DNA from: an uncultured Solirubrobacteraceae bacterium
GTDB taxonomy: Bacteria > Actinomycetota > Thermoleophilia > Solirubrobacterales > Solirubrobacteraceae
Assembly: GCA_902806175.1 (NCBI GenBank)
Contig: CADCVQ010000050.1
Span: 1 to 64,000 of the forward strand
Reading direction: 5' to 3'
Length of the DNA: 64,000 bases
Both the position numbers and the translations under genes were made by a program. This document shows, piece after piece, positions 1 to 64,000 of this stretch (positions are counted from its first letter, which is position 1; the number at the start of each line of letters is the position of its first letter). The notes below the pieces were generated by a model, which worked only from the letters and a program-made list of their open reading frames with translations, had not been told where the DNA came from and made no database searches.

Positions 1-129
1 CGCGACGGGTACGCCGGCGGCGGCGAGCGCGCAGGCCAGCGCCATGCCCATGCGGCCGGCGCCGACGATCGCGACGCGAGCCGGTGGGCGCGGCGGGGCA
101 GGCAGCGTGGGCGGTGCTTGCGGTGTCAT
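1..129 (-). CDS. NAD(P)-binding Rossmann-fold protein, N-terminal fragment cut by window edge
   Basis: This is the first 43 codons of a minus-strand gene starting at the ATG whose complement is 127-129. A proline-rich stretch (residues 2-16) leads into a beta-strand and glycine loop VAIVGAGRMGMALA, the GxGxxG dinucleotide-binding fingerprint at the N-terminus of a Rossmann domain. The loop plus the following alanine-rich helix suggests a small dehydrogenase or reductase (DUF2520/ProC/3-hydroxyacid dehydrogenase type), but the substrate domain lies outside the window and the family cannot be fixed. It is divergent from the uracil-DNA glycosylase gene. Confidence 0.6.
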   Translation of the reverse strand, partial: MTPQAPPTLPAPPRPPARVAIVGAGRMGMALACALAAAGVPVA

Positions 130-178
130 CGTCTCGGTCCAGTCCTCCTGGGAGGTACCGGTCGCGGTGTTGTGGTGT

Positions 179-200
179 CGCGACGGTTGGCGCCGTCGCG
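179..200. repeat. Perfect 8-bp inverted repeat in the divergent intergenic region
   Basis: CGCGACGG, a six-base loop and CCGTCGCG form a hairpin or operator-like palindrome between the divergent Rossmann gene and the uracil-DNA glycosylase gene. It lies upstream of the glycosylase -10-like hexamer at 232-237. A role in either promoter is inference only. Confidence 0.35.
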
Positions 201-231
201 TCCCTTCAGGTTACCCGACGGCGCCGGGCTC

Positions 232-237
232 TACCAT
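232..237 (+). promoter_or_regulatory. -10-like TACCAT before the uracil-DNA glycosylase start
   Basis: TACCAT ends 6 nt before the GTG start at 244 and there is no Shine-Dalgarno sequence, which fits a leaderless transcript. Confidence 0.4.
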
Positions 238-243
238 CGCGCC

Positions 244-993
244 GTGGCCACCACGCAGGAGCGCCGTGCGGAGCTGACCGCGGTCTACCGCCAGGCCCGC
301 ACGTGCACGCGCTGTCCGCAGCTTGCGAGCACGCGCACCCAGGTCGTCTTCGGCGCGGGCAACGCGAACGCCGACCTGATGTTCGTCGGCGAGGCGCCCG
401 GCGCGCGCGAGGACGAGCAGGGCGTGCCGTTCGTCGGCGCGGCGGGCAAGCTGCTCGGCGAGCTGCTGGCGGAGGTCGGGCTGTCGCGCCAGGACGTCTT
501 CATCTGCAACACCCTGAAATGCAGGCCTCCCGGAAATCGCGATCCGCTCCCCGTCGAGATCGAGAACTGCTCGGATTACCTCCTGCGCCAGGTCGAGCTC
601 ATCCAGCCGCGCGTGATCTGCACGCTGGGCAACTTCTCGACGAAGCTCCTGCGCGGGGAGCCGACCGGCATCTCGCGGCTGCACGGCCAGGCGGAGATCC
701 GCGTGATCGGCGCGCGCGCGGTGCGGCTGTATCCGCTGTTTCATCCGGCGGCGGCGCTCTACACGCGCTCGCTGCTGGAGACGCTGCGCGCGGACTTCGC
801 GCAGCTGCCGGGACTGCTCGCACTGGCGCCGCCCGAGCAGCCACAGCGCGCGCCGGAGCCCGAGCCCGCGCCCGCGCCGGCGATCCCAGATCCGCAGCTC
901 GCGGCCGTGCCGGAGCCCGCGGCCACGGAGCTCGATCTCCCTGCGCCGCCGCAGCCGGAGTCGCCCGACGACCGCCAGCTCGGGTTGTTCTAG
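244..993 (+). CDS. Type-4 uracil-DNA glycosylase (iron-sulfur)
   Basis: The 249-residue protein removes uracil from DNA in base-excision repair. Four cysteines spaced as in family-4 enzymes (C21, C24, C93, C109) should hold a [4Fe-4S] cluster. The uracil-binding loop GEAPG is at residues 49-53, followed by the family signature around GVPFVG, and an HPAA motif lies in the C-terminal third. The last 60 residues are a Pro/Glu/Ala-rich tail ending in RQLGLF; such a tail may bind a partner protein (inference). The GTG at 244 was chosen over upstream in-frame codons because homology begins there and a TANNNT hexamer sits 6 nt upstream. The stop shares a CTAG with the convergent F420 oxidoreductase. 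Confidence 0.9.
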
Positions 994-1982
994 GCGCCGA
1001 CCGCGCTCGAACGCAGCGCCGGCAGCACCCGCTCGCCGTACGTGCGGATCGAGCCGAAGGGATCGGCGCGGCCGATCAGCTGCAGGCAGATGACGGTCGC
1101 GCCGGCGCGCTGCATCTCGCGGATGCGCTCGACGTGCTCGTCGGGATCTGAAGAGATCAGAAAGCCCTCGCGCGCGAACTGCTCGTCGCTCATCTGGACG
1201 TCGGCGCGGCGCTGCATGTCCTCCTGGTCGGCGATGTCCTCGACGTACACCTCGGGCAGCTGGGTGGGCTTCCAGCGACGAGCACCCTCGATCGCCGCGC
1301 GGTCGTTGCCCGCCCAGGCGAAGCCGGCGTGGAAAATGATCTCGCCCGGCTCGCGGCCGTACTCGTCGCAGGCCTCGCGGTAGGCCTCGACGATCTCCGG
1401 GGCCTGGTCGGGGTCGCCGAGCGTCCAGAGCCCGTCGCCGTAGCGCGCCGCAACCTGCGCCGACTGCGGGCCGAAGGCCGAGACGTAGAGCTTGGGCCGC
1501 GTCTTGGCGCGCGTCCACAGCTTGGCGTCCTTGAGCTTGAACCAGCCGGCGTCCATCGTGACCGTCTCGCCGCTCCACAGGCGCGTGATCGCCTCAAGAC
1601 CCGTCTCCAGCCGCGCGCGCTGCTCCTCGTAGGGCGGCCAGTCCATCCCGAGCGGCGTCTCGTTGACGGCCTCGCCCGACCCCACGCCGAGGAAGACCCG
1701 GCCGGGGTAGAGCTCCTCGAGCGACATGAACGCCTGCGCGACGACGCCGGGGTGGTAGTGGTGGACGATCGGGGTGACGCCGGTGCCGATCATGCTCTGC
1801 GTCGCCTGGCCGAGCGCGCCGAGGTAGACCCAGGCCTGCGTCGCCTCCCCGTCGGGAAACCACGGCGCGAAGTGGTCGGAGGTGCCGAGGCCGTCAAAGC
1901 CCGCGCGTTCGGCGGCCTTGGCCTGCTCGAGCATCTCCGTCGGGGTGAACTCCTCCGTCGAGGTCGCAAACCAGTACTGCAT
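990..1982 (-). CDS. F420-dependent, glucose-6-phosphate-dehydrogenase-like oxidoreductase (LLM class)
   Basis: This 330-residue luciferase-like monooxygenase family protein belongs to the subgroup that uses the deazaflavin F420. Visible hallmarks are the N-terminal strand MQYWF, the SDHFAPWFP segment (F420/substrate pocket of FGD-type enzymes), and the central GRVFLGVGSGEAVNE block. The start at 1982 (MQYWF) is preferred over a 9-residue upstream extension because family members begin there. It probably oxidises a sugar phosphate or alcohol with F420; the true substrate is unknown. Its stop overlaps the stop of the convergent glycosylase gene. Its presence implies the host makes F420. Confidence 0.85.
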   Translation of the reverse strand: MQYWFATSTEEFTPTEMLEQAKAAERAGFDGLGTSDHFAPWFPDGEATQAWVYLGALGQATQSMIGTGVTPIVHHYHPGVVAQAFMSLEELYPGRVFLGVGSGEAVNETPLGMDWPPYEEQRARLETGLEAITRLWSGETVTMDAGWFKLKDAKLWTRAKTRPKLYVSAFGPQSAQVAARYGDGLWTLGDPDQAPEIVEAYREACDEYGREPGEIIFHAGFAWAGNDRAAIEGARRWKPTQLPEVYVEDIADQEDMQRRADVQMSDEQFAREGFLISSDPDEHVERIREMQRAGATVICLQLIGRADPFGSIRTYGERVLPALRSSAVGA

Positions 1983-2068
1983 CGGGGCGTTCCTTCCGGC
2001 CGGGGTCACAGCCGTCCGGGAGTACCCGCTGCGGCCCGGACGTGCGCGTCGTGTGTGCGGGGCTCGCG

Positions 2069-2112
2069 TCGTGTCGCATCGAGGGGCGCTATTCGCACCC
2101 GATGCGACACGA
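2069..2112 (+). repeat. Palindromic repeat, family A, solitary copy
   Basis: A perfect 13-bp inverted repeat (TCGTGTCGCATCG with CGATGCGACACGA) encloses an 18-nt loop. Both arms and the loop (GGGGCG near one end, CGCACC near the other) closely match the tandem units at 47975-48236, including the trailing ATCGC. It lies between the F420 oxidoreductase and msrB genes. Confidence 0.8.
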
Positions 2113-2144
2113 TCGCTCCCCGGAGCGCGCCACGCGACGCGGCC

Positions 2145-2561
2145 CTACTCCTCGGCCGGCTTCAGGTCCAGCGCCGCCGAGTTGATGCAGTAGCGCTGGC
2201 CGCTTTCGCCCGGTCCGTCCGGGAAGACGTGGCCGAGGTGGCCGCCGCACTGGCTGCACAGCACCTCGGTGCGGCGCATGAACAGGCTGTTGTCGTCGCG
2301 CAGCGTCACGGCCGCGGCGATCGCGGGATCCGTGAAGCTCGGCCAGCCTGTGCCGGAGTCGAACTTCGTGTCCGAGGCGAACAGCTCGGCGTCGCAGCCG
2401 GCGCAGGTGTACATGCCGTTGGCCTTCTCGTCGACGAAACGGCCCGTGAAGGCGCGCTCGGTGCCGGCCCGGCGCAGCACCTCGTACTGCTCGGGCGTCA
2501 GCTCGGCGCGCCACTGCTCGTCGGTCTTCGTGATGGGTGCATCGATCGGGGTGTGCTTCAT
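2145..2561 (-). CDS. msrB: Peptide methionine-(R)-S-oxide reductase
   Basis: The 138-residue cytoplasmic enzyme reduces methionine-R-sulfoxide in damaged proteins with thioredoxin as electron donor. Two CxxC pairs (C53/C56 and C102/C105) should bind the structural zinc, and the catalytic cysteine is C125 in RYCINS. The block GTGWPSF and the GGHLGHVFPDGP segment are typical of MsrB. It stands as a single gene with its own -10-like hexamer 6 nt upstream of the ATG, suggesting a leaderless mRNA. No msrA is present nearby. Confidence 0.95.
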   Translation of the reverse strand: MKHTPIDAPITKTDEQWRAELTPEQYEVLRRAGTERAFTGRFVDEKANGMYTCAGCDAELFASDTKFDSGTGWPSFTDPAIAAAVTLRDDNSLFMRRTEVLCSQCGGHLGHVFPDGPGESGQRYCINSAALDLKPAEE

Positions 2562-2567
2562 GCCTTC

Positions 2568-2573
2568 ACTGTA
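2568..2573 (-). promoter_or_regulatory. -10-like TACAGT before msrB
   Basis: On the minus strand TACAGT is followed by 6 nt and then the msrB ATG, matching the leaderless spacing seen at many genes here. Confidence 0.45.
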
Positions 2574-2591
2574 TTGCGAAGGCCGCGTGTG

Positions 2592-3098
2592 TTACGCGGC
2601 CTGGCGCCGCAGCCTGCGCCGCGCCATCCGCCGCATGAAGTACGCCAGCTGGGAGAGCTGCGCGATCGCGTCGAGCACACGCTCGCCGTGCGTGAGATCG
2701 GCGCGCACGTACTCCGCCAGCGCACCGTCGCGGCCGTAGTAGCGCCATGCGCGCGAGGCGCCGATCGCGCGCAGCAGCGCGGCCGTCAGCGGCGGCGAGG
2801 CGAACGCGCCGTGCACGAACAGCAGGCCGCCGGGCGCGACCCGCCCGGGCCAGCGGGCGAAGAGCTCCGCGGCCACGCTGTACGGCGCTGCGGGGCCGAT
2901 GAACAGCAGGTCGATCGACCCCTCGACGCCCGCGATCTCGCCCGTGCCGACGACGAGGACGTCGATGTCGGCGCCGGCTCCGCGGCGGATCGCGGCCAGC
3001 GCCTCGTCCGGCACGGTCCCGGTCATGACGACCCTCGCGGGCGGGTCGAGCACGCGCGCGCACGCCTCCAGGCGGTCGGCTTGAGCGAAGCTGAACAC
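2592..3098 (-). CDS. Class I SAM methyltransferase-like protein (Methyltransf_24 type), short
   Basis: The 168-residue protein starts at a GTG. Its second half resembles the distal part of a Methyltransf_24 domain: a VDLLF-like strand (IDLLFIGPA, about residues 62-70) and a following PGGLLFVHGAF strand. The canonical N-terminal glycine-rich SAM loop is not recognisable, so it may be catalytically inactive or bind a different cofactor. It ends in an arginine-rich tail (RRMARRRLRRQ). Function unknown. A TAGCGT hexamer lies 6 nt before the start. Confidence 0.65.
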   Translation of the reverse strand: MFSFAQADRLEACARVLDPPARVVMTGTVPDEALAAIRRGAGADIDVLVVGTGEIAGVEGSIDLLFIGPAAPYSVAAELFARWPGRVAPGGLLFVHGAFASPPLTAALLRAIGASRAWRYYGRDGALAEYVRADLTHGERVLDAIAQLSQLAYFMRRMARRRLRRQAA

Positions 3099-3104
3099 GC
3101 CGCG

Positions 3105-3110
3105 ACGCTA
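3105..3110 (-). promoter_or_regulatory. -10-like TAGCGT before the methyltransferase-like gene
   Basis: TAGCGT on the minus strand ends 6 nt before the GTG start at 3098; no Shine-Dalgarno is visible. Confidence 0.4.
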
Positions 3111-3207
3111 CCGCAGGACGCGCGCGAGACCGCGGCCGCTGTTTGCGCGCAACGAGCCGGGGAGGCCGCCGTCGCAGGCACAGGCGGCCCGTTACGAGGC
3201 GGACCAC

Positions 3208-3213
3208 TAGAGT
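3208..3213 (+). promoter_or_regulatory. -10-like TAGAGT starting the LPxTG/tsaE operon
   Basis: TAGAGT lies 8 nt before the GTG at 3222. It is the only promoter-like element seen in front of the overlapping run of genes that extends to rex. Confidence 0.45.
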
Positions 3214-3221
3214 GCGCAACC

Positions 3222-3503
3222 GTGCCGCCGGTCGCTCGTCGCATCGTCGCTGTGCTGCTCGTCGCGGCGGTGCTCTGCCTGCCCGCGGCCGCGTCCGCGC
3301 AGACCTCGACGATCCCCGAGGACGGTGCCGGTGTGACGACCACACCACCAGTCCCGCTGGAGCGCGAACCCGCGCCGCGCCGCGCCGCGAGCGAGCTTCC
3401 GAACACCGGCGCGGACCCGCGCATGCTGTTCCTGGGAGGCCTCGCGCTGACGCTGATCGGCTTCGGGTTGCGGCTGCGCACCGCCGATGCCGACCTCTAC
3501 TGA
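3222..3503 (+). CDS. Small secreted protein with LPxTG-type sorting signal
   Basis: The 93-residue protein begins with a signal peptide (RR at 6-7, hydrophobic 8-20, probable cleavage after ASA at 24-26). A short Pro/Thr/Glu-rich mature segment is followed by LPNTG at 58-62, a hydrophobic helix (about 66-82) and an arginine-containing tail. This is the arrangement of a sortase substrate, although the tail after the helix is longer than usual. No sortase gene is in the window. The mature part between the two signals is only about 30 residues. Its 3' end overlaps tsaE by 17 nt in another frame, so the two are probably co-transcribed; a functional link is not evident. Confidence 0.75.
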   Translation: MPPVARRIVAVLLVAAVLCLPAAASAQTSTIPEDGAGVTTTPPVPLEREPAPRRAASELPNTGADPRMLFLGGLALTLIGFGLRLRTADADLY

Positions 3504-3912
3504 GACCGGATCGTCCGACGAGACGGAGGCGCTGGGCGCGCAGCTTGCCCGGCGGTTGGCGCCCGGAGACGTCGTGCTCGTCTCCGGCGAGCTCGGCGCC
3601 GGCAAGACGACGTTCGTGCGCGGCGCCTGCCGCGCGTTGGGCGTGCAGTCGCCCGTGACGAGCCCGACCTTCACGATCGCGCGCCGCTACGACGGCGAGG
3701 TGCCGATCTCGCACCTCGACCTCTACCGCCTGGACGACCTCGCCGCCGAGGACCCGGCGCTGCTGGCCGACGAGCTCGCCGAGGACCGCGTCGCGTTCGT
3801 GGAGTGGCCGCAGGTCGGCGCTCCGGCGGGCCTGGATCCCGAACGCGTCGCCGCGCGGGTCTCGCTCGAGCATCGCGGCGGTGATCGGCGGCTCGTAACC
3901 GTGCAGCCGTGA
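3487..3912 (+). CDS. tsaE: tRNA t6A37 threonylcarbamoyltransferase complex ATPase TsaE
   Basis: The 141-residue P-loop protein is the ATPase partner of TsaB-TsaD in making N6-threonylcarbamoyladenosine on ANN-decoding tRNAs. Walker A GELGAGKTT is at residues 34-42. Family blocks SPTFTI, HLDLYRL and FVEWP follow in the expected order. It overlaps the small surface protein upstream by 17 nt and tsaB downstream by GTGA, so translation is probably coupled. Confidence 0.95.
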   Translation: MPTSTETGSSDETEALGAQLARRLAPGDVVLVSGELGAGKTTFVRGACRALGVQSPVTSPTFTIARRYDGEVPISHLDLYRLDDLAAEDPALLADELAEDRVAFVEWPQVGAPAGLDPERVAARVSLEHRGGDRRLVTVQP

Positions 3913-4628
3913 TCGTGCTGGGCTTCGATACGGCCACGCCCGCCACGGCGGTCGCGCTGCTCGACGACACCCACCCGGCCGCCGCGGCGGAGCTGCGCCA
4001 CGAGCCGGCCGCGGGCGAGCGGCCCGGCCACGCGTCCCAGCTGCTTGCGCTCGCCGCGCAGCTGCTCGCCACGACCGGACTGCGGTTCACCGACGTCGAC
4101 CGGCTCGCCGTCGGACTCGGCCCCGGCACCTTCACCGGGCTGCGGATCGGCGTCGCGACCGCCCGCGCGCTGGCGCAGTCGACAAGCGCCGAGCTCGTCG
4201 GAGTCTCGACGCTGCACGCGCTCGCCCTCCCGGCAGAGTCGGCGGCGGAGCGGGCGGGGGCGGATTTCGGCGTGCTGGCGGTGATCGACGCGCGCCGCGG
4301 CGAGGCCTTCGCCGCCGGCTGGCGCGGCGGGCGAGCCGTGCTCGAGCAGGTCGCGCTCGCGCCCGCGAAGCTCGCCCGCCGCGTCGCCGAGGAGGGCGGA
4401 TCGTGGCTGGCGGTGGGGGACGGCGCGCTACGATTTCGCGACGACCTGGAACGCGCCGGCTGCACCATCCCCACGGACGGCTCCGAGCAGCACGCCGTCA
4501 GCGCCCGGGCGGTCTGCCGGCTGGCGCTGGAGGCGCCGCAGGGGACTGCGCGCGACCTGGTCGTCCCGGACTACCTGCGCCCCCCCGACGCCGTGCTCGC
4601 CTCCCCCCCGAAGAAGCCTTCCTCGTGA
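3909..4628 (+). CDS. tsaB: tRNA t6A synthesis scaffold protein TsaB
   Basis: The 239-residue ASKHA-fold protein pairs with TsaD to form the bacterial t6A transferase core. The N-terminal strand VLGFDTATPATAVAL and the block GLGPGTFTGLRIGVATA are characteristic. The start is a GTG overlapping the tsaE stop as GTGA, and the stop overlaps the rimI GTG in the same way. As in other TsaB proteins, the C-terminal half is less conserved and lacks TsaD metal ligands. Confidence 0.95.
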   Translation: MIVLGFDTATPATAVALLDDTHPAAAAELRHEPAAGERPGHASQLLALAAQLLATTGLRFTDVDRLAVGLGPGTFTGLRIGVATARALAQSTSAELVGVSTLHALALPAESAAERAGADFGVLAVIDARRGEAFAAGWRGGRAVLEQVALAPAKLARRVAEEGGSWLAVGDGALRFRDDLERAGCTIPTDGSEQHAVSARAVCRLALEAPQGTARDLVVPDYLRPPDAVLASPPKKPSS

Positions 4629-5116
4629 CCGACGGACTCGACATCCGGCGGCTGACCTATGCCGATCTGCCGCAGATCATCGCGATCGAGCGGCGCGCGT
4701 TTCCGACGCCGTGGTCGCTTGCCATGTTCGTGCTCGAGCTGTCCAAGCCTGCCGGGGTCTGCCTGACCGCGCTGCGCGGGGGCGACATGCTGGGCTATCT
4801 CATCTGCTCGCGCTACGACACGGTGTGGCACATCATGAACGTCGCCGTGGATCCCGATCGGCGGCGCGAGGGAATCGCCAGCGCGATGCTCGGCGACCTG
4901 CTGCGCCGCATCGACGGTGAGCGCGCACGCTTCACCCTGGAGGTGCGCGAGTCCAACGCGGGCGCGATCGCGCTCTACGAACGCTTCGGCTTCCGCGCGG
5001 CCGGCCGCCGGCGGCGCTACTACCAGGACAACGGCGAGGACGCGGTCATCATGTGGCGCACGCAGTCGACGCTCGCCGGGCGCCTGGACGACGTGCCCAA
5101 CGCGTCGCCCGCATGA
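4625..5116 (+). CDS. rimI: Ribosomal protein alanine N-acetyltransferase-like GNAT protein
   Basis: The 163-residue GNAT-fold acetyltransferase starts at a GTG overlapping the tsaB stop. The acetyl-CoA pyrophosphate loop is visible as DRRREGIAS, and the C-terminal motif LEVRESNAGAIALYERFGF is typical of RimI, which acetylates the N-terminus of ribosomal protein bS18 and other proteins. RimI commonly lies between tsaB and tsaD in actinobacteria, which supports the call. The actual substrate spectrum is unknown. It overlaps tsaD by ATGA. Confidence 0.9.
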   Translation: MTDGLDIRRLTYADLPQIIAIERRAFPTPWSLAMFVLELSKPAGVCLTALRGGDMLGYLICSRYDTVWHIMNVAVDPDRRREGIASAMLGDLLRRIDGERARFTLEVRESNAGAIALYERFGFRAAGRRRRYYQDNGEDAVIMWRTQSTLAGRLDDVPNASPA

Positions 5117-6129
5117 CGCTCATCCTCGCGCTCGAGACGAGCTGCGACGACACGTGCGCCGCGGTCGTCAGCGCCGACGGCGAACTGCGCTCGAACGTGA
5201 TCTCCTCGCAGGGCGTCCACGACGCCTTCGGCGGAGTCGTGCCCGAGATCGCGTCGCGCCATCACCTCGAACTTGCCAACGCGGTCGTCGACGACGCGCT
5301 GCGGCGAGCGGATGCCACGCTCGACGACGTCGGCCTGGTCGCGGTGACGCAGGGCCCGGGACTCGTCGGCGCGCTGCTCGTCGGCGTCGCGACGGCCAAG
5401 GCGATCGCTGCCGCGCGCGGCCTGCCGCTGGCGCCGGTCGACCATCTGCAGGGTCACATCGCCGCCAACTTCCTCCGGATCGGCGCGGACTCGGGCGCCG
5501 GAGGCATCATGGCGCCGCCGTTCGTCTGCCTGCTGGCAAGCGGCGGCCATACGCTGCTGGCCCGCGTCGAGCAGTACGACGGCTTCTCGGTGCTCGGCCG
5601 CACGCTGGACGACGCCGCCGGCGAGGCGTTCGACAAGGGCGCCCGGCTGCTCGGCCTGCCGTTCCCGGGCGGGCCCGCGCTCGAGCGGCTCGCGCGCGAC
5701 GGCGACCCGCACGCGTTCGCCTTCCCGATCGCGCGCAACCTCGACGGCCTGGACTTCTCCTTCGCGGGCGTGAAGACGTCGCTGCTGTACCGCGTGCGCG
5801 ACCTCGGCCCGCAGGACGCCGCGGCGCATGCGGCGGACCTCGCGGCGAGCTTTCAGCACGCGATCGTCGAGGCGCTCGCGCTGCGCTGCGAGCAGGCGCT
5901 CGAGCAGACGGGCCTGCGCCGCCTGGCGATCGGCGGCGGCGTCGCCGCGAACGGGCCGCTGCGCACCCGCCTCGAGCAGCTCGCCGTGACCGTCGGCATC
6001 CCGCCGCGCGAGCTGTGCACCGACAACGCCGCGATGATCGCGTCGGCGGCGCGTTTCGTCGACGCACAGCCATTTCCGGCGTACCTGTCGCTCGACGCGT
6101 ATGCGTCGGGCGAGCGAGCGCTCGCGTGA
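5113..6129 (+). CDS. tsaD: tRNA N6-adenosine threonylcarbamoyltransferase TsaD
   Basis: The 338-residue catalytic subunit transfers the threonylcarbamoyl group to A37. The ATG at 5113 is preferred over an upstream in-frame start inside rimI because homology begins at LILALETSCDD and the ATGA overlap matches its neighbours. Metal ligands H111 and H115 occur in DHLQGHIAAN, the same numbering as in the E. coli enzyme. Other family blocks are QGPGLVGALLVG, LASGGHT, GEAFDKGARLLG, SFAGVKT, IGGGVAAN and the metal-site CTDNAAM near the C-terminus. The 3' end overlaps the glutaredoxin-like gene. Confidence 0.97.
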   Translation: MTLILALETSCDDTCAAVVSADGELRSNVISSQGVHDAFGGVVPEIASRHHLELANAVVDDALRRADATLDDVGLVAVTQGPGLVGALLVGVATAKAIAAARGLPLAPVDHLQGHIAANFLRIGADSGAGGIMAPPFVCLLASGGHTLLARVEQYDGFSVLGRTLDDAAGEAFDKGARLLGLPFPGGPALERLARDGDPHAFAFPIARNLDGLDFSFAGVKTSLLYRVRDLGPQDAAAHAADLAASFQHAIVEALALRCEQALEQTGLRRLAIGGGVAANGPLRTRLEQLAVTVGIPPRELCTDNAAMIASAARFVDAQPFPAYLSLDAYASGERALA

Positions 6130-6389
6130 AGATCGTCATCTACGGGAAGCCGGGCTGTCACCTGTGCGACGACGCGCGCGCGGTGCTCGAGCGTGTGGGC
6201 GCGCCTTTTGAGGAGATCGACATCACGACCGACGACGCGCTGCACGCCGCATATCTGGAGCGCATCCCCGTGATCGCGATCGACGGTGAGGAGCACTTTG
6301 AGTTCTTCGTGGATGAAGCCGCGCTGAGGGCCCTTCTGAGTAAAGTGGCCCTCGATGAAGACCGGCGAGCGCGTTCCCACGGCGGTTGA
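6126..6389 (+). CDS. Glutaredoxin-like small thiol-redox protein
   Basis: The 87-residue protein starts at a GTG overlapping the tsaD stop. The strand KIVIYGKPGCHLC contains a CxxC (C11-H-L-C14) at the start of a thioredoxin fold, with the cis-proline segment IPVIAIDGEE downstream, as in the DUF836/glutaredoxin-like family. It probably acts as a dithiol carrier in the cytoplasm. Its last 35 nt overlap the start of rex in a different frame, placing a redox carrier directly against a redox-sensing repressor; whether they act together is inference. Confidence 0.8.
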   Translation: MKIVIYGKPGCHLCDDARAVLERVGAPFEEIDITTDDALHAAYLERIPVIAIDGEEHFEFFVDEAALRALLSKVALDEDRRARSHGG

Positions 6390-7041
6390 CCTGGCTGCGT
6401 CGCGTGATGAAGCAATCGCCAGCGGTGAGCGGCTCTCGCTCGGAGTCGCAGCGCGCCTGTCGCGCTACCTGCAGGTGCTCACGCAGGCCAAGAAGATGGG
6501 CAAGGAGACGATCTCCTCACGTGAGCTCAGCGATTACACGCACGTCAACCCGACGCAGATCCGGCGTGACTTCTCCGGTTTTGGCAAGTTCGGCAAGCGT
6601 GGCGTCGGCTACAACGTCGACGCGCTCGTGTCGCAGATCCGCAAGATCCTGCGCACCTCCGGCCAGCACAACATCGCGCTGTTCGGCGCCGGCCATCTCG
6701 GCCAGGCGATCGCCTCATCGGACATCTTCGCCGACCATGGCTTCCGCGTCGTCGCGATCTTCGACACCGACAAGCGCAAGATCGGCCAGACCGTCGGGCC
6801 GACGAAGGTCCGTCACGCGACGGAGTTGCGCGCCGTCGTCGAGGAGGAGGACATCGTCGTCGGGGTGCTCGCCGTGCCGACCGCAGCCGCCCAGTCGATC
6901 GCCGACGACCTCGTCGAAGCGGGCGTGAAGATCATCTTCAACTACTCCGAGGCGCTGCTGCAGGTGCCGCCGGAGGTGACCGTCCACACCTCCTCGCCGG
7001 CGGTCGACCTGCTCTACGCGCTGTACTTCTACCTGACGTAG
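6355..7041 (+). CDS. rex: Redox-sensing transcriptional repressor Rex
   Basis: The 228-residue protein has an N-terminal winged helix (about residues 30-100) carrying the Rex signature SSRELSDYTHVNPTQIRRDF and the wing FGKRGVGYNVD. A C-terminal Rossmann domain starts at the loop FGAGHLGQA (110-118). Rex binds its operator when NADH/NAD+ is low and controls respiratory and fermentative genes. The 20-residue N-terminal extension before the helix is typical of actinobacterial Rex. The start overlaps the glutaredoxin-like gene, so rex appears to be the last gene of the t6A operon rather than a stand-alone regulator. Confidence 0.95.
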   Translation: MKTGERVPTAVDLAASRDEAIASGERLSLGVAARLSRYLQVLTQAKKMGKETISSRELSDYTHVNPTQIRRDFSGFGKFGKRGVGYNVDALVSQIRKILRTSGQHNIALFGAGHLGQAIASSDIFADHGFRVVAIFDTDKRKIGQTVGPTKVRHATELRAVVEEEDIVVGVLAVPTAAAQSIADDLVEAGVKIIFNYSEALLQVPPEVTVHTSSPAVDLLYALYFYLT

Positions 7042-7080
7042 AACCATCGCCTCCTGGGCCTCCTGGCGCAAGATACCGAC

Positions 7081-8229
7081 ATGCCCATCGACCTCGACAG
7101 GACGGAGGAGATCTTCGCCTCGTCCACGGACCTCACCGTCGGCATCGAGGAGGAGTTCGCGCTGCTCGATCCGCAGACGCTCGACCTCGTGCCGCGCTTC
7201 GAGGAGCTGCGCGACGCCGCCGCCGCTCAGGACCTCGCGCTCTTCGAGGGGATAACCGGCGAGCTGATCTCCTCGGAGATCGAGATCGTCTCGGGCCGTG
7301 GCGAGGATCTGCACGACGCCGTCGCCCGTCAGCGCGACCGCCGCCGGCGGCTGCTCGCGCTCGCTGCCGAGCGCGGCATCGGGCTCGGCTCGACGGGCAC
7401 GCACCCGTGGGCCGACTACCGCGACCAGCTCAACATCGACACCGCGCACTACCGCCGCGTCGTCGAGGGCCTCGGCTACGTCGCGCGGCGCAACAACACG
7501 TTCTCGCTGCACGTCCACGTCGGCGTCAACGGTGCCGACCGGGCCGTGCAGGCGTGCGATCGCCTGCGGCCCGTGCTCCCGCTGCTGCTCGCCGTCAGCG
7601 GCAACTCGCCGTTTCTGGACGGCAAGGACACGCTGCTGCACTCCGCCCGCAGCCAGACGTTCACGAAGTCCTTTCCGCGCTGCGGCGTGCCCGACGCGTT
7701 CGGCGACTGGCGTTCCTTTCGCGACTATCTCGAGCTGCTCATCCGGACCGGCTCGATCGTCGAGTACACCCAGGTCTGGTGGTCGATCAGGCCGCACGCC
7801 TCGTTCGGCACCGTCGAGCTGCGCGTCTGCGACGCGCAGATGACGGCCGCCGAGTCCGAGGGCCTCGCCGGACTCGCCGTCGCCTGCGTCGCGCAGGCGC
7901 TGCGGGACATCGACGAGTGCGTCGCGTTCGAGCACCCGCCGCACCGGCTCATCGAGGAGAACATGTGGCGCGCGATCCGCTACGGGATGGACGGCAGCAT
8001 GATCGACCTGCAGCGCCGCATCGAGGTGCCGGCGCGGGCGGCGCTCGAGTCGCTGTGGTCCTGGACGGCGCCCGTCCGCGAGGAGGCGCGCATCGACGTG
8101 GCGCTCGACGGTCCGACCGGGGCACAGCGACAGCGCGCGGCGCTGCTCGCGACCGGCGATCTGCGCGCGGTCTACGCTGACAGCGTGCGCGAGACCATGA
8201 CCACCTACGCACAGGAGGTTCCCGCATGA
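7081..8229 (+). CDS. Glutamate-cysteine ligase-like carboxylate-amine ligase (GCS2/YbdK family)
   Basis: The 382-residue protein belongs to the ATP-dependent carboxylate-amine ligases of the GCS2 family. Family blocks are TVGIEEEFALLD near the N-terminus, GTHPWADY, RRNNTFSLHVHVGV, and a C-terminal TVELRVCD segment. YbdK-type members show weak gamma-glutamylcysteine synthetase activity; actinobacterial relatives include EgtA-like enzymes, so the product could be gamma-Glu-Cys or another gamma-glutamyl or amide compound. It overlaps the next gene by ATGA. Confidence 0.85.
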   Translation: MPIDLDRTEEIFASSTDLTVGIEEEFALLDPQTLDLVPRFEELRDAAAAQDLALFEGITGELISSEIEIVSGRGEDLHDAVARQRDRRRRLLALAAERGIGLGSTGTHPWADYRDQLNIDTAHYRRVVEGLGYVARRNNTFSLHVHVGVNGADRAVQACDRLRPVLPLLLAVSGNSPFLDGKDTLLHSARSQTFTKSFPRCGVPDAFGDWRSFRDYLELLIRTGSIVEYTQVWWSIRPHASFGTVELRVCDAQMTAAESEGLAGLAVACVAQALRDIDECVAFEHPPHRLIEENMWRAIRYGMDGSMIDLQRRIEVPARAALESLWSWTAPVREEARIDVALDGPTGAQRQRAALLATGDLRAVYADSVRETMTTYAQEVPA

Positions 8230-8651
8230 GCACCGATCCGCCGGACGCAGAAGCCAACGTCGAAGGACTCACCGAGGAGGAGCTGCGCGCTGCCTACGAG
8301 GCCGAGCTTGCACGCATCCGCGTCGAGGACATCCTCATCCAGACCGTCGTGTCGCTGCTGAACCTGGCTGCCCGCAAGGCCGGGCTGACCGGCGGCGAAG
8401 AGGAGCCGGACTTCGAGCAGGTACGCCAGGCGATCGACGGCACGCAGGCGCTGCTGCCGCTCGTCGAGCCGATGCTCGGGCCTGACGCCAAGCAGGTGCG
8501 CGATGCGCTCTCGCAACTGCAGATGGCGTACGCCCGTTCGGGCGCGAAGCCGCCTGCGGGCGCTGCCCCGCCGGGCGAGCAGGGGCCCCCGAAGAGCGAA
8601 GGACCTGGTCCGGCCGGGTCCAGCGGGCGGCTCTGGGTGCCCGGCCAGTAG
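8226..8651 (+). CDS. Conserved hypothetical protein, helical N-terminus and disordered tail
   Basis: The 141-residue protein is coupled to the GCS2 ligase by an ATGA overlap. Residues 14-100 are acidic and predicted helical, including a hydrophobic stretch VEDILIQTVVSLLNLAA. Residues 101-141 are Pro/Gly/Ala-rich and probably disordered. No catalytic motif is seen and I do not recognise a named family. Similar short proteins appear to occur in related actinobacteria (recollection, not checked). Confidence 0.7.
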   Translation: MSTDPPDAEANVEGLTEEELRAAYEAELARIRVEDILIQTVVSLLNLAARKAGLTGGEEEPDFEQVRQAIDGTQALLPLVEPMLGPDAKQVRDALSQLQMAYARSGAKPPAGAAPPGEQGPPKSEGPGPAGSSGRLWVPGQ

Positions 8652-8820
8652 AGGGGCGGATCGGGCTCGAGATCCGGCCGCCCGCCCAGGGCACGGCGCG
8701 CCATCCGCCCTGGCGGTTAGTATCCGCGCGCGTTTGCTCGCGGTCGGGGGGCCGTAGGCGCCTGCCCCGCAGGCGGGGCTGGACCCTTGGCATCAAAGAC
8801 TTGTACGGAGGCCGTTTCCC
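8652..8820 (+). promoter_or_regulatory. hppA leader region with GC hairpins and -10-like TAGTAT
   Basis: A TAGTAT hexamer at 8718-8723 would start a transcript with roughly 90 nt of leader, unlike the leaderless pattern elsewhere. At 8760-8774 GCCTGC/GCAGGC forms a 6-bp stem with a 3-nt loop, and an alternative pairing GCCCCG/CGGGGC overlaps it. GGAGG at 8807-8811 lies 9 nt before the TTG start. An imperfect GC stem at 8655-8685 may terminate the preceding operon. No known riboswitch is recognised. Confidence 0.4.
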
Positions 8821-10899
<2,079 letters not shown>

Positions 10900-11136
10900 T
10901 CATCTGAGCGGCCCTCGCCGCGCCTGAGCGCACCGACAGGCAGGGCCCGTGCTGTCGCACTGTGCCCAGCCTGCCGGCACGCTCAGCCACGGCGATGGCG
11001 CGCTCAGCTGACCACGCGACGGCGTCGTGATCGCAGCAGGGTGGGCGGCGGCGACGACATCGAATGCCGCGCTCGGCGAGGTCGCGGTGCGCGCCTCGAT
11101 GTCGGGGGCCGTCGGGCGCCGGCGGGCGCGTGCGCT

Positions 11137-11154
11137 CGCGCGTGGACACGCGCG
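11137..11154. repeat. 18-bp palindrome CGCGCGTG-GA-CACGCGCG
   Basis: Perfect 8-bp arms flank a 2-bp centre in the hppA-YceI intergenic island. It may be a protein-binding site or chance in very GC-rich DNA. Confidence 0.3.
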
Positions 11155-11170
11155 CGGCGTCTCGAGCGTC

Positions 11171-11217
11171 GGTCGTGGCGGCTCTGCTGCGCCATACGCA
11201 GCAATGTCGCCACGACC
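11171..11217 (+). repeat. Palindromic repeat, family B, copy 1
   Basis: Outer arms GGTCGTGGCG and CGCCACGACC flank an inner palindrome TGCTGCG-CCATA-CGCAGCA, giving a two-part stem of about 47 bp. The next copy starts 14 nt later with the same inner sequence. Confidence 0.8.
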
Positions 11218-11231
11218 GGCCCCGCGCATGC

Positions 11232-11277
11232 GGTCGTGGCGCGTGTGCTGCGCCATACGCAGCAATCGCGCCACGAC
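11232..11277 (+). repeat. Palindromic repeat, family B, copy 2
   Basis: GTCGTGGCGCG and CGCGCCACGAC flank the same inner palindrome (TGCTGCG-CCATA-CGCAGCA) as copy 1. The connecting bases differ between the copies in a compensating way (GCGCG with CGCGC here), so pairing is kept. Confidence 0.8.
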
Positions 11278-11348
11278 GGTGCTCACCACCGGCGGGCGTC
11301 GCCGCCGGCGCGTGAGCGCGTTCGATCGGCCGCTGTGGCACGGCTGAC

Positions 11349-11354
11349 TACAGT
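11349..11354 (+). promoter_or_regulatory. -10-like TACAGT before the YceI gene
   Basis: TACAGT ends 7 nt before the GTG at 11362, and no Shine-Dalgarno sequence is present. Confidence 0.45.
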
Positions 11355-11361
11355 CACGGCC

Positions 11362-11904
11362 GTGAGCTTCCTGGCTGACCATCTCGGTGGCGGCGTGTGG
11401 CGCGCCGACCCGCCGTTCTCCTCGGTCACGTTCAAGGTGCGCCATCTCGCCGCGCGCGACTACCGCGCCGGCTTCAGGGAGATCGACGCGACATTGGACG
11501 CCGCCGGCGGGACGCTCGTCGCGAGCGTCCCGGTCGCCTCGCTGGATCTCAACAACCCGATCATCCGCGAGCGGATGCTGTCGGCGGAGTTCCTCGACGC
11601 CGCCCGCTTTCCCGAGGTGCGCTGGGTCGTGGCGCAGATCGAGGGCGATGTGAGCCGCGCGCTCAGCGCCTCCGGCGAGCTGTCGATCCACGGTCGGACG
11701 CAGACCGTCGCCGCAACGGGCAAGGTCGGGCTGCCCGGTCCCGGCCTGCTGAGCCCGGAGAACCGCGTCGGCATCGAGCTGGCGGCAACGGTCGACCGCC
11801 GCGACTTCGGGCTGGACTGGCAAGAGGAGCTGCCGGGCGGCGGCGAGACGCTCGGCTGGGACGTCACGCTCGAGGCGCTGATCGAGTTCGTCGAGCAGGC
11901 ATAG
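11362..11904 (+). CDS. YceI family lipocalin-like protein
   Basis: The 180-residue protein has the YceI pattern: an N-terminal segment ending in PPFSSVTFKVRHL, a central ASLDLNNPIIRERMLSAEFLDA region and a C-terminal beta-rich stretch with DRRDFGLDWQEELP. YceI proteins form a beta-barrel that binds isoprenoid-type lipids. Unlike proteobacterial YceI it has no signal peptide, so it is probably cytoplasmic. It reads as a single gene with its own leaderless-type promoter. Confidence 0.88.
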   Translation: MSFLADHLGGGVWRADPPFSSVTFKVRHLAARDYRAGFREIDATLDAAGGTLVASVPVASLDLNNPIIRERMLSAEFLDAARFPEVRWVVAQIEGDVSRALSASGELSIHGRTQTVAATGKVGLPGPGLLSPENRVGIELAATVDRRDFGLDWQEELPGGGETLGWDVTLEALIEFVEQA

Positions 11905-11948
11905 AAGCCCGCGCCCGGCGGCACTCCCGGCGGCGCCCGCGCGCTGCG

Positions 11949-11954
11949 TAGACT
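11949..11954 (+). promoter_or_regulatory. -10-like TAGACT before the APC-Usp operon
   Basis: TAGACT ends 10 nt before the ATG at 11965. Confidence 0.4.
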
Positions 11955-11964
11955 CCCGCCGCGG

Positions 11965-13839
11965 ATGGCAGAGCGTCGGCTCCACGGACTGCAGCGGGTG
12001 CTCGGGGTCAACGCGCTGTTCTCGACCGCCTACGGCAACGTCGGGTCGTCGATCTACTACGCGCTGGGGCTCGTCGCCGCGCTCGCTGCCGGCCTGACGC
12101 CGCTCGTGTTCGTGATCACAGGCGCGCTGTTCTACTGCACGGCCACGACGTACGCCGAGGCGACCGCGATGTATCCCGAGGCGGGCGGGTCTTCCCTGTT
12201 CGCGCGGCGGGCGTTCAACGAGCTGCTGTCGTTCTTCACAGCCTGGGCGCAGATGCTCAACTACATCATCACGATCGCGATCTCGGCGTTCTTCGCCGCG
12301 CACTACGCCGGGCGCTTCCTGTGGGACGGGCTCAACGAGTCGCCGGGGGACATCTTCTTCGCGGTGGTCACGGTCGCGTTGCTCGCCGTCGTCAACGTGC
12401 GAGGCGTCAAGGACGCCGTCAGCGTCAACCTCGTGCTGGCGATCGTGGACTTCCTCAGTCAGGTCGCGATCGTCGCGCTCGGCTTCTTCCTCGTCTTCAG
12501 CCCGGACGTGCTGCTGGACAACCTCGATTTCTTCGGCGAGACCCCGACCATCACCCAGTTCCTGCTCGCGATCCCCATCGGCACCGTTGCGTACACCGGA
12601 ATCGAGACGATCTCGAACATGGCGGGCGAGGCCCGCGACCAGGACACGACGATCCCGTCGGCGATCCGCCGCGTCATGGTCGCGGTCTTCGCGATCTACT
12701 TCACTCTGCCGCTCGTCGCGCTCTCGGCGCTGCCGGTCGAGTGCGCCGATGGTGAATGCCGAACGCTGCTCGGCGTCGGTCCGGAGGACGACGGCTACGC
12801 CAACGACCCGATCGTCGGCGTCGTCTCAGGGATGGACCTCGGCTCGATGCAGGGCGCGGTCGAGATCTATGTCGGCGTCCTCGCCGTCACCATCCTCGTC
12901 GCCGCGACGAACGCGGGCGTGCTCGGAGTCTCGCGCCTGACGTACTCCATGGGGATCTACCGGCAGTTGCCGGACGTCATGCGCCGCCTGCACCGGCGCT
13001 ATCGCACGCCGTATGTGGGAATCCTCGTCTTCTCGGCGTTCGCGTGCGTGGCGCTGCTGCCGGGGCAGGCCGACTTCCTCGGCAAGATCTACGCCTTCGG
13101 TGCGATGTTGTCGTTCTCCATGGCGCACCTGTCGCTGATCCGCCTGCGCGTGACCGAGCCGGGCGCGCGACGTCCTTACCGCAGCCCCGGCGGGTTGCGC
13201 GTACGCGGCCACGACCTGCCGGTGCTGGCGATCATCGGGCTGGCCGGTACGGCGCTGTCGTTCCTCGTCGTCAGCGTGCTCGACCTGCAGGTCGGCGCCG
13301 CCGGGGTGACGTGGATGGTGCTCGGCATGGGCGGCTACGTTCTCTACCGGCGCCGGCAGGGCCTGGATCTCGTCTCCACGCACGAGGTCGCGATGCCGCA
13401 GCCGGTCACGCTGACGGAGGCCGAATACGAGTCCGTCCTCGTCGCCTTCGACGCGCGCAACTATTCGGCGCAGACGATCGCGACGGCCGCGCGGCTCGCC
13501 GGACCGAGGCGGCGCGGCATCCATGTCCTCGTGACGCTCACCGTGCCCCAGGTCTCGCCGCTGGATGCGGCGCTGCCGGAGGAGGAGCTGGCGGCCCGGG
13601 CCGTCATCGAGCAGGCGCGCATCCAGGGCGGGCAGCGCGTCAGCGGCCATGTCGAGCGCGTGCGGCCGGGCCAGAGCGGGCGCCTGATCGTCGAGGAGGC
13701 GCGCGAGATGCGCGCCCATGCGATCGTCATGCCGCTGCCGCCGCGCACGGGCACGACGTTGTTTGGCAAGACGGTCGAGACGGTTCTCGCCGACCGCCCG
13801 TGCCGGGTCATCATCGAGTCCGAGCCGACCGATGCCTGA
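11965..13839 (+). CDS. APC-superfamily permease fused to a C-terminal universal-stress-protein domain (first copy)
   Basis: The 624-residue protein has about 12 hydrophobic helices over residues 10-455 in an APC amino-acid/potassium transporter pattern, with the early helix TAYGNVGSSIYYALG and the helix-6 region PIGTVAYTGIETISNMAGEA. A cytoplasmic Usp-like domain follows (about 475-620: YESVLVAFDARNYSA near its start, ending ADRPCRVIIESE). It overlaps the 63-residue membrane protein by 8 nt and heads a five-gene run ending with two TrkA-type proteins. That context suggests potassium or another cation/solute rather than amino acids, as for APC permeases next to ceoB-ceoC in mycobacteria; this is inference. 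Confidence 0.82.
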   Translation: MAERRLHGLQRVLGVNALFSTAYGNVGSSIYYALGLVAALAAGLTPLVFVITGALFYCTATTYAEATAMYPEAGGSSLFARRAFNELLSFFTAWAQMLNYIITIAISAFFAAHYAGRFLWDGLNESPGDIFFAVVTVALLAVVNVRGVKDAVSVNLVLAIVDFLSQVAIVALGFFLVFSPDVLLDNLDFFGETPTITQFLLAIPIGTVAYTGIETISNMAGEARDQDTTIPSAIRRVMVAVFAIYFTLPLVALSALPVECADGECRTLLGVGPEDDGYANDPIVGVVSGMDLGSMQGAVEIYVGVLAVTILVAATNAGVLGVSRLTYSMGIYRQLPDVMRRLHRRYRTPYVGILVFSAFACVALLPGQADFLGKIYAFGAMLSFSMAHLSLIRLRVTEPGARRPYRSPGGLRVRGHDLPVLAIIGLAGTALSFLVVSVLDLQVGAAGVTWMVLGMGGYVLYRRRQGLDLVSTHEVAMPQPVTLTEAEYESVLVAFDARNYSAQTIATAARLAGPRRRGIHVLVTLTVPQVSPLDAALPEEELAARAVIEQARIQGGQRVSGHVERVRPGQSGRLIVEEAREMRAHAIVMPLPPRTGTTLFGKTVETVLADRPCRVIIESEPTDA

Positions 13840-14023
13840 CGGCCGTGGAGTGCACCGCGGCGCGACGCTCCTGCTGTCGGCGGCGATGGTCGTGATCGGG
13901 CTCGCGATGCTCGTACGCACCCTCGGCGCGGGTGGCGGGCCGCTGACGCTCGGGATGGTGCTGGGCCTGCTGTTCGTGGCGGCAGGCGCCGGTCGCTTCT
14001 ACTTCACCTGGCGGGGGCTGTAG
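13832..14023 (+). CDS. Small two-helix membrane protein between the two APC-Usp permeases
   Basis: The 63-residue protein starts at an ATG overlapping the end of the first permease and stops directly against the GTG of the second. Two hydrophobic segments (about residues 9-24 and 35-54) are separated by a short glycine-rich loop. There are no catalytic motifs. Its fixed place between two paralogous transporters suggests an accessory subunit (inference). Confidence 0.72.
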   Translation: MPDGRGVHRGATLLLSAAMVVIGLAMLVRTLGAGGGPLTLGMVLGLLFVAAGAGRFYFTWRGL

Positions 14024-15952
14024 GTGTTCCGTCGCAGTCTCGGCTCGCCGGCGCTGTTCGCGGTCGTCTGGACGTCGCTCGCGAGCGCGCTGTACTTCTC
14101 GCTCGGCGTCGTCGCCGAGAACGCGCTCGGCCTGACGCCGCTGGTCTTCCTCGGCGCCGCCGTGTTCTTCGTGCTGACGGCGATGACCTATGTCGAGGGC
14201 GCGTCGCTGCACCAGGAGCGGGCGGGCTCCACCGTCTTCGCTCGCTACGCGTTCAACGAGCTCGTGAGCTTCATCGCCGGCTGGGCGGTGCTGCTGGACT
14301 TCCTCATCCTGATCGCGGTGACGGCCTTCGTCGCCGTCAACTACGCCGCGGCGTTCTGGGCCCCGCTGGGCGACGGGCTGCCCGAGCTGGTGATCGCGAT
14401 GGCGATCATCGCCTACATCGCGGTGCGCAACGCCCGCGGCTTCGGCGTCGGCACGCGCGAACGGGTCGTGGGGCTCGTGCTCGTCGACATCGCGCTGCAG
14501 CTGCTGATCATCATCTTCGGCGTCGCGCTCGTGGTCGACCTCGACGGGCTGCTGAACTCGATCGAGCTCGGCACGAGCCCGCGTTGGGAGGACGTGCTTT
14601 TCGCGTTGACGGTCTCGACCGTCGCGTTCACGAGCCTGGAGTCGGCAGCCGGCCAGTCCGGCGAGGTGTCGGTCGGGCGGCGCGGCCTCAAGCGGCTGCT
14701 CGCGAGCGCGACAGCCTCGGTGCTCGTCATCTACGTCGGCATCTCGCTCGTCGCCGTCGCGGCGCTGCCGGTCACCCCGGGTGCCGGGCCGCTCAGGGGC
14801 GAGGCGCTCGACGCGCCGATGATCGCGATCGTCCACCGCTTCGAGCCCGTATGGCTGTCGGACATCTTCGTCTACACGACGGCGGCGCTGGCGACCGCGA
14901 CCCTCGTGCTGGCCTGCCACGCGGCGATGCTCGGGCTCTCCCGCCTGGCCTACTCGCTGACGACGAACCGCCAGATCCCGAGCGTGCTTGGACGGCTGCA
15001 CCCCAAGTACGGCACGCCGTACGCGGTGATCGCGCTCGCCGCGGTGTTCGCGACAGCGCTCGTCGTGCCGCGCGACCTCGAGGCGCTCGCGGGCATCTAC
15101 GCGTTCGGGGCGATGCTCGCCTTCCTGATCGCGCACGTGTCGATCTGCGTGCTGCGCTACCGCGAGCCCGATCGCGAGCGCCCGTACCGGATCCCGCTGT
15201 CGGTGCGCGTGCGCGGCGGTGACCTGCCGCTGCCCGCGGTGCTCGGCGCGGCGATGGCGGCCGGCGGCCTCCTGAGCCTCCTGGCCTTCCACGAGGGGGC
15301 GCGCTACGTCGGGATCGTCTGGATGGCGGCAGGCGGCGCGCTCTATGTGACCTACCGCCGCGCCGCGGGGATGCCGGTGCTGCGGCGCGTCGTCGTGTCC
15401 GAGGCGGCGCTGCGCTCCGAGCCTCTGCGCGCGCAGTACGGCTCGATCCTCGTGCCGATCTTCGGCAACTCGCTCGACGACGACATCGTGCAGACCGCAG
15501 GGCGCCTGGCCGCTGCCACCGGCGACGACAGCGACGGCGCCGGCGCCACGATCGAGGCGATCTGGGTCTTCGAGGTCCCGCTCTCACTGCCGCTGGACGC
15601 GCGCCTGCCCGAGGCGCAGCTCAAGCGCGCGCGCGCCGCGCTGGCGCGCGCCAAGGCGGTCGGGGAGGAGTACGACCGCGTCCAGGTCGCGACCGCGACG
15701 ATTCGCGCCCGGCGCGCGGGGGAGGCGATCGTCGCCGAGGCGCAGCGCCGCGGCGTCGAGCTGATCGTGCTCGCCGCCGACGAGCCCTCGCGGATCCGCG
15801 GCGGCGCGCGCCTCGGCGGGATCGGCGGTCCGCTGGACAACTTCATCGGCGACGCCACCAAGCACGTCGTCCGCAAGGCGACCTGCCGCGTGATCCTCAC
15901 CGCGCCGCCCGCCGTCGAGCCGGCGAGCGCAAGCGCGCCCACGGGACCGTAG
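14024..15952 (+). CDS. APC-superfamily permease fused to a C-terminal universal-stress-protein domain (second copy)
   Basis: The 642-residue paralogue of the permease 2 kb upstream has the same order of about 12 transmembrane helices (to about residue 440) and a Usp-like domain (about 465-630: YGSILVPIFGN at the start, VRKATCRVILTAPP at the end). It begins at a GTG right after the small membrane gene, with no spacer. Helix 1 is divergent (TSLASALYFSLG in place of GNVGSSIYYALG), so the two copies may differ in substrate or form a heteromer. The C-terminal tail is Ala/Ser/Pro-rich. Confidence 0.8.
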   Translation: MFRRSLGSPALFAVVWTSLASALYFSLGVVAENALGLTPLVFLGAAVFFVLTAMTYVEGASLHQERAGSTVFARYAFNELVSFIAGWAVLLDFLILIAVTAFVAVNYAAAFWAPLGDGLPELVIAMAIIAYIAVRNARGFGVGTRERVVGLVLVDIALQLLIIIFGVALVVDLDGLLNSIELGTSPRWEDVLFALTVSTVAFTSLESAAGQSGEVSVGRRGLKRLLASATASVLVIYVGISLVAVAALPVTPGAGPLRGEALDAPMIAIVHRFEPVWLSDIFVYTTAALATATLVLACHAAMLGLSRLAYSLTTNRQIPSVLGRLHPKYGTPYAVIALAAVFATALVVPRDLEALAGIYAFGAMLAFLIAHVSICVLRYREPDRERPYRIPLSVRVRGGDLPLPAVLGAAMAAGGLLSLLAFHEGARYVGIVWMAAGGALYVTYRRAAGMPVLRRVVVSEAALRSEPLRAQYGSILVPIFGNSLDDDIVQTAGRLAAATGDDSDGAGATIEAIWVFEVPLSLPLDARLPEAQLKRARAALARAKAVGEEYDRVQVATATIRARRAGEAIVAEAQRRGVELIVLAADEPSRIRGGARLGGIGGPLDNFIGDATKHVVRKATCRVILTAPPAVEPASASAPTGP

Positions 15953-15957
15953 TCGTC

Positions 15958-15963
15958 TAGCAT
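15958..15963 (+). promoter_or_regulatory. -10-like TAGCAT before the TrkA pair
   Basis: TAGCAT lies just after the permease stop and ends 7 nt before the ATG at 15971, so the two TrkA genes may have their own leaderless promoter. Confidence 0.45.
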
Positions 15964-15970
15964 CCGGCGC

Positions 15971-16414
15971 ATGATGGTCCTCGTCGTCGGGGCCGGCCGC
16001 GTCGGATCGGCCGTTGCCAAGTCCTCGCTCGCCGCGGGCCACACCGTGTCGGTGCTCGACGAGGACCCGCTCTCGCACGAGCGCCTCGACGCCGGCCAGC
16101 CGACCTCGTGGGAGGACGCCGGCGGGCGCTTCACCGTCGGTACCGCGATCGAGATCGACGCCCTGCTGGCCGCGGGCGTCGAGGAGGCCGACATCTTCAT
16201 CGCCGCCACGCGCGGCGACAACACGAACATCCTCGTCGCGCAGATCGCCCAGAAGCGCTTCGGCGTGCCGCGCGTGATCGTGCGCGTGCTCGACCCGGCG
16301 CGCTCGGACTGGTACAGCGAGCAGGGCCTGCACACGATCTGCGCCGTGAAGCTCGGCATCGCGATGTTCGAGCAGGCCGTCACCGAGGCGGCGGCGGCCG
16401 AGGCCGGGGTCTGA
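15971..16414 (+). CDS. TrkA-N (RCK) domain protein, potassium-channel/transporter regulator, first of a pair
   Basis: The 147-residue protein is a single Rossmann-type RCK_N domain: VLVVGAGRVGSAVA nucleotide loop (about residues 3-16), acidic residue after the second strand (VLDED), and the ADIFIAATRGDNTNILVAQIA block. There is no TrkA-C domain. It overlaps the second TrkA gene by one base (TGATG). The pair resembles mycobacterial CeoB/CeoC, cytoplasmic subunits that gate a membrane permease according to nucleotide state; the likely membrane partners are the adjacent APC-Usp proteins. Confidence 0.85.
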   Translation: MMVLVVGAGRVGSAVAKSSLAAGHTVSVLDEDPLSHERLDAGQPTSWEDAGGRFTVGTAIEIDALLAAGVEEADIFIAATRGDNTNILVAQIAQKRFGVPRVIVRVLDPARSDWYSEQGLHTICAVKLGIAMFEQAVTEAAAAEAGV

Positions 16415-17088
16415 TGTACGTCATCGTCGTCGGCGGCGGCAAGGTCGGACTCAACCTCGCGCGCGAGCTGATCCGCAACGGGCAGGAGGTGACGCTCGTC
16501 GAGCAGGAGCGGCGCGCCTACCTGCGCATCGAGCAGGAGCTCGAGCACGCCGTCCAGTACGGCGACGGCACCGAGCTGTGGGTGCTCGAGCGAGCGGGCA
16601 TCCAGCGCGCCGACCTCGTCGTCGCGGTCACCGGCGACGACGAGGACAACATCCTCATCTGCCAGGTGGCCAAGGAGAAGTACCTCTGCGAGCGGATCAT
16701 CGCGCGCTGCAACAACCCCCGCAACCTGCAGCACTTCAAGCTGCTCGGGATCCAGCCGGCGGTCTCTGCGACCGACCTCATCCTCAACCTCATCGAGCAC
16801 GAGGTCCCGGGCCACGGGCTCGTGCACCTGCTCGACCTCCCCGACGAGAAGCTCGAGATCATCGAGGTCGAGGTCATCGCGGGGGCGCCCGCAGCCGGTC
16901 GCAGCGTCGCGGACATCGAGCTGCCCGACGGCAGCCTGATCATCTCGGTCCTGCCGCGCGGCAAGGCCGGCTTCGTGCCCAAGCCGGACACCGTGATCGC
17001 CCCCGGCGACGAGGTGCTCGTGGTACTCGATCCCGGCCTCGAGCCGTACATCACCGAGCAGTTCTCGCCCAACGGCCGTCCCGGCTGA
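16414..17088 (+). CDS. TrkA family protein with RCK_N and RCK_C domains, second of a pair
   Basis: The 224-residue protein has an RCK_N domain (VIVVGGGKVGLNLA at about 3-16, then LVVAVTGDDEDNILICQVAKEK) and a C-terminal RCK_C/TrkA-C domain (about 135-215) with PAAGRSVADIELPDGSLII and a final PGDEVLVVLDP. It is the longer, CeoC-like member of the pair. RCK proteins assemble as rings below a transporter pore and bind NAD(H), ATP or c-di-AMP; the ligand here is unknown. Confidence 0.87.
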   Translation: MYVIVVGGGKVGLNLARELIRNGQEVTLVEQERRAYLRIEQELEHAVQYGDGTELWVLERAGIQRADLVVAVTGDDEDNILICQVAKEKYLCERIIARCNNPRNLQHFKLLGIQPAVSATDLILNLIEHEVPGHGLVHLLDLPDEKLEIIEVEVIAGAPAAGRSVADIELPDGSLIISVLPRGKAGFVPKPDTVIAPGDEVLVVLDPGLEPYITEQFSPNGRPG

Positions 17089-17093
17089 GGTAG

Positions 17094-17123
17094 GTCCGTC
17101 GACGCCTGGATGCGTCGCCGGAC
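17094..17123 (+). terminator. 12-bp near-perfect hairpin after the TrkA pair
   Basis: GTCCGTCGACGC, a 6-nt loop and GCGTCGCCGGAC pair at all but one position. It starts 6 nt after the stop codon and has no U-tract, as is common for terminators in GC-rich actinobacteria. Confidence 0.5.
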
Positions 17124-17131
17124 GGGGTGGT

Positions 17132-17152
17132 GGGGCGAACAACCGTCGCCCC
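17132..17152 (+). terminator. Second hairpin between the TrkA pair and tRNA-Gln
   Basis: GGGGCGA, a 7-nt loop and TCGCCCC form a perfect 7-bp stem 9 nt after the first hairpin. The two may act together to isolate the tRNA gene. Confidence 0.4.
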
Positions 17153-17239
17153 GCGACGCTGATTCGCCACACCCCTCCTGCGGTTGCGGCGCGCGCGGGG
17201 GACCGTCGCGAGCGGTCGAATCGGCACGACCACCGCGGC

Positions 17240-17245
17240 TATACT
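17240..17245 (+). promoter_or_regulatory. -10 TATACT of the tRNA-Gln gene
   Basis: TATACT is 12 nt before the mature tRNA 5' end and is the best -10 match to consensus in the window. No clear -35 hexamer is visible at the expected spacing. Confidence 0.6.
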
Positions 17246-17257
17246 CGCCCACTGCCT

Positions 17258-17329
17258 TGCCGGGTGGAGTAATCGGCAACTCGCCAGGTTCTGGCCCTGG
17301 AATTCAAGGTTCGAGTCCTTGCCCGGCAG
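17258..17329 (+). tRNA. tRNA-Gln (anticodon CTG)
   Basis: A complete cloverleaf of 72 nt: acceptor arms TGCCGGG (17258-17264) and CCCGGCA (17322-17328) with discriminator G; D-stem GAGT/ACTC; anticodon stem CCAGG/CCTGG with loop TTCTGGC giving anticodon CTG at 17291-17293; T-stem CAAGG/CCTTG with loop TTCGAGT. CCA is not encoded. It reads CAG codons. Confidence 0.95.
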
Positions 17330-17344
17330 TCTCCTGCAGGCCCG

Positions 17345-19216
17345 TCAGGCCGCCGCCTGCTCCATCCAGTCGCGGTACAGGCGCCAGTAGGCGCCCTGCG
17401 CCTCGAGCAGGTCCTCGTGCGTGCCCTGCTCGACGATGCGCCCGCCGTCGAGCACGACGATCCGGCCGGCCTGGCGGATCGTGCTCAGGCGGTGGGCGAT
17501 GACGATCGCCGTGCGGCCCGCGAGCAGGCGCCGCAAACCCTCCTCGATGCGGCCCTCGGTATGCAGATCGACGTTGGAGGTCGCCTCGTCGAGGATCAGG
17601 ACGCGCGGGTCCGAGGCGAGCGCGCGGGCGAAGGCGACGAGCTGGCGCTGTCCCGCCGACAGCTGCGTGCCGCGTTCGCCGACCTGCGTGTCGTAGCCGT
17701 GATCGAGCGCGGTGATGAAGTCGTGCGCGCCGACCGCGCGCGCGGCGGCGTGGATCTCCTCGGCCGTCGCGTCGGGCCGGCCGAAGGCGATGTTCTCGCC
17801 GACCGTGCCACTGAACAGAAACGCCTCCTGCGGCACGACGCCGAGCTGGCGGCGCAGCGAGGCCTGCGTGACCGAGCGCAGGTCGTGGCCGTCGACGAGC
17901 ACGGCGCCGCGCGTCGGGTCATAGAAGCGCGCGACGAGCTTGGCGATCGTCGACTTGCCGGCGCCGGTCGCGCCGACGAGCGCGACCGTCTGGCCGGGCG
18001 GAACCTTCAGCGACAGGTCCTGCAGCGCCCAGACCATGTTCTCGTCGTCGGGGCCGCCGCCGTAGCCGAAGCTCACGTCGCGCAACTCGATCTCGCCGCG
18101 CAGACGGCCCAGCTCGACGGCGTCGGGGGCGTCGACGAGGTCGGGCTGCTCGTCGAGCAGGTCGAAGATCTTGTCCAGCGCGGCCATCCCGGCCTGGTAG
18201 GTGGTGTAGAGGTGCGAGAGCTGCTGGATCGGGTCGAAGAAGAGGTTCAGCGCCGCGACGAACGCGACGACGGTGCCCGGCGTCATGTCCCCGTCGATCG
18301 CCTCCAGGCCGCCGTAGAGCAGGATCCCGACCGTTGCCACCGCGCTCAGCAGCTCGACGCCGGGGAAATACGCCGCGTTGAGGTTGACGGTGGTCATGTT
18401 CACCTCGCGGTTGCCCTCGTTGAGCTCCCGGAAGCGCCGGAGGTGACGCGGCTCCTGGCCGAAGGAGCGCACGACCCGGATCCCCGACAGCGACTCCTGC
18501 AGGTACGCCGTGATCGATCCGATCGCCGTGCGCGTGCGCGCGTAGGCGTCGGCCGACGCGATCCGGAAGGCGAGCGACGCCAGCCCCATGACCGGGAAGA
18601 TCAGGAACGTCAGCAGCGCGAGCTCGACGTCGAGCAGCAGGAGGATGACCATCGTCCCGATCAGCGTCAGCGTGCTCTGAAACAGCGTCACGACGCTGTC
18701 GGTGACGAGCTGGTCGAGCGCCTGCACGTCGTTGGTCATGCGTGAGATGAGCTGTCCGGCCTGGCGACGCTCGAAGAAGCCGACGGGCTGGGACTGCAGA
18801 TGCGCGAAGATCCGCAGGCGCAGGTCCTGCAACGCGCGCTGCCCGACCCAGCCGACGAGGTACGTCTGCGCGTACGAAGCGCCCCAGTAGATCAGCGCGC
18901 TGGCGACGAACGCCGCGACGACGAGGTTCAGCGTGCCGAGGTCACCCGGCACGATCCCGTCGTCGATTGCGAGCTTCGTCAGCGGTGGCGGCGCGAGCGC
19001 CGCGCCGGTGGCCGCCAGCAGCGCGACGAACATCAGGATGACGCGGCCGCGGTAGGGCCTCAGCAGCACGGCGAGCCCGCGCAGCTTGCGCCCGCGCCCG
19101 CCGGTCTGGCGCAGGCGGCGGCGCAGCTCGGCCGTCGTCAGCGCGCGCCCGCCCTCGGCGTACTGGTCGGCGATCGCGTCGCGGGCCCCCGCGGTCTGGT
19201 GGCTCGGCGATGTCAT
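17345..19216 (-). CDS. ABC exporter half-transporter (ABCB type), second gene of a pair
   Basis: The 623-residue protein has a six-helix ABC exporter membrane domain (about residues 50-345) and an ATPase domain (about 380-615): Walker A GATGAGKST, the signature LSAGQRQ, Walker B VLILDEATS and the H-loop IVIAHRLSTI. The signature has A where its partner has G. Its start overlaps the partner stop as ATGA, so the two half-transporters are made together and likely form a heterodimer that exports lipids, peptides or drugs. The 45-residue N-terminal extension is charged. Confidence 0.93.
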   Translation of the reverse strand: MTSPSHQTAGARDAIADQYAEGGRALTTAELRRRLRQTGGRGRKLRGLAVLLRPYRGRVILMFVALLAATGAALAPPPLTKLAIDDGIVPGDLGTLNLVVAAFVASALIYWGASYAQTYLVGWVGQRALQDLRLRIFAHLQSQPVGFFERRQAGQLISRMTNDVQALDQLVTDSVVTLFQSTLTLIGTMVILLLLDVELALLTFLIFPVMGLASLAFRIASADAYARTRTAIGSITAYLQESLSGIRVVRSFGQEPRHLRRFRELNEGNREVNMTTVNLNAAYFPGVELLSAVATVGILLYGGLEAIDGDMTPGTVVAFVAALNLFFDPIQQLSHLYTTYQAGMAALDKIFDLLDEQPDLVDAPDAVELGRLRGEIELRDVSFGYGGGPDDENMVWALQDLSLKVPPGQTVALVGATGAGKSTIAKLVARFYDPTRGAVLVDGHDLRSVTQASLRRQLGVVPQEAFLFSGTVGENIAFGRPDATAEEIHAAARAVGAHDFITALDHGYDTQVGERGTQLSAGQRQLVAFARALASDPRVLILDEATSNVDLHTEGRIEEGLRRLLAGRTAIVIAHRLSTIRQAGRIVVLDGGRIVEQGTHEDLLEAQGAYWRLYRDWMEQAAA

Positions 19217-20982
19217 AGCCCCGCCACCTCGCGCTCGATCGGCTTGCGGTTGAGGAAGACCTGGTCGGGCAGGCCCTTCTGGACGACCTCCTGGTAGAAG
19301 GGCGAGCGCTCGAGGAGCTCCTCGTGGGTACCGCGGTCGATCAGGCGGCCGTGGTCGAGCACCGCGATCTCGTCTGCGAGCGCGATCGTCGACAGGCGGT
19401 GGGCGATGACGATCGTCGTGCGGCCCGCCATCGCCGCCTCGAGCCCGCGCTTGATCTGGCGCTCGGTCGAGCCGTCGATCGAGGACGTCGCATCGTCGAG
19501 GATCAGGATGCGCGGGTCCGCGAGCAGCGCGCGCGCGATCGCGATCCGCTGGCGCTGGCCGCCGCTCAGCGTGAGGCCGCGCTCGCCGACCACCGTCTCG
19601 TACCCCTCCGGCAGCGCCGCGATGAAGTCGTGCGCCTGTGCGTGCCGCGCGGCCGCCTCGACCTCCTCGCGGCTGGCCTCGGCACGCGCGTACGCGATGT
19701 TCTCCTGCACGGTCGCGCTGAAGAGGAACGGATCGTCGTTGACGACGGCGACCTGCGCGCGAAGCGAGCTCGGATCGACCGTGCGCACATCGGCGCCGTC
19801 GATGAGCATCGCTCCCCCCGTCGGGTCGTACAGCCGTGGGATGAGCTGCACGAGCGTCGTCTTGCCCGCACCCGTCCCGCCGACGAGCGCCAGCGTGGTT
19901 CCCGCCTCGATGGTCAGCGAGACGTCGCGCAGCGCCGGCTCGGCGGCGCCGTCGTAGGCCAACGTCACATGGCGCAACTCGATGTGGCCCGCTCCCGGGG
20001 GCAGCGGCCCGGCATCCGGCGCGGCCGTGATCTGCGGCTCACGGTCGAGCAGCTCGAACAGCCGCGCGCCGGACGCGGCGGCGCGCTGCGCGAGGCCGAG
20101 CGTCCAGCCCAGCGTTCGCATCGGTGCGAGCAGGATCAGCAGGTAGAAGTAGAACGACGTGAACTCCGCCAGGCTCAACCGCCCGTTGACGACCGCATGC
20201 CCGCCGAAGAGCAGCAGCGCCGCGAGCCCGAGTTGCGGCAGGAAGCTCATGAACGGCGTGTAGAAGGCCCGCAGCCGGGTCGAGATCATCGACTGTTCGA
20301 AGACGCGCGCGATGCTGGCGCGGAAGCGCCGCTCGCGTCGCTCCTCCGCCGCAAACGCCTTGACGACCCGGACACCGCCGACGGTCTCCTCGACATCGGC
20401 GGTCAGCTCGCCGATGCGCTGCTGGACCTCCTGCAGCGCCGGCCGCGCCGCGCGGCTGTAGCGCTGCGCAACCCAGATGACGACCGGGATCGGCGCGAGC
20501 GAGACGAGCGCCAGCAGCGGGTCGATGACGATCATCGCGATGGCGGCGAAGACGAGGGTGAGGATCGCCTGCGAGATCAGCACGAGCCCATAGCCGAGAA
20601 AGAAGCGCACGGACTGCAGGTCGACGGTGGCGCGCGACATGAGCTGCCCGGTCTGCTGCTGGTCGAAGAAGCCGAGGTCGAGCGCGAGCAGGTGCTCGTA
20701 GACACGGTTTCGCAGGTCGAGCTCGACGCCGAGCGAGACACGGCCGGCGATCAGGCGGCGGGCGACCGTGAGCGCAAGGCGCAGCACGCCGGCGATCACG
20801 ATCGCGAGCCCCAGCAGTCGCAGGCGGTCGCGATCGCCGTCGCGGATCGCACCGATCGCCGCGCCGGTCAGCCCGGGGATCGCGACCGTCGCGACCATCG
20901 CCAGCAGGGCGAGGATGCCCGACCACCAGAGGCCGCTCTTGTAGTCGCGCAGGAAGCCGAGCAGCCGCAGGAAGGTCGTCAT
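19213..20982 (-). CDS. ABC exporter half-transporter (ABCB type), first gene of a pair
   Basis: The 589-residue protein has a six-helix membrane domain (about 15-310) and an ATPase domain (about 340-570) with Walker A GGTGAGKTT, signature LSGGQRQ, Walker B ILILDDATS and H-loop IVIAHRLSTI. After Walker B the catalytic-glutamate position reads LDDATS, an aspartate where the partner protein has glutamate (LDEATS). This marks a degenerate ATP site typical of heterodimeric exporters. The ATG at 20982 is chosen over longer upstream frames because the first conserved segment MTTFLRLLGFLRDYK follows it directly. Confidence 0.92.
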   Translation of the reverse strand: MTTFLRLLGFLRDYKSGLWWSGILALLAMVATVAIPGLTGAAIGAIRDGDRDRLRLLGLAIVIAGVLRLALTVARRLIAGRVSLGVELDLRNRVYEHLLALDLGFFDQQQTGQLMSRATVDLQSVRFFLGYGLVLISQAILTLVFAAIAMIVIDPLLALVSLAPIPVVIWVAQRYSRAARPALQEVQQRIGELTADVEETVGGVRVVKAFAAEERRERRFRASIARVFEQSMISTRLRAFYTPFMSFLPQLGLAALLLFGGHAVVNGRLSLAEFTSFYFYLLILLAPMRTLGWTLGLAQRAAASGARLFELLDREPQITAAPDAGPLPPGAGHIELRHVTLAYDGAAEPALRDVSLTIEAGTTLALVGGTGAGKTTLVQLIPRLYDPTGGAMLIDGADVRTVDPSSLRAQVAVVNDDPFLFSATVQENIAYARAEASREEVEAAARHAQAHDFIAALPEGYETVVGERGLTLSGGQRQRIAIARALLADPRILILDDATSSIDGSTERQIKRGLEAAMAGRTTIVIAHRLSTIALADEIAVLDHGRLIDRGTHEELLERSPFYQEVVQKGLPDQVFLNRKPIEREVAGL

Positions 20983-21054
20983 GGCCGGCAATTGTAGTTG
21001 CTTGGTCAACGAGTCGGGGATTGGATGCCCGCCCCTTGCGGCGATGGCGGCCAC

Positions 21055-21060
21055 TAGGCT
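21055..21060 (+). promoter_or_regulatory. -10-like TAGGCT before the 65-residue protein
   Basis: TAGGCT ends 6 nt before the ATG at 21067. Confidence 0.45.
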
Positions 21061-21066
21061 GGGGTC

Positions 21067-21264
21067 ATGAACGGACCGCTCGATCCGTCCGCAGCCGGGC
21101 TCTGCGCGAGCTGTCGCCAGCAGCAGGTGGTGCCCACCACGCGCGGCTCGTCGTTCTCGCTGTGCCGTCGCTCGCGCGAGGACGAGCGCTATCCGCGCTA
21201 CCCGCGCCTGCCGGTGGTCCGCTGCCCGGGCTACGAGCGGCGCGGCGAGGAGGACGTAGCATGA
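21067..21264 (+). CDS. Small conserved cysteine-containing protein (possible zinc ribbon)
   Basis: The 65-residue protein has CASC (residues 13-16) and further single cysteines at C33 and C53, with a central segment YPRYPRLPVVRCPGYE. Short proteins with this CxxC...YPRLPV...CPG pattern are widespread in actinobacteria as uncharacterised proteins (recollection). A metal site is plausible. It overlaps the Kelch gene by ATGA, so both are co-translated. Confidence 0.7.
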   Translation: MNGPLDPSAAGLCASCRQQQVVPTTRGSSFSLCRRSREDERYPRYPRLPVVRCPGYERRGEEDVA

Positions 21265-22247
21265 GCCGGCGCCCGCGGATCTGGCTGCCGGCGGCGGCTG
21301 TCGTCCTCGTGCTGGCCGGGATCCTCGGGCTGGGCGACGGCAGCAGCGGGTCGTCGCCGGCGGCGGCCGAGCGCTGGCGCACGCTCGCGCGCGCGACGAT
21401 CGCCCGCACGGAGGTCGCGGCGGCACGGATCGGGGACCACGCGTACGTCGTCGGTGGCTTTGGCGCCCCGGACGGCGCGACCACCGACATCGTCGAGCGC
21501 TACGACCTGCGGCGCGACCGCTGGGCGCGCATCAGGCCGATCCCGCGGCCCGTCAACCATGCCGCGGCGGTCGCCTACGACGGCGATCTGTACGTCGTCG
21601 GCGGCTACACCGCCCCCGCCGGACTCGCCGACGAGACGAACGCGCTCTGGCGCTATGACCCCGCCGCCGACCGCTGGACGAAGCTGCCGGGAGCGCCTTC
21701 GGCGCGCGCTGCGACCGCTGCCGGCGTCATCGGCGATCGCCTCTACGTCGCGGGCGGTGCGCGCGGCGCCGCGGCGCTCGCGACGCTCGAGATCTACGAC
21801 TTCAAGCGGCGCCGCTGGTCGCGCGGGCCGTCGATGCCGACCGCCCGCGAGCACCTGGCGGCGACCGTCCACCGCGGCGCGTTCTACGTCCTCGCGGGCC
21901 GCACCGGCGCGCTGAGCACCAACCTGCGCGTCGCCGAACGCTACGTGCCGACCAAGCGCCGCTGGGAGCGCCTGCCGAGCATGCGCAAGGCGCGCGGCGG
22001 GATCGCCGCGGCGACCGTCGGCGGCAGGATCGTCGTCGTCGGCGGCGAGGAGGACGCCGGTACGATCGCCGAGGTCGAGTCCTTCGATCCGCGCACCCGG
22101 CGCTGGCGCTCCGAGCCGCGGCTGCGGACGCCGCGCCACGGCCTCGGCGCGGTCTCCTTCCGCGGCCGGATCTTCGTGCTCGAGGGCGGCCCGACCCCCG
22201 GCTTTGCCTACTCAGACGTGACTGAAGCGCTACGTGTCGTGCGCTGA
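21261..22247 (+). CDS. Membrane-anchored or secreted Kelch-repeat beta-propeller protein
   Basis: The 328-residue protein has an N-terminal hydrophobic segment (about 8-26) that can act as signal peptide or anchor, followed by six Kelch repeats. Each has the GG-containing strand (YVVGG, LYVVGG, LYVAGG, FYVLAG, IVVVGG, IFVLEG) and a downstream Y/F-D...W motif (YDLRRDRW, YDPAADRW, YDFKRRRW, FDPRTRRW). A six-bladed extracellular propeller is expected. Its function is unknown; such propellers usually bind proteins or glycans. The 3' end overlaps the tag gene by 14 nt. Confidence 0.85.
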   Translation: MSRRPRIWLPAAAVVLVLAGILGLGDGSSGSSPAAAERWRTLARATIARTEVAAARIGDHAYVVGGFGAPDGATTDIVERYDLRRDRWARIRPIPRPVNHAAAVAYDGDLYVVGGYTAPAGLADETNALWRYDPAADRWTKLPGAPSARAATAAGVIGDRLYVAGGARGAAALATLEIYDFKRRRWSRGPSMPTAREHLAATVHRGAFYVLAGRTGALSTNLRVAERYVPTKRRWERLPSMRKARGGIAAATVGGRIVVVGGEEDAGTIAEVESFDPRTRRWRSEPRLRTPRHGLGAVSFRGRIFVLEGGPTPGFAYSDVTEALRVVR

Positions 22248-22842
22248 GCCTGCGCCCGCCGCGATCCGCTGCTGGCCGACGAGCGACCCGCTGTACATCG
22301 CCTACCACGACGAGGAGTGGGGGCGACCCGTGCGCGACGAGCAGTGCCTGCTCGAGCGCGTCTGCCTCGAGGGCTTTCAGTCCGGCCTGGCCTGGATCAC
22401 GATCCTGCGCAAGCGCGAGAACTTCCGCGCGGCGTTCTGCGGCTTTGATCCCGAGCAGGTCGCGCGCTTCGGCGACGGCGACGTGCAGCGGCTGATGAGC
22501 GATCCCGGCATCGTCCGAAACCGGGCGAAGATCGAGGCGACGATCGCCAACGCTCGCGCGACCGTCGCGCTGCACGAGGCCGGCGAGACGCTCGACGCGC
22601 TGCTGCGGTCCTTCGCGCCCGCCGTGCCCGCGCCGGCGCCGCGCGCCCTGCAGGACCTGCCCGCCGCGACGCCGGAGTCCAAGGCACTCGCCGGCGAGCT
22701 CAAGAAGCGCGGGTTTCGCTTTGTCGGCCCGACGACCGCCTATGCGCTCATGCAGGCGACGGGAATCGTCAACGACCACCTCGGCAACTGCATCGTGCGC
22801 GAGGCCGTCGAGGCGGATAGGGTCGCCTCGATGGGTCGATAG
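22234..22842 (+). CDS. tag: DNA-3-methyladenine glycosylase I
   Basis: The 202-residue base-excision repair enzyme removes 3-methyladenine. The N-terminal CW-(x)-DPLYIAYHDEEWG block is typical, and the zinc snap ligands C13, H25, H182 and C186 (DHLGNC) are present; the first pair is one residue closer than in the E. coli enzyme. The central LEGFQSGLAWITILRKRENF block forms the substrate pocket. The GTG start overlaps the Kelch gene. Confidence 0.95.
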   Translation: MSCAEPAPAAIRCWPTSDPLYIAYHDEEWGRPVRDEQCLLERVCLEGFQSGLAWITILRKRENFRAAFCGFDPEQVARFGDGDVQRLMSDPGIVRNRAKIEATIANARATVALHEAGETLDALLRSFAPAVPAPAPRALQDLPAATPESKALAGELKKRGFRFVGPTTAYALMQATGIVNDHLGNCIVREAVEADRVASMGR

Positions 22843-22863
22843 CAGCTCCCTGGAGGTGGGGAT

Positions 22864-24354
22864 ATGGCCAACGGGCCGAAGGACGCCGACGAACGAGCCG
22901 ACAGCGCGACGCCGGGTGCGCCACGTCATGGAGTCGCGGTGCCGCGCGGGCAGGACGGGGTGCCGCTGTCGCCCCTGCACGAGGGGCGCTTCGGGCGGAT
23001 GTTCCGCGACCCGCAGCCGCTGCGACCCGACGATGCAGCGCTCAGCGCGCTCGCCAAGCTCGTCAAGGAGAGCGGCTCTGCGGCCTCCGGCGACAACGCG
23101 AAGATCCCTGCGGGCTACACGTACCTCGGGCAGTTCGTCGACCACGACATCACGTTCGACCCGCTCTCAAAGCTGCAGAAGGACAACGACCCCGATGCGC
23201 TCGTCGACTTCCGGACCCCGCGCTTTGACCTGGACTGCCTGTACGGCTCGGGCCCCGAGGACGACCCCTTCATGTACGAGTGGTCAAGCCCGTCCAACCG
23301 CGGCGTGAAGCTGCTCGTCGGACGCAACCCGACGACCAGCGGCGCATTCGATCGCGACGACCTGCCGCGCAACCAGCAGGCCAGGGCGCTGATCGGCGAC
23401 CCGCGCAACGACGAGAACATCGTCGTCTCGCAGCTGCAACTGCTGTTCATCCGCTTCCACAACAAGGTCGTCGACCGCACGCGAAAGAACCAGAGGCTCG
23501 CGGGGGCCGCGCTCTTCGCGGAGGCGCAGCGGATCGCGCGCTGGCACTACCAGTGGATCGTCGTGCATGACTTCCTCGAGCGCATCGTCGGCAAGGAGAT
23601 GGCGCAGGCGGTCCTGAAACCGGGCACGGCGACGAAGCCGGCCGAGACCGACATCAGGTTCTTCAGCTGGCAGAACAACCCGTTCATGCCGGTCGAGTTC
23701 TCCGGCGCGGCGTATCGCTTCGGCCACAGCCAGGTGCGCGCCGCCTATGACCTCAACGACACGGTCACCGGCGTGCCGATCTTCGCCGCCGCCGACAAGC
23801 CCGGGCCGCTGGAGCACCTCGGCGGCTTCCGGCGCCTGCCGGCGATCTGGACGATCGACTGGCCGTTCTTCTTCAAGACGACGGCCGGCGCGACGCCGCA
23901 GCTCAGCCGCAAGATCGACACGAGCATCGCCGCGCCGCTGTTCAAGCTGCCCGGGCTGCCCGGCAACCGGCCGTCGCTGCCGCTGCTGAACCTCAAGCGC
24001 GGGCGCGCGCTCGGGCTGCCATCGGGGCAGGACATCGCCGCCGCGATCGGCGCCGCGCCGCTGAGCACGGCCCAGCTCGGCCTGAGCAAGATCGAGCTTG
24101 CGCCGGAGGCGCGGGCGCAGCTCGAGGCGGCAACGCCGCTGTGGTACTACGTGCTGCGCGAGGCGGCGGTCCAGGGCAAGGGCGAGCGGCTGGGGACGGT
24201 CGGCGGGCGGATCGTCGCCGAGGTGCTCGTCGGTCTGCTCGCCGCCGACCCGCAGTCCTACCTGAGCCGCAAGCCGACCTGGAAGCCGATCCTGCCGTCG
24301 GCGAAGAAGGGCGAGTTCACGATGCCCGACCTCGTGAAGTTCGCGCTCGACTAG
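22864..24354 (+). CDS. Animal-type heme peroxidase
   Basis: The 496-residue protein belongs to the peroxidase-cyclooxygenase superfamily. The distal histidine H94 lies in GQFVDHDITFD and the probable proximal histidine H288 in FGHSQVR; the catalytic-arginine neighbourhood is also recognisable. No signal peptide is seen, so it may act inside the cell or be exported another way. A ribosome site (GGAGGTGGGG) precedes the ATG. Bacterial members oxidise halides, lipids or unknown substrates with H2O2; the substrate cannot be told from sequence. Confidence 0.9.
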   Translation: MANGPKDADERADSATPGAPRHGVAVPRGQDGVPLSPLHEGRFGRMFRDPQPLRPDDAALSALAKLVKESGSAASGDNAKIPAGYTYLGQFVDHDITFDPLSKLQKDNDPDALVDFRTPRFDLDCLYGSGPEDDPFMYEWSSPSNRGVKLLVGRNPTTSGAFDRDDLPRNQQARALIGDPRNDENIVVSQLQLLFIRFHNKVVDRTRKNQRLAGAALFAEAQRIARWHYQWIVVHDFLERIVGKEMAQAVLKPGTATKPAETDIRFFSWQNNPFMPVEFSGAAYRFGHSQVRAAYDLNDTVTGVPIFAAADKPGPLEHLGGFRRLPAIWTIDWPFFFKTTAGATPQLSRKIDTSIAAPLFKLPGLPGNRPSLPLLNLKRGRALGLPSGQDIAAAIGAAPLSTAQLGLSKIELAPEARAQLEAATPLWYYVLREAAVQGKGERLGTVGGRIVAEVLVGLLAADPQSYLSRKPTWKPILPSAKKGEFTMPDLVKFALD

Positions 24355-24358
24355 GGCC

Positions 24359-25489
24359 TTACTGCCTGGGATCCGTCACCGTCTGGGTGCGGAGAAAGTC
24401 GCCGGGATGCATCGCTGCGATCGATCGTGGCGTCGCCGCGACGACGGCGGGTGAGAACTGCGTGCCCGAGTTGCGCTGCAGTTCGGTGATCGCCGCGCCG
24501 TAGCTCATCGCCGTGCGGTAGGGGCGGTCGGACGTCATCGCATGAAGTGCGTCGCAGACGAAGACGATGCGGCTGCTCGTGGGGATGGCTTCGGTGGTCA
24601 ATCCATCGGGGTAGCCGGTGCCGTCCCAGCGCTCGTGCTCGGCGCGGATCGCCGGCGCCAGATGAGCGAGCGCGTCCATCCGCGAGACGAGGTCGGCGCC
24701 GACGACGGGATGGGTGCGCATGACGCTCCACTCGTCCTCGCTGAGCGGCCCCGGCTTCTGCAGGATGCGGTCGGGCATGCCGATCTTCCCGATGTCGTGC
24801 AGCAGCGCGACCTGCTCGACCTCGATCAGCTCCTCGGAGGTCAGATCGAGCATGCGGCCGACCGCGAGCGCGAGCTTGACGACGCCGTAGGAGTGATCGC
24901 TGGTGTAGCCGTCACGTGCGGCAAGGGCCGCCAGCAGCGTGCGGACCAGCTCGGTCGTCATGCGGGTTCGCTCGTGCTGCTCGGCGAGCTGTTGTTGCTC
25001 GAGCTGGCCCGCGATCAGCCGCGCGATGAGCGCGACGAACTGCACGTCGCGCTCGTCCAGGTGCGGCCGCGCGTCGTGACTGACGCAGCCCATCACGCCG
25101 AACACCGTGCCGTCCCACAGCTTGATCGGCTGGCCGATGAAGGCGCCGATGTCGGCGCGCCTCGTGCTCGCAAGGCGGCTGACGCGCGGATCGCGCCGCG
25201 CGTCGGTCACGAGGCCGTCGATGGTCCCCGCGAGCAGTTCGCCGCAGTACGTCCCGGCGAGCGCGACCGATCGATCTGCGTGTGCACCGAACGACGCCGC
25301 TTCGCCGGTGACGGCGACGAGCTCGCGCTGCGCTCCGCGCGTGTCCGCGACGTAGGCCATGTCCATCCCCAGCAGCAGCCGCACGGCGTCAAGGGCGCGG
25401 CTGATCGGGCTGCTCGTCGCCGTGGCGAGTTCGGCCACCGCGCGAAGCCGCACATCAGCAGCGTCGGTGGGCGGCGGTGTCGTGTGCAT
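24359..25489 (-). CDS. GAF domain plus HD-GYP phosphodiesterase
   Basis: The 376-residue protein has an N-terminal GAF sensor domain (about 25-165) with the PIKLWDGTVFGVMGCVS segment, a short linker helix, and an HD-GYP domain (about 180-365). Metal and substrate residues are visible: H199, H231-D232 (HDIGK), H260, H285 and the GYP at 292-294 in DGTGYPDG. It probably degrades cyclic di-GMP or another cyclic dinucleotide in response to a GAF ligand or redox signal. The ATG at 25489 is preferred over one 16 codons upstream. No diguanylate cyclase is present nearby. Confidence 0.88.
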   Translation of the reverse strand: MHTTPPPTDAADVRLRAVAELATATSSPISRALDAVRLLLGMDMAYVADTRGAQRELVAVTGEAASFGAHADRSVALAGTYCGELLAGTIDGLVTDARRDPRVSRLASTRRADIGAFIGQPIKLWDGTVFGVMGCVSHDARPHLDERDVQFVALIARLIAGQLEQQQLAEQHERTRMTTELVRTLLAALAARDGYTSDHSYGVVKLALAVGRMLDLTSEELIEVEQVALLHDIGKIGMPDRILQKPGPLSEDEWSVMRTHPVVGADLVSRMDALAHLAPAIRAEHERWDGTGYPDGLTTEAIPTSSRIVFVCDALHAMTSDRPYRTAMSYGAAITELQRNSGTQFSPAVVAATPRSIAAMHPGDFLRTQTVTDPRQ

Positions 25490-25770
25490 GGACGTCGGGC
25501 ACGCACCCGCGACATCGATCCCGCAGCGCGCGCCCAAAAAAGATCACGATCGCGCGACGGCGACGGCACATGCTCCGAGAATGCACAGCTTTGCGGCCAA
25601 AAAGTGCACGCGCCCGGGCGTGCTGGTGGCCCGCTGTCAGCGGGTACAGGCATACCGATCGAGGCGAGCGTCCGGGCGCCACTTCGCCGGGGGAGGTGGC
25701 GGCGGCGTGACCGCTGCTGCGTGCCGCCACTAGCATGCGCCACCCAGTTGCGGCACATGAAAGGACCTGC

Positions 25771-27063
25771 ATGCCCTCGGCGCACAGCCGCAACACGACG
25801 ATCGTTGGAGCAGCCGGAGCGTGCGTGGCCGCGATAGGCGCCCTGAAGGTCGCCAAGGACCGCAAGACCGGGACGAGAGGGTTTGATCTGGACGATCCGC
25901 CCGTACCGGGCAGCCCCGAGTTCGGCCGCCTGCTCGAGTCGCTCGCCGGATCGCCCGTACGGCACGGCAACCGCGTCGAGGTCCTCAAGAACGGCGATCA
26001 GATCTTTCCCTCGATGGTGCAGGCGATCGAGTCGGCGCAGGAGAGCATCGACTTCTCGACCTACATCTACTGGACCGGCGGCCCGGTCATCACGGGATTC
26101 GGCGAAGCACTCGTCGAACGCGCCGCTGCGGGGGTGGAGGTCAGCATCCTGCTCGACGCCGTCGGCAGCTTCGTGAAGATCGACCACAAGCTCGTCGAAC
26201 GTCTGCGACAGGCGGGCGCCAGGGTCGAGTGGTTTCGGCCTCCGCACTGGTACACGCTCAACAAGACCAACAACCGGCTGCACCGCCGGATCCTGATCGT
26301 CGACGGCCACGTCGGCTTCACCGGTGGGACCGGCGTCGGTGAAGAGTGGACGGGTGACGCCCAAGACCCCGATCACTGGCGCGAGACGCACCTGCGCGTG
26401 GAGGGACCGGCCGTCCGCGACCTCGTGGGTGGCTTTCAGGAGAACTGGGCAGAGACGACCGGGCGCATCCTCACCGGCGCCCATCTGCCCGAGCTCAGCG
26501 CCTTCGACGACGGCATCGACGTCCAGGTGACGAGAAGCTCGGCCACCAAGGGAAGCGCCGACGTCGAGGAGCTCTTCTACTCGGCGATCGCCGGCGCACG
26601 CGAGCGCCTGTGGGTGACGACCGCCTTCTTCGTTCCGCCCGACGCCTTCGTCGAGGCGCTGTGCGCCTCTGCCGGCCGAGGGGTCGACGTGCGGATCCTC
26701 GTCAACGGCCCCGAGATCGACAAGGAGATCGTGCGCCGCGCCGGCCAGCGGTCCTATGACAGGTTGATGCGGGGCGGGGTGCGGATCTTCGAATATCAGA
26801 AGACGATGCTGCACGCCAAGACGCTGCTGGTGGACGCGGCCTGGGCGAGCGTCGGCTCCAACAACTTCAGCAACCGCTCGCTGGCGTTGAACAGCGAGCT
26901 GGCCTTCTCGCTGTCGGACGAACGGATCGTGGCGCAGCTCGAGGAGCACTTCCACGACGACCTGACAGACAGCGAGGAGTTTGATCTGGCGGCCTGGCGC
27001 AATCGTCCTCGACGCAGGCGGGCCGTCGAGCGGGTCACGACGCTGGTCCGCGACCAGTTCTGA
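25771..27063 (+). CDS. Cardiolipin synthase-like phospholipase D superfamily protein
   Basis: The 430-residue protein has two HKD motifs: HRRILIVD at 171-178 (lysine replaced by arginine) and HAKTLLVD at 348-355 (canonical). The block QESIDFSTYIYWTGG precedes motif 1 and SNNFSNRSLALNSE follows motif 2, as in cardiolipin synthases. An N-terminal hydrophobic stretch (about 9-24) may anchor it. AAAGGA ten bases upstream supports the ATG at 25771. The K-to-R change in motif 1 also occurs in other ClsB/ClsC-like enzymes, so activity is possible but unproved. Confidence 0.85.
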   Translation: MPSAHSRNTTIVGAAGACVAAIGALKVAKDRKTGTRGFDLDDPPVPGSPEFGRLLESLAGSPVRHGNRVEVLKNGDQIFPSMVQAIESAQESIDFSTYIYWTGGPVITGFGEALVERAAAGVEVSILLDAVGSFVKIDHKLVERLRQAGARVEWFRPPHWYTLNKTNNRLHRRILIVDGHVGFTGGTGVGEEWTGDAQDPDHWRETHLRVEGPAVRDLVGGFQENWAETTGRILTGAHLPELSAFDDGIDVQVTRSSATKGSADVEELFYSAIAGARERLWVTTAFFVPPDAFVEALCASAGRGVDVRILVNGPEIDKEIVRRAGQRSYDRLMRGGVRIFEYQKTMLHAKTLLVDAAWASVGSNNFSNRSLALNSELAFSLSDERIVAQLEEHFHDDLTDSEEFDLAAWRNRPRRRRAVERVTTLVRDQF

Positions 27064-27163
27064 GGGTGGCGTCGGCGGCGACCTCCTGTTCTCGCTGCGC
27101 GGCCGCCGTCATGCAGGCGTCGCTCGCCGATCTCCCACCTCTCACGTGGCCGCGCGCGGCCGG

Positions 27164-27169
27164 TACGGT
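27164..27169 (+). promoter_or_regulatory. -10-like TACGGT before the VOC gene
   Basis: TACGGT ends 6 nt before the ATG at 27176; a perfect 14-bp palindrome GGCCGCGCGCGGCC (27148-27161) lies just upstream. Confidence 0.4.
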
Positions 27170-27175
27170 GCCCGC

Positions 27176-27760
27176 ATGCGTATCGATCACGCGATTTATG
27201 CCACGCGCGACCTCGAGGCCGCTGCCGCGATGGTCGAGGCAGATCTCGGGCTCACGGCGGTCGCGGGAGGCCGCCACGAAGGGCTGGGCACGCACAACCG
27301 GATCGTGCCGCTCGGCAGCGGCTACCTCGAGCTGCTGGCGGTGTGCGACGAGGACGAGGCCGCACGTTCAGCGCTCGGCTCGGCGCTGCAGGCGCGGATC
27401 GAGCACTTCGGCGAGGGCCTCATGGCGTGGGCGGTGGCGGTCGACGACGTGCAGTCGGTCGCGGCGCGGCTGGGCACATGGGTCACGGCGATCGCGCGGC
27501 AAGGACTGACGGCGCAGCTGACGGGCTTGCTGGAGTCGTTGCGCGAGCCGTTTCTGCCGTTCTTCGTCGCCCGCGACCCCGGCGTGCCCGATCCGGGGCG
27601 AGACGGTGACGCCGGCGGACTCAGCTGGGTCGAGGTCACCGGTGACGTCGAGCGACTGGCCGCGTGGCTGGACGGCGCCGAGCTTCCGGTGCGCATCACG
27701 CAGGGGCAGCCGGCGGTGGTCGCGGTCGGCATCGGCGACCGCGAACTGCGCACGCGGTAG
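27176..27760 (+). CDS. Glyoxalase-like/VOC domain protein
   Basis: The 194-residue protein starts with RIDHAIYATRDLEAAAAM, the typical opening strand-helix of a vicinal oxygen chelate module, and has a second module later (ELPVRITQGQPAVVAVGIGDRELRTR). The HNRIVPLGSGYLELLAV segment matches the glyoxalase-like (Glyoxalase_3) family. Possible metal ligands are H4 and E71-like residues, but the substrate is unknown. A TACGGT hexamer lies 6 nt before the ATG. Confidence 0.8.
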   Translation: MRIDHAIYATRDLEAAAAMVEADLGLTAVAGGRHEGLGTHNRIVPLGSGYLELLAVCDEDEAARSALGSALQARIEHFGEGLMAWAVAVDDVQSVAARLGTWVTAIARQGLTAQLTGLLESLREPFLPFFVARDPGVPDPGRDGDAGGLSWVEVTGDVERLAAWLDGAELPVRITQGQPAVVAVGIGDRELRTR

Positions 27761-27770
27761 CGCCCGCCGA

Positions 27771-29021
27771 TCAGCGATCCCCGCGGATCCTCGCGAACAG
27801 CCTGCCCACGGCCCGGGCCACCTCCTGGCCGAAGGGCTCGTCCTTCTCGGCGTGCAGCGCGTCGATCTCGATGAACTGCGAGGCCGACGGCTGCGGCGGG
27901 TCGCCCGCGACGGTCGACGCATAGACGTCGTAGTGGCGCTCGGGGTGCAGGGGCACGTCGGTCGTGATCGTCCCCTGCGGCTCGTCGGCGACCTCCTCGA
28001 ACGTGTGCGTGATCGGCGGCACGCCCTTCTCGTTGCGCGAGTTGACTGTCACGACGAGGGCGCGCGGCACGATCGCGCGCGCCGAGAAGTCATAGGCGAT
28101 CTCGAGCTTGTCGCGCGCGCCGCGGGTGATCTTCACGTCGGGCGCGCGCGGCGTCTGGCGCAGCACCGACGCCTTGGCGTTGTCCAGCAGCTTGTTCGGG
28201 TCGCGCCAGTGGCGCTTGGAGCCGGGCCCGGTCGGAGCCGACTGATCGAGGTCGGAGCGCCCGTCGCGCGGCGTCGTGTCGCCCCAGCGGCCAGGCCAGC
28301 GCATCCACGGATGCGTCGCGTCCTCGACGATCTCCAGCACGAGCTTGGGCGCCGGCCGTTTGCCGTCGGCGATGTCGTACCAGGCCTCGGTCTGGTGGTA
28401 GCCGGCCTCGAAGTACGAGGCGTGCGAGCCGCGCGCGATGTAGGCGACCGGCACGTCAGGGCTGTCGGGCAGCCGCTCGACCTCCTCCCAGCTGCGCTTC
28501 TCGCCATGGCGGTGCTGCGCGTAGACGGCGACGTCGGGCGTGTCGCCGTCGATCCCCATGCGCAGCTGGATGGACTCCCAGTCGCCCTCGTGCGTCCCGA
28601 AGCCGAGCGCGAGCTGGTAGTCGTTGTAGAAGTACCACAGCCAGTACTGCAGCCATAGGCGCCCGTTGGCCTGCACCGCGCGGCCGTACATGCGGTTGTT
28701 GAGATCCGGCCGCGACGTGCGCAGCTTCACGTACTGCGCGCGGTAGTCCCTGCCGCGCACGCCGAGCACGTCGGTCTTCTGCACCTCGTCGCCGTTGCCG
28801 TAGATCTTCGGGCCCAGAAACGCGAGCGAGAGCTTCGGCTCCTCGCCCGCCGGCTGCGCGCTGGCGATCAGCGCACCGGGCTTGCTGCCCGCCCGCACGC
28901 GGCGCAGCGTCATCCCCGGGGCGTCGGTGTATTGCGCGGCGCTGTCGGCGAAGAACTGCTCGTTTGAGTCGTAGCGCAGCGCCGGCTGGAAGCGCCGCAG
29001 GAGATCGTCGTGCTCGCCCAT
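27771..29021 (-). CDS. Vps62-like domain protein
   Basis: The 416-residue soluble protein contains the Vps62/DUF946-type signature around residues 126-150 (QYWLWYFYNDY...FGTHEGDWESI), the part that defines this family from fungi to bacteria, followed by a conserved HASYF motif (ARGSHASYFEAG). The C-terminal 120 residues look like a separate beta-rich domain. The biochemical role of Vps62-like proteins is unknown. It is third in a minus-strand run with a PLD-family protein and a histidine phosphatase. Confidence 0.75.
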   Translation of the reverse strand: MGEHDDLLRRFQPALRYDSNEQFFADSAAQYTDAPGMTLRRVRAGSKPGALIASAQPAGEEPKLSLAFLGPKIYGNGDEVQKTDVLGVRGRDYRAQYVKLRTSRPDLNNRMYGRAVQANGRLWLQYWLWYFYNDYQLALGFGTHEGDWESIQLRMGIDGDTPDVAVYAQHRHGEKRSWEEVERLPDSPDVPVAYIARGSHASYFEAGYHQTEAWYDIADGKRPAPKLVLEIVEDATHPWMRWPGRWGDTTPRDGRSDLDQSAPTGPGSKRHWRDPNKLLDNAKASVLRQTPRAPDVKITRGARDKLEIAYDFSARAIVPRALVVTVNSRNEKGVPPITHTFEEVADEPQGTITTDVPLHPERHYDVYASTVAGDPPQPSASQFIEIDALHAEKDEPFGQEVARAVGRLFARIRGDR

Positions 29022-29089
29022 CTGTGTCCTGTCCCCCTACCGTTGGTTGCTGCGCCAAGCAGACCAGTGCGGCCAGGCCAGCGTCAAGG

Positions 29090-29653
29090 TCAGCGGACGG
29101 CGGGATTCTCGAGGACGATCGGCTGCGCCTCGTGCAGGCGCGTCTGAAAGTAGTCGCCGGGCGCGATCTCGCCGAGTGCGACGAGCACGATGCGCAGGAT
29201 CCCCTGGTGGCCGACGATGACCGGGTGCTCGTGAGCGGTGAGCGCGTCGCGGGTCGCCGCACGAGCACGCCGCAGCGCATCGGCCAGCGGCTCCATGCCC
29301 GGAACGGGCGCGCCGAAGGGGTCCTCGCGGTACTGCGCGAACACCTCGCCCAGCTCGGCCAGCGCGCCGTCGCGGTCGAGGCCCTCCATCGGCCCGTAGT
29401 CGACCTCCGTCAGCCGCTCGTCGACCGTCAGCGGCACGTCCGCGGCGTCGGCGATCGCCTGCGCCGTATCGCGGGCGCGCGAAAGCGGGCTCGAGACGAC
29501 CGCGTCGATGCCGGCGCCGGCGAGCTGCTGTGCGGTGCGCCGCGCCTGCTCGCGGCCGGTCGCGGTCAGCGCGACGTCCAGCCGGCCGGAGTAGACGTGC
29601 CCGGCCGAGCGCTCGGTCTGGCCGTGGCGTACGAGCGTGACCACGCGAGCCAT
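29090..29653 (-). CDS. Histidine phosphatase (phosphoglycerate mutase-like) family protein
   Basis: The 187-residue protein has the RHG phosphohistidine motif at residues 9-11 (LVRHGQTE), SPLSRARDTA, the E-containing LTEVDYGPMEG and the second catalytic histidine in VGHQGILR. It is a cofactor-independent-type phosphatase or mutase of the branch-1 superfamily; alpha-ribazole phosphatase, sugar-phosphatase or other small-molecule phosphatase activities are all possible. Only 3 nt separate it from the PLD gene upstream, indicating one transcript. Confidence 0.88.
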   Translation of the reverse strand: MARVVTLVRHGQTERSAGHVYSGRLDVALTATGREQARRTAQQLAGAGIDAVVSSPLSRARDTAQAIADAADVPLTVDERLTEVDYGPMEGLDRDGALAELGEVFAQYREDPFGAPVPGMEPLADALRRARAATRDALTAHEHPVIVGHQGILRIVLVALGEIAPGDYFQTRLHEAQPIVLENPAVR

Positions 29654-29656
29654 GCG

Positions 29657-31336
29657 CTATTCGGCGGCCACGGCGAACCGCGCGCGGTCGGCCGCCTCGA
29701 GCGTTCCGGCCTCGAAGTAGGGCTTCGTCCAGCGGTCGTCGGGCGCCAACGTGCCATGCGGCCACGTCGGATCCTCCGCCGCGGCCGGCGCGTCGGGATC
29801 CTTCGAGCGCGGGCTCTGGTGCCAGCGGAAGCGGTAGTGGTCGTAGAGCCGCATGAGCTCCACGCCGTAGCAGTCGGCGACGTCGATCGCGCCGCGGATG
29901 ATGAGGTAGTTCTCGTCGTTGGACTTCGACGCCGCGACCGACAGGTTGTGCGATCCGCTGATGACCGTCGGCGCGTCGGAGGTGAAATCGATCACGACGA
30001 GCTTCGTATGGATCAGGATGTTGCCCGCCTGGCCCGCCTTGGTCTCCTTGAGAAAGCCCTCCAGGCCCTCCGACAGCCACGCCGTCGCGACGAAGTCGGC
30101 GGTGCGGTCGCGGTGGATGCCGGTGATCTGCTCGTCGGCGGTGTTCTGCAGCCCGAAGCGCAGGATCGCGTCGTTGGGCTTGCCCTTGAGCTCTTCGAGG
30201 ATGCGGTCGTTGAGCTTGAAGGCCGTGCAGAACAGGACGTCGCGCCCGGCGCCGCGGATCTCCGCCGCGAACAGGTCGAGGTCGACCTCCCCGCTGCGCG
30301 GCGAGAAGCCGGCGACGATCGGCGCATCGGAGGACAGCGGGTTGTTGGCGTTGATCCACTTGCGTGTCTCGCCCACCGTCTTGCCGCTGAACAGGATCTC
30401 GAACAGCTCCAGGTACTTCTGGGCCAGCTCCGGCCGGTTGGCGGTGTGCACGACGTTTGCCTGCCGGTAGACGCCGTTGTGCGTGAAGTTCGTCGAGCCG
30501 CAGAGCACCGCCGCGGGCGTGCGCCGCTCGTTGTCGATGCGGCTCAAGACCATGAACTTGTCGTGGCAGATGCTGCTCGTGACGCGTGCCCGGCGGTGTG
30601 TCTCGGGCCACTCGGCGACATGCTCCTCGTTGATCTGCGTCTGCTCGTCGTCGGGCGCCGCGTGGTAGACGATCCGCACCTCGGCACCGCGATGGCGCGC
30701 GGCGTCGATCGCGTCGCGGATCTCCTGCAGCTCGTACTCGTAGATCGTGATGTCCAGTGCCCACGTCGGGTCCAGGGCGCGCGAGCAGAAGCTCGTGATC
30801 TGCTCGAGCGCGCCGCGGCTCAGCCACGCGAGCACCTTGCCGGGCAGCGGCTTGGGCGGCCGACGCTCCTTGCGCGCGAGGTTCAGCTCGGCCTCGACCT
30901 CGGGAAACTGGCGCGCGAACGCCTGGCTGGCCGCCGCGGCGCGGTTGAAGACGACGCGGTGGTCGCCGCGCGTGACGCTCGACGTCGTGACCGTCACCGC
31001 CGGCCCCGGGTCGAGGCGCAGCTTGCCGGGCCTGCCGTAGACGGGGTGCACCGTGTAGGTGTAGGTCGTGTCCGCGAAGACGGTGTAGTCCGACCAGCGG
31101 AACTTCTGGATCGGCGCGTCCTGGCTTGTCGGGAAGTCGCCGTCGGCGCGCTCGATCCCCGGGAAGTTCAGCCCGCCGCCGAGCCATTTGTGCGGCCGGT
31201 TTCCGCCGCTGCGCTCGATCGCGAAGCCGAGCAGACCACGGCGCTTCTCGGACACGACGTCGAACGCCAGGATCACGCCGGACGTGCCGGCGTACGCCTT
31301 GACCGATACCCCGTCGGACTGGCCGATCGCGCGCAC
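29657..31336 (-). CDS. Phospholipase D-like domain protein with beta-rich N-terminal region
   Basis: The 559-residue protein starts at a GTG. Residues 1-120 look like a beta-sandwich (possibly fibronectin-III-like: WSDYTVFADTTYTYTVHPV). Two PLD motifs follow: CHDKFMVL (H258, K260; aspartate of the HKD not clearly placed) and HTKLVVID (H443, K445, D450). SGSHNLS after the second motif is typical. No signal peptide. It could be a phospholipase, nuclease or related phosphodiesterase. It shares an operon with a histidine phosphatase and the Vps62-like gene. Confidence 0.8.
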   Translation of the reverse strand: MRAIGQSDGVSVKAYAGTSGVILAFDVVSEKRRGLLGFAIERSGGNRPHKWLGGGLNFPGIERADGDFPTSQDAPIQKFRWSDYTVFADTTYTYTVHPVYGRPGKLRLDPGPAVTVTTSSVTRGDHRVVFNRAAAASQAFARQFPEVEAELNLARKERRPPKPLPGKVLAWLSRGALEQITSFCSRALDPTWALDITIYEYELQEIRDAIDAARHRGAEVRIVYHAAPDDEQTQINEEHVAEWPETHRRARVTSSICHDKFMVLSRIDNERRTPAAVLCGSTNFTHNGVYRQANVVHTANRPELAQKYLELFEILFSGKTVGETRKWINANNPLSSDAPIVAGFSPRSGEVDLDLFAAEIRGAGRDVLFCTAFKLNDRILEELKGKPNDAILRFGLQNTADEQITGIHRDRTADFVATAWLSEGLEGFLKETKAGQAGNILIHTKLVVIDFTSDAPTVISGSHNLSVAASKSNDENYLIIRGAIDVADCYGVELMRLYDHYRFRWHQSPRSKDPDAPAAAEDPTWPHGTLAPDDRWTKPYFEAGTLEAADRARFAVAAE

Positions 31337-31396
31337 GAACGGGAGTATCGAACAACGCCGCCGCGCGCGCGTGTGGGCTGTGACACAGAACCTTCG

Positions 31397-32434
31397 TCAG
31401 ATCGGCTCGGGCTCGACCCAGCGCCGCTCGTCGTCGGCGCGGTGCACGGCATCCAGCAGGGCTTGTATGCGGAGGGCTTCCACGAGCCCGGGGTGCGCGG
31501 GCGCGCCGTCGCGGATCGCGGCGAAGAAGTTGCGCGCGACGCGTGCGTAGGCCTCCTTGGAGTTCGCGGTGAGCGGTCCCTCGCTGTGCAGCTCCTCCCC
31601 GGCGCGCGCCCAGTGCAGGCACTTGTCGGCATCCAGGCGCACGGTGCCCTGCGATCCATACACCTCGATCACGTCACCGCGCTTGTGGCGTGCGGTCGCC
31701 GTCAGGCTGATCTGGCCCAGGCCGCCGTCGCGAAAGCGCACGACGATCACGTATCCATCCTCGGCGGTCACGGTTCGGGGCGTGCCGTCGGGAGCCTCAC
31801 GCTCGCTCACGCCGACCTCGGTCGCCGCCGCGACCGCCTCGATCTCACCGAAGGCCTCGATCAGCAGGTCGAGGTCGTGGACCCCGTAGCCCTGTAGGCG
31901 CCCGCCGCCGAGCGCGGCGTCCTGCACCCAGGTAAACGGGCGCGAGCCCGGCTCGGCGTGGTCGTCGAACACGAGCGAGATCGACACCATCCGCGGCGTT
32001 CCCACGACTTCGGCGATCCGCTGCAGCAGGCGTTCGCGCGTCTGCTGAAAACGCCGGCCGTAGTTCACGACGCCGATCACGCCGGCCTGCTCGATCGCCG
32101 CGGTGACCTCGCGCGCCTGCGCCAGATCGGCGGCAAGCGGCTTCTCGCAGAGCACGTGCAGGCCGCGCTGCGCCGCAGCGATCGCGATCTCGGCGTGGGT
32201 CGCGACCGGCGTCGCGACGTGGACGGCCTCGAGGTCCGGATGGCCGAGCAGCCGCTCGATGTCGTCGGTGCCGAGCGGCAGGCCGTGCTCCTCGGCGAGC
32301 TGCGCCGCGCGCTCGGAGCGGCGCGACCAGACGGCGACCGGCTCGAACTCGTCCAGGTCGCAGAGGACGGGCAGCGGCACCTTCGCGCCGTAGCCGCCGC
32401 CGACGACCGCGATCCTGACCGGTGACTTGGGCAT
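31397..32434 (-). CDS. Gfo/Idh/MocA family oxidoreductase
   Basis: The 345-residue NAD(P)-dependent dehydrogenase has an N-terminal Rossmann domain (VAVVGGGYG-type loop at about 9-17), the conserved LCEKPLA motif in which the lysine and proline line the active site, and a C-terminal alpha/beta domain with YGVHDLDLLIEAFG, the conserved histidine-containing helix. The family acts on sugars, inositols and related polyols; the substrate is not evident. The ATG at 32434 is preferred because the Rossmann strand begins six residues later. Confidence 0.88.
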   Translation of the reverse strand: MPKSPVRIAVVGGGYGAKVPLPVLCDLDEFEPVAVWSRRSERAAQLAEEHGLPLGTDDIERLLGHPDLEAVHVATPVATHAEIAIAAAQRGLHVLCEKPLAADLAQAREVTAAIEQAGVIGVVNYGRRFQQTRERLLQRIAEVVGTPRMVSISLVFDDHAEPGSRPFTWVQDAALGGGRLQGYGVHDLDLLIEAFGEIEAVAAATEVGVSEREAPDGTPRTVTAEDGYVIVVRFRDGGLGQISLTATARHKRGDVIEVYGSQGTVRLDADKCLHWARAGEELHSEGPLTANSKEAYARVARNFFAAIRDGAPAHPGLVEALRIQALLDAVHRADDERRWVEPEPI

Positions 32435-32443
32435 GTGCGCGCG

Positions 32444-32449
32444 AGGATA
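32444..32449 (-). promoter_or_regulatory. -10-like TATCCT before the Gfo/Idh oxidoreductase
   Basis: On the minus strand TATCCT ends 9 nt before the ATG. Confidence 0.35.
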
Positions 32450-32480
32450 CGGTCTTGCGCCGCACCGGGCGGATGCGCGC

Positions 32481-32526
32481 CGTCGTGCGGGTTTCTGTTG
32501 GCATGCAACAGAAAGCCGCCACGACG
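32481..32526 (+). repeat. Palindromic repeat, family B-like, copy 3 with a different inner stem
   Basis: Outer arms CGTCGTG and CCACGACG match the 11-kb copies, and the length (46 bp) is the same, but the inner palindrome is TTTCTGTTG-GCATG-CAACAGAAA. The outer parts are conserved while the inner stem has been replaced as a pair. Confidence 0.7.
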
Positions 32527-32630
32527 CTCGCTGCACGCTCGCAGCGCGGCGGAACTCCGACCACGCCACGGTCGCGCGCACGCGGGTCGGCGTGTCGTGA
32601 AGGTGTTCACATCGAACACTCGGTATCCCG

Positions 32631-32726
32631 ATGCGCCACTGGCAGGGCGAGCACGAGGGCGACTACTGGCGCGCGCACTTGCACCGCTACCTGCGCTTCT
32701 ATGCTGACGCACTGGAGGCCTGTTGA
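32631..32726 (+). CDS. Possible 31-residue protein
   Basis: The frame ATG at 32631 to TGA at 32726 encodes a peptide beginning MRHWQGEHEGDYW and ending FYADALEAC, rich in aromatic and charged residues. About 26 of 30 codons end in G or C, as in true genes here, and an in-frame stop at 32598-32600 limits it upstream. Its stop overlaps the TTG start of the next gene, which suggests coupling. No Shine-Dalgarno is seen. I do not recognise a family. Confidence 0.5.
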   Translation: MRHWQGEHEGDYWRAHLHRYLRFYADALEAC

Positions 32727-32980
32727 AGCACCCAGTCGACAAGCACCGTGACCGCTTCGACGCTGCCGATCGAAAGATCCGTGCGCGCGCGTGGACCGAT
32801 GCGGTGCGCGTGCTGGCGCGCGACCCGGGCGCCCGCGTGCCGTGTCCGCACTGCCCCGACGGCGTGCTCACGGCCGACTGGCTTGCGTTCAAGTCGCGCG
32901 CGGGCGGCGAGTGGGTCGTGCAGTGCGTCGGCTGCGGTGCGTGGCATACCGAGGCGCGCGCCGACCGCGACCGCAGCTGA
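32723..32980 (+). CDS. Small protein with two CxxC motifs, probable zinc ribbon
   Basis: The 85-residue protein begins at a TTG with GGAGG 4 nt upstream. CPHC (residues 41-44) and CVGC (68-71) are the four ligands of a likely zinc ribbon; the first 38 residues are basic and helical. Such proteins bind nucleic acid or proteins, but nothing more specific can be said. It overlaps the 31-residue frame upstream. Confidence 0.65.
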   Translation: MKHPVDKHRDRFDAADRKIRARAWTDAVRVLARDPGARVPCPHCPDGVLTADWLAFKSRAGGEWVVQCVGCGAWHTEARADRDRS

Positions 32981-33053
32981 CCGCCGGCGCGTGCACAGCC
33001 CTTGTCCGGGTATAGGGGCCCCGTGCAAAATTCCGACCCGGAGGAGGCTGACG

Positions 33054-33296
33054 ATGGCAACAGGTGAGACAGGCTTTGACGATGTGGCCTACGACTTGGT
33101 ATCGGTGCAGTACCACTCGCTGAAGGCCGGCCACGACTACGGCCAATACGTGCGCGACGCCAAGAACGCCGGGCGCGACGACATCGCGTCGTTCTTCGAG
33201 GACGTGATGGCGCAGGACTCCGCCCGCGCCCAGAAGTGCCACGACTTCCTGAAGGACCTGCCGAAGTCGGCGAAGGACGGCCAGACCGCGTCCTGA
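33054..33296 (+). CDS. Small helical protein, ferritin-like helix-pair type
   Basis: The 80-residue acidic protein has the pattern VAYDLVSVQYHSLKAGHDYGQYV...FFEDVMAQDSARAQKCHDFL, two amphipathic helices reminiscent of short ferritin-like or stress-associated proteins found in haloarchaea and actinobacteria (recollection). GGAGGAGG nine bases before the ATG is the strongest ribosome-binding site in the window, so it is probably well expressed. Function unknown. Confidence 0.7.
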   Translation: MATGETGFDDVAYDLVSVQYHSLKAGHDYGQYVRDAKNAGRDDIASFFEDVMAQDSARAQKCHDFLKDLPKSAKDGQTAS

Positions 33297-33309
33297 GCGC
33301 CCGGCTTGA

Positions 33310-34944
33310 TCAACCCGCGCCGGCCGCCGCCAGCAGCCCCGGCGCGACCTGCTTCTTGCGGCTCATCACGCCGGGCAGCTCGATCACGCCGTCGGCGACC
33401 GGTTGGTCGAACGCGCGCTCGGCGAGCGTCTCGTTGCCGGTGACGATCAGCCGCGTGTGCTGGGCGAGGATGTCCGTGAGCATGAGCGCGAAGAGGACGT
33501 GCTCGCGGCGCTCGCGGTGCGTCTCGGCCGCCGCTCGAAGCTCGTCGGTGCGGTCGAACACGGCGCGCCCGACGGTCTCGATCTGCGCGACGCTGAGCGT
33601 GCGGCCCCCGTCGAGCTCGTACTCCTTGATGTCGCGCGTGACGAGGTCGGCGGGCGGCACGTCGGCGACGTCGGAGCTCTGCTCGTACATCTCGCGGCCG
33701 AACTCCTGCGCGTCCAAGCGCAGCAGCCACTCGAGGTACGCGGTCGCGGCGTGATCGCGCGCCGTCGTCGTCGGCGAGGTCAGCAGCACCGTGTCGGAGA
33801 CGATCGCGCCGAGCAGCATCGTTGCGGTCGGCGGCGCGGGCTCGGCGCCGGCCTGGCGGAAGCGCTCGATCACGAGCGTCGACGTCGAGCCGACCGGATC
33901 GAAGATCGCCGTCACGGGCAGCGTCGTCTCGATCGACCCGATGTGGTGGTGGTCGAGGATCTCGACGATCTCCGCCTCCTCGATGCCCGGCACGCTCTGG
34001 CCGCGCTCGCCGTGGTCGACGAGCAGCACGCGGCGCGGCTTCGGGTTGACGAGGTCTGACCGCGTGACGAGGCCGATCGGCCGGCCGTCGCCGTCGACGG
34101 CGACGGCGGCGCGGTAGTGGACGTTCTTGATCTCCTCGGAGATGTCGCGCACGAGGTCGTCGCGCGCGACCGTCAACGGATCCTCCTCGGCGAGCGCGCG
34201 GCACGGCTCGGAGAGCGTGATCATCCGCGAGGTGACGTAGGAGTCCAGCGGCGAGACGACGACGCACGTGCCCTGCGCGGCGGCGATCCTGAGGACCTCG
34301 TCGGTCGGCCGGCTGGCGTTGCTGAGCACGAGCAGCGCGATGCCCTTGGCAAGCGCCGCCTCCGTCGCCTTCGGGCGGTCGCCGATGACGACGACGTCGC
34401 CGCGCTGGACCTTGCTCTGCGCCGTGGAGTGCATCGCCTGCACCCAGACGCGGCCCCTGATCTCGACGTCCGCGTCGCCGGAGAGCAGCTCGCCCTCGAG
34501 CACGTCGACGATCGACGAGACGGGCGTCCCCACATCCAGTCGCGACGCCTCGCGCGACTCGCGGATGTAGCGCCGGGCCAGCGCGCGCTCGGTCAGCAGC
34601 CCGGTCAGCAGACCGTCCTCGTCGACGATCGGGACGAGGTCGATCCCCTCGGAGGCCATCAGCAGGCCGACCGTGCGCACGGGGTCGCCGCGCTCGGCGA
34701 CGGGGAAGCTCGTGCGCATGACGTCGCGCACCCGCAGGTAGGCGTGCGGGAGATGGACCGGAACGGGCGCTTGGCTGCGGTCCAGCAGCCACTGCGTCTG
34801 CGCGTTGACGACGCCCAGGCGAACCGGGACGAACTGCGTCGAGCCGTCGTCGAGGCGGTTCTTCAGCTCCGCGTAGCCGATCGCCGCGGCGATCGAGTCC
34901 GTGTCGGGGTTGCGGTGTCCGCAGACGTAGACCCGGCGCGTCAT
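33310..34944 (-). CDS. Manganese-dependent inorganic pyrophosphatase with CBS and DRTGG insert (family II)
   Basis: The 544-residue protein has a DHH phosphoesterase domain split by a regulatory insert. The opening motif GHRNPDTDS (residues 9-17) and DHHHIG (from D331) supply metal ligands; the DHHA2 C-terminal domain ends in PGVMSRKKQVAPGL with the RKKQ substrate motif. Between them lie two CBS motifs (about 70-130 and 265-315) around a DRTGG-like domain (about 170-260). CBS-PPases are activated or inhibited by adenine nucleotides including diadenosine polyphosphates. Its start overlaps the ppc stop as ATGA. Confidence 0.93.
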   Translation of the reverse strand: MTRRVYVCGHRNPDTDSIAAAIGYAELKNRLDDGSTQFVPVRLGVVNAQTQWLLDRSQAPVPVHLPHAYLRVRDVMRTSFPVAERGDPVRTVGLLMASEGIDLVPIVDEDGLLTGLLTERALARRYIRESREASRLDVGTPVSSIVDVLEGELLSGDADVEIRGRVWVQAMHSTAQSKVQRGDVVVIGDRPKATEAALAKGIALLVLSNASRPTDEVLRIAAAQGTCVVVSPLDSYVTSRMITLSEPCRALAEEDPLTVARDDLVRDISEEIKNVHYRAAVAVDGDGRPIGLVTRSDLVNPKPRRVLLVDHGERGQSVPGIEEAEIVEILDHHHIGSIETTLPVTAIFDPVGSTSTLVIERFRQAGAEPAPPTATMLLGAIVSDTVLLTSPTTTARDHAATAYLEWLLRLDAQEFGREMYEQSSDVADVPPADLVTRDIKEYELDGGRTLSVAQIETVGRAVFDRTDELRAAAETHRERREHVLFALMLTDILAQHTRLIVTGNETLAERAFDQPVADGVIELPGVMSRKKQVAPGLLAAAGAG

Positions 34945-37688
34945 CCTGTATTCCGCAGGCCGCCGGCGATGCCGTTGATCGCGAGCAGGCTCGCGCGCAC
35001 GAGGTCGGCGTCGTCGGGATCTCCGCCCGGCGCGCGCAACCGCCGCAGCAGCTCGAGCTGCACGAACGACAGCGGGTCGATGAACGGGTTGCGACGGGCG
35101 ATCGCGCGCTGCAGGATCGGCTCGCGGTCCAGCAGCTGCTGCTCGTCGCGGACGGCGCCGATCTCGCGCACCGTACGGCTGAACTCCGTCTCGATCGCGC
35201 CCCAGATGCGCTCGCGAATCGCGTCGTCGGAGCACAGCTGCGCGTAGCGCCGGGCGATGTCCAGGTCGGCCTTGACGCACGCCATCTCCGCGTTGGAGAT
35301 CAGCGCCGCGAAGTACGGCCAGTCGCGCTCCATCTCGCGCAGAAGCTCGACGCCGTGCTGCTCGCGCGCGGTCTGCAGCGCCGTCCCGAGGCCGAACCAG
35401 GCGGGCAGGACGGCGCGCGACTGCGTCCACGAGAAGACCCAGGGGATCGCGCGGAAGTCCTCGATCCGCGTCGTCGCGTGCCGCTTGGCCGGGCGCGAGC
35501 CCAGCTGCAGGCGCGAGACCTCGCGCACCGGCGTCACGGCATGGAAGAAGTCGGCGAAGTCCGCGTCGCCGTAGACGAGCTCGCGGTAGCCCGCGGTCGA
35601 CACCGCGGCCATCTGCGCGACGACGGCCTCGAAGCGCTGCTGGCGCTCGGGCTGGTCGCTCGCCGTGCGGTCGAGCGTCGTGACGAGCGCGGCGCTCGTC
35701 GTCAGCTCGAGCTCGCGGTGCGCGATCTCGCGCAGCGAGAACTTCGCCGACAGCATCTCGCCCTGCTCGGTGACCTTCAGGCGCCCGGCGACGGTGCCCG
35801 ACGGCTGCGCCCGGACGGCCGTGTAGCTCGGGCCGCCGCCGCGGCCGACGGCGCCGCCGCGGCCGTGGAAGAACTGCCACGCGACGCCGTGCTCGCGAAA
35901 GACCTGCGCCATCTCCAGCTGCGCGCGGTAGACGTGCCAGCCCGACGCGACGTAGCCGACGTCCTTGTTGGAGTCCGAGTAGCCGACCATCACCTCCTGC
36001 TCGCCGGCGGCGTCCAGCGCCGCGCGGTAGACCGGGGTGTCGAGCAGCGCGCGAATCGTCTCGCCCGCGTTCTCCAGCGTGGCACCGGACTCGAACAGCG
36101 GCACGATCCGCAGCTGCGCGTCGCGGCCACCGGCGCGCGCCAGCCCGACCTCCTTCATCAGCAACAGCACCTCGAGCAGGTCCGAGGGGCAGGTCGTGTT
36201 GGAGACGACGTAGGAGTCGACCGTGCCGGGGTGCTCGCCGCGCAGCAGGTCATACAGGGTGCGGAAGGTCTCGATGACCTCGCGCGTGGTGGCGCTGAAG
36301 CCGCTGATGTCCAGCGGTATCAGCGGGCGGCGGTCGGCGATCTCGCGCGCCAGGACGGCCGCGCGATCGGCCTCCGCCAATCCGGCGTAGCCCTCCTGCA
36401 CCCCGAGCTCGTCGAGGATCTCGTCGAGCGCGGCGCGGTGCACGTCGGCGTTCTCGCGGATGTCGAGCAGCGCGAAGTGAAAGCCGAAGACCTCGACCTG
36501 GCGGATCACGTCGCGCAGCGTGTCCTCGGCGACGAACGACGCGTTCTGGCCGCGCAGCGCCTGCTCGGCGGCGCGCAGGTCGACGAGCAGCTCGCCGGGC
36601 TCGCGGTAGCCGCCGTCCCAGCCCTTGCGCGTCGCGCGCAGGCGCGCGGCGAGGAGCTTGAACAGCCGACGGTACGGTTCCTCCGGGCTGCGCTCGACGG
36701 CCGCCTGCGCCACGTCGGGGAAGCGCTGCTCGAGGGTGTCGAGCAGGGCCCGCAGCTGCTCGGGCTCGCCGGCGACGCGCGACGACAGCGTGATCCGGCC
36801 CGCGAGCGCGCGCACCCGCGCTTCGTGATGCTGCAGGCAGGCGTCCTTCATGAGGTCCAGCGCGGCGGAGGTCATCCGCGGCGTGACATTCGGGTTGCCG
36901 TCGCGATCGCCGCCGATCCACGAGCCGAAGCTCAGCAGGGGCGGCACGCGCACCTCGGAGCCCGGATACGCCTCGCGGATCGTCGACTCGAGGTCGCGGT
37001 AGACGTCGGGCACGACCTCGGCGAGCGTCGAGCTGAAGTAGATGAGCCCGGCGCGCACCTCGTCGAGCACCGTCGTCGTCACCGCGCGCAGCTCGTCGGA
37101 GCCCCACATCTCCTGCACGGCGGCAGCGATCTGGCGGCGGATCTGCTCCCGCTTGCCGTGCCCCGGGCGGCGCTCGTCCAGCTCGCGCAGCAGCGCGAAG
37201 ATCCGCGCGAGCTTGCTGACGGTCGTGTAGCGGCGCGCCTCGGTCGGGTGCGCGGTCAGGACGAGGCGCACCTCGGCCGCGCGCAGCGTCTCGTGCAGCT
37301 CCTCGGCCGTCGTGCCGTCGCCGGCAATCTGCGCGACGGCCTCGTGCAGCGACCCGCGACGCGGGCCGGGCTGCGCGTCGAGGTTGCGTATTCGCCGAAC
37401 GCGGTCGAGGTCCTCGGCGAGGTTCATGAGCTGAAACCAGCGCGTGAGCATCCGGATGAGCAGCACGATCTGCGCCAGGTCGAGCTCGGCGACGAGCTGC
37501 GCGAGCTGGTCGGCAGCGCCGGCGTCGCCGCCGCGCGAGCGCTTGCCCAGGTCGATCGCGTCGCGATGCAGCGCGAGCGCCGCGGGACCCTCGACCGCGC
37601 AGATGACCTCGTCCAGGACGCCGCCCAGCAGCGCCTCGTCATCGGCGTAGGTGCGGCCCCCGTGCTCGGCTGTGGCGAGGGCTGTCAT
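34941..37688 (-). CDS. ppc: Phosphoenolpyruvate carboxylase
   Basis: The 915-residue enzyme makes oxaloacetate from PEP and bicarbonate. Catalytic H147 lies in LTAHPTE, the FHGRGGAVGRGGGP loop begins at about 607, and GYSDSNKDVGYVASGW, IPWVFSWTQSR and the C-terminal NTG are intact. Length matches the family. A TACGAT hexamer precedes the ATG by 7 nt. The ATGA overlap with the pyrophosphatase gene suggests joint expression of anaplerosis and PPi removal. Confidence 0.97.
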   Translation of the reverse strand: MTALATAEHGGRTYADDEALLGGVLDEVICAVEGPAALALHRDAIDLGKRSRGGDAGAADQLAQLVAELDLAQIVLLIRMLTRWFQLMNLAEDLDRVRRIRNLDAQPGPRRGSLHEAVAQIAGDGTTAEELHETLRAAEVRLVLTAHPTEARRYTTVSKLARIFALLRELDERRPGHGKREQIRRQIAAAVQEMWGSDELRAVTTTVLDEVRAGLIYFSSTLAEVVPDVYRDLESTIREAYPGSEVRVPPLLSFGSWIGGDRDGNPNVTPRMTSAALDLMKDACLQHHEARVRALAGRITLSSRVAGEPEQLRALLDTLEQRFPDVAQAAVERSPEEPYRRLFKLLAARLRATRKGWDGGYREPGELLVDLRAAEQALRGQNASFVAEDTLRDVIRQVEVFGFHFALLDIRENADVHRAALDEILDELGVQEGYAGLAEADRAAVLAREIADRRPLIPLDISGFSATTREVIETFRTLYDLLRGEHPGTVDSYVVSNTTCPSDLLEVLLLMKEVGLARAGGRDAQLRIVPLFESGATLENAGETIRALLDTPVYRAALDAAGEQEVMVGYSDSNKDVGYVASGWHVYRAQLEMAQVFREHGVAWQFFHGRGGAVGRGGGPSYTAVRAQPSGTVAGRLKVTEQGEMLSAKFSLREIAHRELELTTSAALVTTLDRTASDQPERQQRFEAVVAQMAAVSTAGYRELVYGDADFADFFHAVTPVREVSRLQLGSRPAKRHATTRIEDFRAIPWVFSWTQSRAVLPAWFGLGTALQTAREQHGVELLREMERDWPYFAALISNAEMACVKADLDIARRYAQLCSDDAIRERIWGAIETEFSRTVREIGAVRDEQQLLDREPILQRAIARRNPFIDPLSFVQLELLRRLRAPGGDPDDADLVRASLLAINGIAGGLRNTG

Positions 37689-37695
37689 GGCACCG

Positions 37696-37701
37696 ATCGT
37701 A
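37696..37701 (-). promoter_or_regulatory. -10-like TACGAT before ppc
   Basis: On the minus strand TACGAT is followed by 7 nt and the ppc ATG, with no Shine-Dalgarno. Confidence 0.45.
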
Positions 37702-37865
37702 CTTGGCCGATCGTCGCCGGTCCGTATCCGCGTGTGAACGATCTCACTGGTTGCGTTCGCCGCGACGTATAGGTGCAGGGCGAAGCTTCGTCGGGTTGCG
37801 CCCGCCGGGCTCGCGTCCGCGGCTGTGCGTCGGCGTGGCGCCCCGAAGAACGTCGCGCGCCTGGC

Positions 37866-40160
37866 TCAGGGCGTCGCGGCGGCGACGTAGCCGGTGAGGC
37901 GCGCAGGTTGCAGCGGCGCGTACTCGATCCGTGGAGCCTCGACGCGCAGGCGCAGGTCGCGCACGTTGTCGGGCGGGTGCGGTGCCGCGGGGCCCGCGGT
38001 CTGTAGACGCAGGCTCGCGTCGCCGTCTCGCAGGCGCAGCACGAAGCTCACCTTGCTGCCCTTGTCGCTCACCCGGACCGACCGGCGACTGCCGTCGGGC
38101 AGGGTCAGCGTCACGGTCGACGGCTCTGCGCCGCCGCCGAAGAGCTGCGCCGTGAAGCGCGCCTCGCGCGTGCCAGGAAATCCGCTCTCCAGCGTCAGCC
38201 GAGCATCCGGTCCGGCCCAGCGAAAGGGCGTCGGCCCGGCGTGTTCCTGGTAGGAGAAGCCGTCGCCGAAGCCGAGCGCGACCGGGTAGAGCAGGGCCTG
38301 CGAGAGCTGCGCCCGCTCGGCGGACGTCGTGCTCGCGGCAAGACGGGCGGCTGCCGGGCGCAGGTCGAAGAACTGCAGGCGCCCGTCCGCTGACACGCCT
38401 GAGGCGCCGGGGCCGGCGAGCGCGGCGAGCGCGGCGGCGGTCGCCGCGCCGCCGTCGGCGTAGCCGATGCGGTCGAGATACACGGCGCCGAAGCCGGCGG
38501 CTGCGGCGGCGGTCGCCAGCTGCTCGGGTGGTAGCGCCTGGTGCGCGCCGTGCCAGTCCGACAGGCGGCCGCGGACCGCGCCGTACGTCCAGCGCAGATC
38601 GCTCGTGTGTAGGTAGCCGGTGAACAGGTCGTAGTCACCGAGCGCGTGGATCGGGCCGTTCTCCGGATAGCTCATGTACGGCAGCTGCAAGATCTTCGTG
38701 CCGGCCGCAAAGCGGTCCTGCATCCTGGTCGCGAAGTCGTCCTGCGCCGTCCAGGCGGCGGCGACCGCCGGATAGTCCGGCGCGTCGATCACCGATGTCT
38801 GGTCGTAGACGCCGACGGCTCCGACGAACGCCGCGATCACGCTCAGCAGCCACGCCGGGCGACCGCGCGCGCGCAGCCGGTCGCCGAGCGCAGTCAGCAG
38901 CAGCGCGACCGCGATCAGCGCCGCGAAAGCGATGAACAGCGCGAGCCGGTTCCACGCGCGCAGCTGCGGCGTCAGCCCGTAGGCGATCAGCGCCGAGCCT
39001 CCGCCGATCGTCCCGATCAGGAAGCTCATCAGCGCGACCGTGCCCGCCACCGCGATCCGCGAGCGGCGCAGCGACGCGGTCGCGGACCCGAGTCCGGTCG
39101 TGAGCAGCACGAGCAGCGCCGCGACGAGGCCAAGCGTCGCCACGCTGCCCAGCGATGGGTTGAAGCCCTCCGAGCGCAGCGGCGTCCGCGTGTAGTACGT
39201 CTGCCCGCGTCGGGCCAGGGGTTCGAGCCTGTGGGTGTTGCGCGGGATGACCATGTCCGCGAGCTTGAGTCCGAACAACTCGCTTTCGCCCGGCTGGCGC
39301 GCCGCGACGGAGTCGTTGGCGCCGTGCTTCATCTGAAAGACGATCGCGGGCGAGTTGGCGAGCGCGAAGCTGGCGGCGACGAGCGCGGCGACCGCCGCTC
39401 CCTGCAGCGCGATCGCGCGCGACCGTCGGGCGATTGCCGCGGTCGGGACGACCGTCAGCAGCATGAGCAGCGCGAAGATCGCGTAGTAGCTCGACCCCGC
39501 TCCCACGACGAGGCAGGCGGCGAGAATCAGCAGCATCCGCCGTCGCGGCGCGGCGCGGCCGATCACCGAGCGGCCCGCGGCGACCACCGCGACGAGCCAG
39601 ACGGCGAGCGGGATCTCGTAGTAGGACGTCAGGAACAGATGGTCCTGGCCGCGGATCATGTGGTAGGGCAGGAACGCGAACAGGACGCCGGCGACGAGCG
39701 CCGGTGCGCGCGTCGCGCCGAGGTCGCGCAGGACGGCATACGCGACCACGGCGATGAGCGGGAAGCCCAGCACGAAGAACGCGTTGAAGACGACGACGGG
39801 GTCGCCGAGCACGAGCCCCAGCAGCCGGACGAGCACGTAATGTGCGACGTCGCCGATGGCGAAGTCGTAGTTGGACTGGCCGAAGGGCGCCCCGAGATCG
39901 GGGTTGTTCAAGAACCATCCGTGCTCGAGGACGCCCTTGATGCTGACCAGGTAGTACGAGCTATCACCGGCGGCGTCGAACAGCGGTACGTCGGGGTCCA
40001 TCCTCCACAGCTTGAGGTCGAGGATCGCGACAGCCGTCGCGACGAATGCCGTCGCCAGGACCCAAGCGAGCTCAGACGGGATCCAGGACGGCCGCGAGCG
40101 GGTGCTCGGCTGGGGCACCGGGCGCGCTTGAGCGGCAGCATCGCGACTATCGGCGAGCAC
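37866..40160 (-). CDS. Large polytopic membrane protein, GT-C glycosyltransferase-like
   Basis: The 764-residue protein starts at a GTG. Residues 28-460 contain about 11-12 hydrophobic helices, with a first extracytoplasmic loop rich in aspartate and aromatic residues (DPDVPLFDAAGDSSYYLVSIKG) and later HMIRGQDHLFLTSYYEIP. Residues about 470-764 form a soluble beta-rich domain. This is the outline of YfhO/GT-C-type lipid-sugar transferases that move a sugar from a polyprenyl carrier onto a surface polymer. The family is not certain. It lies downstream of, and in the same direction as, the aminotransferase gene. Confidence 0.65.
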   Translation of the reverse strand: MLADSRDAAAQARPVPQPSTRSRPSWIPSELAWVLATAFVATAVAILDLKLWRMDPDVPLFDAAGDSSYYLVSIKGVLEHGWFLNNPDLGAPFGQSNYDFAIGDVAHYVLVRLLGLVLGDPVVVFNAFFVLGFPLIAVVAYAVLRDLGATRAPALVAGVLFAFLPYHMIRGQDHLFLTSYYEIPLAVWLVAVVAAGRSVIGRAAPRRRMLLILAACLVVGAGSSYYAIFALLMLLTVVPTAAIARRSRAIALQGAAVAALVAASFALANSPAIVFQMKHGANDSVAARQPGESELFGLKLADMVIPRNTHRLEPLARRGQTYYTRTPLRSEGFNPSLGSVATLGLVAALLVLLTTGLGSATASLRRSRIAVAGTVALMSFLIGTIGGGSALIAYGLTPQLRAWNRLALFIAFAALIAVALLLTALGDRLRARGRPAWLLSVIAAFVGAVGVYDQTSVIDAPDYPAVAAAWTAQDDFATRMQDRFAAGTKILQLPYMSYPENGPIHALGDYDLFTGYLHTSDLRWTYGAVRGRLSDWHGAHQALPPEQLATAAAAAGFGAVYLDRIGYADGGAATAAALAALAGPGASGVSADGRLQFFDLRPAAARLAASTTSAERAQLSQALLYPVALGFGDGFSYQEHAGPTPFRWAGPDARLTLESGFPGTREARFTAQLFGGGAEPSTVTLTLPDGSRRSVRVSDKGSKVSFVLRLRDGDASLRLQTAGPAAPHPPDNVRDLRLRVEAPRIEYAPLQPARLTGYVAAATP

Positions 40161-40272
40161 GCGACCTCGCTGACGTGCACAGCTGGGGGGCCGTCGGGTC
40201 AGGACGCCGAGCGACCGTCGGCGGCGCCGCTCGGCGCTGCTGAGGCTGCGCTGGTCCGGATCCTCCCTGCAC
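40147..40272 (-). pseudogene. 41-codon frame resembling the N-terminus of the 178-residue membrane protein (probable gene remnant)
   Basis: It starts at a GTG placed 6 nt after a TACGCT hexamer, exactly like the intact gene at 45875. The peptide begins MQGGSGPAQPQ and runs through Pro-rich sequence to APQL, comparable with MQGAAGAAQPK and VPQL of the intact protein, then enters unrelated sequence and a TAG. It overlaps the start of the large membrane protein by 14 nt, so it could alternatively serve as a short leader peptide. Confidence 0.45.
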
Positions 40273-40303
40273 GGCGCGAGCGTAGCTCAGGCCGCGGCGA
40301 CGC
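40263..40303 (-). repeat. Left copy of a 41/42-bp direct repeat bracketing the glycan cluster
   Basis: This segment matches 45866-45907 at 38 of 42 aligned positions. In both places it reads, on the minus strand, as a terminal GTCGCCGC-x-x-CCTGA, then GCTACGCTCGC containing the TACGCT -10, then GTGCAGGGAG start codons. Confidence 0.75.
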
Positions 40304-40330
40304 AGGCCGGCTCGAGCGCGCCCGCGCGGC

Positions 40331-41512
40331 CTACGCCGACGCGGTCTGGGGCCGCCCGCTGCCGGCTGCCTGGCCTCGCCCGAGGTCCCTCAGGGCGTCG
40401 TACACGTGGGCGGCGACGCGCTGCACCGTCTGCTCGCCCATGCCGACCCAGAGGGGCAGGCGGATGATGCTCGAGCTGACCGTGTCGGTCACGCGCAGGT
40501 TGCTGTCAGCCCGGCCGAAGCGCCGCCCCGCCGGCGAGGAGTGCAACGGCACGTAGTGAAAGACACTGTTCACCCCGCGGCGATCGAGCTCCTCGAGCAG
40601 GGGGTCGCGCAGCTCGGGCCGCGAGACGAGCAGGTAGTACATGTGCGCGTTGTGCCGGCAGTGCGGGGGGACGGTCGGGCGCCTGACGCAGTCCTCGAGC
40701 TCGAGCTCGGCGAATGCCTCGTGGTAGCGCTTCCACAGCCGCAGTCGCGCCGCCGTGATCTCGCGAGCGCTCTCGAGCTGCGCCCAGAGGAACGCCGCGT
40801 TGATCTCGCTCATCAGGAAGGAGGACCCGATGTCCCTCCACGTGTACTTGTCGACTTCGCCGCGCCAGAAGCGGGCGCGATCGGTGCCCTTGTCATGGAC
40901 GACCTGTGCGCGATCCAGATGGCGCTCCTCGTTGACGAGCAGCGCCCCCCCTTCCCCGCTGATCACGTTCTTCGTCTCGTGGAAGCTCACCGCCCCCAGG
41001 TGGCCGAGGGCACCGAGCGGGCGCTCGCGGTAGGTGGCGCCGAGACCTTGTGCAGCGTCCTCGATCACCGCCAGCTCGTGGCGGGAGGCGATCTGCATGA
41101 TGGCGTCCATCTCGCAGCCCACGCCGGCGTAGTGAACGACGACGATCGCCTTCGTGCGCGGCGTGATCGCCGCCTCGATCGCCGTCTCGTCGATGTTGAG
41201 CGTGTCGCTGCGGATGTCGAGGAACACGGGCACGCCGCCGCGCAGCACGACGGCATTGGCCGTCGAGACGAACGTGTAGGAGGGCATGATGACTTCGTCG
41301 CCCGGGCCGATCTCGGAGAGGATCACTGCCATCTCCAGCGCACCGGTGCACGAGTGGGTAAGCAGGGACGCGGCGCACCCGGTCGTCCGCTCCAGCCAGC
41401 CGTTGCACCTCCGCGTGAAGTCGCCGTTTCCGGAGAGGTGGCCGGCCTCGATGGCCTCGCTGACGTAGTGGAACTCACGGCCGGTGACGTACGGCCGGTT
41501 GAAGGGGATCAC
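40331..41512 (-). CDS. wecE: dTDP-4-amino-4,6-dideoxygalactose-type sugar aminotransferase
   Basis: The 393-residue PLP enzyme of the DegT/DnrJ/EryC1 family follows E. coli WecE/RffA closely: IPFNRPYVTGREF at the start, PSYTFVSTANA, VVHYAGVGCEMD, D152 in EDAAQG (pyridine N partner), K181 in SFHETKN (Schiff base), and WRDIGSSFLMSE. It should aminate dTDP-4-keto-6-deoxyglucose to dTDP-Fuc4N for a surface glycan. I place the start at the GTG 41512, where WecE homologues begin; an ATG 12 codons upstream overlapping the small transporter gene is the alternative. Confidence 0.88.
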   Translation of the reverse strand: MIPFNRPYVTGREFHYVSEAIEAGHLSGNGDFTRRCNGWLERTTGCAASLLTHSCTGALEMAVILSEIGPGDEVIMPSYTFVSTANAVVLRGGVPVFLDIRSDTLNIDETAIEAAITPRTKAIVVVHYAGVGCEMDAIMQIASRHELAVIEDAAQGLGATYRERPLGALGHLGAVSFHETKNVISGEGGALLVNEERHLDRAQVVHDKGTDRARFWRGEVDKYTWRDIGSSFLMSEINAAFLWAQLESAREITAARLRLWKRYHEAFAELELEDCVRRPTVPPHCRHNAHMYYLLVSRPELRDPLLEELDRRGVNSVFHYVPLHSSPAGRRFGRADSNLRVTDTVSSSIIRLPLWVGMGEQTVQRVAAHVYDALRDLGRGQAAGSGRPQTASA

Positions 41513-41516
41513 GCGC

Positions 41517-41885
41517 TCAGCTCTGGCTGCCGATGGCGATGCCGGCAACGATCAGGACGACGCCGATGACCTTCAACGTCGTGACCGACTCGTTGAAGAA
41601 CCAGCCGCTGAGCAACAGGACGAACACGAACGACAGAGCCATGAACGGGTAGGCATCGCTGAGGTCGAACTGCGTCAGCGCCGCGCCGTACGTCAGCGAG
41701 GCGGCCAATGTCGCGACGATCACGCTCACCATCCACGGGTTGACGGCGAGGCGCGCCACGTACTCGACGCGCTCGGAGTTCCCGATCGGGATGGGCCCGG
41801 CCTCGTCGATCCTCCACTTGAAGATCAGCTGCCCGTAGACCGTCAGGACGACGGTGCTCAGGACGTAGACGTGGCCGGCTTGCAT
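41517..41885 (-). CDS. Small four-helix EamA/EmrE-like transporter (polyprenyl-phosphate-sugar flippase-like)
   Basis: The 122-residue protein has four hydrophobic segments (about 5-20, 48-68, 77-95 and 100-117), the size and spacing of small DMT-superfamily proteins such as ArnE/ArnF and GtrA-like flippases. The C-terminal half (DLSDAYPFMALSFVFVLLLSGWFFNE) matches the second half of an EamA unit. Directly upstream of wecE with 4 nt between stop and GTG. A role in flipping an undecaprenyl-phosphate-linked sugar is inferred from context. Confidence 0.75.
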   Translation of the reverse strand: MQAGHVYVLSTVVLTVYGQLIFKWRIDEAGPIPIGNSERVEYVARLAVNPWMVSVIVATLAASLTYGAALTQFDLSDAYPFMALSFVFVLLLSGWFFNESVTTLKVIGVVLIVAGIAIGSQS

Positions 41886-42075
41886 CGCTCGGCTGGCGAT
41901 GCTAGCAGTGGCCGATCCAGCCTGGCGGCGCGAGCCGCGCAGGGCGGAGCCTGTGCGACCAGGGCTCAGAGCGGTGGCGGCTTCGGCAAGCGGAGGCTCT
42001 GCGGCCGCAACCGACTGGGCTACTGCGTTGTTCGCGATGCGGCCGCGGGCGATCGCCGGGCTCAGCCGCGATCTC

Positions 42076-42081
42076 TATGTT
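42076..42081 (+). promoter_or_regulatory. -10-like TATGTT before the first cluster methyltransferase
   Basis: TATGTT ends 6 nt before the ATG at 42088. Confidence 0.4.
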
Positions 42082-42087
42082 GTGGTC

Positions 42088-42705
42088 ATGGACGAGAACG
42101 CGTTCTTCGCCTTGTCGAGCAACTACTACGAGAAGACCCTCGACGAGCATGGCCCGTCCGCACGAGGCGTGGACTACAACTCGCCGGAGGCGCACGAGCT
42201 GCGCTTCGAGCAGCTCGCGAAGCTCTTGGACACGTCGGGGCCGTTCTCGCTCGTCGACTACGGCTGCGGCCACGGCGCGCTCGCCCACTACCTGGCCGAC
42301 CAGGGCCTGGACTTCACGTACGTGGGCTTCGACGTCTACGAGCGGATGATCGACCTCGCCAGGCAGAACGGCCGCCCCGGTTGGGAGTACACCTCCGACG
42401 AGTCGGCGCTCCGACCCGCCGACTACACGATCGCCAGTGGCCTCTTCAACCTGAAGTTCGACGTCGATGACGCGACCTGGACGGGCTACGTGCTCGACAC
42501 CCTGGCAAAGATCGATGCGCTGAGCACGCGCGGCTTTGCCTTCAACATCCTTACGAAGTACTCCGATCCTCCGAGGATGCGGGCCGATTTGCACTACGCC
42601 GACCCTTCCTTCTACTTCGATTACTGCAAGCTGCGGTTCGCGCGCGACGTTGCCCTGCTGCACGACTACGGCGCCTATGAGTTCACCGTTCTCGTCCAGA
42701 AGTGA
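42088..42705 (+). CDS. SAM-dependent methyltransferase
   Basis: The 205-residue class I methyltransferase has the SAM loop VDYGCGHGALAHYL (about residues 54-67), acidic motif II in YVGFDVYERMI and a later strand GFAFNILTKY. The C-terminal YDYGAYEFTVLVQK-type end is complete. It probably methylates a sugar or lipid intermediate in the glycan cluster. Its 3' end overlaps the wbqC-like gene by 29 nt. Confidence 0.85.
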   Translation: MDENAFFALSSNYYEKTLDEHGPSARGVDYNSPEAHELRFEQLAKLLDTSGPFSLVDYGCGHGALAHYLADQGLDFTYVGFDVYERMIDLARQNGRPGWEYTSDESALRPADYTIASGLFNLKFDVDDATWTGYVLDTLAKIDALSTRGFAFNILTKYSDPPRMRADLHYADPSFYFDYCKLRFARDVALLHDYGAYEFTVLVQK

Positions 42706-43390
42706 GCCCGGCAAGACCGTCGCGATCATCCAGTCCAACTACATCCCTTGGAAGGGCTACTTCGACGTCATCAACGGCGCCGACGAGTTCTTTCTCTACG
42801 ACACCGTCCAGTACACGCGCCGAGACTGGCGCAACCGCAATCGGATCAAGACCGCGCAGGGACCCCAGTGGCTGACGATCCCGGTGCAGGGCAGCCGCGC
42901 ACAGCGGATCTGCGACGTCCAGATCAGTGACCCGCGCTGGGCGGAGCGTCATTGGCGGACCCTGTCGCAGGCGTACGCGCGCGCGCCGTACTTCGCCCAG
43001 TACCGCGACGAGATCGAGACGCTGTACACGAGCGCCGAGGAGCGCAGGCTCAGCGCGGTCAACGAGCGCTTCATCCGGGCGCTCTGCGGACTGCTTGGCA
43101 TCACCACGCCGATCGCCCTGACCGCTGACGACACCGAACATGCGGTCAAGACCGAGAAGCTGTTGGCGATCTGCGTCGCCGCCGGCGCGACCGAGTACCT
43201 CTGCGGTCCCGCGTCGCGGGACTACATCGAAGAGTGGCGGTTTGACGCGGCGGGCATCGTGGTCACCTACGTGGACTACTCCGGCTACCCGGAGTACCCC
43301 CAGCTATTCGGTCCGTTCCTCCACGAGGTCACCGTGCTGGACCTGATCTTCAACACCGGCCCCGACGCGCGGAGCTACATGAAGTCCTGA
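42677..43390 (+). CDS. WbqC-like family protein
   Basis: The 237-residue protein belongs to the WbqC family found in O-antigen and other glycan loci. Diagnostic segments are VAIIQSNYIPWKGYFDVINGADEFFLYD, the QYTRRDWRNRNRIKT motif with many basic residues, and the LCGPASRDYIEEWRF segment. Its biochemical role is still unclear; an amidotransferase-like or acyl-transfer step on nucleotide sugars has been suggested for relatives. It starts inside the upstream methyltransferase gene and its end overlaps the convergent glycosyltransferase gene by 87 nt. Confidence 0.85.
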   Translation: MSSPFSSRSEPGKTVAIIQSNYIPWKGYFDVINGADEFFLYDTVQYTRRDWRNRNRIKTAQGPQWLTIPVQGSRAQRICDVQISDPRWAERHWRTLSQAYARAPYFAQYRDEIETLYTSAEERRLSAVNERFIRALCGLLGITTPIALTADDTEHAVKTEKLLAICVAAGATEYLCGPASRDYIEEWRFDAAGIVVTYVDYSGYPEYPQLFGPFLHEVTVLDLIFNTGPDARSYMKS

Positions 43391-44320
43391 GGCCGCGCCG
43401 GCGTGCTGGTCGATGATGAACAGCGGCCGGCCCTTGGCCTGCTCGAAGACCTTGCCGATGTACAGGCCCATCACCCCCATCATGATGATGATCAGGCCGC
43501 CGATGAGCAGCAGAAGGACCGCGATGCTCGTGTAGCCCGGCAACGGGTCCTCGAAGAAGTAGAAGTACAGGAGATAGCACGCCAGCAGGGCGCCACCGAA
43601 CGCCACGAAGAAGCCGAGGAAGACGATCCACCGTAGGAGCACGGTCGTCTGAAAGAGCAGGCCGTCGATCGCAACTCGGATGAGCCGCCGCATCGTGTAG
43701 GAGCTGTCGCCGTCGTAACGGTCTGACTGCTCGATCTCGATCGTGGTGTGTTCGAACCCCAGCCACTCGAGAAGTCCGAGATACTCGCGGTGCTGGTCGC
43801 GCACGCTCAGGAAGGCGTCGACGACCTTGCGCGACAGCAGGCTGAGGGTGCCGTGGTCGGTATCGGTCGCCGTTCCGAGGATGACGTTGCGCAGGCGGAA
43901 GTACGCGCGGCTCGCGATCCGGCGCGCGAGCGAGTGGTGGTTGCGCGTGCGGCGGCTGTGGACGAGGTCGTAGCCTTCCTGGGCTGAGGCATAGAGCACC
44001 GGGATCGCCTCCGGTGGCTCCTGCAGGTCGCAATCCATGACGACGACCCATCGCCCACGACTCTGCGCCAGGCCGGCGGTGATCGCGGCGTGCTGGCCGA
44101 AGTTCCGGCTCAGCCGGAATCCGCGGACTCGTGGGTCGGCGTCGGCCAGTTCGTTGAGGATCGCCCACGAGCCGTCGGGGCTGCGGTCGTCGACGAAGAT
44201 CAGCTCGAAGCTGGACGTGACCTGGGAGACGCTGGCGACCAGACGCTCGTGCAGGACGCGCAGGGCGCCGCTGCACCCGTACACCGCAACGACGACGCTG
44301 AGCTCGGTCACGCTGGCCAT
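43304..44320 (-). CDS. Polyprenyl-phosphate glycosyltransferase (GT2, GtrB/DPM1-like)
   Basis: The 338-residue protein has an N-terminal GT2 domain (LSVVVAVYGCSGALRVL; FVDDRSPDGSW; the DCD in VVVMDCDLQEPPEAI) and two C-terminal transmembrane helices (about 232-258 and 267-298). This architecture makes undecaprenyl-phosphate-linked monosaccharides on the inner membrane face. A flippase and a GT-C transferase, both present in this cluster, would complete the route. The last 29 codons overlap the convergent wbqC-like gene, so the C-terminus may be a recent extension. Confidence 0.88.
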   Translation of the reverse strand: MASVTELSVVVAVYGCSGALRVLHERLVASVSQVTSSFELIFVDDRSPDGSWAILNELADADPRVRGFRLSRNFGQHAAITAGLAQSRGRWVVVMDCDLQEPPEAIPVLYASAQEGYDLVHSRRTRNHHSLARRIASRAYFRLRNVILGTATDTDHGTLSLLSRKVVDAFLSVRDQHREYLGLLEWLGFEHTTIEIEQSDRYDGDSSYTMRRLIRVAIDGLLFQTTVLLRWIVFLGFFVAFGGALLACYLLYFYFFEDPLPGYTSIAVLLLLIGGLIIIMMGVMGLYIGKVFEQAKGRPLFIIDQHAGAASGLHVAPRVGAGVEDQVQHGDLVEERTE

Positions 44321-44407
44321 CTCAGCACATTCGCGGGTGGCCGGCCGGTCCTCGCGTTGCGAGTCCGAACGCCCCGCGCCCCCGCGGCCGAGTCACGCGA
44401 GTCCAGC

Positions 44408-45280
44408 TTGAAGATCTGCCTGAGATGCGAGCAGCGCTTCGAGGCCGGAGATTGGGCCTGTCCGGCCTGCGGGCACGAGCCAGAGCGCAAGGACGGGCTG
44501 CTGCTCTTCGCTCCCGAGCTGGACTCGCAGGTCGACGATTTCGACGAGCGCTGGTTTCCGGCGCTCGCGGCACGCGAGGCGGCGAGCTTCTGGTTTCGCA
44601 GTCGCAACCGGCTGATCGTGTGGGCGCTCGGACGTCATTTCCCTTCGGCGAGGAGCCTGCTCGAGGTGGGCTGCGGGACGGGCTTCGTGGTGGCGGGGAT
44701 CGCGGAGGCCGTCGCGCCGCTGACGCTCGCAGCCGGCGACGCCCAGAGCAGCGGACTCGCGTTCGCCCGTGCTCGCGCGCCGCAAGCGCGTCTGTACCAG
44801 TTCGACGCGCGTTCGCTTCCGTTCGATCGCGAGTTCGACGTGGTGGGTGCCTTTGACGTCATCGAGCATCTCGACGAGGACGAGCGCGTCCTCGCGCAGA
44901 TGTGGCGCGCCGTCCGGCCGGGCGGCGGCGCGCTGATCACCGTCCCTCAGCACCGCTGGCTGTGGAGCGCCGAGGACGACGCCGGCGGCCACAAGCGGCG
45001 ATACTCGCGCCGAGAGCTGGTCGGGAAGGTGCAGCGTGCCGGGTTCTCCGTCGAGCGCGTGACCTCGTTCGTGTCGGCGCCGCTCCCGCTGATGGCCGCG
45101 TCACGGCTCCGGGCGCGGGTGGGGATGCGGCATGACCCGGATTCGAACGCCGAGCTCTCGCTGCCGCGCGCGCTCGATCGGCTGCTCGAGGCGGCGATGA
45201 CGGGCGAGCGGGCCCTCATCCGGAGGGGCATGTCCTTCCCGGCGGGCGGGTCACTGCTGCTCGTCGCGCGTCGCCACTGA
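44408..45280 (+). CDS. SAM-dependent methyltransferase with N-terminal zinc ribbon
   Basis: The 290-residue protein begins with CLRC...CPAC (about residues 4-22), a four-cysteine zinc ribbon, followed by a class I methyltransferase domain: SAM loop LLEVGCGTGFVVAG, FDVVGAFDVIEHLDEDERVL and the strand GGGALITVPQH. A YSRRELVGKVQRAGF segment follows, as in ubiE/sugar methyltransferases. The C-terminal 60 residues are hydrophobic and arginine-rich. The start is uncertain; TTG 44408 places the first cysteine at residue 4 and is the best of several poor choices. Confidence 0.75.
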   Translation: MKICLRCEQRFEAGDWACPACGHEPERKDGLLLFAPELDSQVDDFDERWFPALAAREAASFWFRSRNRLIVWALGRHFPSARSLLEVGCGTGFVVAGIAEAVAPLTLAAGDAQSSGLAFARARAPQARLYQFDARSLPFDREFDVVGAFDVIEHLDEDERVLAQMWRAVRPGGGALITVPQHRWLWSAEDDAGGHKRRYSRRELVGKVQRAGFSVERVTSFVSAPLPLMAASRLRARVGMRHDPDSNAELSLPRALDRLLEAAMTGERALIRRGMSFPAGGSLLLVARRH

Positions 45281-45338
45281 CGCGCTCCAGAGGAGCTCGC
45301 GCAACCACGGCGCTTGCGAGCGCAGGCGCCCGGCGCCA

Positions 45339-45875
45339 TCAGACCTTCTTGAGCTGGGCGATCCCGGGCTGCGGCGTCGAGCCGGCGCGGTAGTACAGGG
45401 CGCGCCCGAAGCGGATCCCGGCGTCGGACGGCAGCAGCGCGATGATCAGCACGCGCGCGACCTCGTTGATCTGCGTGAACTCGTCGATGCTGACCTGCGA
45501 GAACAGCGTCAGCACGATGACGACGAGGTACGTCGCGAAGCCGAGCATCTGCGCGAGCGTCGTCGCGGGCGCGTACTTCGCCGCCTTGTCGGGGTCATCG
45601 ACGGTCTGAAAGAGCAGGTTGCGCCCGAAGCGGATCAACGCGTCGGACGGCAGCAGCGCGCCGATGAGGAACATCGTGAGCGTGCCCATCTGCTCGAGCT
45701 CGGCCGAGGTGACGGTCGCGCTGTCGGAGGCCAGCAGCGCCAGCAGCGCGAAGAGCAGGAACGCGCCGAAGGCGAGTAGCTGCGGGACAGTCAGGTTCGG
45801 ACGCGGCGTGCCGCCGCTCTGCGGAGCGGGTTGCGGCGGCTGCTTGGGCTGCGCGGCTCCTGCTGCTCCCTGCAC
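45339..45875 (-). CDS. Membrane protein of unknown function with an internal duplication
   Basis: The 178-residue protein starts at a GTG 7 nt after a TACGCT hexamer. A Pro/Gln-rich N-terminus (1-28) is followed by hydrophobic segments (about 30-48, 66-78, 112-125 and 138-150). The cytoplasmic-like motif LLPSDALIRFGRNLLF recurs later as LLPSDAGIRFGRALYY, so the protein seems built from two copies of a helix-plus-amphipathic unit. No family is recognised. A remnant of its 5' end occurs at 40147-40272. Confidence 0.7.
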   Translation of the reverse strand: MQGAAGAAQPKQPPQPAPQSGGTPRPNLTVPQLLAFGAFLLFALLALLASDSATVTSAELEQMGTLTMFLIGALLPSDALIRFGRNLLFQTVDDPDKAAKYAPATTLAQMLGFATYLVVIVLTLFSQVSIDEFTQINEVARVLIIALLPSDAGIRFGRALYYRAGSTPQPGIAQLKKV

Positions 45876-45907
45876 TGTCGCGAGCGTAGCTCAGGGGGCG
45901 GCGACGC
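45866..45907 (-). repeat. Right copy of the direct repeat bracketing the glycan cluster, with promoter
   Basis: It spans the fahA stop (TGA at 45893-45891), the TACGCT -10 (45883-45888) and the first codons of the 178-residue gene. The left copy at 40263-40303 reproduces all three parts. Confidence 0.75.
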
Positions 45908-46979
45908 GGCCGCGCACCTCGCCCAGCTCGACAGCGCCGGCGTTGGCGCGCAGCACGACGTCGTCGCCGTCGGCGAGCCAGCGCTGCCCCCGGTGCAGCT
46001 CGGCGAGCGAGCCCGCGCTCTGCGGCTGCGTGCCGCTGATCGTGCCCGTCGCGAAGAGGTCGCCGGCGCTCAGGCGCGCGCCGTTGACGGTGAGGTGCGC
46101 GAGCATCTGCGCCGGCGTCCAGTACAGGCTCTTCGCGCTCGGGCGCGAGACGACCTCGCCGTTGATCTCGATGCTGAGGTCGATGCCGAGCAGCCACGGC
46201 TCTTTCGCTGTCAGGTAGGGCGCGGCCGGCGGGTCCTGCGGCGGCGGCTGCGTGCGAGCTGCGGCGAGCGCCGTCAAGGGCGTGATCCAGGCCGACATCG
46301 ACGTCGCGAAGGACTTGCCGAGGAACGGGCCCAGCGGCTCGTACTCATAGCGCTGGATGTCGCGCGCGCTCCAGTCGTTGACGACGACCACGCCGAAGAT
46401 GTGCTGTTCGGCGCGATCGATTGCGATCGGTCCCGTCGCCGTCGGGCCGCAGATGTAGCCGAGCTCGGCCTCGAGGTCGAGCTGGGCGGTCGCCTGCAGG
46501 ACCGCCGGGCCGATCTGCCCATGCGGGCGGCGGATCGTCGTGCCGCTGACGACGACCGTGGAGGCGCGCCCGTGGTAGGCGATCGGCATGTGGCGCCAGT
46601 TGTCGCGCACCGCCGGCGCGTCCGGGCGGAAGATGGCGCCGAAGTTCGTGGCGTGCTCGAGCGACGCGTAGAAGTCGACGTAGTCCGGGATCTGGATCGG
46701 GAGCACGGCGGTCGTGTCGGCAAGGGCGCGGCGCGCTGCGGCGGGCGCGTCCGCCGCGGCCTGCTGGACTGCGCACCAGGCGGGCGGGCCGAGCTCGATG
46801 AGGGCGTTGAGGGTGGGGGAGCGCAGAGCGCGGCGCAGGTCGGGGCCGTCGTCGTCGAGCGCAAGCTCCGCGGCGAGCAGCACGTCGTCGCCGTCGCGCA
46901 GGGCGGGCTGCGGCGCGCCGCCGTCCACGCGGACCACGCCCCACTGGAGGTTCGCGGCTGAAGGCTCGCGCAGGGTCAT
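45891..46979 (-). CDS. fahA: Fumarylacetoacetase
   Basis: The 363-residue enzyme hydrolyses fumarylacetoacetate to fumarate and acetoacetate, the last step of tyrosine catabolism. The segment DYVDFYASLEHATNFGAIF carries the first metal aspartate and the catalytic histidine; ELGYICG and VVVNDWSARDIQRYEYEPLGPF supply further metal ligands and active-site residues. The N-terminal domain is shorter than in mammalian FAH. The ATG at 46979 has a TACGTT hexamer 10 nt upstream. The gene is separated from hmgA by the DUF559-type gene and repeats. Confidence 0.93.
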   Translation of the reverse strand: MTLREPSAANLQWGVVRVDGGAPQPALRDGDDVLLAAELALDDDGPDLRRALRSPTLNALIELGPPAWCAVQQAAADAPAAARRALADTTAVLPIQIPDYVDFYASLEHATNFGAIFRPDAPAVRDNWRHMPIAYHGRASTVVVSGTTIRRPHGQIGPAVLQATAQLDLEAELGYICGPTATGPIAIDRAEQHIFGVVVVNDWSARDIQRYEYEPLGPFLGKSFATSMSAWITPLTALAAARTQPPPQDPPAAPYLTAKEPWLLGIDLSIEINGEVVSRPSAKSLYWTPAQMLAHLTVNGARLSAGDLFATGTISGTQPQSAGSLAELHRGQRWLADGDDVVLRANAGAVELGEVRGRVAAP

Positions 46980-46989
46980 CGCTCGCGCC

Positions 46990-46995
46990 AACGTA
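46990..46995 (-). promoter_or_regulatory. -10-like TACGTT before fahA
   Basis: On the minus strand TACGTT ends 10 nt before the fahA ATG, suggesting fahA does not depend on the hmgA operon promoter. Confidence 0.4.
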
Positions 46996-47038
46996 GGCGA
47001 TCTGCGAGAGGCCGGCGCGGGCCGGGCCCCGAGTGGAC

Positions 47039-47083
47039 ATGTCGCGCGCGGTGCGCCATGCGCATCCTCACATGACACGACGA
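47039..47083 (-). repeat. Palindromic repeat, family A, inverted copy at the 3' side of the DUF559-type gene
   Basis: Read on the minus strand it aligns with the tandem units at 47975-48236 (TCGTGTC...GGATGCGCATGGCGCACC...CGCGACA), with about 70 percent identity over 41 positions. It lies 13 nt beyond the gene's stop codon and in opposite orientation to the tandem array. Confidence 0.65.
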
Positions 47084-47096
47084 CTCGGATTGGCGG

Positions 47097-47996
47097 CTAC
47101 CCGAGCAACGGCGTGAGCTCCGCCGCCGTCTGCGTGCCGCGCTCGAATACGTCGCCCCAGGTGAAGGCGAGGTGACTGGAGCGCCGGCGGCGGGCGACGT
47201 CGTCCTCGAAGGCGCGGCGGCTGGCGTGGAAGCGGTAGCTCAGCAGCTCGACGGTGAGCCTGTGGCGCGGCCAGTGGCAGTCGACCTTGTCGCCGGCGAG
47301 GTCGATGTTCGTGCGGGGAAGCGGCAGGCCGTGGCGGCGCAGCAGCGCGAGGAAGCCGTCCTCGAGGTCACTGAGGGTCACGTCGGCGCCGAGCGCCTGG
47401 CGCAGCTTCGCGATGCCCTTCTTCGTGGGGTTGCGCGCAATGCAGCGCTCGACGTCCGGCGGCGTCACCCGATGGCGGATCCATGCCTCGTGACAGGCAC
47501 GCGTCAGGTCCGCGCGCGACAGGCGTGGCGCCATGTCGAGCAGGATGCGCGGCACCGTTGTGATGGCGACGCCGTGCAACCGCGTGACGTCGGCCGGATG
47601 CAGCTGCCTCACGCGGTGCACGACGAGGCCCCTGCGCTCGCGGCCGGAGGTCGTGGGAACCGTGACCTCGAGCTGGCCCACGTGCACCGACACGATCCGC
47701 ATCGCGTGGCCGGCGGACCCGTGGCTGACGGCAGCTCCAGCGCCCGCCGCCAGCGCAGCGGCCATGAGATCTGCCAGCAGCGACGGCGCGGTGTGGCCGA
47801 CGGCATAGACCCCGACGTGGACGGGGCGCAGCCGGCCGTCGGCGCGCCAGCGCTTGATCCGCTCACGATCTATGCCGGCGGCGACGAGCTGTGCGTGGGA
47901 GATCCTGCCGTGCTGCTGGCCGGCGATGCGGGCGACCGCGTAGAACAGACGGCGCTGCGGCGCGGTGATCGCGATCGTGTCATACGGAGGGCCCAT
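47097..47996 (-). CDS. DUF559-type protein with N-terminal AbiEi-like winged helix
   Basis: The 299-residue protein has an N-terminal AbiEi_4-like winged helix (about 14-62: VARIAGQQHGRISHAQLVAAGIDRE, then LRPVHVGVYAVGH), a middle region with SHGSAGHAMRI and TTVPRILLDMA, and a C-terminal DUF559 domain (about 205-299). DUF559 is related to Vsr/restriction-endonuclease-like nucleases. Candidate acidic residues are visible around LPLPRTNIDLAGDKVDCHWP, but the family motif is not fully typical. The ATG chosen lies inside the first repeat unit, so the first 10 codons are repeat-derived. The family is greatly expanded in Solirubrobacterales (recollection); function unknown. Confidence 0.75.
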   Translation of the reverse strand: MGPPYDTIAITAPQRRLFYAVARIAGQQHGRISHAQLVAAGIDRERIKRWRADGRLRPVHVGVYAVGHTAPSLLADLMAAALAAGAGAAVSHGSAGHAMRIVSVHVGQLEVTVPTTSGRERRGLVVHRVRQLHPADVTRLHGVAITTVPRILLDMAPRLSRADLTRACHEAWIRHRVTPPDVERCIARNPTKKGIAKLRQALGADVTLSDLEDGFLALLRRHGLPLPRTNIDLAGDKVDCHWPRHRLTVELLSYRFHASRRAFEDDVARRRRSSHLAFTWGDVFERGTQTAAELTPLLG

Positions 47997-48236
47997 GTCA
48001 CACCTGAGGCGACAGGACCTCGCTTTTCGCCCCTCTCCCAGGCGGTCGTGTCGCGCGGGGGGGCGGATGGCGCACCTTGGACGACATGACGGCGCTTGGA
48101 CCCTCTCCCGTGTGGTTGTGTCGCGTGTGGGGGCGGATGACGCACCCCGCACGACACGACCGTGCTTCTCGCCCGCTGCGACGTAGTCGTGTCGCGTCGG
48201 GGGGCGGTAGACGCACCCCGCGCGACACGATCGCGC
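47975..48236 (+). repeat. Tandem array of four ~71-bp palindromic units, family A
   Basis: Units begin at 47975, 48046, 48116 and 48187 (spacing 71, 70, 71). Each starts TYGTGTCG, has GGGGGCGG and ACGCACC in the middle and, in units 2-4, ends with CGACACGA- or CGACATGA-type sequence complementary to the start; a CT-rich linker follows. Unit 1 is the most diverged and contains the start codon of the DUF559-type gene; unit 4 ends at the hmgA stop codon. Confidence 0.88.
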
Positions 48237-49408
48237 TACACCGGCGCCTGCGCCCCCGCGTGCCAGCTCAAGGCGTAGCGCGGGTCGTCCAGCTCGCGCG
48301 CGAGCGCCGTCAGCCGCAAGGGAGCGAACGTGTCGCACATCACCGCCAGCTCGTCGGTTCGCGTGGAGCCCAGCGAGGCCTCGACGCGGCCCGGCTGCGG
48401 GCCGTGCGGCAGGCCGCTGGGGTGCAGCGTCAGCGCGCCCGCGCCGACGCCGGCACGCGAGCCGAACTGGCCGTCGACGTAGTAGATGACCTCCTCGGAC
48501 TGCAGATTGGAGTGGTGGTAGGGGATCGGCACCGCGAGCGGGTCCCAGTCGAGGTTGCGCGGGCAGAACGAGCAGATCACGAAGTTCGGGCCCTGGAAGG
48601 TCTGGTGCACCGTCGGCGGCTGGTGCAGCCGCCCCGACTTCGGCTCGAAGTCGTGGATGTTGAAGCTGTAGGGATAGACGTAGCCGTCCCAGCCGACGAC
48701 GTCGAAGGGGTGGTAGTCCAGGACGAAGCGCTGAAAGCCGCGCCGCACCCGCACGACGAGCTCGAACGCCCCGCGATCGCGGTGGGTCTTCAGCGACGCC
48801 GGCGGATGGAAGTCGCGCTGCGAGAACGGCGCGTGCTCGAGCAGTTGGCCGTAGCGGTTGCGATAGCGGTTGGGCGTCTCGATCCCGCCCGGGGTGTGGA
48901 ACGTCAGCCACGTCTGCGGCCCGTCGTCGCACTTCACCCGGTACGTCGTGCCGCGGGGGATCACGACGTAGTCGTGCTGCCCGTAGGGCAGGCTCCCGAA
49001 GATCGTCTCGAAGACGCCCGACCCCTCGTGGACGAACACCACCTCGTCGCCCTCGCCGTTGCGATAGAAGCCGTCGAACTCCTCGACGGGCTTGCAGATC
49101 GCCATCTCGACGTCGTTGTTGAACATCAGCACGCGGCGCCCGAAGATCGGGTCTCCGGCCGCCCCCAGCCCGCTGGTCTGCGTCAGCCGGTGCACGTGCG
49201 CGTCGGGTATCCACTCCTCCAGCGCGACCGGCTCGAACGAGCCGACCTCCATCACGTCACACGGCGAGCGCAGGTGATAGAGGATCGACTCGTTGCCCGA
49301 GAAGCCCTCGTAGCCCATGACCTCCTCGACGAGCAGGTCGCCGCTCTCGCCGTCGCGGACCTGCGTGTGCCGTTTGGCCGGCACGTCGCCCAGGGACACG
49401 TAGCGCAT
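48236..49408 (-). CDS. hmgA: Homogentisate 1,2-dioxygenase
   Basis: The 390-residue iron enzyme opens the homogentisate ring to maleylacetoacetate. The iron-binding region is visible as PIPYHHSNLQSEEVIYYVDG followed by TLHPSGLPHGP, containing the conserved His and Glu ligands. FHTPGGIETPNRYRN and VYPYSFNIHDFEPK are also family segments. The protein is shorter than the mammalian form, as in many actinobacteria. It starts 2 nt after the hppD stop, and its own stop abuts the repeat array. Confidence 0.95.
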   Translation of the reverse strand: MRYVSLGDVPAKRHTQVRDGESGDLLVEEVMGYEGFSGNESILYHLRSPCDVMEVGSFEPVALEEWIPDAHVHRLTQTSGLGAAGDPIFGRRVLMFNNDVEMAICKPVEEFDGFYRNGEGDEVVFVHEGSGVFETIFGSLPYGQHDYVVIPRGTTYRVKCDDGPQTWLTFHTPGGIETPNRYRNRYGQLLEHAPFSQRDFHPPASLKTHRDRGAFELVVRVRRGFQRFVLDYHPFDVVGWDGYVYPYSFNIHDFEPKSGRLHQPPTVHQTFQGPNFVICSFCPRNLDWDPLAVPIPYHHSNLQSEEVIYYVDGQFGSRAGVGAGALTLHPSGLPHGPQPGRVEASLGSTRTDELAVMCDTFAPLRLTALARELDDPRYALSWHAGAQAPV

Positions 49409-49410
49409 GA

Positions 49411-50544
49411 CTACAGATTCCCCCTCAGCGCCTGCTCGCGCTCGATCGCCTGAAACAGCGCCTTGAAGTTGCCCTCGCCGAAGCCGCGCGCGCCGTGGCG
49501 CTCGATGATCTCCAGGAAGATCGTCGGCCGGTCGCCGAGCGGCTTGGTGAAGATCTGCAGCAGGTAGCCCTCGTCGTCGCGGTCGACGAGGATCCCCAGC
49601 CGCCGCAGGTCCGCGATCGACTGGTCGATCTTCCCGACCCGCGCGGGCACCCCGTCGTAGTAGGACTCCGGCGTGCGCAGGAACCGCACCCCGCGCGCCT
49701 GCAAAGCCTCCACGCAGGCCACGATGTCCGTCGTCGAGACCGCGATGTGCTGCACGCCGGGCCCGCCGTAGAACTCGAGGTACTCGTCGATCTGCGACTT
49801 GCGCGCCCCCTCCGCCGGCTCGTTGATCGGTAGCTTGACGCGCCCGTCGCCGCTCGTGACGACCTTCGACATGAGCGCGGAGTACTCCGTCGAGATCGCC
49901 GCGTCGGAGAAGTGGATGAGCTCGACCATCCCGAAGACGTCCTCGTAGTACTTCACCCAGCGCTCCATCTCGCCGAGCTCGACGTTCGCGACGACGTGGT
50001 CGATGCCGGCGAGCAGGTTCGGCCGGCGCGCGTCGCCGTCATGCGCGACGCCGGCGAAGCCGGGCAGGAACGTTCCCGTGTAGTCGGACCGCCCGACGAA
50101 GCGGTGCACGGTGTCGCCGTAGGCGGCGATCTCCGCGATCCCGACGGTTCCGTCGCGATCGCGCAGCTCGTGTGGCTCGACGAGCCCGCGGGCGCCGCGC
50201 GCGACGGCCTCGCGGTAGGCGGCGTCGACGTCGGGCACCGACAGCGCGACGTACTTCACGCCGTCGCCGTGGGCCTGCGCGTGGGCCGCGATCTTGCTGT
50301 CCGGAGCGAGCGCGCCGGTCAGCACGAGCCGGATGCGGCCCTGCTGGAGCACGTGCGAGACGCGGTCGCGCAGCCCTGTCTCCAGACCGGCGTACGCGAT
50401 CTGCGTGAAGCCGAACGCGTGGACGAAGTAGTAGGCGGCCTGCGCCGCGTTGCCGACCCACAGCTCGATGTGGTCGATGCCGTGCAGCGGCATGAAGTCG
50501 CGCCGGTCCTCGTCTTCTCTGGGGTCAAGCGACAGCGTGCTCAC
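49411..50544 (-). CDS. hppD: 4-hydroxyphenylpyruvate dioxygenase
   Basis: The 377-residue enzyme converts 4-hydroxyphenylpyruvate to homogentisate. The iron ligands H183 (IDHVVANV), H266 (GVQHIAVST) and E345 (FLEIIER) are all present in the two VOC repeats, and the C-terminal helix FGEGNFKALFQAIEREQ closes the active site. Translation of hppD begins within the last 20 nt of pah. HmpS-type enzymes are related, but the tyrosine-catabolic context supports HppD. Confidence 0.95.
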   Translation of the reverse strand: MSTLSLDPREDEDRRDFMPLHGIDHIELWVGNAAQAAYYFVHAFGFTQIAYAGLETGLRDRVSHVLQQGRIRLVLTGALAPDSKIAAHAQAHGDGVKYVALSVPDVDAAYREAVARGARGLVEPHELRDRDGTVGIAEIAAYGDTVHRFVGRSDYTGTFLPGFAGVAHDGDARRPNLLAGIDHVVANVELGEMERWVKYYEDVFGMVELIHFSDAAISTEYSALMSKVVTSGDGRVKLPINEPAEGARKSQIDEYLEFYGGPGVQHIAVSTTDIVACVEALQARGVRFLRTPESYYDGVPARVGKIDQSIADLRRLGILVDRDDEGYLLQIFTKPLGDRPTIFLEIIERHGARGFGEGNFKALFQAIEREQALRGNL

Positions 50545-51490
50545 GGCGCATCTCCTCGATCGATTCGTCGGTGCAGGCGTCGAAGAAGCCGCCGACGACG
50601 GCCTCGATCTGCGCGATCGACTCCGCGCGATACAGGACGGGCTGGTACTTCGTGATGTCGTAGTCGGCGGTGCCCATCTCGCGCAGGTTCAGCGGGCGCA
50701 GTTCCATGTCGCGAAATTGCGCGATCTCGCCCGAGCTCGAGAGGATGCCGGCGCCGTAGGCGCGCAGCTCGCCCTCCTCGATCACGACGCCGAACTCCAG
50801 CGAGAACCAGAAGACGCGCGACAGGAAGCGCAGCGCTTCCTCGTCGCGCAGCCGCACCGCGGCGGCGCCGGCGCGGCGATGCAGCTCGCCGAACGTCGGG
50901 GTCGCGAGCAGGTGGCCGTGGCCGATGACCTCGTGGATGATGTCCGGCTCGGGCGTGTAGAGCGGCATCGCGCTGTGGCGCACGTACTGCGTCGAGTGGA
51001 AGATCCGGTCGCCGAGCGCGGCATAGAACGTGCGCAGGTCGACGAGGCCGGCGGCGGGGACGTAGCTCCAGCCGCTGCGGGTGACAAGCCGCTGCGAGAC
51101 CTCGTCCAGGCCGGGCACGCGGTCGGCGGGAAGATCGAGCACGGCGAGCGCCTCGACGTATTCCCGCACGGCGTGGCGCTCGTGCAACGGCGCGAGCTCG
51201 CGGCAGACCGTGCGCCAGACCTCCTGCTCCTCGGCGAGGTACTCGATTCGGGGAGCACGGTGGCCGGGGCGCCAGGCGAGTGCCGCGGCCGCGATCTCGT
51301 TGCGCCGGCGGCGATAGTCTGGATCGTTCGCGCCGGGATGGCCGTCGTGCAGGTGGACGGTGACCTCACCGGCTGAGCCGGTCGTCACGGGCGAGTACAG
51401 CTGGGCTTCTTCGAACACGTTTGTGCTCCTCTCTCGGTACGACAGAGAGTCGGGCGTCTGGAGTCGCGTTGCAAGTCTGCTCATCTCCAC
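50525..51490 (-). CDS. Aromatic amino acid hydroxylase (phenylalanine 4-monooxygenase)
   Basis: The 321-residue protein has the iron facial triad H186, H191 (in DIIHEVIGHGHLL) and E232 (in WFSLEFGVV). No ACT regulatory domain is present. It probably hydroxylates phenylalanine to tyrosine, feeding the hppD-hmgA-fahA route; pterin cofactor is expected. The GTG at 51490 (or the ATG two codons later) faces the Lrp gene across a 50-bp region with phased GTCAA elements. It is first in the catabolic operon. Confidence 0.92.
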   Translation of the reverse strand: MEMSRLATRLQTPDSLSYRERSTNVFEEAQLYSPVTTGSAGEVTVHLHDGHPGANDPDYRRRRNEIAAAALAWRPGHRAPRIEYLAEEQEVWRTVCRELAPLHERHAVREYVEALAVLDLPADRVPGLDEVSQRLVTRSGWSYVPAAGLVDLRTFYAALGDRIFHSTQYVRHSAMPLYTPEPDIIHEVIGHGHLLATPTFGELHRRAGAAAVRLRDEEALRFLSRVFWFSLEFGVVIEEGELRAYGAGILSSSGEIAQFRDMELRPLNLREMGTADYDITKYQPVLYRAESIAQIEAVVGGFFDACTDESIEEMRREHAVA

Positions 51491-51491
51491 A

Positions 51492-51545
51492 GGTCAATCA
51501 AGACAGCACACACGTCAAAGCGCCTGAAATACTGGTCAACTTGAC
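51492..51545. promoter_or_regulatory. Phased GTCAA elements between pah and the Lrp gene
   Basis: GTCAA occurs at 51493, 51514 and 51535, exactly 21 bp apart (two helical turns), and the last forms the 11-bp palindrome GTCAACTTGAC (51535-51545) that overlaps the TTG start of the regulator. The stretch is clearly AT-richer than its surroundings. A binding array for the adjacent Lrp/AsnC regulator is the simplest reading (inference). Confidence 0.55.
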
Positions 51546-52026
51546 TATCGATCGCCTCGACGCCCGCCTCATCGCTGCACTGCGGCGGTCGCCGCGCGTG
51601 GGCCTGCTCGAGATCGCGCGCCAGCTCGGCGTCGCGCGCGGCACCGTGCAGGCGCGGCTGGCCAAGCTCGAGGCGCGCGGCGTCATCACCGGGCACGGCC
51701 CGGAGGTCGATCCGGTCGCGATGGGCTACACGATCAGCGCGTTCATCCTCATCGAGCTCGCCCAGGGCGAGCTGGCCGCGGCGGTCGACGTCATGGAGTC
51801 GATCCCCGAGCTGCTCGAGGCCGACGCGATCTCGGGCCCGCAGGACCTCATCTGCCGCGTCGTCGCGCGCGACACCGAGCATCTGCAGGAGATCGTCAAC
51901 CGGCTGACGGCGACGCCCGCGATCCGGCGCTGCACGAGCTACATCGTGCTCACGCGGCAGGTCCCGCCGCGTACGACGCCGCTGATCGAGGCAGCAGCGC
52001 AACCCGCACGGGTCCCAGGTCGTTAG
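51541..52026 (+). CDS. Lrp/AsnC family transcriptional regulator
   Basis: The protein (161 residues from the TTG at 51541) has an AsnC-type winged helix (about 2-50: LDARLIAALRRSPRVGLLEIARQLGV, RGTVQARLAKLEARGVI) and an RAM/ACT ligand domain (about 65-140: AFILIELAQGEL, DLICRVVARDTEHLQEIVN). Divergent from the Phe/Tyr catabolic operon, it most likely controls that operon in response to an aromatic amino acid and represses itself. Longer in-frame starts would run into pah on the other strand; AATACT 7 nt before the TTG supports a leaderless start. Confidence 0.88.
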   Translation: MTIDRLDARLIAALRRSPRVGLLEIARQLGVARGTVQARLAKLEARGVITGHGPEVDPVAMGYTISAFILIELAQGELAAAVDVMESIPELLEADAISGPQDLICRVVARDTEHLQEIVNRLTATPAIRRCTSYIVLTRQVPPRTTPLIEAAAQPARVPGR

Positions 52027-52034
52027 AGAGAGGC

Positions 52035-54146
52035 ATGAGACGCCGACGTCATCAAGATCCCGGCGCGCAGGTGCCCGAGCCGGAGGAGAACCGCAAGCGC
52101 TCGGCGGTGCGGCCGGAGATCCAGGCGCTGCGCGCGATCGCGGTGCTGACGGTCGTCATCTACCACGTCTGGCCGGAGATGATGCCCGGCGGCTTCGTCG
52201 GCGTCGACGTGTTCTTCGCGATCTCCGGGTTCCTGATCACGGCGCACCTCGTGCGCGAGGTCGACAGGACCGGCACGCTGTCGCTGTGGCAGTTCTGGGC
52301 GCGCCGGGCGCGCCGCCTGCTGCCCGCGGCGCTGCTGACGCTGTTCGTCTGCGCGGTCGGAACGATCGCGCTCGTGCCGCAGCTGTACTGGCAGCAGTTC
52401 CTCACCGAGATCGGGACGAGCACCGCCTACGTCCAGAACTGGCAGCTGGCGTCCGACGCCGTCGACTACCTCGGCGCCGACAACCGCCCGTCCCCGGTGC
52501 AGCACTTCTGGTCGCTGTCGGCGGAAGAGCAGTTCTACGTGATCTGGCCGCTGCTGATCCTCGTCGCGGCGTGGACCGCGCGGCGGCGCCTGGCGATCGC
52601 CTTCGTCCTGCTCACCGTCACGGGGCTGAGCCTGTGGTACTCGATCAGCGAGACCGCGTCCAACCCGGCGGCCGCGTACTTCGTCACGCCGACGCGGGCA
52701 TGGGAGTTCGGAGCGGGCGGCCTGCTCGCCCTGCTGGGCACGCGTGCCGTGCTGCCCGACCGGGCGCGCGCGCTGCTGTCCTGGGCGGGACTCGGCGCGG
52801 TCGGCTACGCCGCGGCGGCGTACAGCACCGACACGGCGTTTCCGGGTTGGGCCGCCGTCGTCCCGATCGCCGGGGCGCTCGCGGTCATCCATGCCGGCAT
52901 GCCGGCCGCGCGCTGGGCGCCGTCGCGGATCCTGCAGATCCGCCCGGCGCAGTTTCTCGGCGACATCTCCTACTCGGTCTACCTCTGGCACTGGCCGCTG
53001 CTGGTCTTCACGCCGTTCGTCTTCGCGAACCCGAGCCCCACCGCAACGCGCATCGCCGTGCCGCTGCTGACGATCGCGCTCGCCTGGGTGACGAAGGTGC
53101 TCGTCGAGGATCCCGTGCGCCGCAGCGCCTGGCTGTCGGCGCAGCCGCGCATGACGTTCGCCTGCAGCGCCGCGGCGACGGCCGTGCTCGCCGCGGTGCT
53201 GCTGGGCGGGACGTCGCACGTCGAGGCGCAGATCCGCGCCGCCGAGCGCGAGCAGGTCAAGGTCGTCGCGCAGACACCCGACTGCTTCGGCGCGGCGGCG
53301 CGCGACCCGCAGAACCCCTGTGAGAACGAGGACCTGCGCACGAAGGTCGTGCCGCTGCCGGTCGCCGCCAAGCGCGAGGCCAACGCGCCCTGCCCGAACT
53401 TCCGCAAAGAGAGCGGCGTGAGCGTCTGCGACTTCGGCGTCGCGCCCGAGCAGGCGCAGAAGACGGTCGCGCTGCTGGGCGACAGCCACGCGTCGCACTG
53501 GCGCGCGCCGCTGGACATCGTCGCGCGCGAGCGCGGCTGGCGCGGCCTGTCGGTGACGCGCACGAGCTGCGTGTTCTCCGCCGCCACGAAGCTCACGCCG
53601 GAGCCGACGAAGTCGCAGTGCCTGCGCTGGGTCGCCAACGTGCCGCGGTTCTTCCGCCGGCACCCGGAGATCGACACCGTCTTCATCGTCGCGATCACGG
53701 GCGGCAGGGTGAACGTGCCGCGCGGCCGGACGATGTTCGAGGCCAAGATGAACGGCGTGCGCAAGGCGTGGGAGACGCTGCCCGAGACCGTCAAGCACAT
53801 CGTGGTCATCCGCGACACGCCGAGGATCACCCGCAGCACCGTCGAGTGCATCGACAGGGCGATCGCGGCGCGCAAGCGCGCGGGCCTCGCCTGCGCCGTC
53901 CGGCGCAAGGCCGCGCTCGAGGAGGATCCCGCTGTCACCGCCGCGCGCAAGGAGCACTCGCCGCGCGTGCAGGCGGTCGACCTCAGCGAGGTGTTCTGCG
54001 GCGAGCGCCTGTGCTACCCGGTGATCGGCGGCGCCCTGGTCTACAAGGACCTGCACCACTTCACGCGCGTGTTCGCCGAGACGCTGGGGCCGCTGCTGGG
54101 TCGCAAGGTCGCCGGCCTGATGCAGGAGTGGAGCCAGCGGCCCTGA
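52035..54146 (+). CDS. Acyltransferase-3 membrane protein with C-terminal SGNH domain (OafA/YrhL family)
   Basis: The 703-residue protein has about 10-11 membrane helices (residues 30-395) with acyltransferase-3 motifs: RPEIQALRAIAVLTVVIYHVWP at the start and FWSLSAEEQFYVIWPL. An extracytoplasmic SGNH domain follows: GDSH at 482-485 with the nucleophile serine 484, and the catalytic D672/H675 pair in DLHHF. Such proteins O-acetylate or otherwise acylate surface polysaccharides or peptidoglycan. It starts 9 nt after the Lrp gene, which may co-transcribe it. Confidence 0.92.
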   Translation: MRRRRHQDPGAQVPEPEENRKRSAVRPEIQALRAIAVLTVVIYHVWPEMMPGGFVGVDVFFAISGFLITAHLVREVDRTGTLSLWQFWARRARRLLPAALLTLFVCAVGTIALVPQLYWQQFLTEIGTSTAYVQNWQLASDAVDYLGADNRPSPVQHFWSLSAEEQFYVIWPLLILVAAWTARRRLAIAFVLLTVTGLSLWYSISETASNPAAAYFVTPTRAWEFGAGGLLALLGTRAVLPDRARALLSWAGLGAVGYAAAAYSTDTAFPGWAAVVPIAGALAVIHAGMPAARWAPSRILQIRPAQFLGDISYSVYLWHWPLLVFTPFVFANPSPTATRIAVPLLTIALAWVTKVLVEDPVRRSAWLSAQPRMTFACSAAATAVLAAVLLGGTSHVEAQIRAAEREQVKVVAQTPDCFGAAARDPQNPCENEDLRTKVVPLPVAAKREANAPCPNFRKESGVSVCDFGVAPEQAQKTVALLGDSHASHWRAPLDIVARERGWRGLSVTRTSCVFSAATKLTPEPTKSQCLRWVANVPRFFRRHPEIDTVFIVAITGGRVNVPRGRTMFEAKMNGVRKAWETLPETVKHIVVIRDTPRITRSTVECIDRAIAARKRAGLACAVRRKAALEEDPAVTAARKEHSPRVQAVDLSEVFCGERLCYPVIGGALVYKDLHHFTRVFAETLGPLLGRKVAGLMQEWSQRP

Positions 54147-54163
54147 GCAGCGGCGTCGCTCAG
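54143..54163. terminator. Hairpin across the convergent stop codons
   Basis: CTGAGC, a 9-nt loop and GCTCAG form a 6-bp stem that contains the stop codon of the acyltransferase gene and the stop of the convergent SGNH gene. It could terminate in both directions; there is no U-tract. Confidence 0.4.
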
Positions 54164-54756
54164 CCCGTCGAGACGCTCGCCGGGCAGCCGGCGTTCACGG
54201 CATCGGCGATCATCGTGCTGCGGTACCTGTAGCCGGCCGGATCGGCGTGCAATCCGTCGGGCAGCGACACGGCGCCGCCGGTGACGGCGTGCTCCCAGTC
54301 GATGACGACCAGCCGCGGCTCGCGCTTCTTGAGCTTGTGCAGCACGCGGTTGAGCGCGCGGTAGGGACCTTTGCGCGCCGGCCGGATGATCGTCGACCAC
54401 ACGACGCAGGTGTCCAGCGGCAGCAGCGCCATCGTGCGGCGCAGGCGGTCGGCGAAACGCGCCGGATCGCCGCCGTCGTTGGTGCCGAGGCTGATGACGA
54501 CGGTCTTCGGGACGACCGTGCGCAGCGACATGCGCAACAGGCGCATGCCCTGCGGCGTGGTGATGCCGTTGCGCACGTCGGAGACGAGGTTGCGGTTGCC
54601 GAGCAGCGGGGCGAGGTAGGGCTCCGTCCCGACCGCCAGCGAGTCGCCCACGACGAGCACGTCGCCGTCGGCGGCGCGCGCCGGCGGCGCCGCGGCGGCG
54701 AGCAGGACGAGCAGGACCGTGAACGCGAGGCAGCCGCTCAGTCGCACCACATGCAT
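54160..54756 (-). CDS. Secreted SGNH/GDSL hydrolase
   Basis: The 198-residue protein has a signal peptide (hydrophobic 8-23, probable cleavage after ARA near 28) and the SGNH blocks: GDSLAVG with catalytic S39, the glycine oxyanion loop, SLGTND with the conserved asparagine, and DGLHAD with catalytic Asp/His near the C-terminus. It is probably an extracellular esterase acting on acyl groups of cell-wall or environmental substrates. Convergent with the acyltransferase-3 gene, so the two could add and remove the same acyl groups (inference). Confidence 0.87.
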   Translation of the reverse strand: MHVVRLSGCLAFTVLLVLLAAAAPPARAADGDVLVVGDSLAVGTEPYLAPLLGNRNLVSDVRNGITTPQGMRLLRMSLRTVVPKTVVISLGTNDGGDPARFADRLRRTMALLPLDTCVVWSTIIRPARKGPYRALNRVLHKLKKREPRLVVIDWEHAVTGGAVSLPDGLHADPAGYRYRSTMIADAVNAGCPASVSTG

Positions 54757-54850
54757 AGTGCCGCGATCGGCGGCTGTACCGGACCTTCGTCTCTGGATAG
54801 CAGCATCCCAACGGTCGTCGGAAGGCCGCCCCGACGCGGCCACGCGAGAA

Positions 54851-57115
54851 TTATCCGCGGGCCGTCAAGCTGCGGCTGACCGTCGTCGGCTCGCCTGCGT
54901 CGGCGGCAGCCTCGATCTGCAGCGTGACGGTCAGGCTGCGGCGGCTCTTCATCGCCCTGCGCAGCCGCGTGACCTGCGAGCGCGTGAGCTTGACGCGCAC
55001 GATCTGCGACTCGCCCGCTGCCAGCTTGACGACCGTCGGGCGCAGGCTGAGCGAGAACGCGCGCTTGCGCTTCTTCGGCTTGGTGCGCTCGGTCAGCGTC
55101 CCGGTCACCTCGACGCGGCAGATCGTGTCGCAGCCCACGCGCAGCGGCAGCTGGCGCGTGGTGAAGAGCTTGCCCGTCCGCAGGACCTTGACGGCGAGCT
55201 CGGGGCCGAGCGGCGGCGGCAGCGTCGGTGCCTTGGGCGGCGGCGGGTTGCCGATCGGCGCGGTCGCGACGCAGGGCGGCGCCTCCGGCGCGATGAGCAG
55301 GAACTGCTGGACGCGGTTGTTGCGCGTGTCGGTCACCGTCAGCACCCCCCGGCAGTCGACGACGACGCCCGTCGGGTTGATGAACTGGCCGGTCCCGATC
55401 CCGCGTTCGCCGAACGTCCCGAGGCGCTCGCCGTCAGGCCCGAAGCGCTGGATGCGGTTGTTGCCGCGGTCGGCGACCCACAGCTTGCCGCCCGCGTCGA
55501 GCGCGATCTGGGCGGGCGCGGAGAGCTTGCCGAGCGTGCGGCCGAGGCCGCCGAACTGCTTGACGACCGCGCCTTGGGCGTCGAACACGGTGATGCGGTT
55601 GTCGCTCGCGCTGGCGTAGGTGCGCGATCCGTCGGGCGTGACGGCGACGCCGCGCACCGTCCCGGTGTTCGTCCAGGCGCCGAGGTACTCGCCGGCGGTG
55701 CTGAAGCGCACGATCCTGCGGTTGCCGCTGTCGGCGACGGTGATCACGCCGGCCGCGATCGAGATCGCCGACGGGTCGAGCAGCCGACCGGGGCCGCTGC
55801 CCTGCGCGGCGATCGTGCGCGCGGGCAGCCCGGTTGCGCGGGCGAAGACGAAGATCCGCGCGCGGCGCTGGTCGAGCACGTAGGCGTCACCGGCGCCGTC
55901 GAAGGCGACCGCAACCGGCGAGCGCAGGATCGTCGGCCCGGGCGCCGGGGAGCCCCAGCTCGACGCGATCGAGCCGTCCGGGTTGAGCAGCTCGATGCGG
56001 CCGTTGATCGAGTCGGCGACGGCGCGCACGCCGTTGGCGTCGGCCGCGACACCGAGGGGCGCGTTGAACTGCCCCTTGCCGCGGCCGGACACGCCCCACG
56101 AGCGCAGCAGGCCGCCGGTGTTGTCGAAGACGTCGATCCGGTCGTTGCCGGTGTTCGTGACATACAGCGCACCGGTCGCGTCGGAGGCGATCGCGCGCGG
56201 GTAGGCGAGCTGGCCGGGACCGGTGCCGTAGCTGCCCCACCGTGCCTTGTACTTGTAGTCGGGCTGGGGTCCGAAGCGCAGCACGCGCTGGTTGATGTCG
56301 TCGGCGACGAAGACACGGCCCCGCGGGTCGACGGCGACGCCGAAGGGGAAGCTGAACTGGTTGCCACGCGCGCCCTGCCCGCTGCCGACGGTGCGGATCA
56401 CGCGGCCGCCGAAGTCCATGGCGACGAGACGGTGGTTCTTGTCGTCGGCGACGATCAGCCGCTGGCCGCGAACGGCCAGGCCGCGCGGGTTGTACAGCAG
56501 GCCCGGTGGCACGATCTCGGTCGCGCCGGAGCCGTCGAGGTTGAAGCGCTGCAGGCGGTTGTTGAGGCTGTCGGAGACGAACAGCAGGTTTCCGGAGGTC
56601 ACGAGGCCGCCGCCCGCGGGCGCGTCGTTGCCGCCGCCCTTGCCGAAGTTGAACTCGCCGACGGCGGTGCCGCGACGTCCGAACGAGTGCAGCAGGTTGC
56701 CCTCGGCGTCGAAGCGGTCGATCCGGTTGCTGCCGTCGGCGACGAACAGCGTGTTGTCCGCTGCGACGGTGATCGCACCGACCGACGTCAGCTCACCGGG
56801 GCGCGTCCCGGCGCGGCCGATCTCGCGCCGCAAGGAGCCGTCGGAGCCGAAGACCTGGATGACGCTCGAGGACTGGTCGGCGACGTACACCGAGCCGTCC
56901 GGCCCGATCGCGACCGACTGCGGGAAGCGCAGCACGCCGCCGGCGCGCTGGCCGATCTGCGACGACGCGCTGTACGGGCACACGGGCGCGGCACCGGGAC
57001 ATGCCGATTGCGCGTCGGCGCGCGACGCTGTGGCAAGCGCGGCAAGCAGCGCGACCGCGACCGCGCATGTCGCAAGGCTCCCCCGGCGACGATGGATGAT
57101 GTCGGCCATCGTCAT
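54851..57115 (-). CDS. Large secreted NHL-repeat beta-propeller protein
   Basis: The 754-residue protein has a signal peptide (about residues 8-32, cleavage near ADAQS) and about twelve NHL-type repeats up to residue ~620. Typical repeats read PxGVAVDPRGRVFVADDINQRVLRF and DGERLGTFGERGIGTGQFINP. A Pro-rich linker leads to a C-terminal beta-sandwich-like domain (about 655-754) with two cysteines (GCDTICRVEVTG) that may form a disulfide. Function unknown; extracellular NHL propellers usually bind proteins or glycans. Confidence 0.87.
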   Translation of the reverse strand: MTMADIIHRRRGSLATCAVAVALLAALATASRADAQSACPGAAPVCPYSASSQIGQRAGGVLRFPQSVAIGPDGSVYVADQSSSVIQVFGSDGSLRREIGRAGTRPGELTSVGAITVAADNTLFVADGSNRIDRFDAEGNLLHSFGRRGTAVGEFNFGKGGGNDAPAGGGLVTSGNLLFVSDSLNNRLQRFNLDGSGATEIVPPGLLYNPRGLAVRGQRLIVADDKNHRLVAMDFGGRVIRTVGSGQGARGNQFSFPFGVAVDPRGRVFVADDINQRVLRFGPQPDYKYKARWGSYGTGPGQLAYPRAIASDATGALYVTNTGNDRIDVFDNTGGLLRSWGVSGRGKGQFNAPLGVAADANGVRAVADSINGRIELLNPDGSIASSWGSPAPGPTILRSPVAVAFDGAGDAYVLDQRRARIFVFARATGLPARTIAAQGSGPGRLLDPSAISIAAGVITVADSGNRRIVRFSTAGEYLGAWTNTGTVRGVAVTPDGSRTYASASDNRITVFDAQGAVVKQFGGLGRTLGKLSAPAQIALDAGGKLWVADRGNNRIQRFGPDGERLGTFGERGIGTGQFINPTGVVVDCRGVLTVTDTRNNRVQQFLLIAPEAPPCVATAPIGNPPPPKAPTLPPPLGPELAVKVLRTGKLFTTRQLPLRVGCDTICRVEVTGTLTERTKPKKRKRAFSLSLRPTVVKLAAGESQIVRVKLTRSQVTRLRRAMKSRRSLTVTLQIEAAADAGEPTTVSRSLTARG

Positions 57116-57231
57116 CTGAACCACGGCGGGCGCCGATAGTCGCGCTGCGTCGCGCGGGTTGCGCGGATGCATCGGGGTGCGACGAGCAGCTGCCGCCATT
57201 CGATCCGCGCCCCCGAGCAGGGCGAGGACGC

Positions 57232-57666
57232 CTACGCGGCGGCCACGTGCCGCCCCAGCACGTCGCGCAGTTGCGCCGCCGGCACCGCCCCGACGACGCG
57301 GTCCACTTCGGCGCCGTCCTTGACGACGACGAGCAGCGGGATCCCCTGCACCTCGTAGCGCGACGCGATCGCCGGCGCGTTGTCGATGTTGAGCTTGACG
57401 ACCTTCAGGTGCCCGGCGTGCTCGCGGCCCATCTGCTCCACGACGGGCGAGACCATCCGGCACGGGCCGCACCACGGCGCCCAGAAGTCGATCAGCACCG
57501 GCACCGAGGCGACGATCTCCTCGGAGAAGCCGGCCGCGTCGGTGTCGACGATCCAGGGCAGCACCGTCTGGCAGGCGCTGCAGCGCGGAACGCCCCGTGC
57601 TGTCGGCCGGACGCGGTTGCGCGTAGAACAGCTGGGGCAGGTGACGATGCTCGAGCCGGTTGCCAT
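57232..57666 (-). CDS. Thioredoxin-2-like protein with N-terminal zinc ribbon
   Basis: The 144-residue protein has an N-terminal zinc ribbon (C10, C13, C29, C32) followed by a thioredoxin domain with active site WCGPC at 65-69 and the cis-proline loop EVQGIPLLVVVKDGAEV. This is the TrxC/thioredoxin-2 layout. It should reduce protein disulfides, possibly under oxidative stress, and could supply MsrB. A TAGCCT hexamer lies 7 nt before the ATG. Confidence 0.92.
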   Translation of the reverse strand: MATGSSIVTCPSCSTRNRVRPTARGVPRCSACQTVLPWIVDTDAAGFSEEIVASVPVLIDFWAPWCGPCRMVSPVVEQMGREHAGHLKVVKLNIDNAPAIASRYEVQGIPLLVVVKDGAEVDRVVGAVPAAQLRDVLGRHVAAA

Positions 57667-57673
57667 GCGAGCC

Positions 57674-57679
57674 AGGCTA
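57674..57679 (-). promoter_or_regulatory. -10-like TAGCCT before the thioredoxin gene
   Basis: On the minus strand TAGCCT is followed by 7 nt and the ATG. Confidence 0.45.
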
Positions 57680-57738
57680 GGGGCTGGGGGCCGATCATGC
57701 GTTTGCGTCGCGGGCGGGGCAGGGGATGACGCTCCCGC

Positions 57739-58101
57739 ATGAGCACCGCGCATCCATCCGATGACGTCACCGCGCTGCGCGAGGCAGCCGGCGCGGCGGC
57801 GTTCGAGCTGACGCTCGCCTACGAGGAGATCGGGCACAAGGTCGCGGCCGGCGAGGGGTTCACGACAGCGCAGCAGAACGCGGCCGCGCAGCTGCTGGAG
57901 ATCTCGGCAGCGGTCCGCGAGCTCGTCGCCGAGACGCACGACATGCATGCCCGCGGCGGCGTCCGGACGACGCTCGCGCCGCGCGCGCAGCAGCTTGCCG
58001 GGCGGGCCGCCGAGCTGCGCACGGCCTTCGGACAGCGACTGGCCGGCCCGGCGGACTTCGGCAGCCGCCGCGGGCGGCCCGGCGCCGGGCGCGCCGCCTA
58101 G
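57739..58101 (+). CDS. Small helical hypothetical protein
   Basis: The 120-residue protein is alanine-rich and predicted almost entirely helical (about 10-95), ending in a basic glycine/arginine tail. No motif or family is recognised. Codon use is typical of the window. It stands alone between the divergent thioredoxin gene and the convergent oxidoreductase gene. Confidence 0.6.
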   Translation: MSTAHPSDDVTALREAAGAAAFELTLAYEEIGHKVAAGEGFTTAQQNAAAQLLEISAAVRELVAETHDMHARGGVRTTLAPRAQQLAGRAAELRTAFGQRLAGPADFGSRRGRPGAGRAA

Positions 58102-58131
58102 TGGTAGTGGGCCACGAGCCCACCCCGCGAC

Positions 58132-59685
58132 TCAGCGCCCGCGCCCCGGCCGCAGCCGCGGCGGCCGCGGGATCCGCGTCTCGCGCAGCGCCGCGCGCGC
58201 GGCGGCTTGGCCGTTGACGCCGTGCACGGCGCCGCCGGGGAACGCCGAGGCACCGCCGATGAAGAGCCCGCGTACCGGCGTCGAGTACGGGTTCAGCGAT
58301 GGCACGGGCCGGAAGATGAGCTGGTCCAGCGCGTAGCTGCCGTGGCCGACGTCGCCGCCGGGCAGGCTCGCGTTGCGCTGTTGCAGGTCGCTCGGGGTCA
58401 TCACGTGACGCGCCAGGATGCGCTCGCGGAAGCCGGGCGCGAACCGCTCGACCTGGCGCTCGATCGCGTCGGTGAAGCGCTCGCGCTCGCCGTCCCAGTC
58501 GACGCCCGTGGGCGTGTGCGTGTACGCCCACATCGTGTGCTTGCCGGCCGGCGCGCGCGTCGGATCGGCGATCGACTGCTGCCCCGCGAGCAGAAACGGC
58601 TGCTCGGGCAGCCGGCCGCGCGCGATGTCGCGCAGCGCGGCGCGCAGCTCGCCGGCCGTGCCGCCGACGTGGATCGTTCCCGCCCGCCGCGCGTCCTCGT
58701 TGACCCATGGGACGGGCGCGTCGAGCGCCCAGTCGAGCTTGAACGTCTGCGGCCCGTAGCGAAAGCGCAGCGCCCGTCTCGTATAGCTGTCACCGAGCGC
58801 GTCGCCGGCGAGCGCGACGAGCCCCTGCGGCGTCGTCGTCGTCACGACGGTTCGCGCGGCGATCCGCTCGCCGCCGGCAAGCTCGATGCCGGTCACCCTC
58901 CCGCGGCCGGTGAGCACGCGCGCGGCGGGCGCCTGCGTGCGCGTCTCGCCGCCGAGCTCGCGCAGCAGGCTCGCGAGGGCGCCGGTGATGGCGCTCGCAC
59001 CGCCCTGCGGACTCGGCCAGCCGACCGCGTGGCCGAGCAGGTTCAGCCAGACGCCGGCGATCGCGCTGCCGGCGCCGTCAAGCGGCGCGTCGCCGTGCAG
59101 CGAGGAGCCGTACAGCCAGGCCGCGCCGTCGCCGCGCAGGGTCTCGCCGGCGAGCGCCTCGGCCGGCATCAGCAGCAGCCGCACGAACTCGAGCGAGCCC
59201 TGCAGCTTGAAGGCCGGCAGCAGCCGCGCCCCGGCGAGGGGCGGAAAGCCCGACAGCATCGTCGCCCGCACGGCCTCGAAGTGGCGCAGGTACGGCGCGG
59301 CGAACGCGGCCCAGCGCTGTCCGTCGCCGTCGCCCAGCGCATCGAGCGAGCGCGCGGTGTAGGCGAGATCGCGCGACAGTGCCGCGCCGCGGCCGTCGGG
59401 CAGCGGATGGACCATCGCAAGCTCGGGCTGGATCCAGTGCAGCCCGTGGCGCTCGAGGCCGAAGTCGGCGAACACGGGCGAGGCGATCCCGGCGGGGTGC
59501 ACGGCGGAGAAGACGTCATGCTTGAAGCCAGGCAGCGTGAGCTCGGCGGTCGAAGCGGCGCCGCCGAGCGTGCTCGCGGCCTCGACGCACAGCACGGACC
59601 GTCCGCCGCGCGCGAGCGTGACCGCCGCCGTCAGGCCGTTGGGGCCCGCGCCGACCACGATGGCGTCGTAGCGCATCTCGCTCAC
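58132..59685 (-). CDS. Phytoene-desaturase-like FAD oxidoreductase (CrtI/PYROXD2 type)
   Basis: The 517-residue protein has an N-terminal FAD-binding Rossmann motif (IVVGAGPNGLTAAVTLARGG), a following GGAASTAELTLPGF segment and the C-terminal FAD motif VRGLFIGGASAFPGGAVHGVNG found in carotenoid desaturases and their PYROXD2-like relatives. True CrtI enzymes act in carotenoid synthesis, but no other carotenoid gene is present, so the substrate is open. It overlaps the upstream 378-residue gene by ATGA. Confidence 0.87.
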   Translation of the reverse strand: MSEMRYDAIVVGAGPNGLTAAVTLARGGRSVLCVEAASTLGGAASTAELTLPGFKHDVFSAVHPAGIASPVFADFGLERHGLHWIQPELAMVHPLPDGRGAALSRDLAYTARSLDALGDGDGQRWAAFAAPYLRHFEAVRATMLSGFPPLAGARLLPAFKLQGSLEFVRLLLMPAEALAGETLRGDGAAWLYGSSLHGDAPLDGAGSAIAGVWLNLLGHAVGWPSPQGGASAITGALASLLRELGGETRTQAPAARVLTGRGRVTGIELAGGERIAARTVVTTTTPQGLVALAGDALGDSYTRRALRFRYGPQTFKLDWALDAPVPWVNEDARRAGTIHVGGTAGELRAALRDIARGRLPEQPFLLAGQQSIADPTRAPAGKHTMWAYTHTPTGVDWDGERERFTDAIERQVERFAPGFRERILARHVMTPSDLQQRNASLPGGDVGHGSYALDQLIFRPVPSLNPYSTPVRGLFIGGASAFPGGAVHGVNGQAAARAALRETRIPRPPRLRPGRGR

Positions 59686-60818
59686 GGATCCCTGGTCTTC
59701 GCGGCGATCTGCGCGAGCATGCTCGACTCGGCGCGTTCGTCGCCCCAGAAGGCCTGCTGCGCCTTGCGCCCCTGGGAGCGGTAGGCCTGCTCGAGCGTGA
59801 CCGGCAGGTCGTCCCAGGTTCCCGCTGCGCGCAGGTAGAAGCGCCCGTCGAGCTCGTAGGCGAGCAGCCGGTTGCGCCCGCGGCCCATGAAGTGCCCTTC
59901 GTGGGTGTCGAGGCAGATCGCGGCCAGGGGCGTGCAGCCGGGCGGGTAGGCGGGCGGCTGGTCGCGGCCGTAGCGGACCATCCGCTCACTCAGCCGCTCG
60001 GCGTAGGCCTCGAGCTCGGTGGCCCGGTCCTCGCGCGTGAAGAACCGCGTGACCGTCACGTAGCCGCGCAGGATCGCCGGCGTGCGCGGCGTCAGGGCGC
60101 TGATGACCTCGATCTCGAAGGTCTGGCCGGCGAGGCCGCCGCTGCGCACGGCCGTGAAGCGACCGAGGTCGCTGGCGTAGTCGGGCCACGTCTCGGGCCG
60201 CGCGAGCGCCGCGAGGGTCTGCGGCGCGGAACTGACCTCGACGGGGTTGTAGGTGTGCCAGACCTGCTCGTTGCGCGGCCGCTCGGGCGGCGTCGGAGCG
60301 CCGAGCTTGGCGTGGCGCAGGCGGTGCTCGGGCTTGTAGGCGGCGCGCTCGGCGGCGCTCTGGAACGCGATGCCATGCGCGCGCAGCGCGTCGTCGCGGT
60401 AGGAGTGCTCAAACCACGGCCCGATCAGGCGCGCGGCGCCGGCGAAGAGCTGCTCGCGATCGAGCATCCCGCGCGGGGTGTCGGCGGAGTCCAGGATGCG
60501 CTCGCGAAAGAAGGCGCGGTGAAACGCGAGCACGTCGGGCGCGCGCAGGCGGCGGTTGCCGAGCTGGTGCCAGCGCGTCGTGAGGATCGCGAGCGCGACC
60601 CGCAGGTCCTCCACGTCGCGCAGCCCCGGGCGCCGCGCGTAGTAGGCGGCGTTGAGGAAGTCCGTCATCCAGCCGACCGCATCGGGCCCGGCGATCGACG
60701 TCCCGCTCATGCGCGCCAGGTGGACCGGCGGTGAGCGCCACAGCCGGCGCGCCGCGCCCGCGGCCGTGATGATCGCGGCGGTCGTGCTCGCGCTGCGCGC
60801 GGCGCGCCTTGCGTCCAT
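59682..60818 (-). CDS. Conserved hypothetical protein coupled to the CrtI-like oxidoreductase
   Basis: The 378-residue protein shows no recognised domain. An N-terminal basic/alanine-rich region (1-35) may be a weak membrane or targeting segment. The rest is soluble, with LNAAYYARRPGLRDVEDLRVA, FHRAFFRERILDS and CLDTHEGHFMGRGRNRLLAYELDG as distinctive segments. The ATG has a TAGCCT hexamer 7 nt upstream. Translational coupling with the oxidoreductase suggests a joint function. Confidence 0.65.
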   Translation of the reverse strand: MDARRAARSASTTAAIITAAGAARRLWRSPPVHLARMSGTSIAGPDAVGWMTDFLNAAYYARRPGLRDVEDLRVALAILTTRWHQLGNRRLRAPDVLAFHRAFFRERILDSADTPRGMLDREQLFAGAARLIGPWFEHSYRDDALRAHGIAFQSAAERAAYKPEHRLRHAKLGAPTPPERPRNEQVWHTYNPVEVSSAPQTLAALARPETWPDYASDLGRFTAVRSGGLAGQTFEIEVISALTPRTPAILRGYVTVTRFFTREDRATELEAYAERLSERMVRYGRDQPPAYPPGCTPLAAICLDTHEGHFMGRGRNRLLAYELDGRFYLRAAGTWDDLPVTLEQAYRSQGRKAQQAFWGDERAESSMLAQIAAKTRDP

Positions 60819-60825
60819 GGACCGC

Positions 60826-60831
60826 AGGCTA
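60826..60831 (-). promoter_or_regulatory. -10-like TAGCCT before the 378-residue hypothetical gene
   Basis: On the minus strand TAGCCT ends 7 nt before the ATG at 60818, the same sequence and spacing as at the thioredoxin gene. Confidence 0.45.
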
Positions 60832-60873
60832 GCCGTTGGGCTGGCGCGCACGCGTTCGGCTGCCCGGCGGCAG

Positions 60874-60879
60874 TAGCGT
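60874..60879 (+). promoter_or_regulatory. -10-like TAGCGT before the AAA+ gene
   Basis: TAGCGT ends 8 nt before the ATG at 60888. Confidence 0.45.
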
Positions 60880-60887
60880 TCGCGGCG

Positions 60888-62357
60888 ATGGACGATCGCT
60901 TCGAGTCCTATCTGCGCCACGCGGCCGAGCTCGTGCGCTCCGGCGACTTCCTGCGCGCGGAGGGCCTGGAGCGGCTCGCGCGCGAGACGCTGGAGAAGCT
61001 CGGCTCGCCGCCGAAGCTGCTCGCCAAGCTGCACGCCCAGCGCGGCGAGCGGGCGATGCGCCAGGGCGACTATCCGGCCGCCGAGGCGGCGTTCGCCGAG
61101 GCGACCGCCGCGCTGCGCTCCGACGGCGTCAGCGGCGGCCGCGAGCTGTTTGACCTGCATCAGCGGCTCGGGCTGGCGCGCTCCGGACAGGGTCGCGACG
61201 AGGCCGCGCTCGCGGCCTTCGACGAGGCGATCACGCTGGCCGCGGTGTTCGGCAACGCGTTCGTCCCGTTGGCCTACGCACACATCGCGCGCGCCGAGTC
61301 GCTGCGGCGGCTCGGGCGCCGCGCCGACGCCGAGGCGAGCCTGCGCGCCGCGATCGCCGTCGCCGAGCGTGCTCCGGTCGAGGGTCGCGAGAAGATCGTC
61401 GACGCTGCGCGCGCGGCGCTCGAGGAGCTGCGTCCGGTGCCCGCACGCGCCGCGGGCGGCGGCGCCGCCGGCGAACCGGCGCCCTCCAAGGCTCCTCCGC
61501 CACCGCCCGATCCCGCGTCGCTGCGCTTCGACGAGGAGGCCTTCAACGCGGTTCTCGCCGAGCTCGACGGGCTCGTCGGGCTCGCGGCGGTCAAGGCCGA
61601 GGTCCGCCGCCTCGCCGAGCTGCTGCGGATCGCCACGATGCGCAAGGCGGCGGGGCTGAAGACCGTGCAGGTCGCGCTGCACCTCGTCTTCGAGGGCGGC
61701 GCGGGCACCGGCAAGACGACCGTGGCCCGCCTGTTCGGCCGTCTGTACAAGAGCCTCGGCCTGCTCGCGACAGACCAGGTCCTCGAGATCACGCGCGAGG
61801 ACCTCGTCTCGGGCTACGTCGGCCAGACCGCGACGAAGACGAACGAGGTCATCGACCGCGCGCTCGACGGCGTGCTCTTCCTCGACGAGGCCTACGGGCT
61901 CGTGCGCCCCGGCAGCCAGGGCGACTTCGGGCCCGAGGCCGTCGTCGAGCTGCTCAAGCGCATGGAGGACGACCGCAGCCGCCTGGCCGTCATCGCCGCC
62001 GGCTACCCGCTCGAGATGTCGGAGTTCCTGGCATCGAACTCCGGCTTTCGCAGCCGCTTCGGCGCGACGATCCACTTCGACGACTACGGGCCCGTCGAGC
62101 TCGTGCAGATCTTCGAGGTGTTCGCCAAGGACGCCGACTACGCGCTCGACGGCGACGCGCGCGCCGAGTTGCAGCGCACGATGGAGCGCCTGCACGCCGC
62201 GCGCGACCGCTACTTCGGCAACGCGCGCACGGCGCGCAACCTGTTCGACGACGTCATCGCCCACCAGGCCGAGCGGCTGCTCGCGCCGGGGAGCAGTCCG
62301 GACCGCGACGCGCTGATGGCCCTGACGCTCGCGGACGTCAGGGCCGCAAGCGCGTAG
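60888..62357 (+). CDS. TPR-like domain plus CbbX/SpoVK-type AAA+ ATPase
   Basis: The 489-residue protein has an N-terminal helical TPR-like region (about 1-185), a Pro/Ala linker (186-210) and a CbbX-type AAA+ domain: Walker A GGAGTGKTT from residue 270, Walker B VLFLDEAYGL, sensor and arginine-finger region SGFRSRFGATIHF, and the C-terminal GNARTARNLFD helix. The organisation resembles EccA of type VII secretion and CbbX remodelers. No ESX genes are present. It may remodel a protein complex; the hydrogenase gene lies 167 bp downstream in the same direction. Confidence 0.87.
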   Translation: MDDRFESYLRHAAELVRSGDFLRAEGLERLARETLEKLGSPPKLLAKLHAQRGERAMRQGDYPAAEAAFAEATAALRSDGVSGGRELFDLHQRLGLARSGQGRDEAALAAFDEAITLAAVFGNAFVPLAYAHIARAESLRRLGRRADAEASLRAAIAVAERAPVEGREKIVDAARAALEELRPVPARAAGGGAAGEPAPSKAPPPPPDPASLRFDEEAFNAVLAELDGLVGLAAVKAEVRRLAELLRIATMRKAAGLKTVQVALHLVFEGGAGTGKTTVARLFGRLYKSLGLLATDQVLEITREDLVSGYVGQTATKTNEVIDRALDGVLFLDEAYGLVRPGSQGDFGPEAVVELLKRMEDDRSRLAVIAAGYPLEMSEFLASNSGFRSRFGATIHFDDYGPVELVQIFEVFAKDADYALDGDARAELQRTMERLHAARDRYFGNARTARNLFDDVIAHQAERLLAPGSSPDRDALMALTLADVRAASA

Positions 62358-62524
62358 GCCTCGGCCCGAGCGTCCGGGGGCGGCGCGCGGACCAACTGGA
62401 CAAGCGTTCTATGGACGGATCGACCGATCCGTGCGCATGTACAGAGGACAGGGCCGCCCCGGAAACCGGGGAATCGGGATATGGATATCCAGGCCCTGCT
62501 CCCGGAGGGTGAAAGGAGTCAGCG

Positions 62525-63601
62525 ATGGCCAGCCGCGAAGTGCAAGGCGTCGACGCACGGCGCGGCGACTGCGTGCCGATCCACGTGCTCTGGATGACGG
62601 CCGGGCTGGGCTGCGACGGCGAGTCCGTCGCGATGACGTCTGCCACGGCGCCGAGCCTCGAGGATCTGCTCAGCGGGGTGATCCCCGGCAGCCCGCGGAT
62701 GATCCTGCACAACCCGATGCTGGCCTTCGAGACCGGCGAGGACTTCCTGCAAGCGTGGTACGACGCAGAGGACGACCGCCTGGGAGCGTTTCTGCTCGTC
62801 GTGGAAGGCGCCGTCGGCGACGAGCGGCGCAGCGGCGAGGGCCACTGGACCGGCTTCGGCGTGGACCCGATCGACGGTCAGCCGATCACCGTCAACGAGT
62901 GGATCGACCGCCTGGCACCGAAGGCGGCGGCGGTCGTCGCGGTCGGCACCTGCGCGACCTACGGCGGCGTTCCCGCGATGAAGAACAACCCGACCGGTGC
63001 GATGGGCGTGCCGGACTTCCTCGGCTGGTCGTGGCGGTCGCGGATGGGCCTGCCGGTCGTCTGCATCCCCGGCTGCCCGACTCAGCCCGACAACATGACG
63101 TCGATCCTGCTCGAGCTGCTGCTGTTCGTGGGCGGGATCGGCCCGGCACCAGAGCTCGACGAGCGCCTGCGCCCGGTCAGCCTGTTCTCGCGGACGACGC
63201 GCGAAGGTTGCGGGCGCGCGGGCTTCACCGAGCAAGGCCAGTTCGCGACGACCTACGGCAACGACCCGCGCTGCCTCGTCAAGCTCGGCTGCAAGGGCCC
63301 CGCGGCAGTCTGCAACGTTCCCCAGCGCGGCTGGGTCAACGGCGTCGGCGGTTGCCCGAGCGTCGGCGGGATCTGCATCGGCTGCACGATGCCGGGGTTT
63401 CCCGACAAGTTCATGCCGTTCATGGATGCCGATCCATGGGGCAACGCGGCTGCGAACTTCCAGCGCTTCACGTACGGCCCGCTGTTTCGCCACTTCCGCA
63501 AGCGCAACCTCGTGCTGAAGTTCGAGCAGGAGCCGGACTGGCGCGGGCGGCCGGCCGGCGGCGAGCGCCCCGTCGACAGACGCGGGGGCGCCCGCCGGTG
63601 A
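62525..63601 (+). CDS. [NiFe]-hydrogenase small subunit, high-affinity group 1h type
   Basis: The 358-residue protein resembles the small subunit of actinobacterial H2-scavenging hydrogenases. The proximal-cluster region is GLGCDGESV (C30, D31), with aspartate near the place of a canonical cysteine, as in this group; GTCATYGGVPA and GCPTQPDN follow. The C-terminal part binds further clusters: GWVNGVGGCPSVGGICIGC then TMPGFPDKFMPFM. No Tat signal peptide is present, which also fits group 1h. AAAGGAG lies 8 nt before the ATG. The gene is followed, with a GTGA overlap, by a PAS protein and not by the large subunit. Confidence 0.92.
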   Translation: MASREVQGVDARRGDCVPIHVLWMTAGLGCDGESVAMTSATAPSLEDLLSGVIPGSPRMILHNPMLAFETGEDFLQAWYDAEDDRLGAFLLVVEGAVGDERRSGEGHWTGFGVDPIDGQPITVNEWIDRLAPKAAAVVAVGTCATYGGVPAMKNNPTGAMGVPDFLGWSWRSRMGLPVVCIPGCPTQPDNMTSILLELLLFVGGIGPAPELDERLRPVSLFSRTTREGCGRAGFTEQGQFATTYGNDPRCLVKLGCKGPAAVCNVPQRGWVNGVGGCPSVGGICIGCTMPGFPDKFMPFMDADPWGNAAANFQRFTYGPLFRHFRKRNLVLKFEQEPDWRGRPAGGERPVDRRGGARR

Positions 63602-64000
63602 TCACGGTCGGCGAGGTCGTGCGCTGGATCCTCTACCGGACCCGGAGCTCCTACTACCGGCTGGTGCGCCGCCTGATGCGCGGCGACCGGCTGCTGTGGG
63701 GATCGGAGCGCAAGTTCCGCGCTCTGCTGGAGGCCGCGCCCGACGCGATGGTGATCGTCAACGACCACGGCCACATCGCGCTCGTCAACGCACAGGCCGA
63801 GAGCCTCTTCGGCTTCCGCCGCCAGGAGCTGATCGGCAAGAGCGTCTCCGAGCTCATCCCCAAGCGATTTCGCGACCAGCACCGCCACCATCAACGCCAG
63901 TACCTGCGCGACGCGGTCGCGCGGCCGATGGGCGGCGGGCTGGAGCTCTACGGGCTGCGCAAGGACGGCTGCGAGTTCCCGATCGAGATCAGCCTCAGCC
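63598..64000 (+). CDS. PAS-domain signalling protein, N-terminal part (runs off the window)
   Basis: The reading frame starts at a GTG overlapping the hydrogenase stop (GTGA) and is open to the window end (134 codons). After a basic N-terminal region it enters a PAS domain at about residue 40: FRALLEAAPDAMVIVNDHGHIALVNAQAE, then LFGFRRQELIGKSVSELIP and LRKDGCEFPIEISLS. Sensor kinases and PAS-regulated phosphodiesterases share this start; the output domain is unseen. Confidence 0.85.
   Translation, partial: MITVGEVVRWILYRTRSSYYRLVRRLMRGDRLLWGSERKFRALLEAAPDAMVIVNDHGHIALVNAQAESLFGFRRQELIGKSVSELIPKRFRDQHRHHQRQYLRDAVARPMGGGLELYGLRKDGCEFPIEISLS

What the first reader, a model, noticed from the sequence alone, without database searches (positions are those of the whole stretch)
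47039..48236. DUF559/winged-helix gene flanked by palindromic repeats and inserted in the tyrosine-catabolic locus: possible mobile or repeat-handling unit
Seen: four tandem ~71-bp palindromic units lie immediately upstream of the gene, one diverged inverted copy lies just downstream, the gene's start codon sits inside unit 1, and the whole block separates hmgA from fahA, two genes of one pathway. A sixth copy occurs alone at 2069-2112. Known: DUF559 proteins combine an AbiEi-like wing with a Vsr/restriction-nuclease-like domain. Inference: the protein may bind, cut or spread these palindromes, similar in logic to RAYT transposases with REP sequences, or use them as autoregulatory operators.
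Basis: partly seen in the sequence, partly recalled or inferred. Interest (0 to 1): 0.8.

Follow-up and report, generated by a model that had tools for sequence, protein, structure and literature searches.

The report
Nuclease gene starting inside dispersed hairpins
A DNA-binding nuclease gene of soil actinobacteria begins inside a DNA hairpin, and hairpins with matching arms are scattered between genes of the same genome, which looks like a self-spreading repeat system driven by an enzyme unrelated to the transposases known to do this.

Summary
The window gene (47097-47996, minus; 299 aa) encodes an AbiEi-antitoxin fold fused to a Vsr/DUF559-type nuclease. Its ATG lies in a 44-nt imperfect hairpin. 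Three more hairpins lie upstream, one lies downstream, and about 40 sites occur genome-wide.

Homologues were collected by protein similarity alone. In 41 with an in-frame ATG at this place, left and right hairpin arms pair only with each other (mean 9.2 against 2.8 permuted; 0 of 20,000 permutations), although arm sequences differ between genes, even paralogues. A GGGGGCGAA motif sits 37-39 nt before the ATG in 31 of 40. A second hairpin with the gene's own arms lies at its stop codon or upstream in 22 of 69.

Solo hairpins are intergenic (30 of 32) and match their own genome's gene. Arms of one gene found 7 hairpins in its genome (6 solo, nearly identical) and only 3 unrelated matches in 60 others. 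At hmgA-fahA the unit is inverted in one sister and absent in another. The genus has no RAYT transposase.

Most likely: a REP/RAYT-like system built on a different enzyme. Binding, cutting and spreading are inferred, not shown.

The parts
47097..47996 (-). AbiEi wHTH + Vsr/DUF559-type nuclease gene, 299 aa, start ATG 47994-47996
   Evidence: AbiEi_4 E 1.7e-6; PADLOC AbiEi E 9e-27 over about residues 25-193 of the 304-aa reading; AlphaFold pLDDT 90.4; VIA: AbiEi 6y8q Z 12.6, I-Bth0305I Z 9.9, Vsr Z 8.9
47975..48017 (-). unit 1: degenerate hairpin containing the start codon
   Evidence: R2 model 21.5 bits; ATG position; same position in homologues
48026..48033 (-). GGGGCGAA motif, 37 nt before the ATG
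   Evidence: motif at -37 to -39 in 31 of 40 class A homologues
48046..48089 (+). unit 2 hairpin
   Evidence: R2 55.0 bits
48116..48159 (+). unit 3 hairpin
   Evidence: R2 58.8 bits
48187..48230 (+). unit 4 hairpin, adjacent to the hmgA stop codon
   Evidence: R2 64.1 bits
48096..48103 (-). degenerate linker motif GGGTCCAA before unit 2
48165..48176 (-). degenerate linker motif GCGGGCGAGAAG before unit 3
47037..47080 (-). downstream hairpin, 17 nt after the stop codon, before fahA
   Evidence: R2 28.2 bits
2069..2112 (+). solo hairpin of the same family, intergenic; absent at the orthologous junction in 5 congeners
   Evidence: R2 63.8 bits
11173..11215 (+). solo hairpin of a second family (GTGGCG arms)
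   Evidence: R2 22.1 bits; folded
11234..11276 (+). second hairpin of that tandem pair
   Evidence: R2 33.1 bits
48236..49408 (-). homogentisate 1,2-dioxygenase-like gene (hmgA), flank
   Evidence: HgmA_N E 2e-9
45891..46979 (-). fumarylacetoacetase (fahA), flank
   Evidence: FAA_hydrolase E 1.2e-41

Best explanation
The gene and the hairpins form one system. The protein's AbiEi-type winged-helix part recognises its own hairpin (arms specific to each gene, with an irregular middle), and its Vsr-like nuclease part nicks or cuts at or beside hairpins. Repair or recombination at the cut then copies hairpins into intergenic sites, makes tandem arrays beside the gene, and can invert or move the gene between two hairpins. 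The hairpin over the start codon also lets the protein repress its own synthesis. Shown by sequence: hairpin at the start, covariation of the arms, conserved motif, matched second hairpin, own-genome match of dispersed copies, intergenic location, insertion/inversion polymorphism, and absence of RAYTs in the genus. Inferred: binding, cutting, copying and autoregulation.
For: Start hairpin: for 41 homologues chosen by protein alone, own-arm complementarity averages 9.18 against 2.77 permuted, 0 of 20,000 permutations reach it. An ATG-centred hairpin score of 10 or more occurs in 24 of 41 genes against 87 of 13,153 ATGs (Fisher p 1.5e-40). Motif GGGGGCGAA at -37 to -39 in 31 of 40. Second own hairpin: the own hairpin beats all 68 foreign ones around the stop in 14 of 69 (1 expected, p 1e-12) and upstream in 8 of 69 (p 7e-6). 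Dispersed copies: own-genome hits only at E<0.01 in 400 kb samples of two genomes; arm pattern of one G054 gene gives 7 in G054 and only 3 unrelated matches in 60 other genomes; G002 and G006 copies follow their own genes. Intergenic 30 of 32. Solo copy at 2069 absent at the orthologous junction of five congeners. Window and G002 copies are sisters (99/92) at the same site in opposite orientation; the site is empty in G001. No Y1 transposase in 7 genomes. Fold: AbiEi plus I-Bth0305I/Vsr, with acidic residues E217, D244 and E255 invariant. AbiEi proteins bind 23-bp inverted repeats at their promoter and not each other's (PMC7319586).
Against: No biochemical data. About a third of homologues show no clear start hairpin, including the distant own-genome C80 gene, and the window's own unit 1 is degenerate. 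Only two genomes were sampled in depth for dispersed copies. Insertion edges could not be fixed to the base because intergenic DNA has diverged. A second hairpin was detected in only 22 of 69 genes. Copy numbers (tens) are lower than in many REP families.
Confidence: 0.62

Rival explanations
1. Operator only: the hairpin is the AbiEi-type autoregulatory binding site, and the dispersed copies are a regulon or decoy sites produced by unrelated duplication.
For: AbiEi and Rv2827c bind inverted repeats at their own promoters, four in tandem for Rv2827c, and do not bind each other's (PMC7319586). The hairpin covers the start codon at a fixed place.
Against: Does not explain matched hairpins at stop codons, nearly identical solo copies spread over several contigs of G054, gene inversion and empty site, or why a nuclease is fused with invariant acidic residues. 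The AbiEii toxin partner is missing: the window gene is flanked by hmgA and fahA.
Confidence: 0.2
2. Translation control: the hairpin is an RNA structure that hides the start codon; dispersed copies are REP-like RNA hairpins at the 3' ends of transcripts.
For: ATG lies exactly at the hairpin centre in about 27 genes and the structure covaries. Solo copies are intergenic, many downstream of genes.
Against: In class B genes the start lies 20-29 nt before the hairpin centre, so the hairpin is inside the coding region at the same place relative to the protein domain. Gene-specific arms shared with intergenic copies and stop-codon copies point to DNA. No Rfam family matches.
Confidence: 0.1
3. Passive MITE: another transposase moves the hairpins, and the nuclease gene merely sits among them.
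For: Most solo copies are not beside such a gene.
Against: A hairpin at a fixed place in homologues from dozens of genomes, with arms that differ from gene to gene and match only own-genome solo copies. No Y1 transposase in the genus. Other transposase families were not tested.
Confidence: 0.08

Closest known systems
REP sequences and RAYT / TnpA-REP (IS200/IS605-related Y1 transposases; PMC2817692, PMC8266576)
   Same: Short imperfect hairpins dispersed between genes, cognate single gene bracketed by the hairpins, arms that follow the gene, tandem arrays, irregular stem middle, species-specific families.
   Different: Enzyme is an AbiEi wHTH plus Vsr-type nuclease, not a Y1/HUH transposase; no GTAG foot; start codon lies inside a hairpin; fixed GGGGGCGAA motif instead.
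AbiEi / Rv2827c antitoxins (type IV toxin-antitoxin; PMC7319586)
   Same: Two-domain DNA-binding fold (Z 12.6 to 6y8q); that family binds inverted repeats next to its own start.
   Different: No AbiEii toxin gene beside it; fused to a nuclease; matching repeats scattered over the genome.
Vsr-type homing endonucleases such as I-Bth0305I, and Vsr
   Same: C-terminal fold (Z 9.9 and 8.9) and selfish-gene flavour.
   Different: Not in an intron or at a homing site; tied to hairpins; AbiEi DNA-binding part.
DUF559 / MTES_1575 REase family (PMC3710099)
   Same: C-terminal domain belongs here in most homologues.
   Different: Known only as a Vsr-fold domain; no link to palindromes found in the papers searched.

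Membership tests
REP/RAYT | cognate Y1 (HUH tyrosine) transposase PF01797 | tested here: not met
   0 of 7 genus genomes; control genomes ring
REP/RAYT | GTAG/GTGG-type foot 5' of the palindrome | tested here: not met
   aligned units show no GTAG at the foot
REP/RAYT | hairpins dispersed and extragenic | tested here: met
   30 of 32 intergenic in genomes 90-93% coding; about 40 sites in own genome
REP/RAYT | gene flanked by hairpins on both sides | tested here: inconclusive
   true for window and G002; a second own hairpin found in 22 of 69 homologues
REP/RAYT | abundance of a repeat depends on presence of the cognate gene | tested here: met
   one arm family tested over 61 genomes: 7 in the gene's genome, 3 unrelated single matches elsewhere; own-versus-other test in two genomes
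AbiE type IV toxin-antitoxin | AbiEi fold | tested here: met
AbiE type IV toxin-antitoxin | adjacent AbiEii nucleotidyltransferase toxin gene | tested here: not met
   neighbours are hmgA and fahA
DUF559 / Vsr-like nuclease | PD-(D/E)XK/Vsr fold with conserved acidic residues | tested here: met
   fold match residues 212-304; E217, D244, E255 invariant in 48 sequences; activity not tested
REP/RAYT-like function | protein binds and cleaves its own hairpin | not testable with these tools
   needs biochemistry

The most novel reading that the evidence does not exclude
A previously undescribed class of selfish repeat system, widespread in Solirubrobacterales: an AbiEi-Vsr nuclease recognises, cuts and spreads hairpins carrying its own arms, regulates itself through the hairpin that holds its start codon, and changes arm specificity from paralogue to paralogue.
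Probability: 0.5. Interest if true: 0.93.

Novelty: categorically new. Interest (0 to 1): 0.85.

Why it matters
REP repeats are common in bacteria, and the only enzyme tied to their spread in the papers read here is the Y1/HUH RAYT family. A second, unrelated enzyme with the same genomic signature would show that REP-like spread evolved more than once and would give a cellular role to a large family of uncharacterised wHTH-nuclease genes. The gene-specific, fast-changing arms also give a ready-made set of protein/DNA pairs for studying how a nuclease changes its target.

Tried and rejected
(1) Model R1 was built with a misplaced bracket and discarded for R2. (2) A simple 16-nt pattern gave 659 places against 418 for its control and was too weak. 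(3) Physical association alone: of three AbiEi_4 genes over the cut-off in the own genome, only the window gene lies beside strong R2 sites, which first looked like a refutation; weaker, gene-specific hairpins were then found at the C26 and C42 homologues. (4) The own-genome C80 homologue (30% identity) has no start hairpin. (5) Outside the class the start hairpin is patchy: only some of 24 loci show it. (6) Exact insertion edges and target-site duplications could not be read from diverged junctions. (7) Rfam: no match. (9) Literature: DUF559 with transposon or AbiEi gave nothing; DUF559 with palindromic gave two unrelated papers. Only the open PMC set was searched.

Full report
WHAT IS IN THE WINDOW. 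The window lies in a 4.12 Mb, 183-contig Solirubrobacteraceae genome (G000, contig C50). Between hmgA and fahA sits a gene whose protein matches AbiEi_4 and PADLOC AbiEi profiles over residues 25-193. Its C-terminal part matches solved Vsr-type nucleases by structure: I-Bth0305I Z 9.9 (86 residues, rmsd 2.4), Vsr 1cw0 Z 8.9 (92 residues, rmsd 2.5). The N-terminal part matches AbiEi 6y8q Z 12.6 (183 residues, rmsd 3.9). In 48 aligned homologues S214, E217, P232, D244, W247 and E255 are invariant, as expected of a working PD-(D/E)XK enzyme (inference). Residue numbers are those of the 304-aa reading 47100-48011; the ATG used here is its residue 6. No AbiEii toxin gene lies beside it.

THE HAIRPINS. 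The units are 44-nt imperfect hairpins, roughly TCGTGTCGCG..GGGGGCG-N5-CGCACCC..CGCGACACGA, at 48046, 48116 and 48187, with a degenerate unit 1 (47975-48017) over the ATG at 47994-47996, one copy after the gene (47037-47080) and a solo copy at 2069. A covariance model finds about 40 distinct sites in the genome, often as tandem pairs 60-71 nt apart.

THE HAIRPIN AT THE START IS A GENERAL RULE. Homologues were collected by protein similarity only (47 of 61 related genomes have one). In about 27 genes the start codon lies exactly at the centre of a hairpin (class A); in others the start lies 20-29 nt before the centre (class B), but the hairpin keeps the same place relative to the protein domain. 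Arm sequences differ between genes and even between close paralogues of one genome, while the design persists: outer stem, irregular middle (often CCTA/CTTA opposite CAAA), inner stem, loop with ATG. With fixed geometry, 41 genes give a mean own-arm score of 9.18 against 2.77 when right arms are permuted between genes, and no permutation of 20,000 exceeded 4.41. Among 13,153 ATGs in 800 kb of two genomes, 0.66% score 10 or more, against 24 of 41 of these genes. A GGGGGCGAA motif (at most one mismatch) stands at -37 to -39 in 31 of 40 class A genes; the window has GGGGCGAA at -37, and degenerate copies of it precede units 2 and 3, so the 71-nt array looks like duplications of the gene's start unit.

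A SECOND HAIRPIN WITH THE SAME ARMS. In 22 of 69 genes the flanks hold another copy of the gene's own hairpin: around the stop codon (14 of 69 beat all 68 foreign hairpins, 1 expected, p 1e-12) or upstream (8 of 69, p 7e-6). In G002 two 57-nt direct repeats, 82% identical, bracket the gene.

SOLO COPIES FOLLOW THE GENE. In 400 kb samples of G054 and G052, start hairpins found solo copies only in their own genome at E<0.01; each folds, and in most the gene's ATG is ATA, ATT or ATC in the loop. The arm pattern of one G054 gene, searched in 61 whole genomes, gave 7 hairpins in G054 (the gene's start and 6 nearly identical solo copies on four contigs) and three single matches with unrelated cores elsewhere; the reversed control gave two. 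G002 copies carry GTGACGCG arms like the hairpins around the G002 gene, and a G006 copy carries GTGGCGT..ACGCCAC like the G006 gene. Solo hairpins are intergenic in 30 of 32 cases in genomes 90-93% coding (simple gene finder written for this purpose, repeated rows counted once).

MOBILITY. hmgA-fahA holds the gene in G000 (same strand as its neighbours), holds it inverted in G002, and has no gene in G001. The G000 and G002 genes are sisters (99/92), so one insertion followed by inversion between flanking hairpins is the simplest account (inference). The solo hairpin at 2069 is absent from the orthologous junction in five congeners. Two homologues share a site next to a uvrB-like gene in G000 C26 and G006 C24 (gene named by eye), so not every copy moves often.

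MECHANISM. Best account: a REP/RAYT-like system with a different enzyme. AbiEi proteins bind inverted repeats beside their own start and do not bind each other's (PMC7319586), which fits gene-specific arms and self-repression. The nuclease part would cut at hairpins, and repair would copy, duplicate or flip them. Published RAYT hallmarks, namely obligate flanking REPs, coevolution with them, and REP abundance tied to the cognate gene (PMC2817692), and stem irregularities needed for recognition (PMC8266576), are mirrored here. But the Y1 transposase is absent from the genus and the GTAG foot is missing, so this is not a RAYT system: it works like one.

LIMITS. There is no biochemistry. About a third of homologues lack a clear start hairpin, the window's unit 1 is itself degenerate, the pattern is patchy outside the class, insertion edges are not resolved, and other transposase families were not searched. 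No prior report was found in the open papers searched.

Noticed in passing
L036:700-1560 (G000 contig C152): An array of at least seven hairpins of two or more arm families within about 850 bp, with no nuclease gene seen in it.
   Followed up: partly
L269:4850, L267:19800, L275:19320 (G054): Near-identical hairpins CGCTGGGTCGCTTTACCC..AAAGCGACCCAGCG at three places; no matching start hairpin identified yet among the G054 genes fetched.
   Followed up: no
L303, L313, L315, L318, L321 (other actinobacterial families): Homologues outside the class with strong hairpins at or near the start; L321 has a nearly perfect one (score 21.5) just upstream.
   Followed up: partly
L208:3222-3283 (G001, empty hmgA-fahA site): The 61-nt spacer contains GACACGACCG, possibly half of an old hairpin arm.
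   Followed up: no
L087 (G010): A nearly perfect 52-nt copy of the start hairpin region lies 157 nt after the stop codon, perhaps the start of a lost tandem gene.
   Followed up: no
G054 loci L217-L221 and L073: Six close paralogues in one genome, each with a different start hairpin; one solo hairpin (L264) looks like a mosaic of two paralogues' arms.
   Followed up: partly
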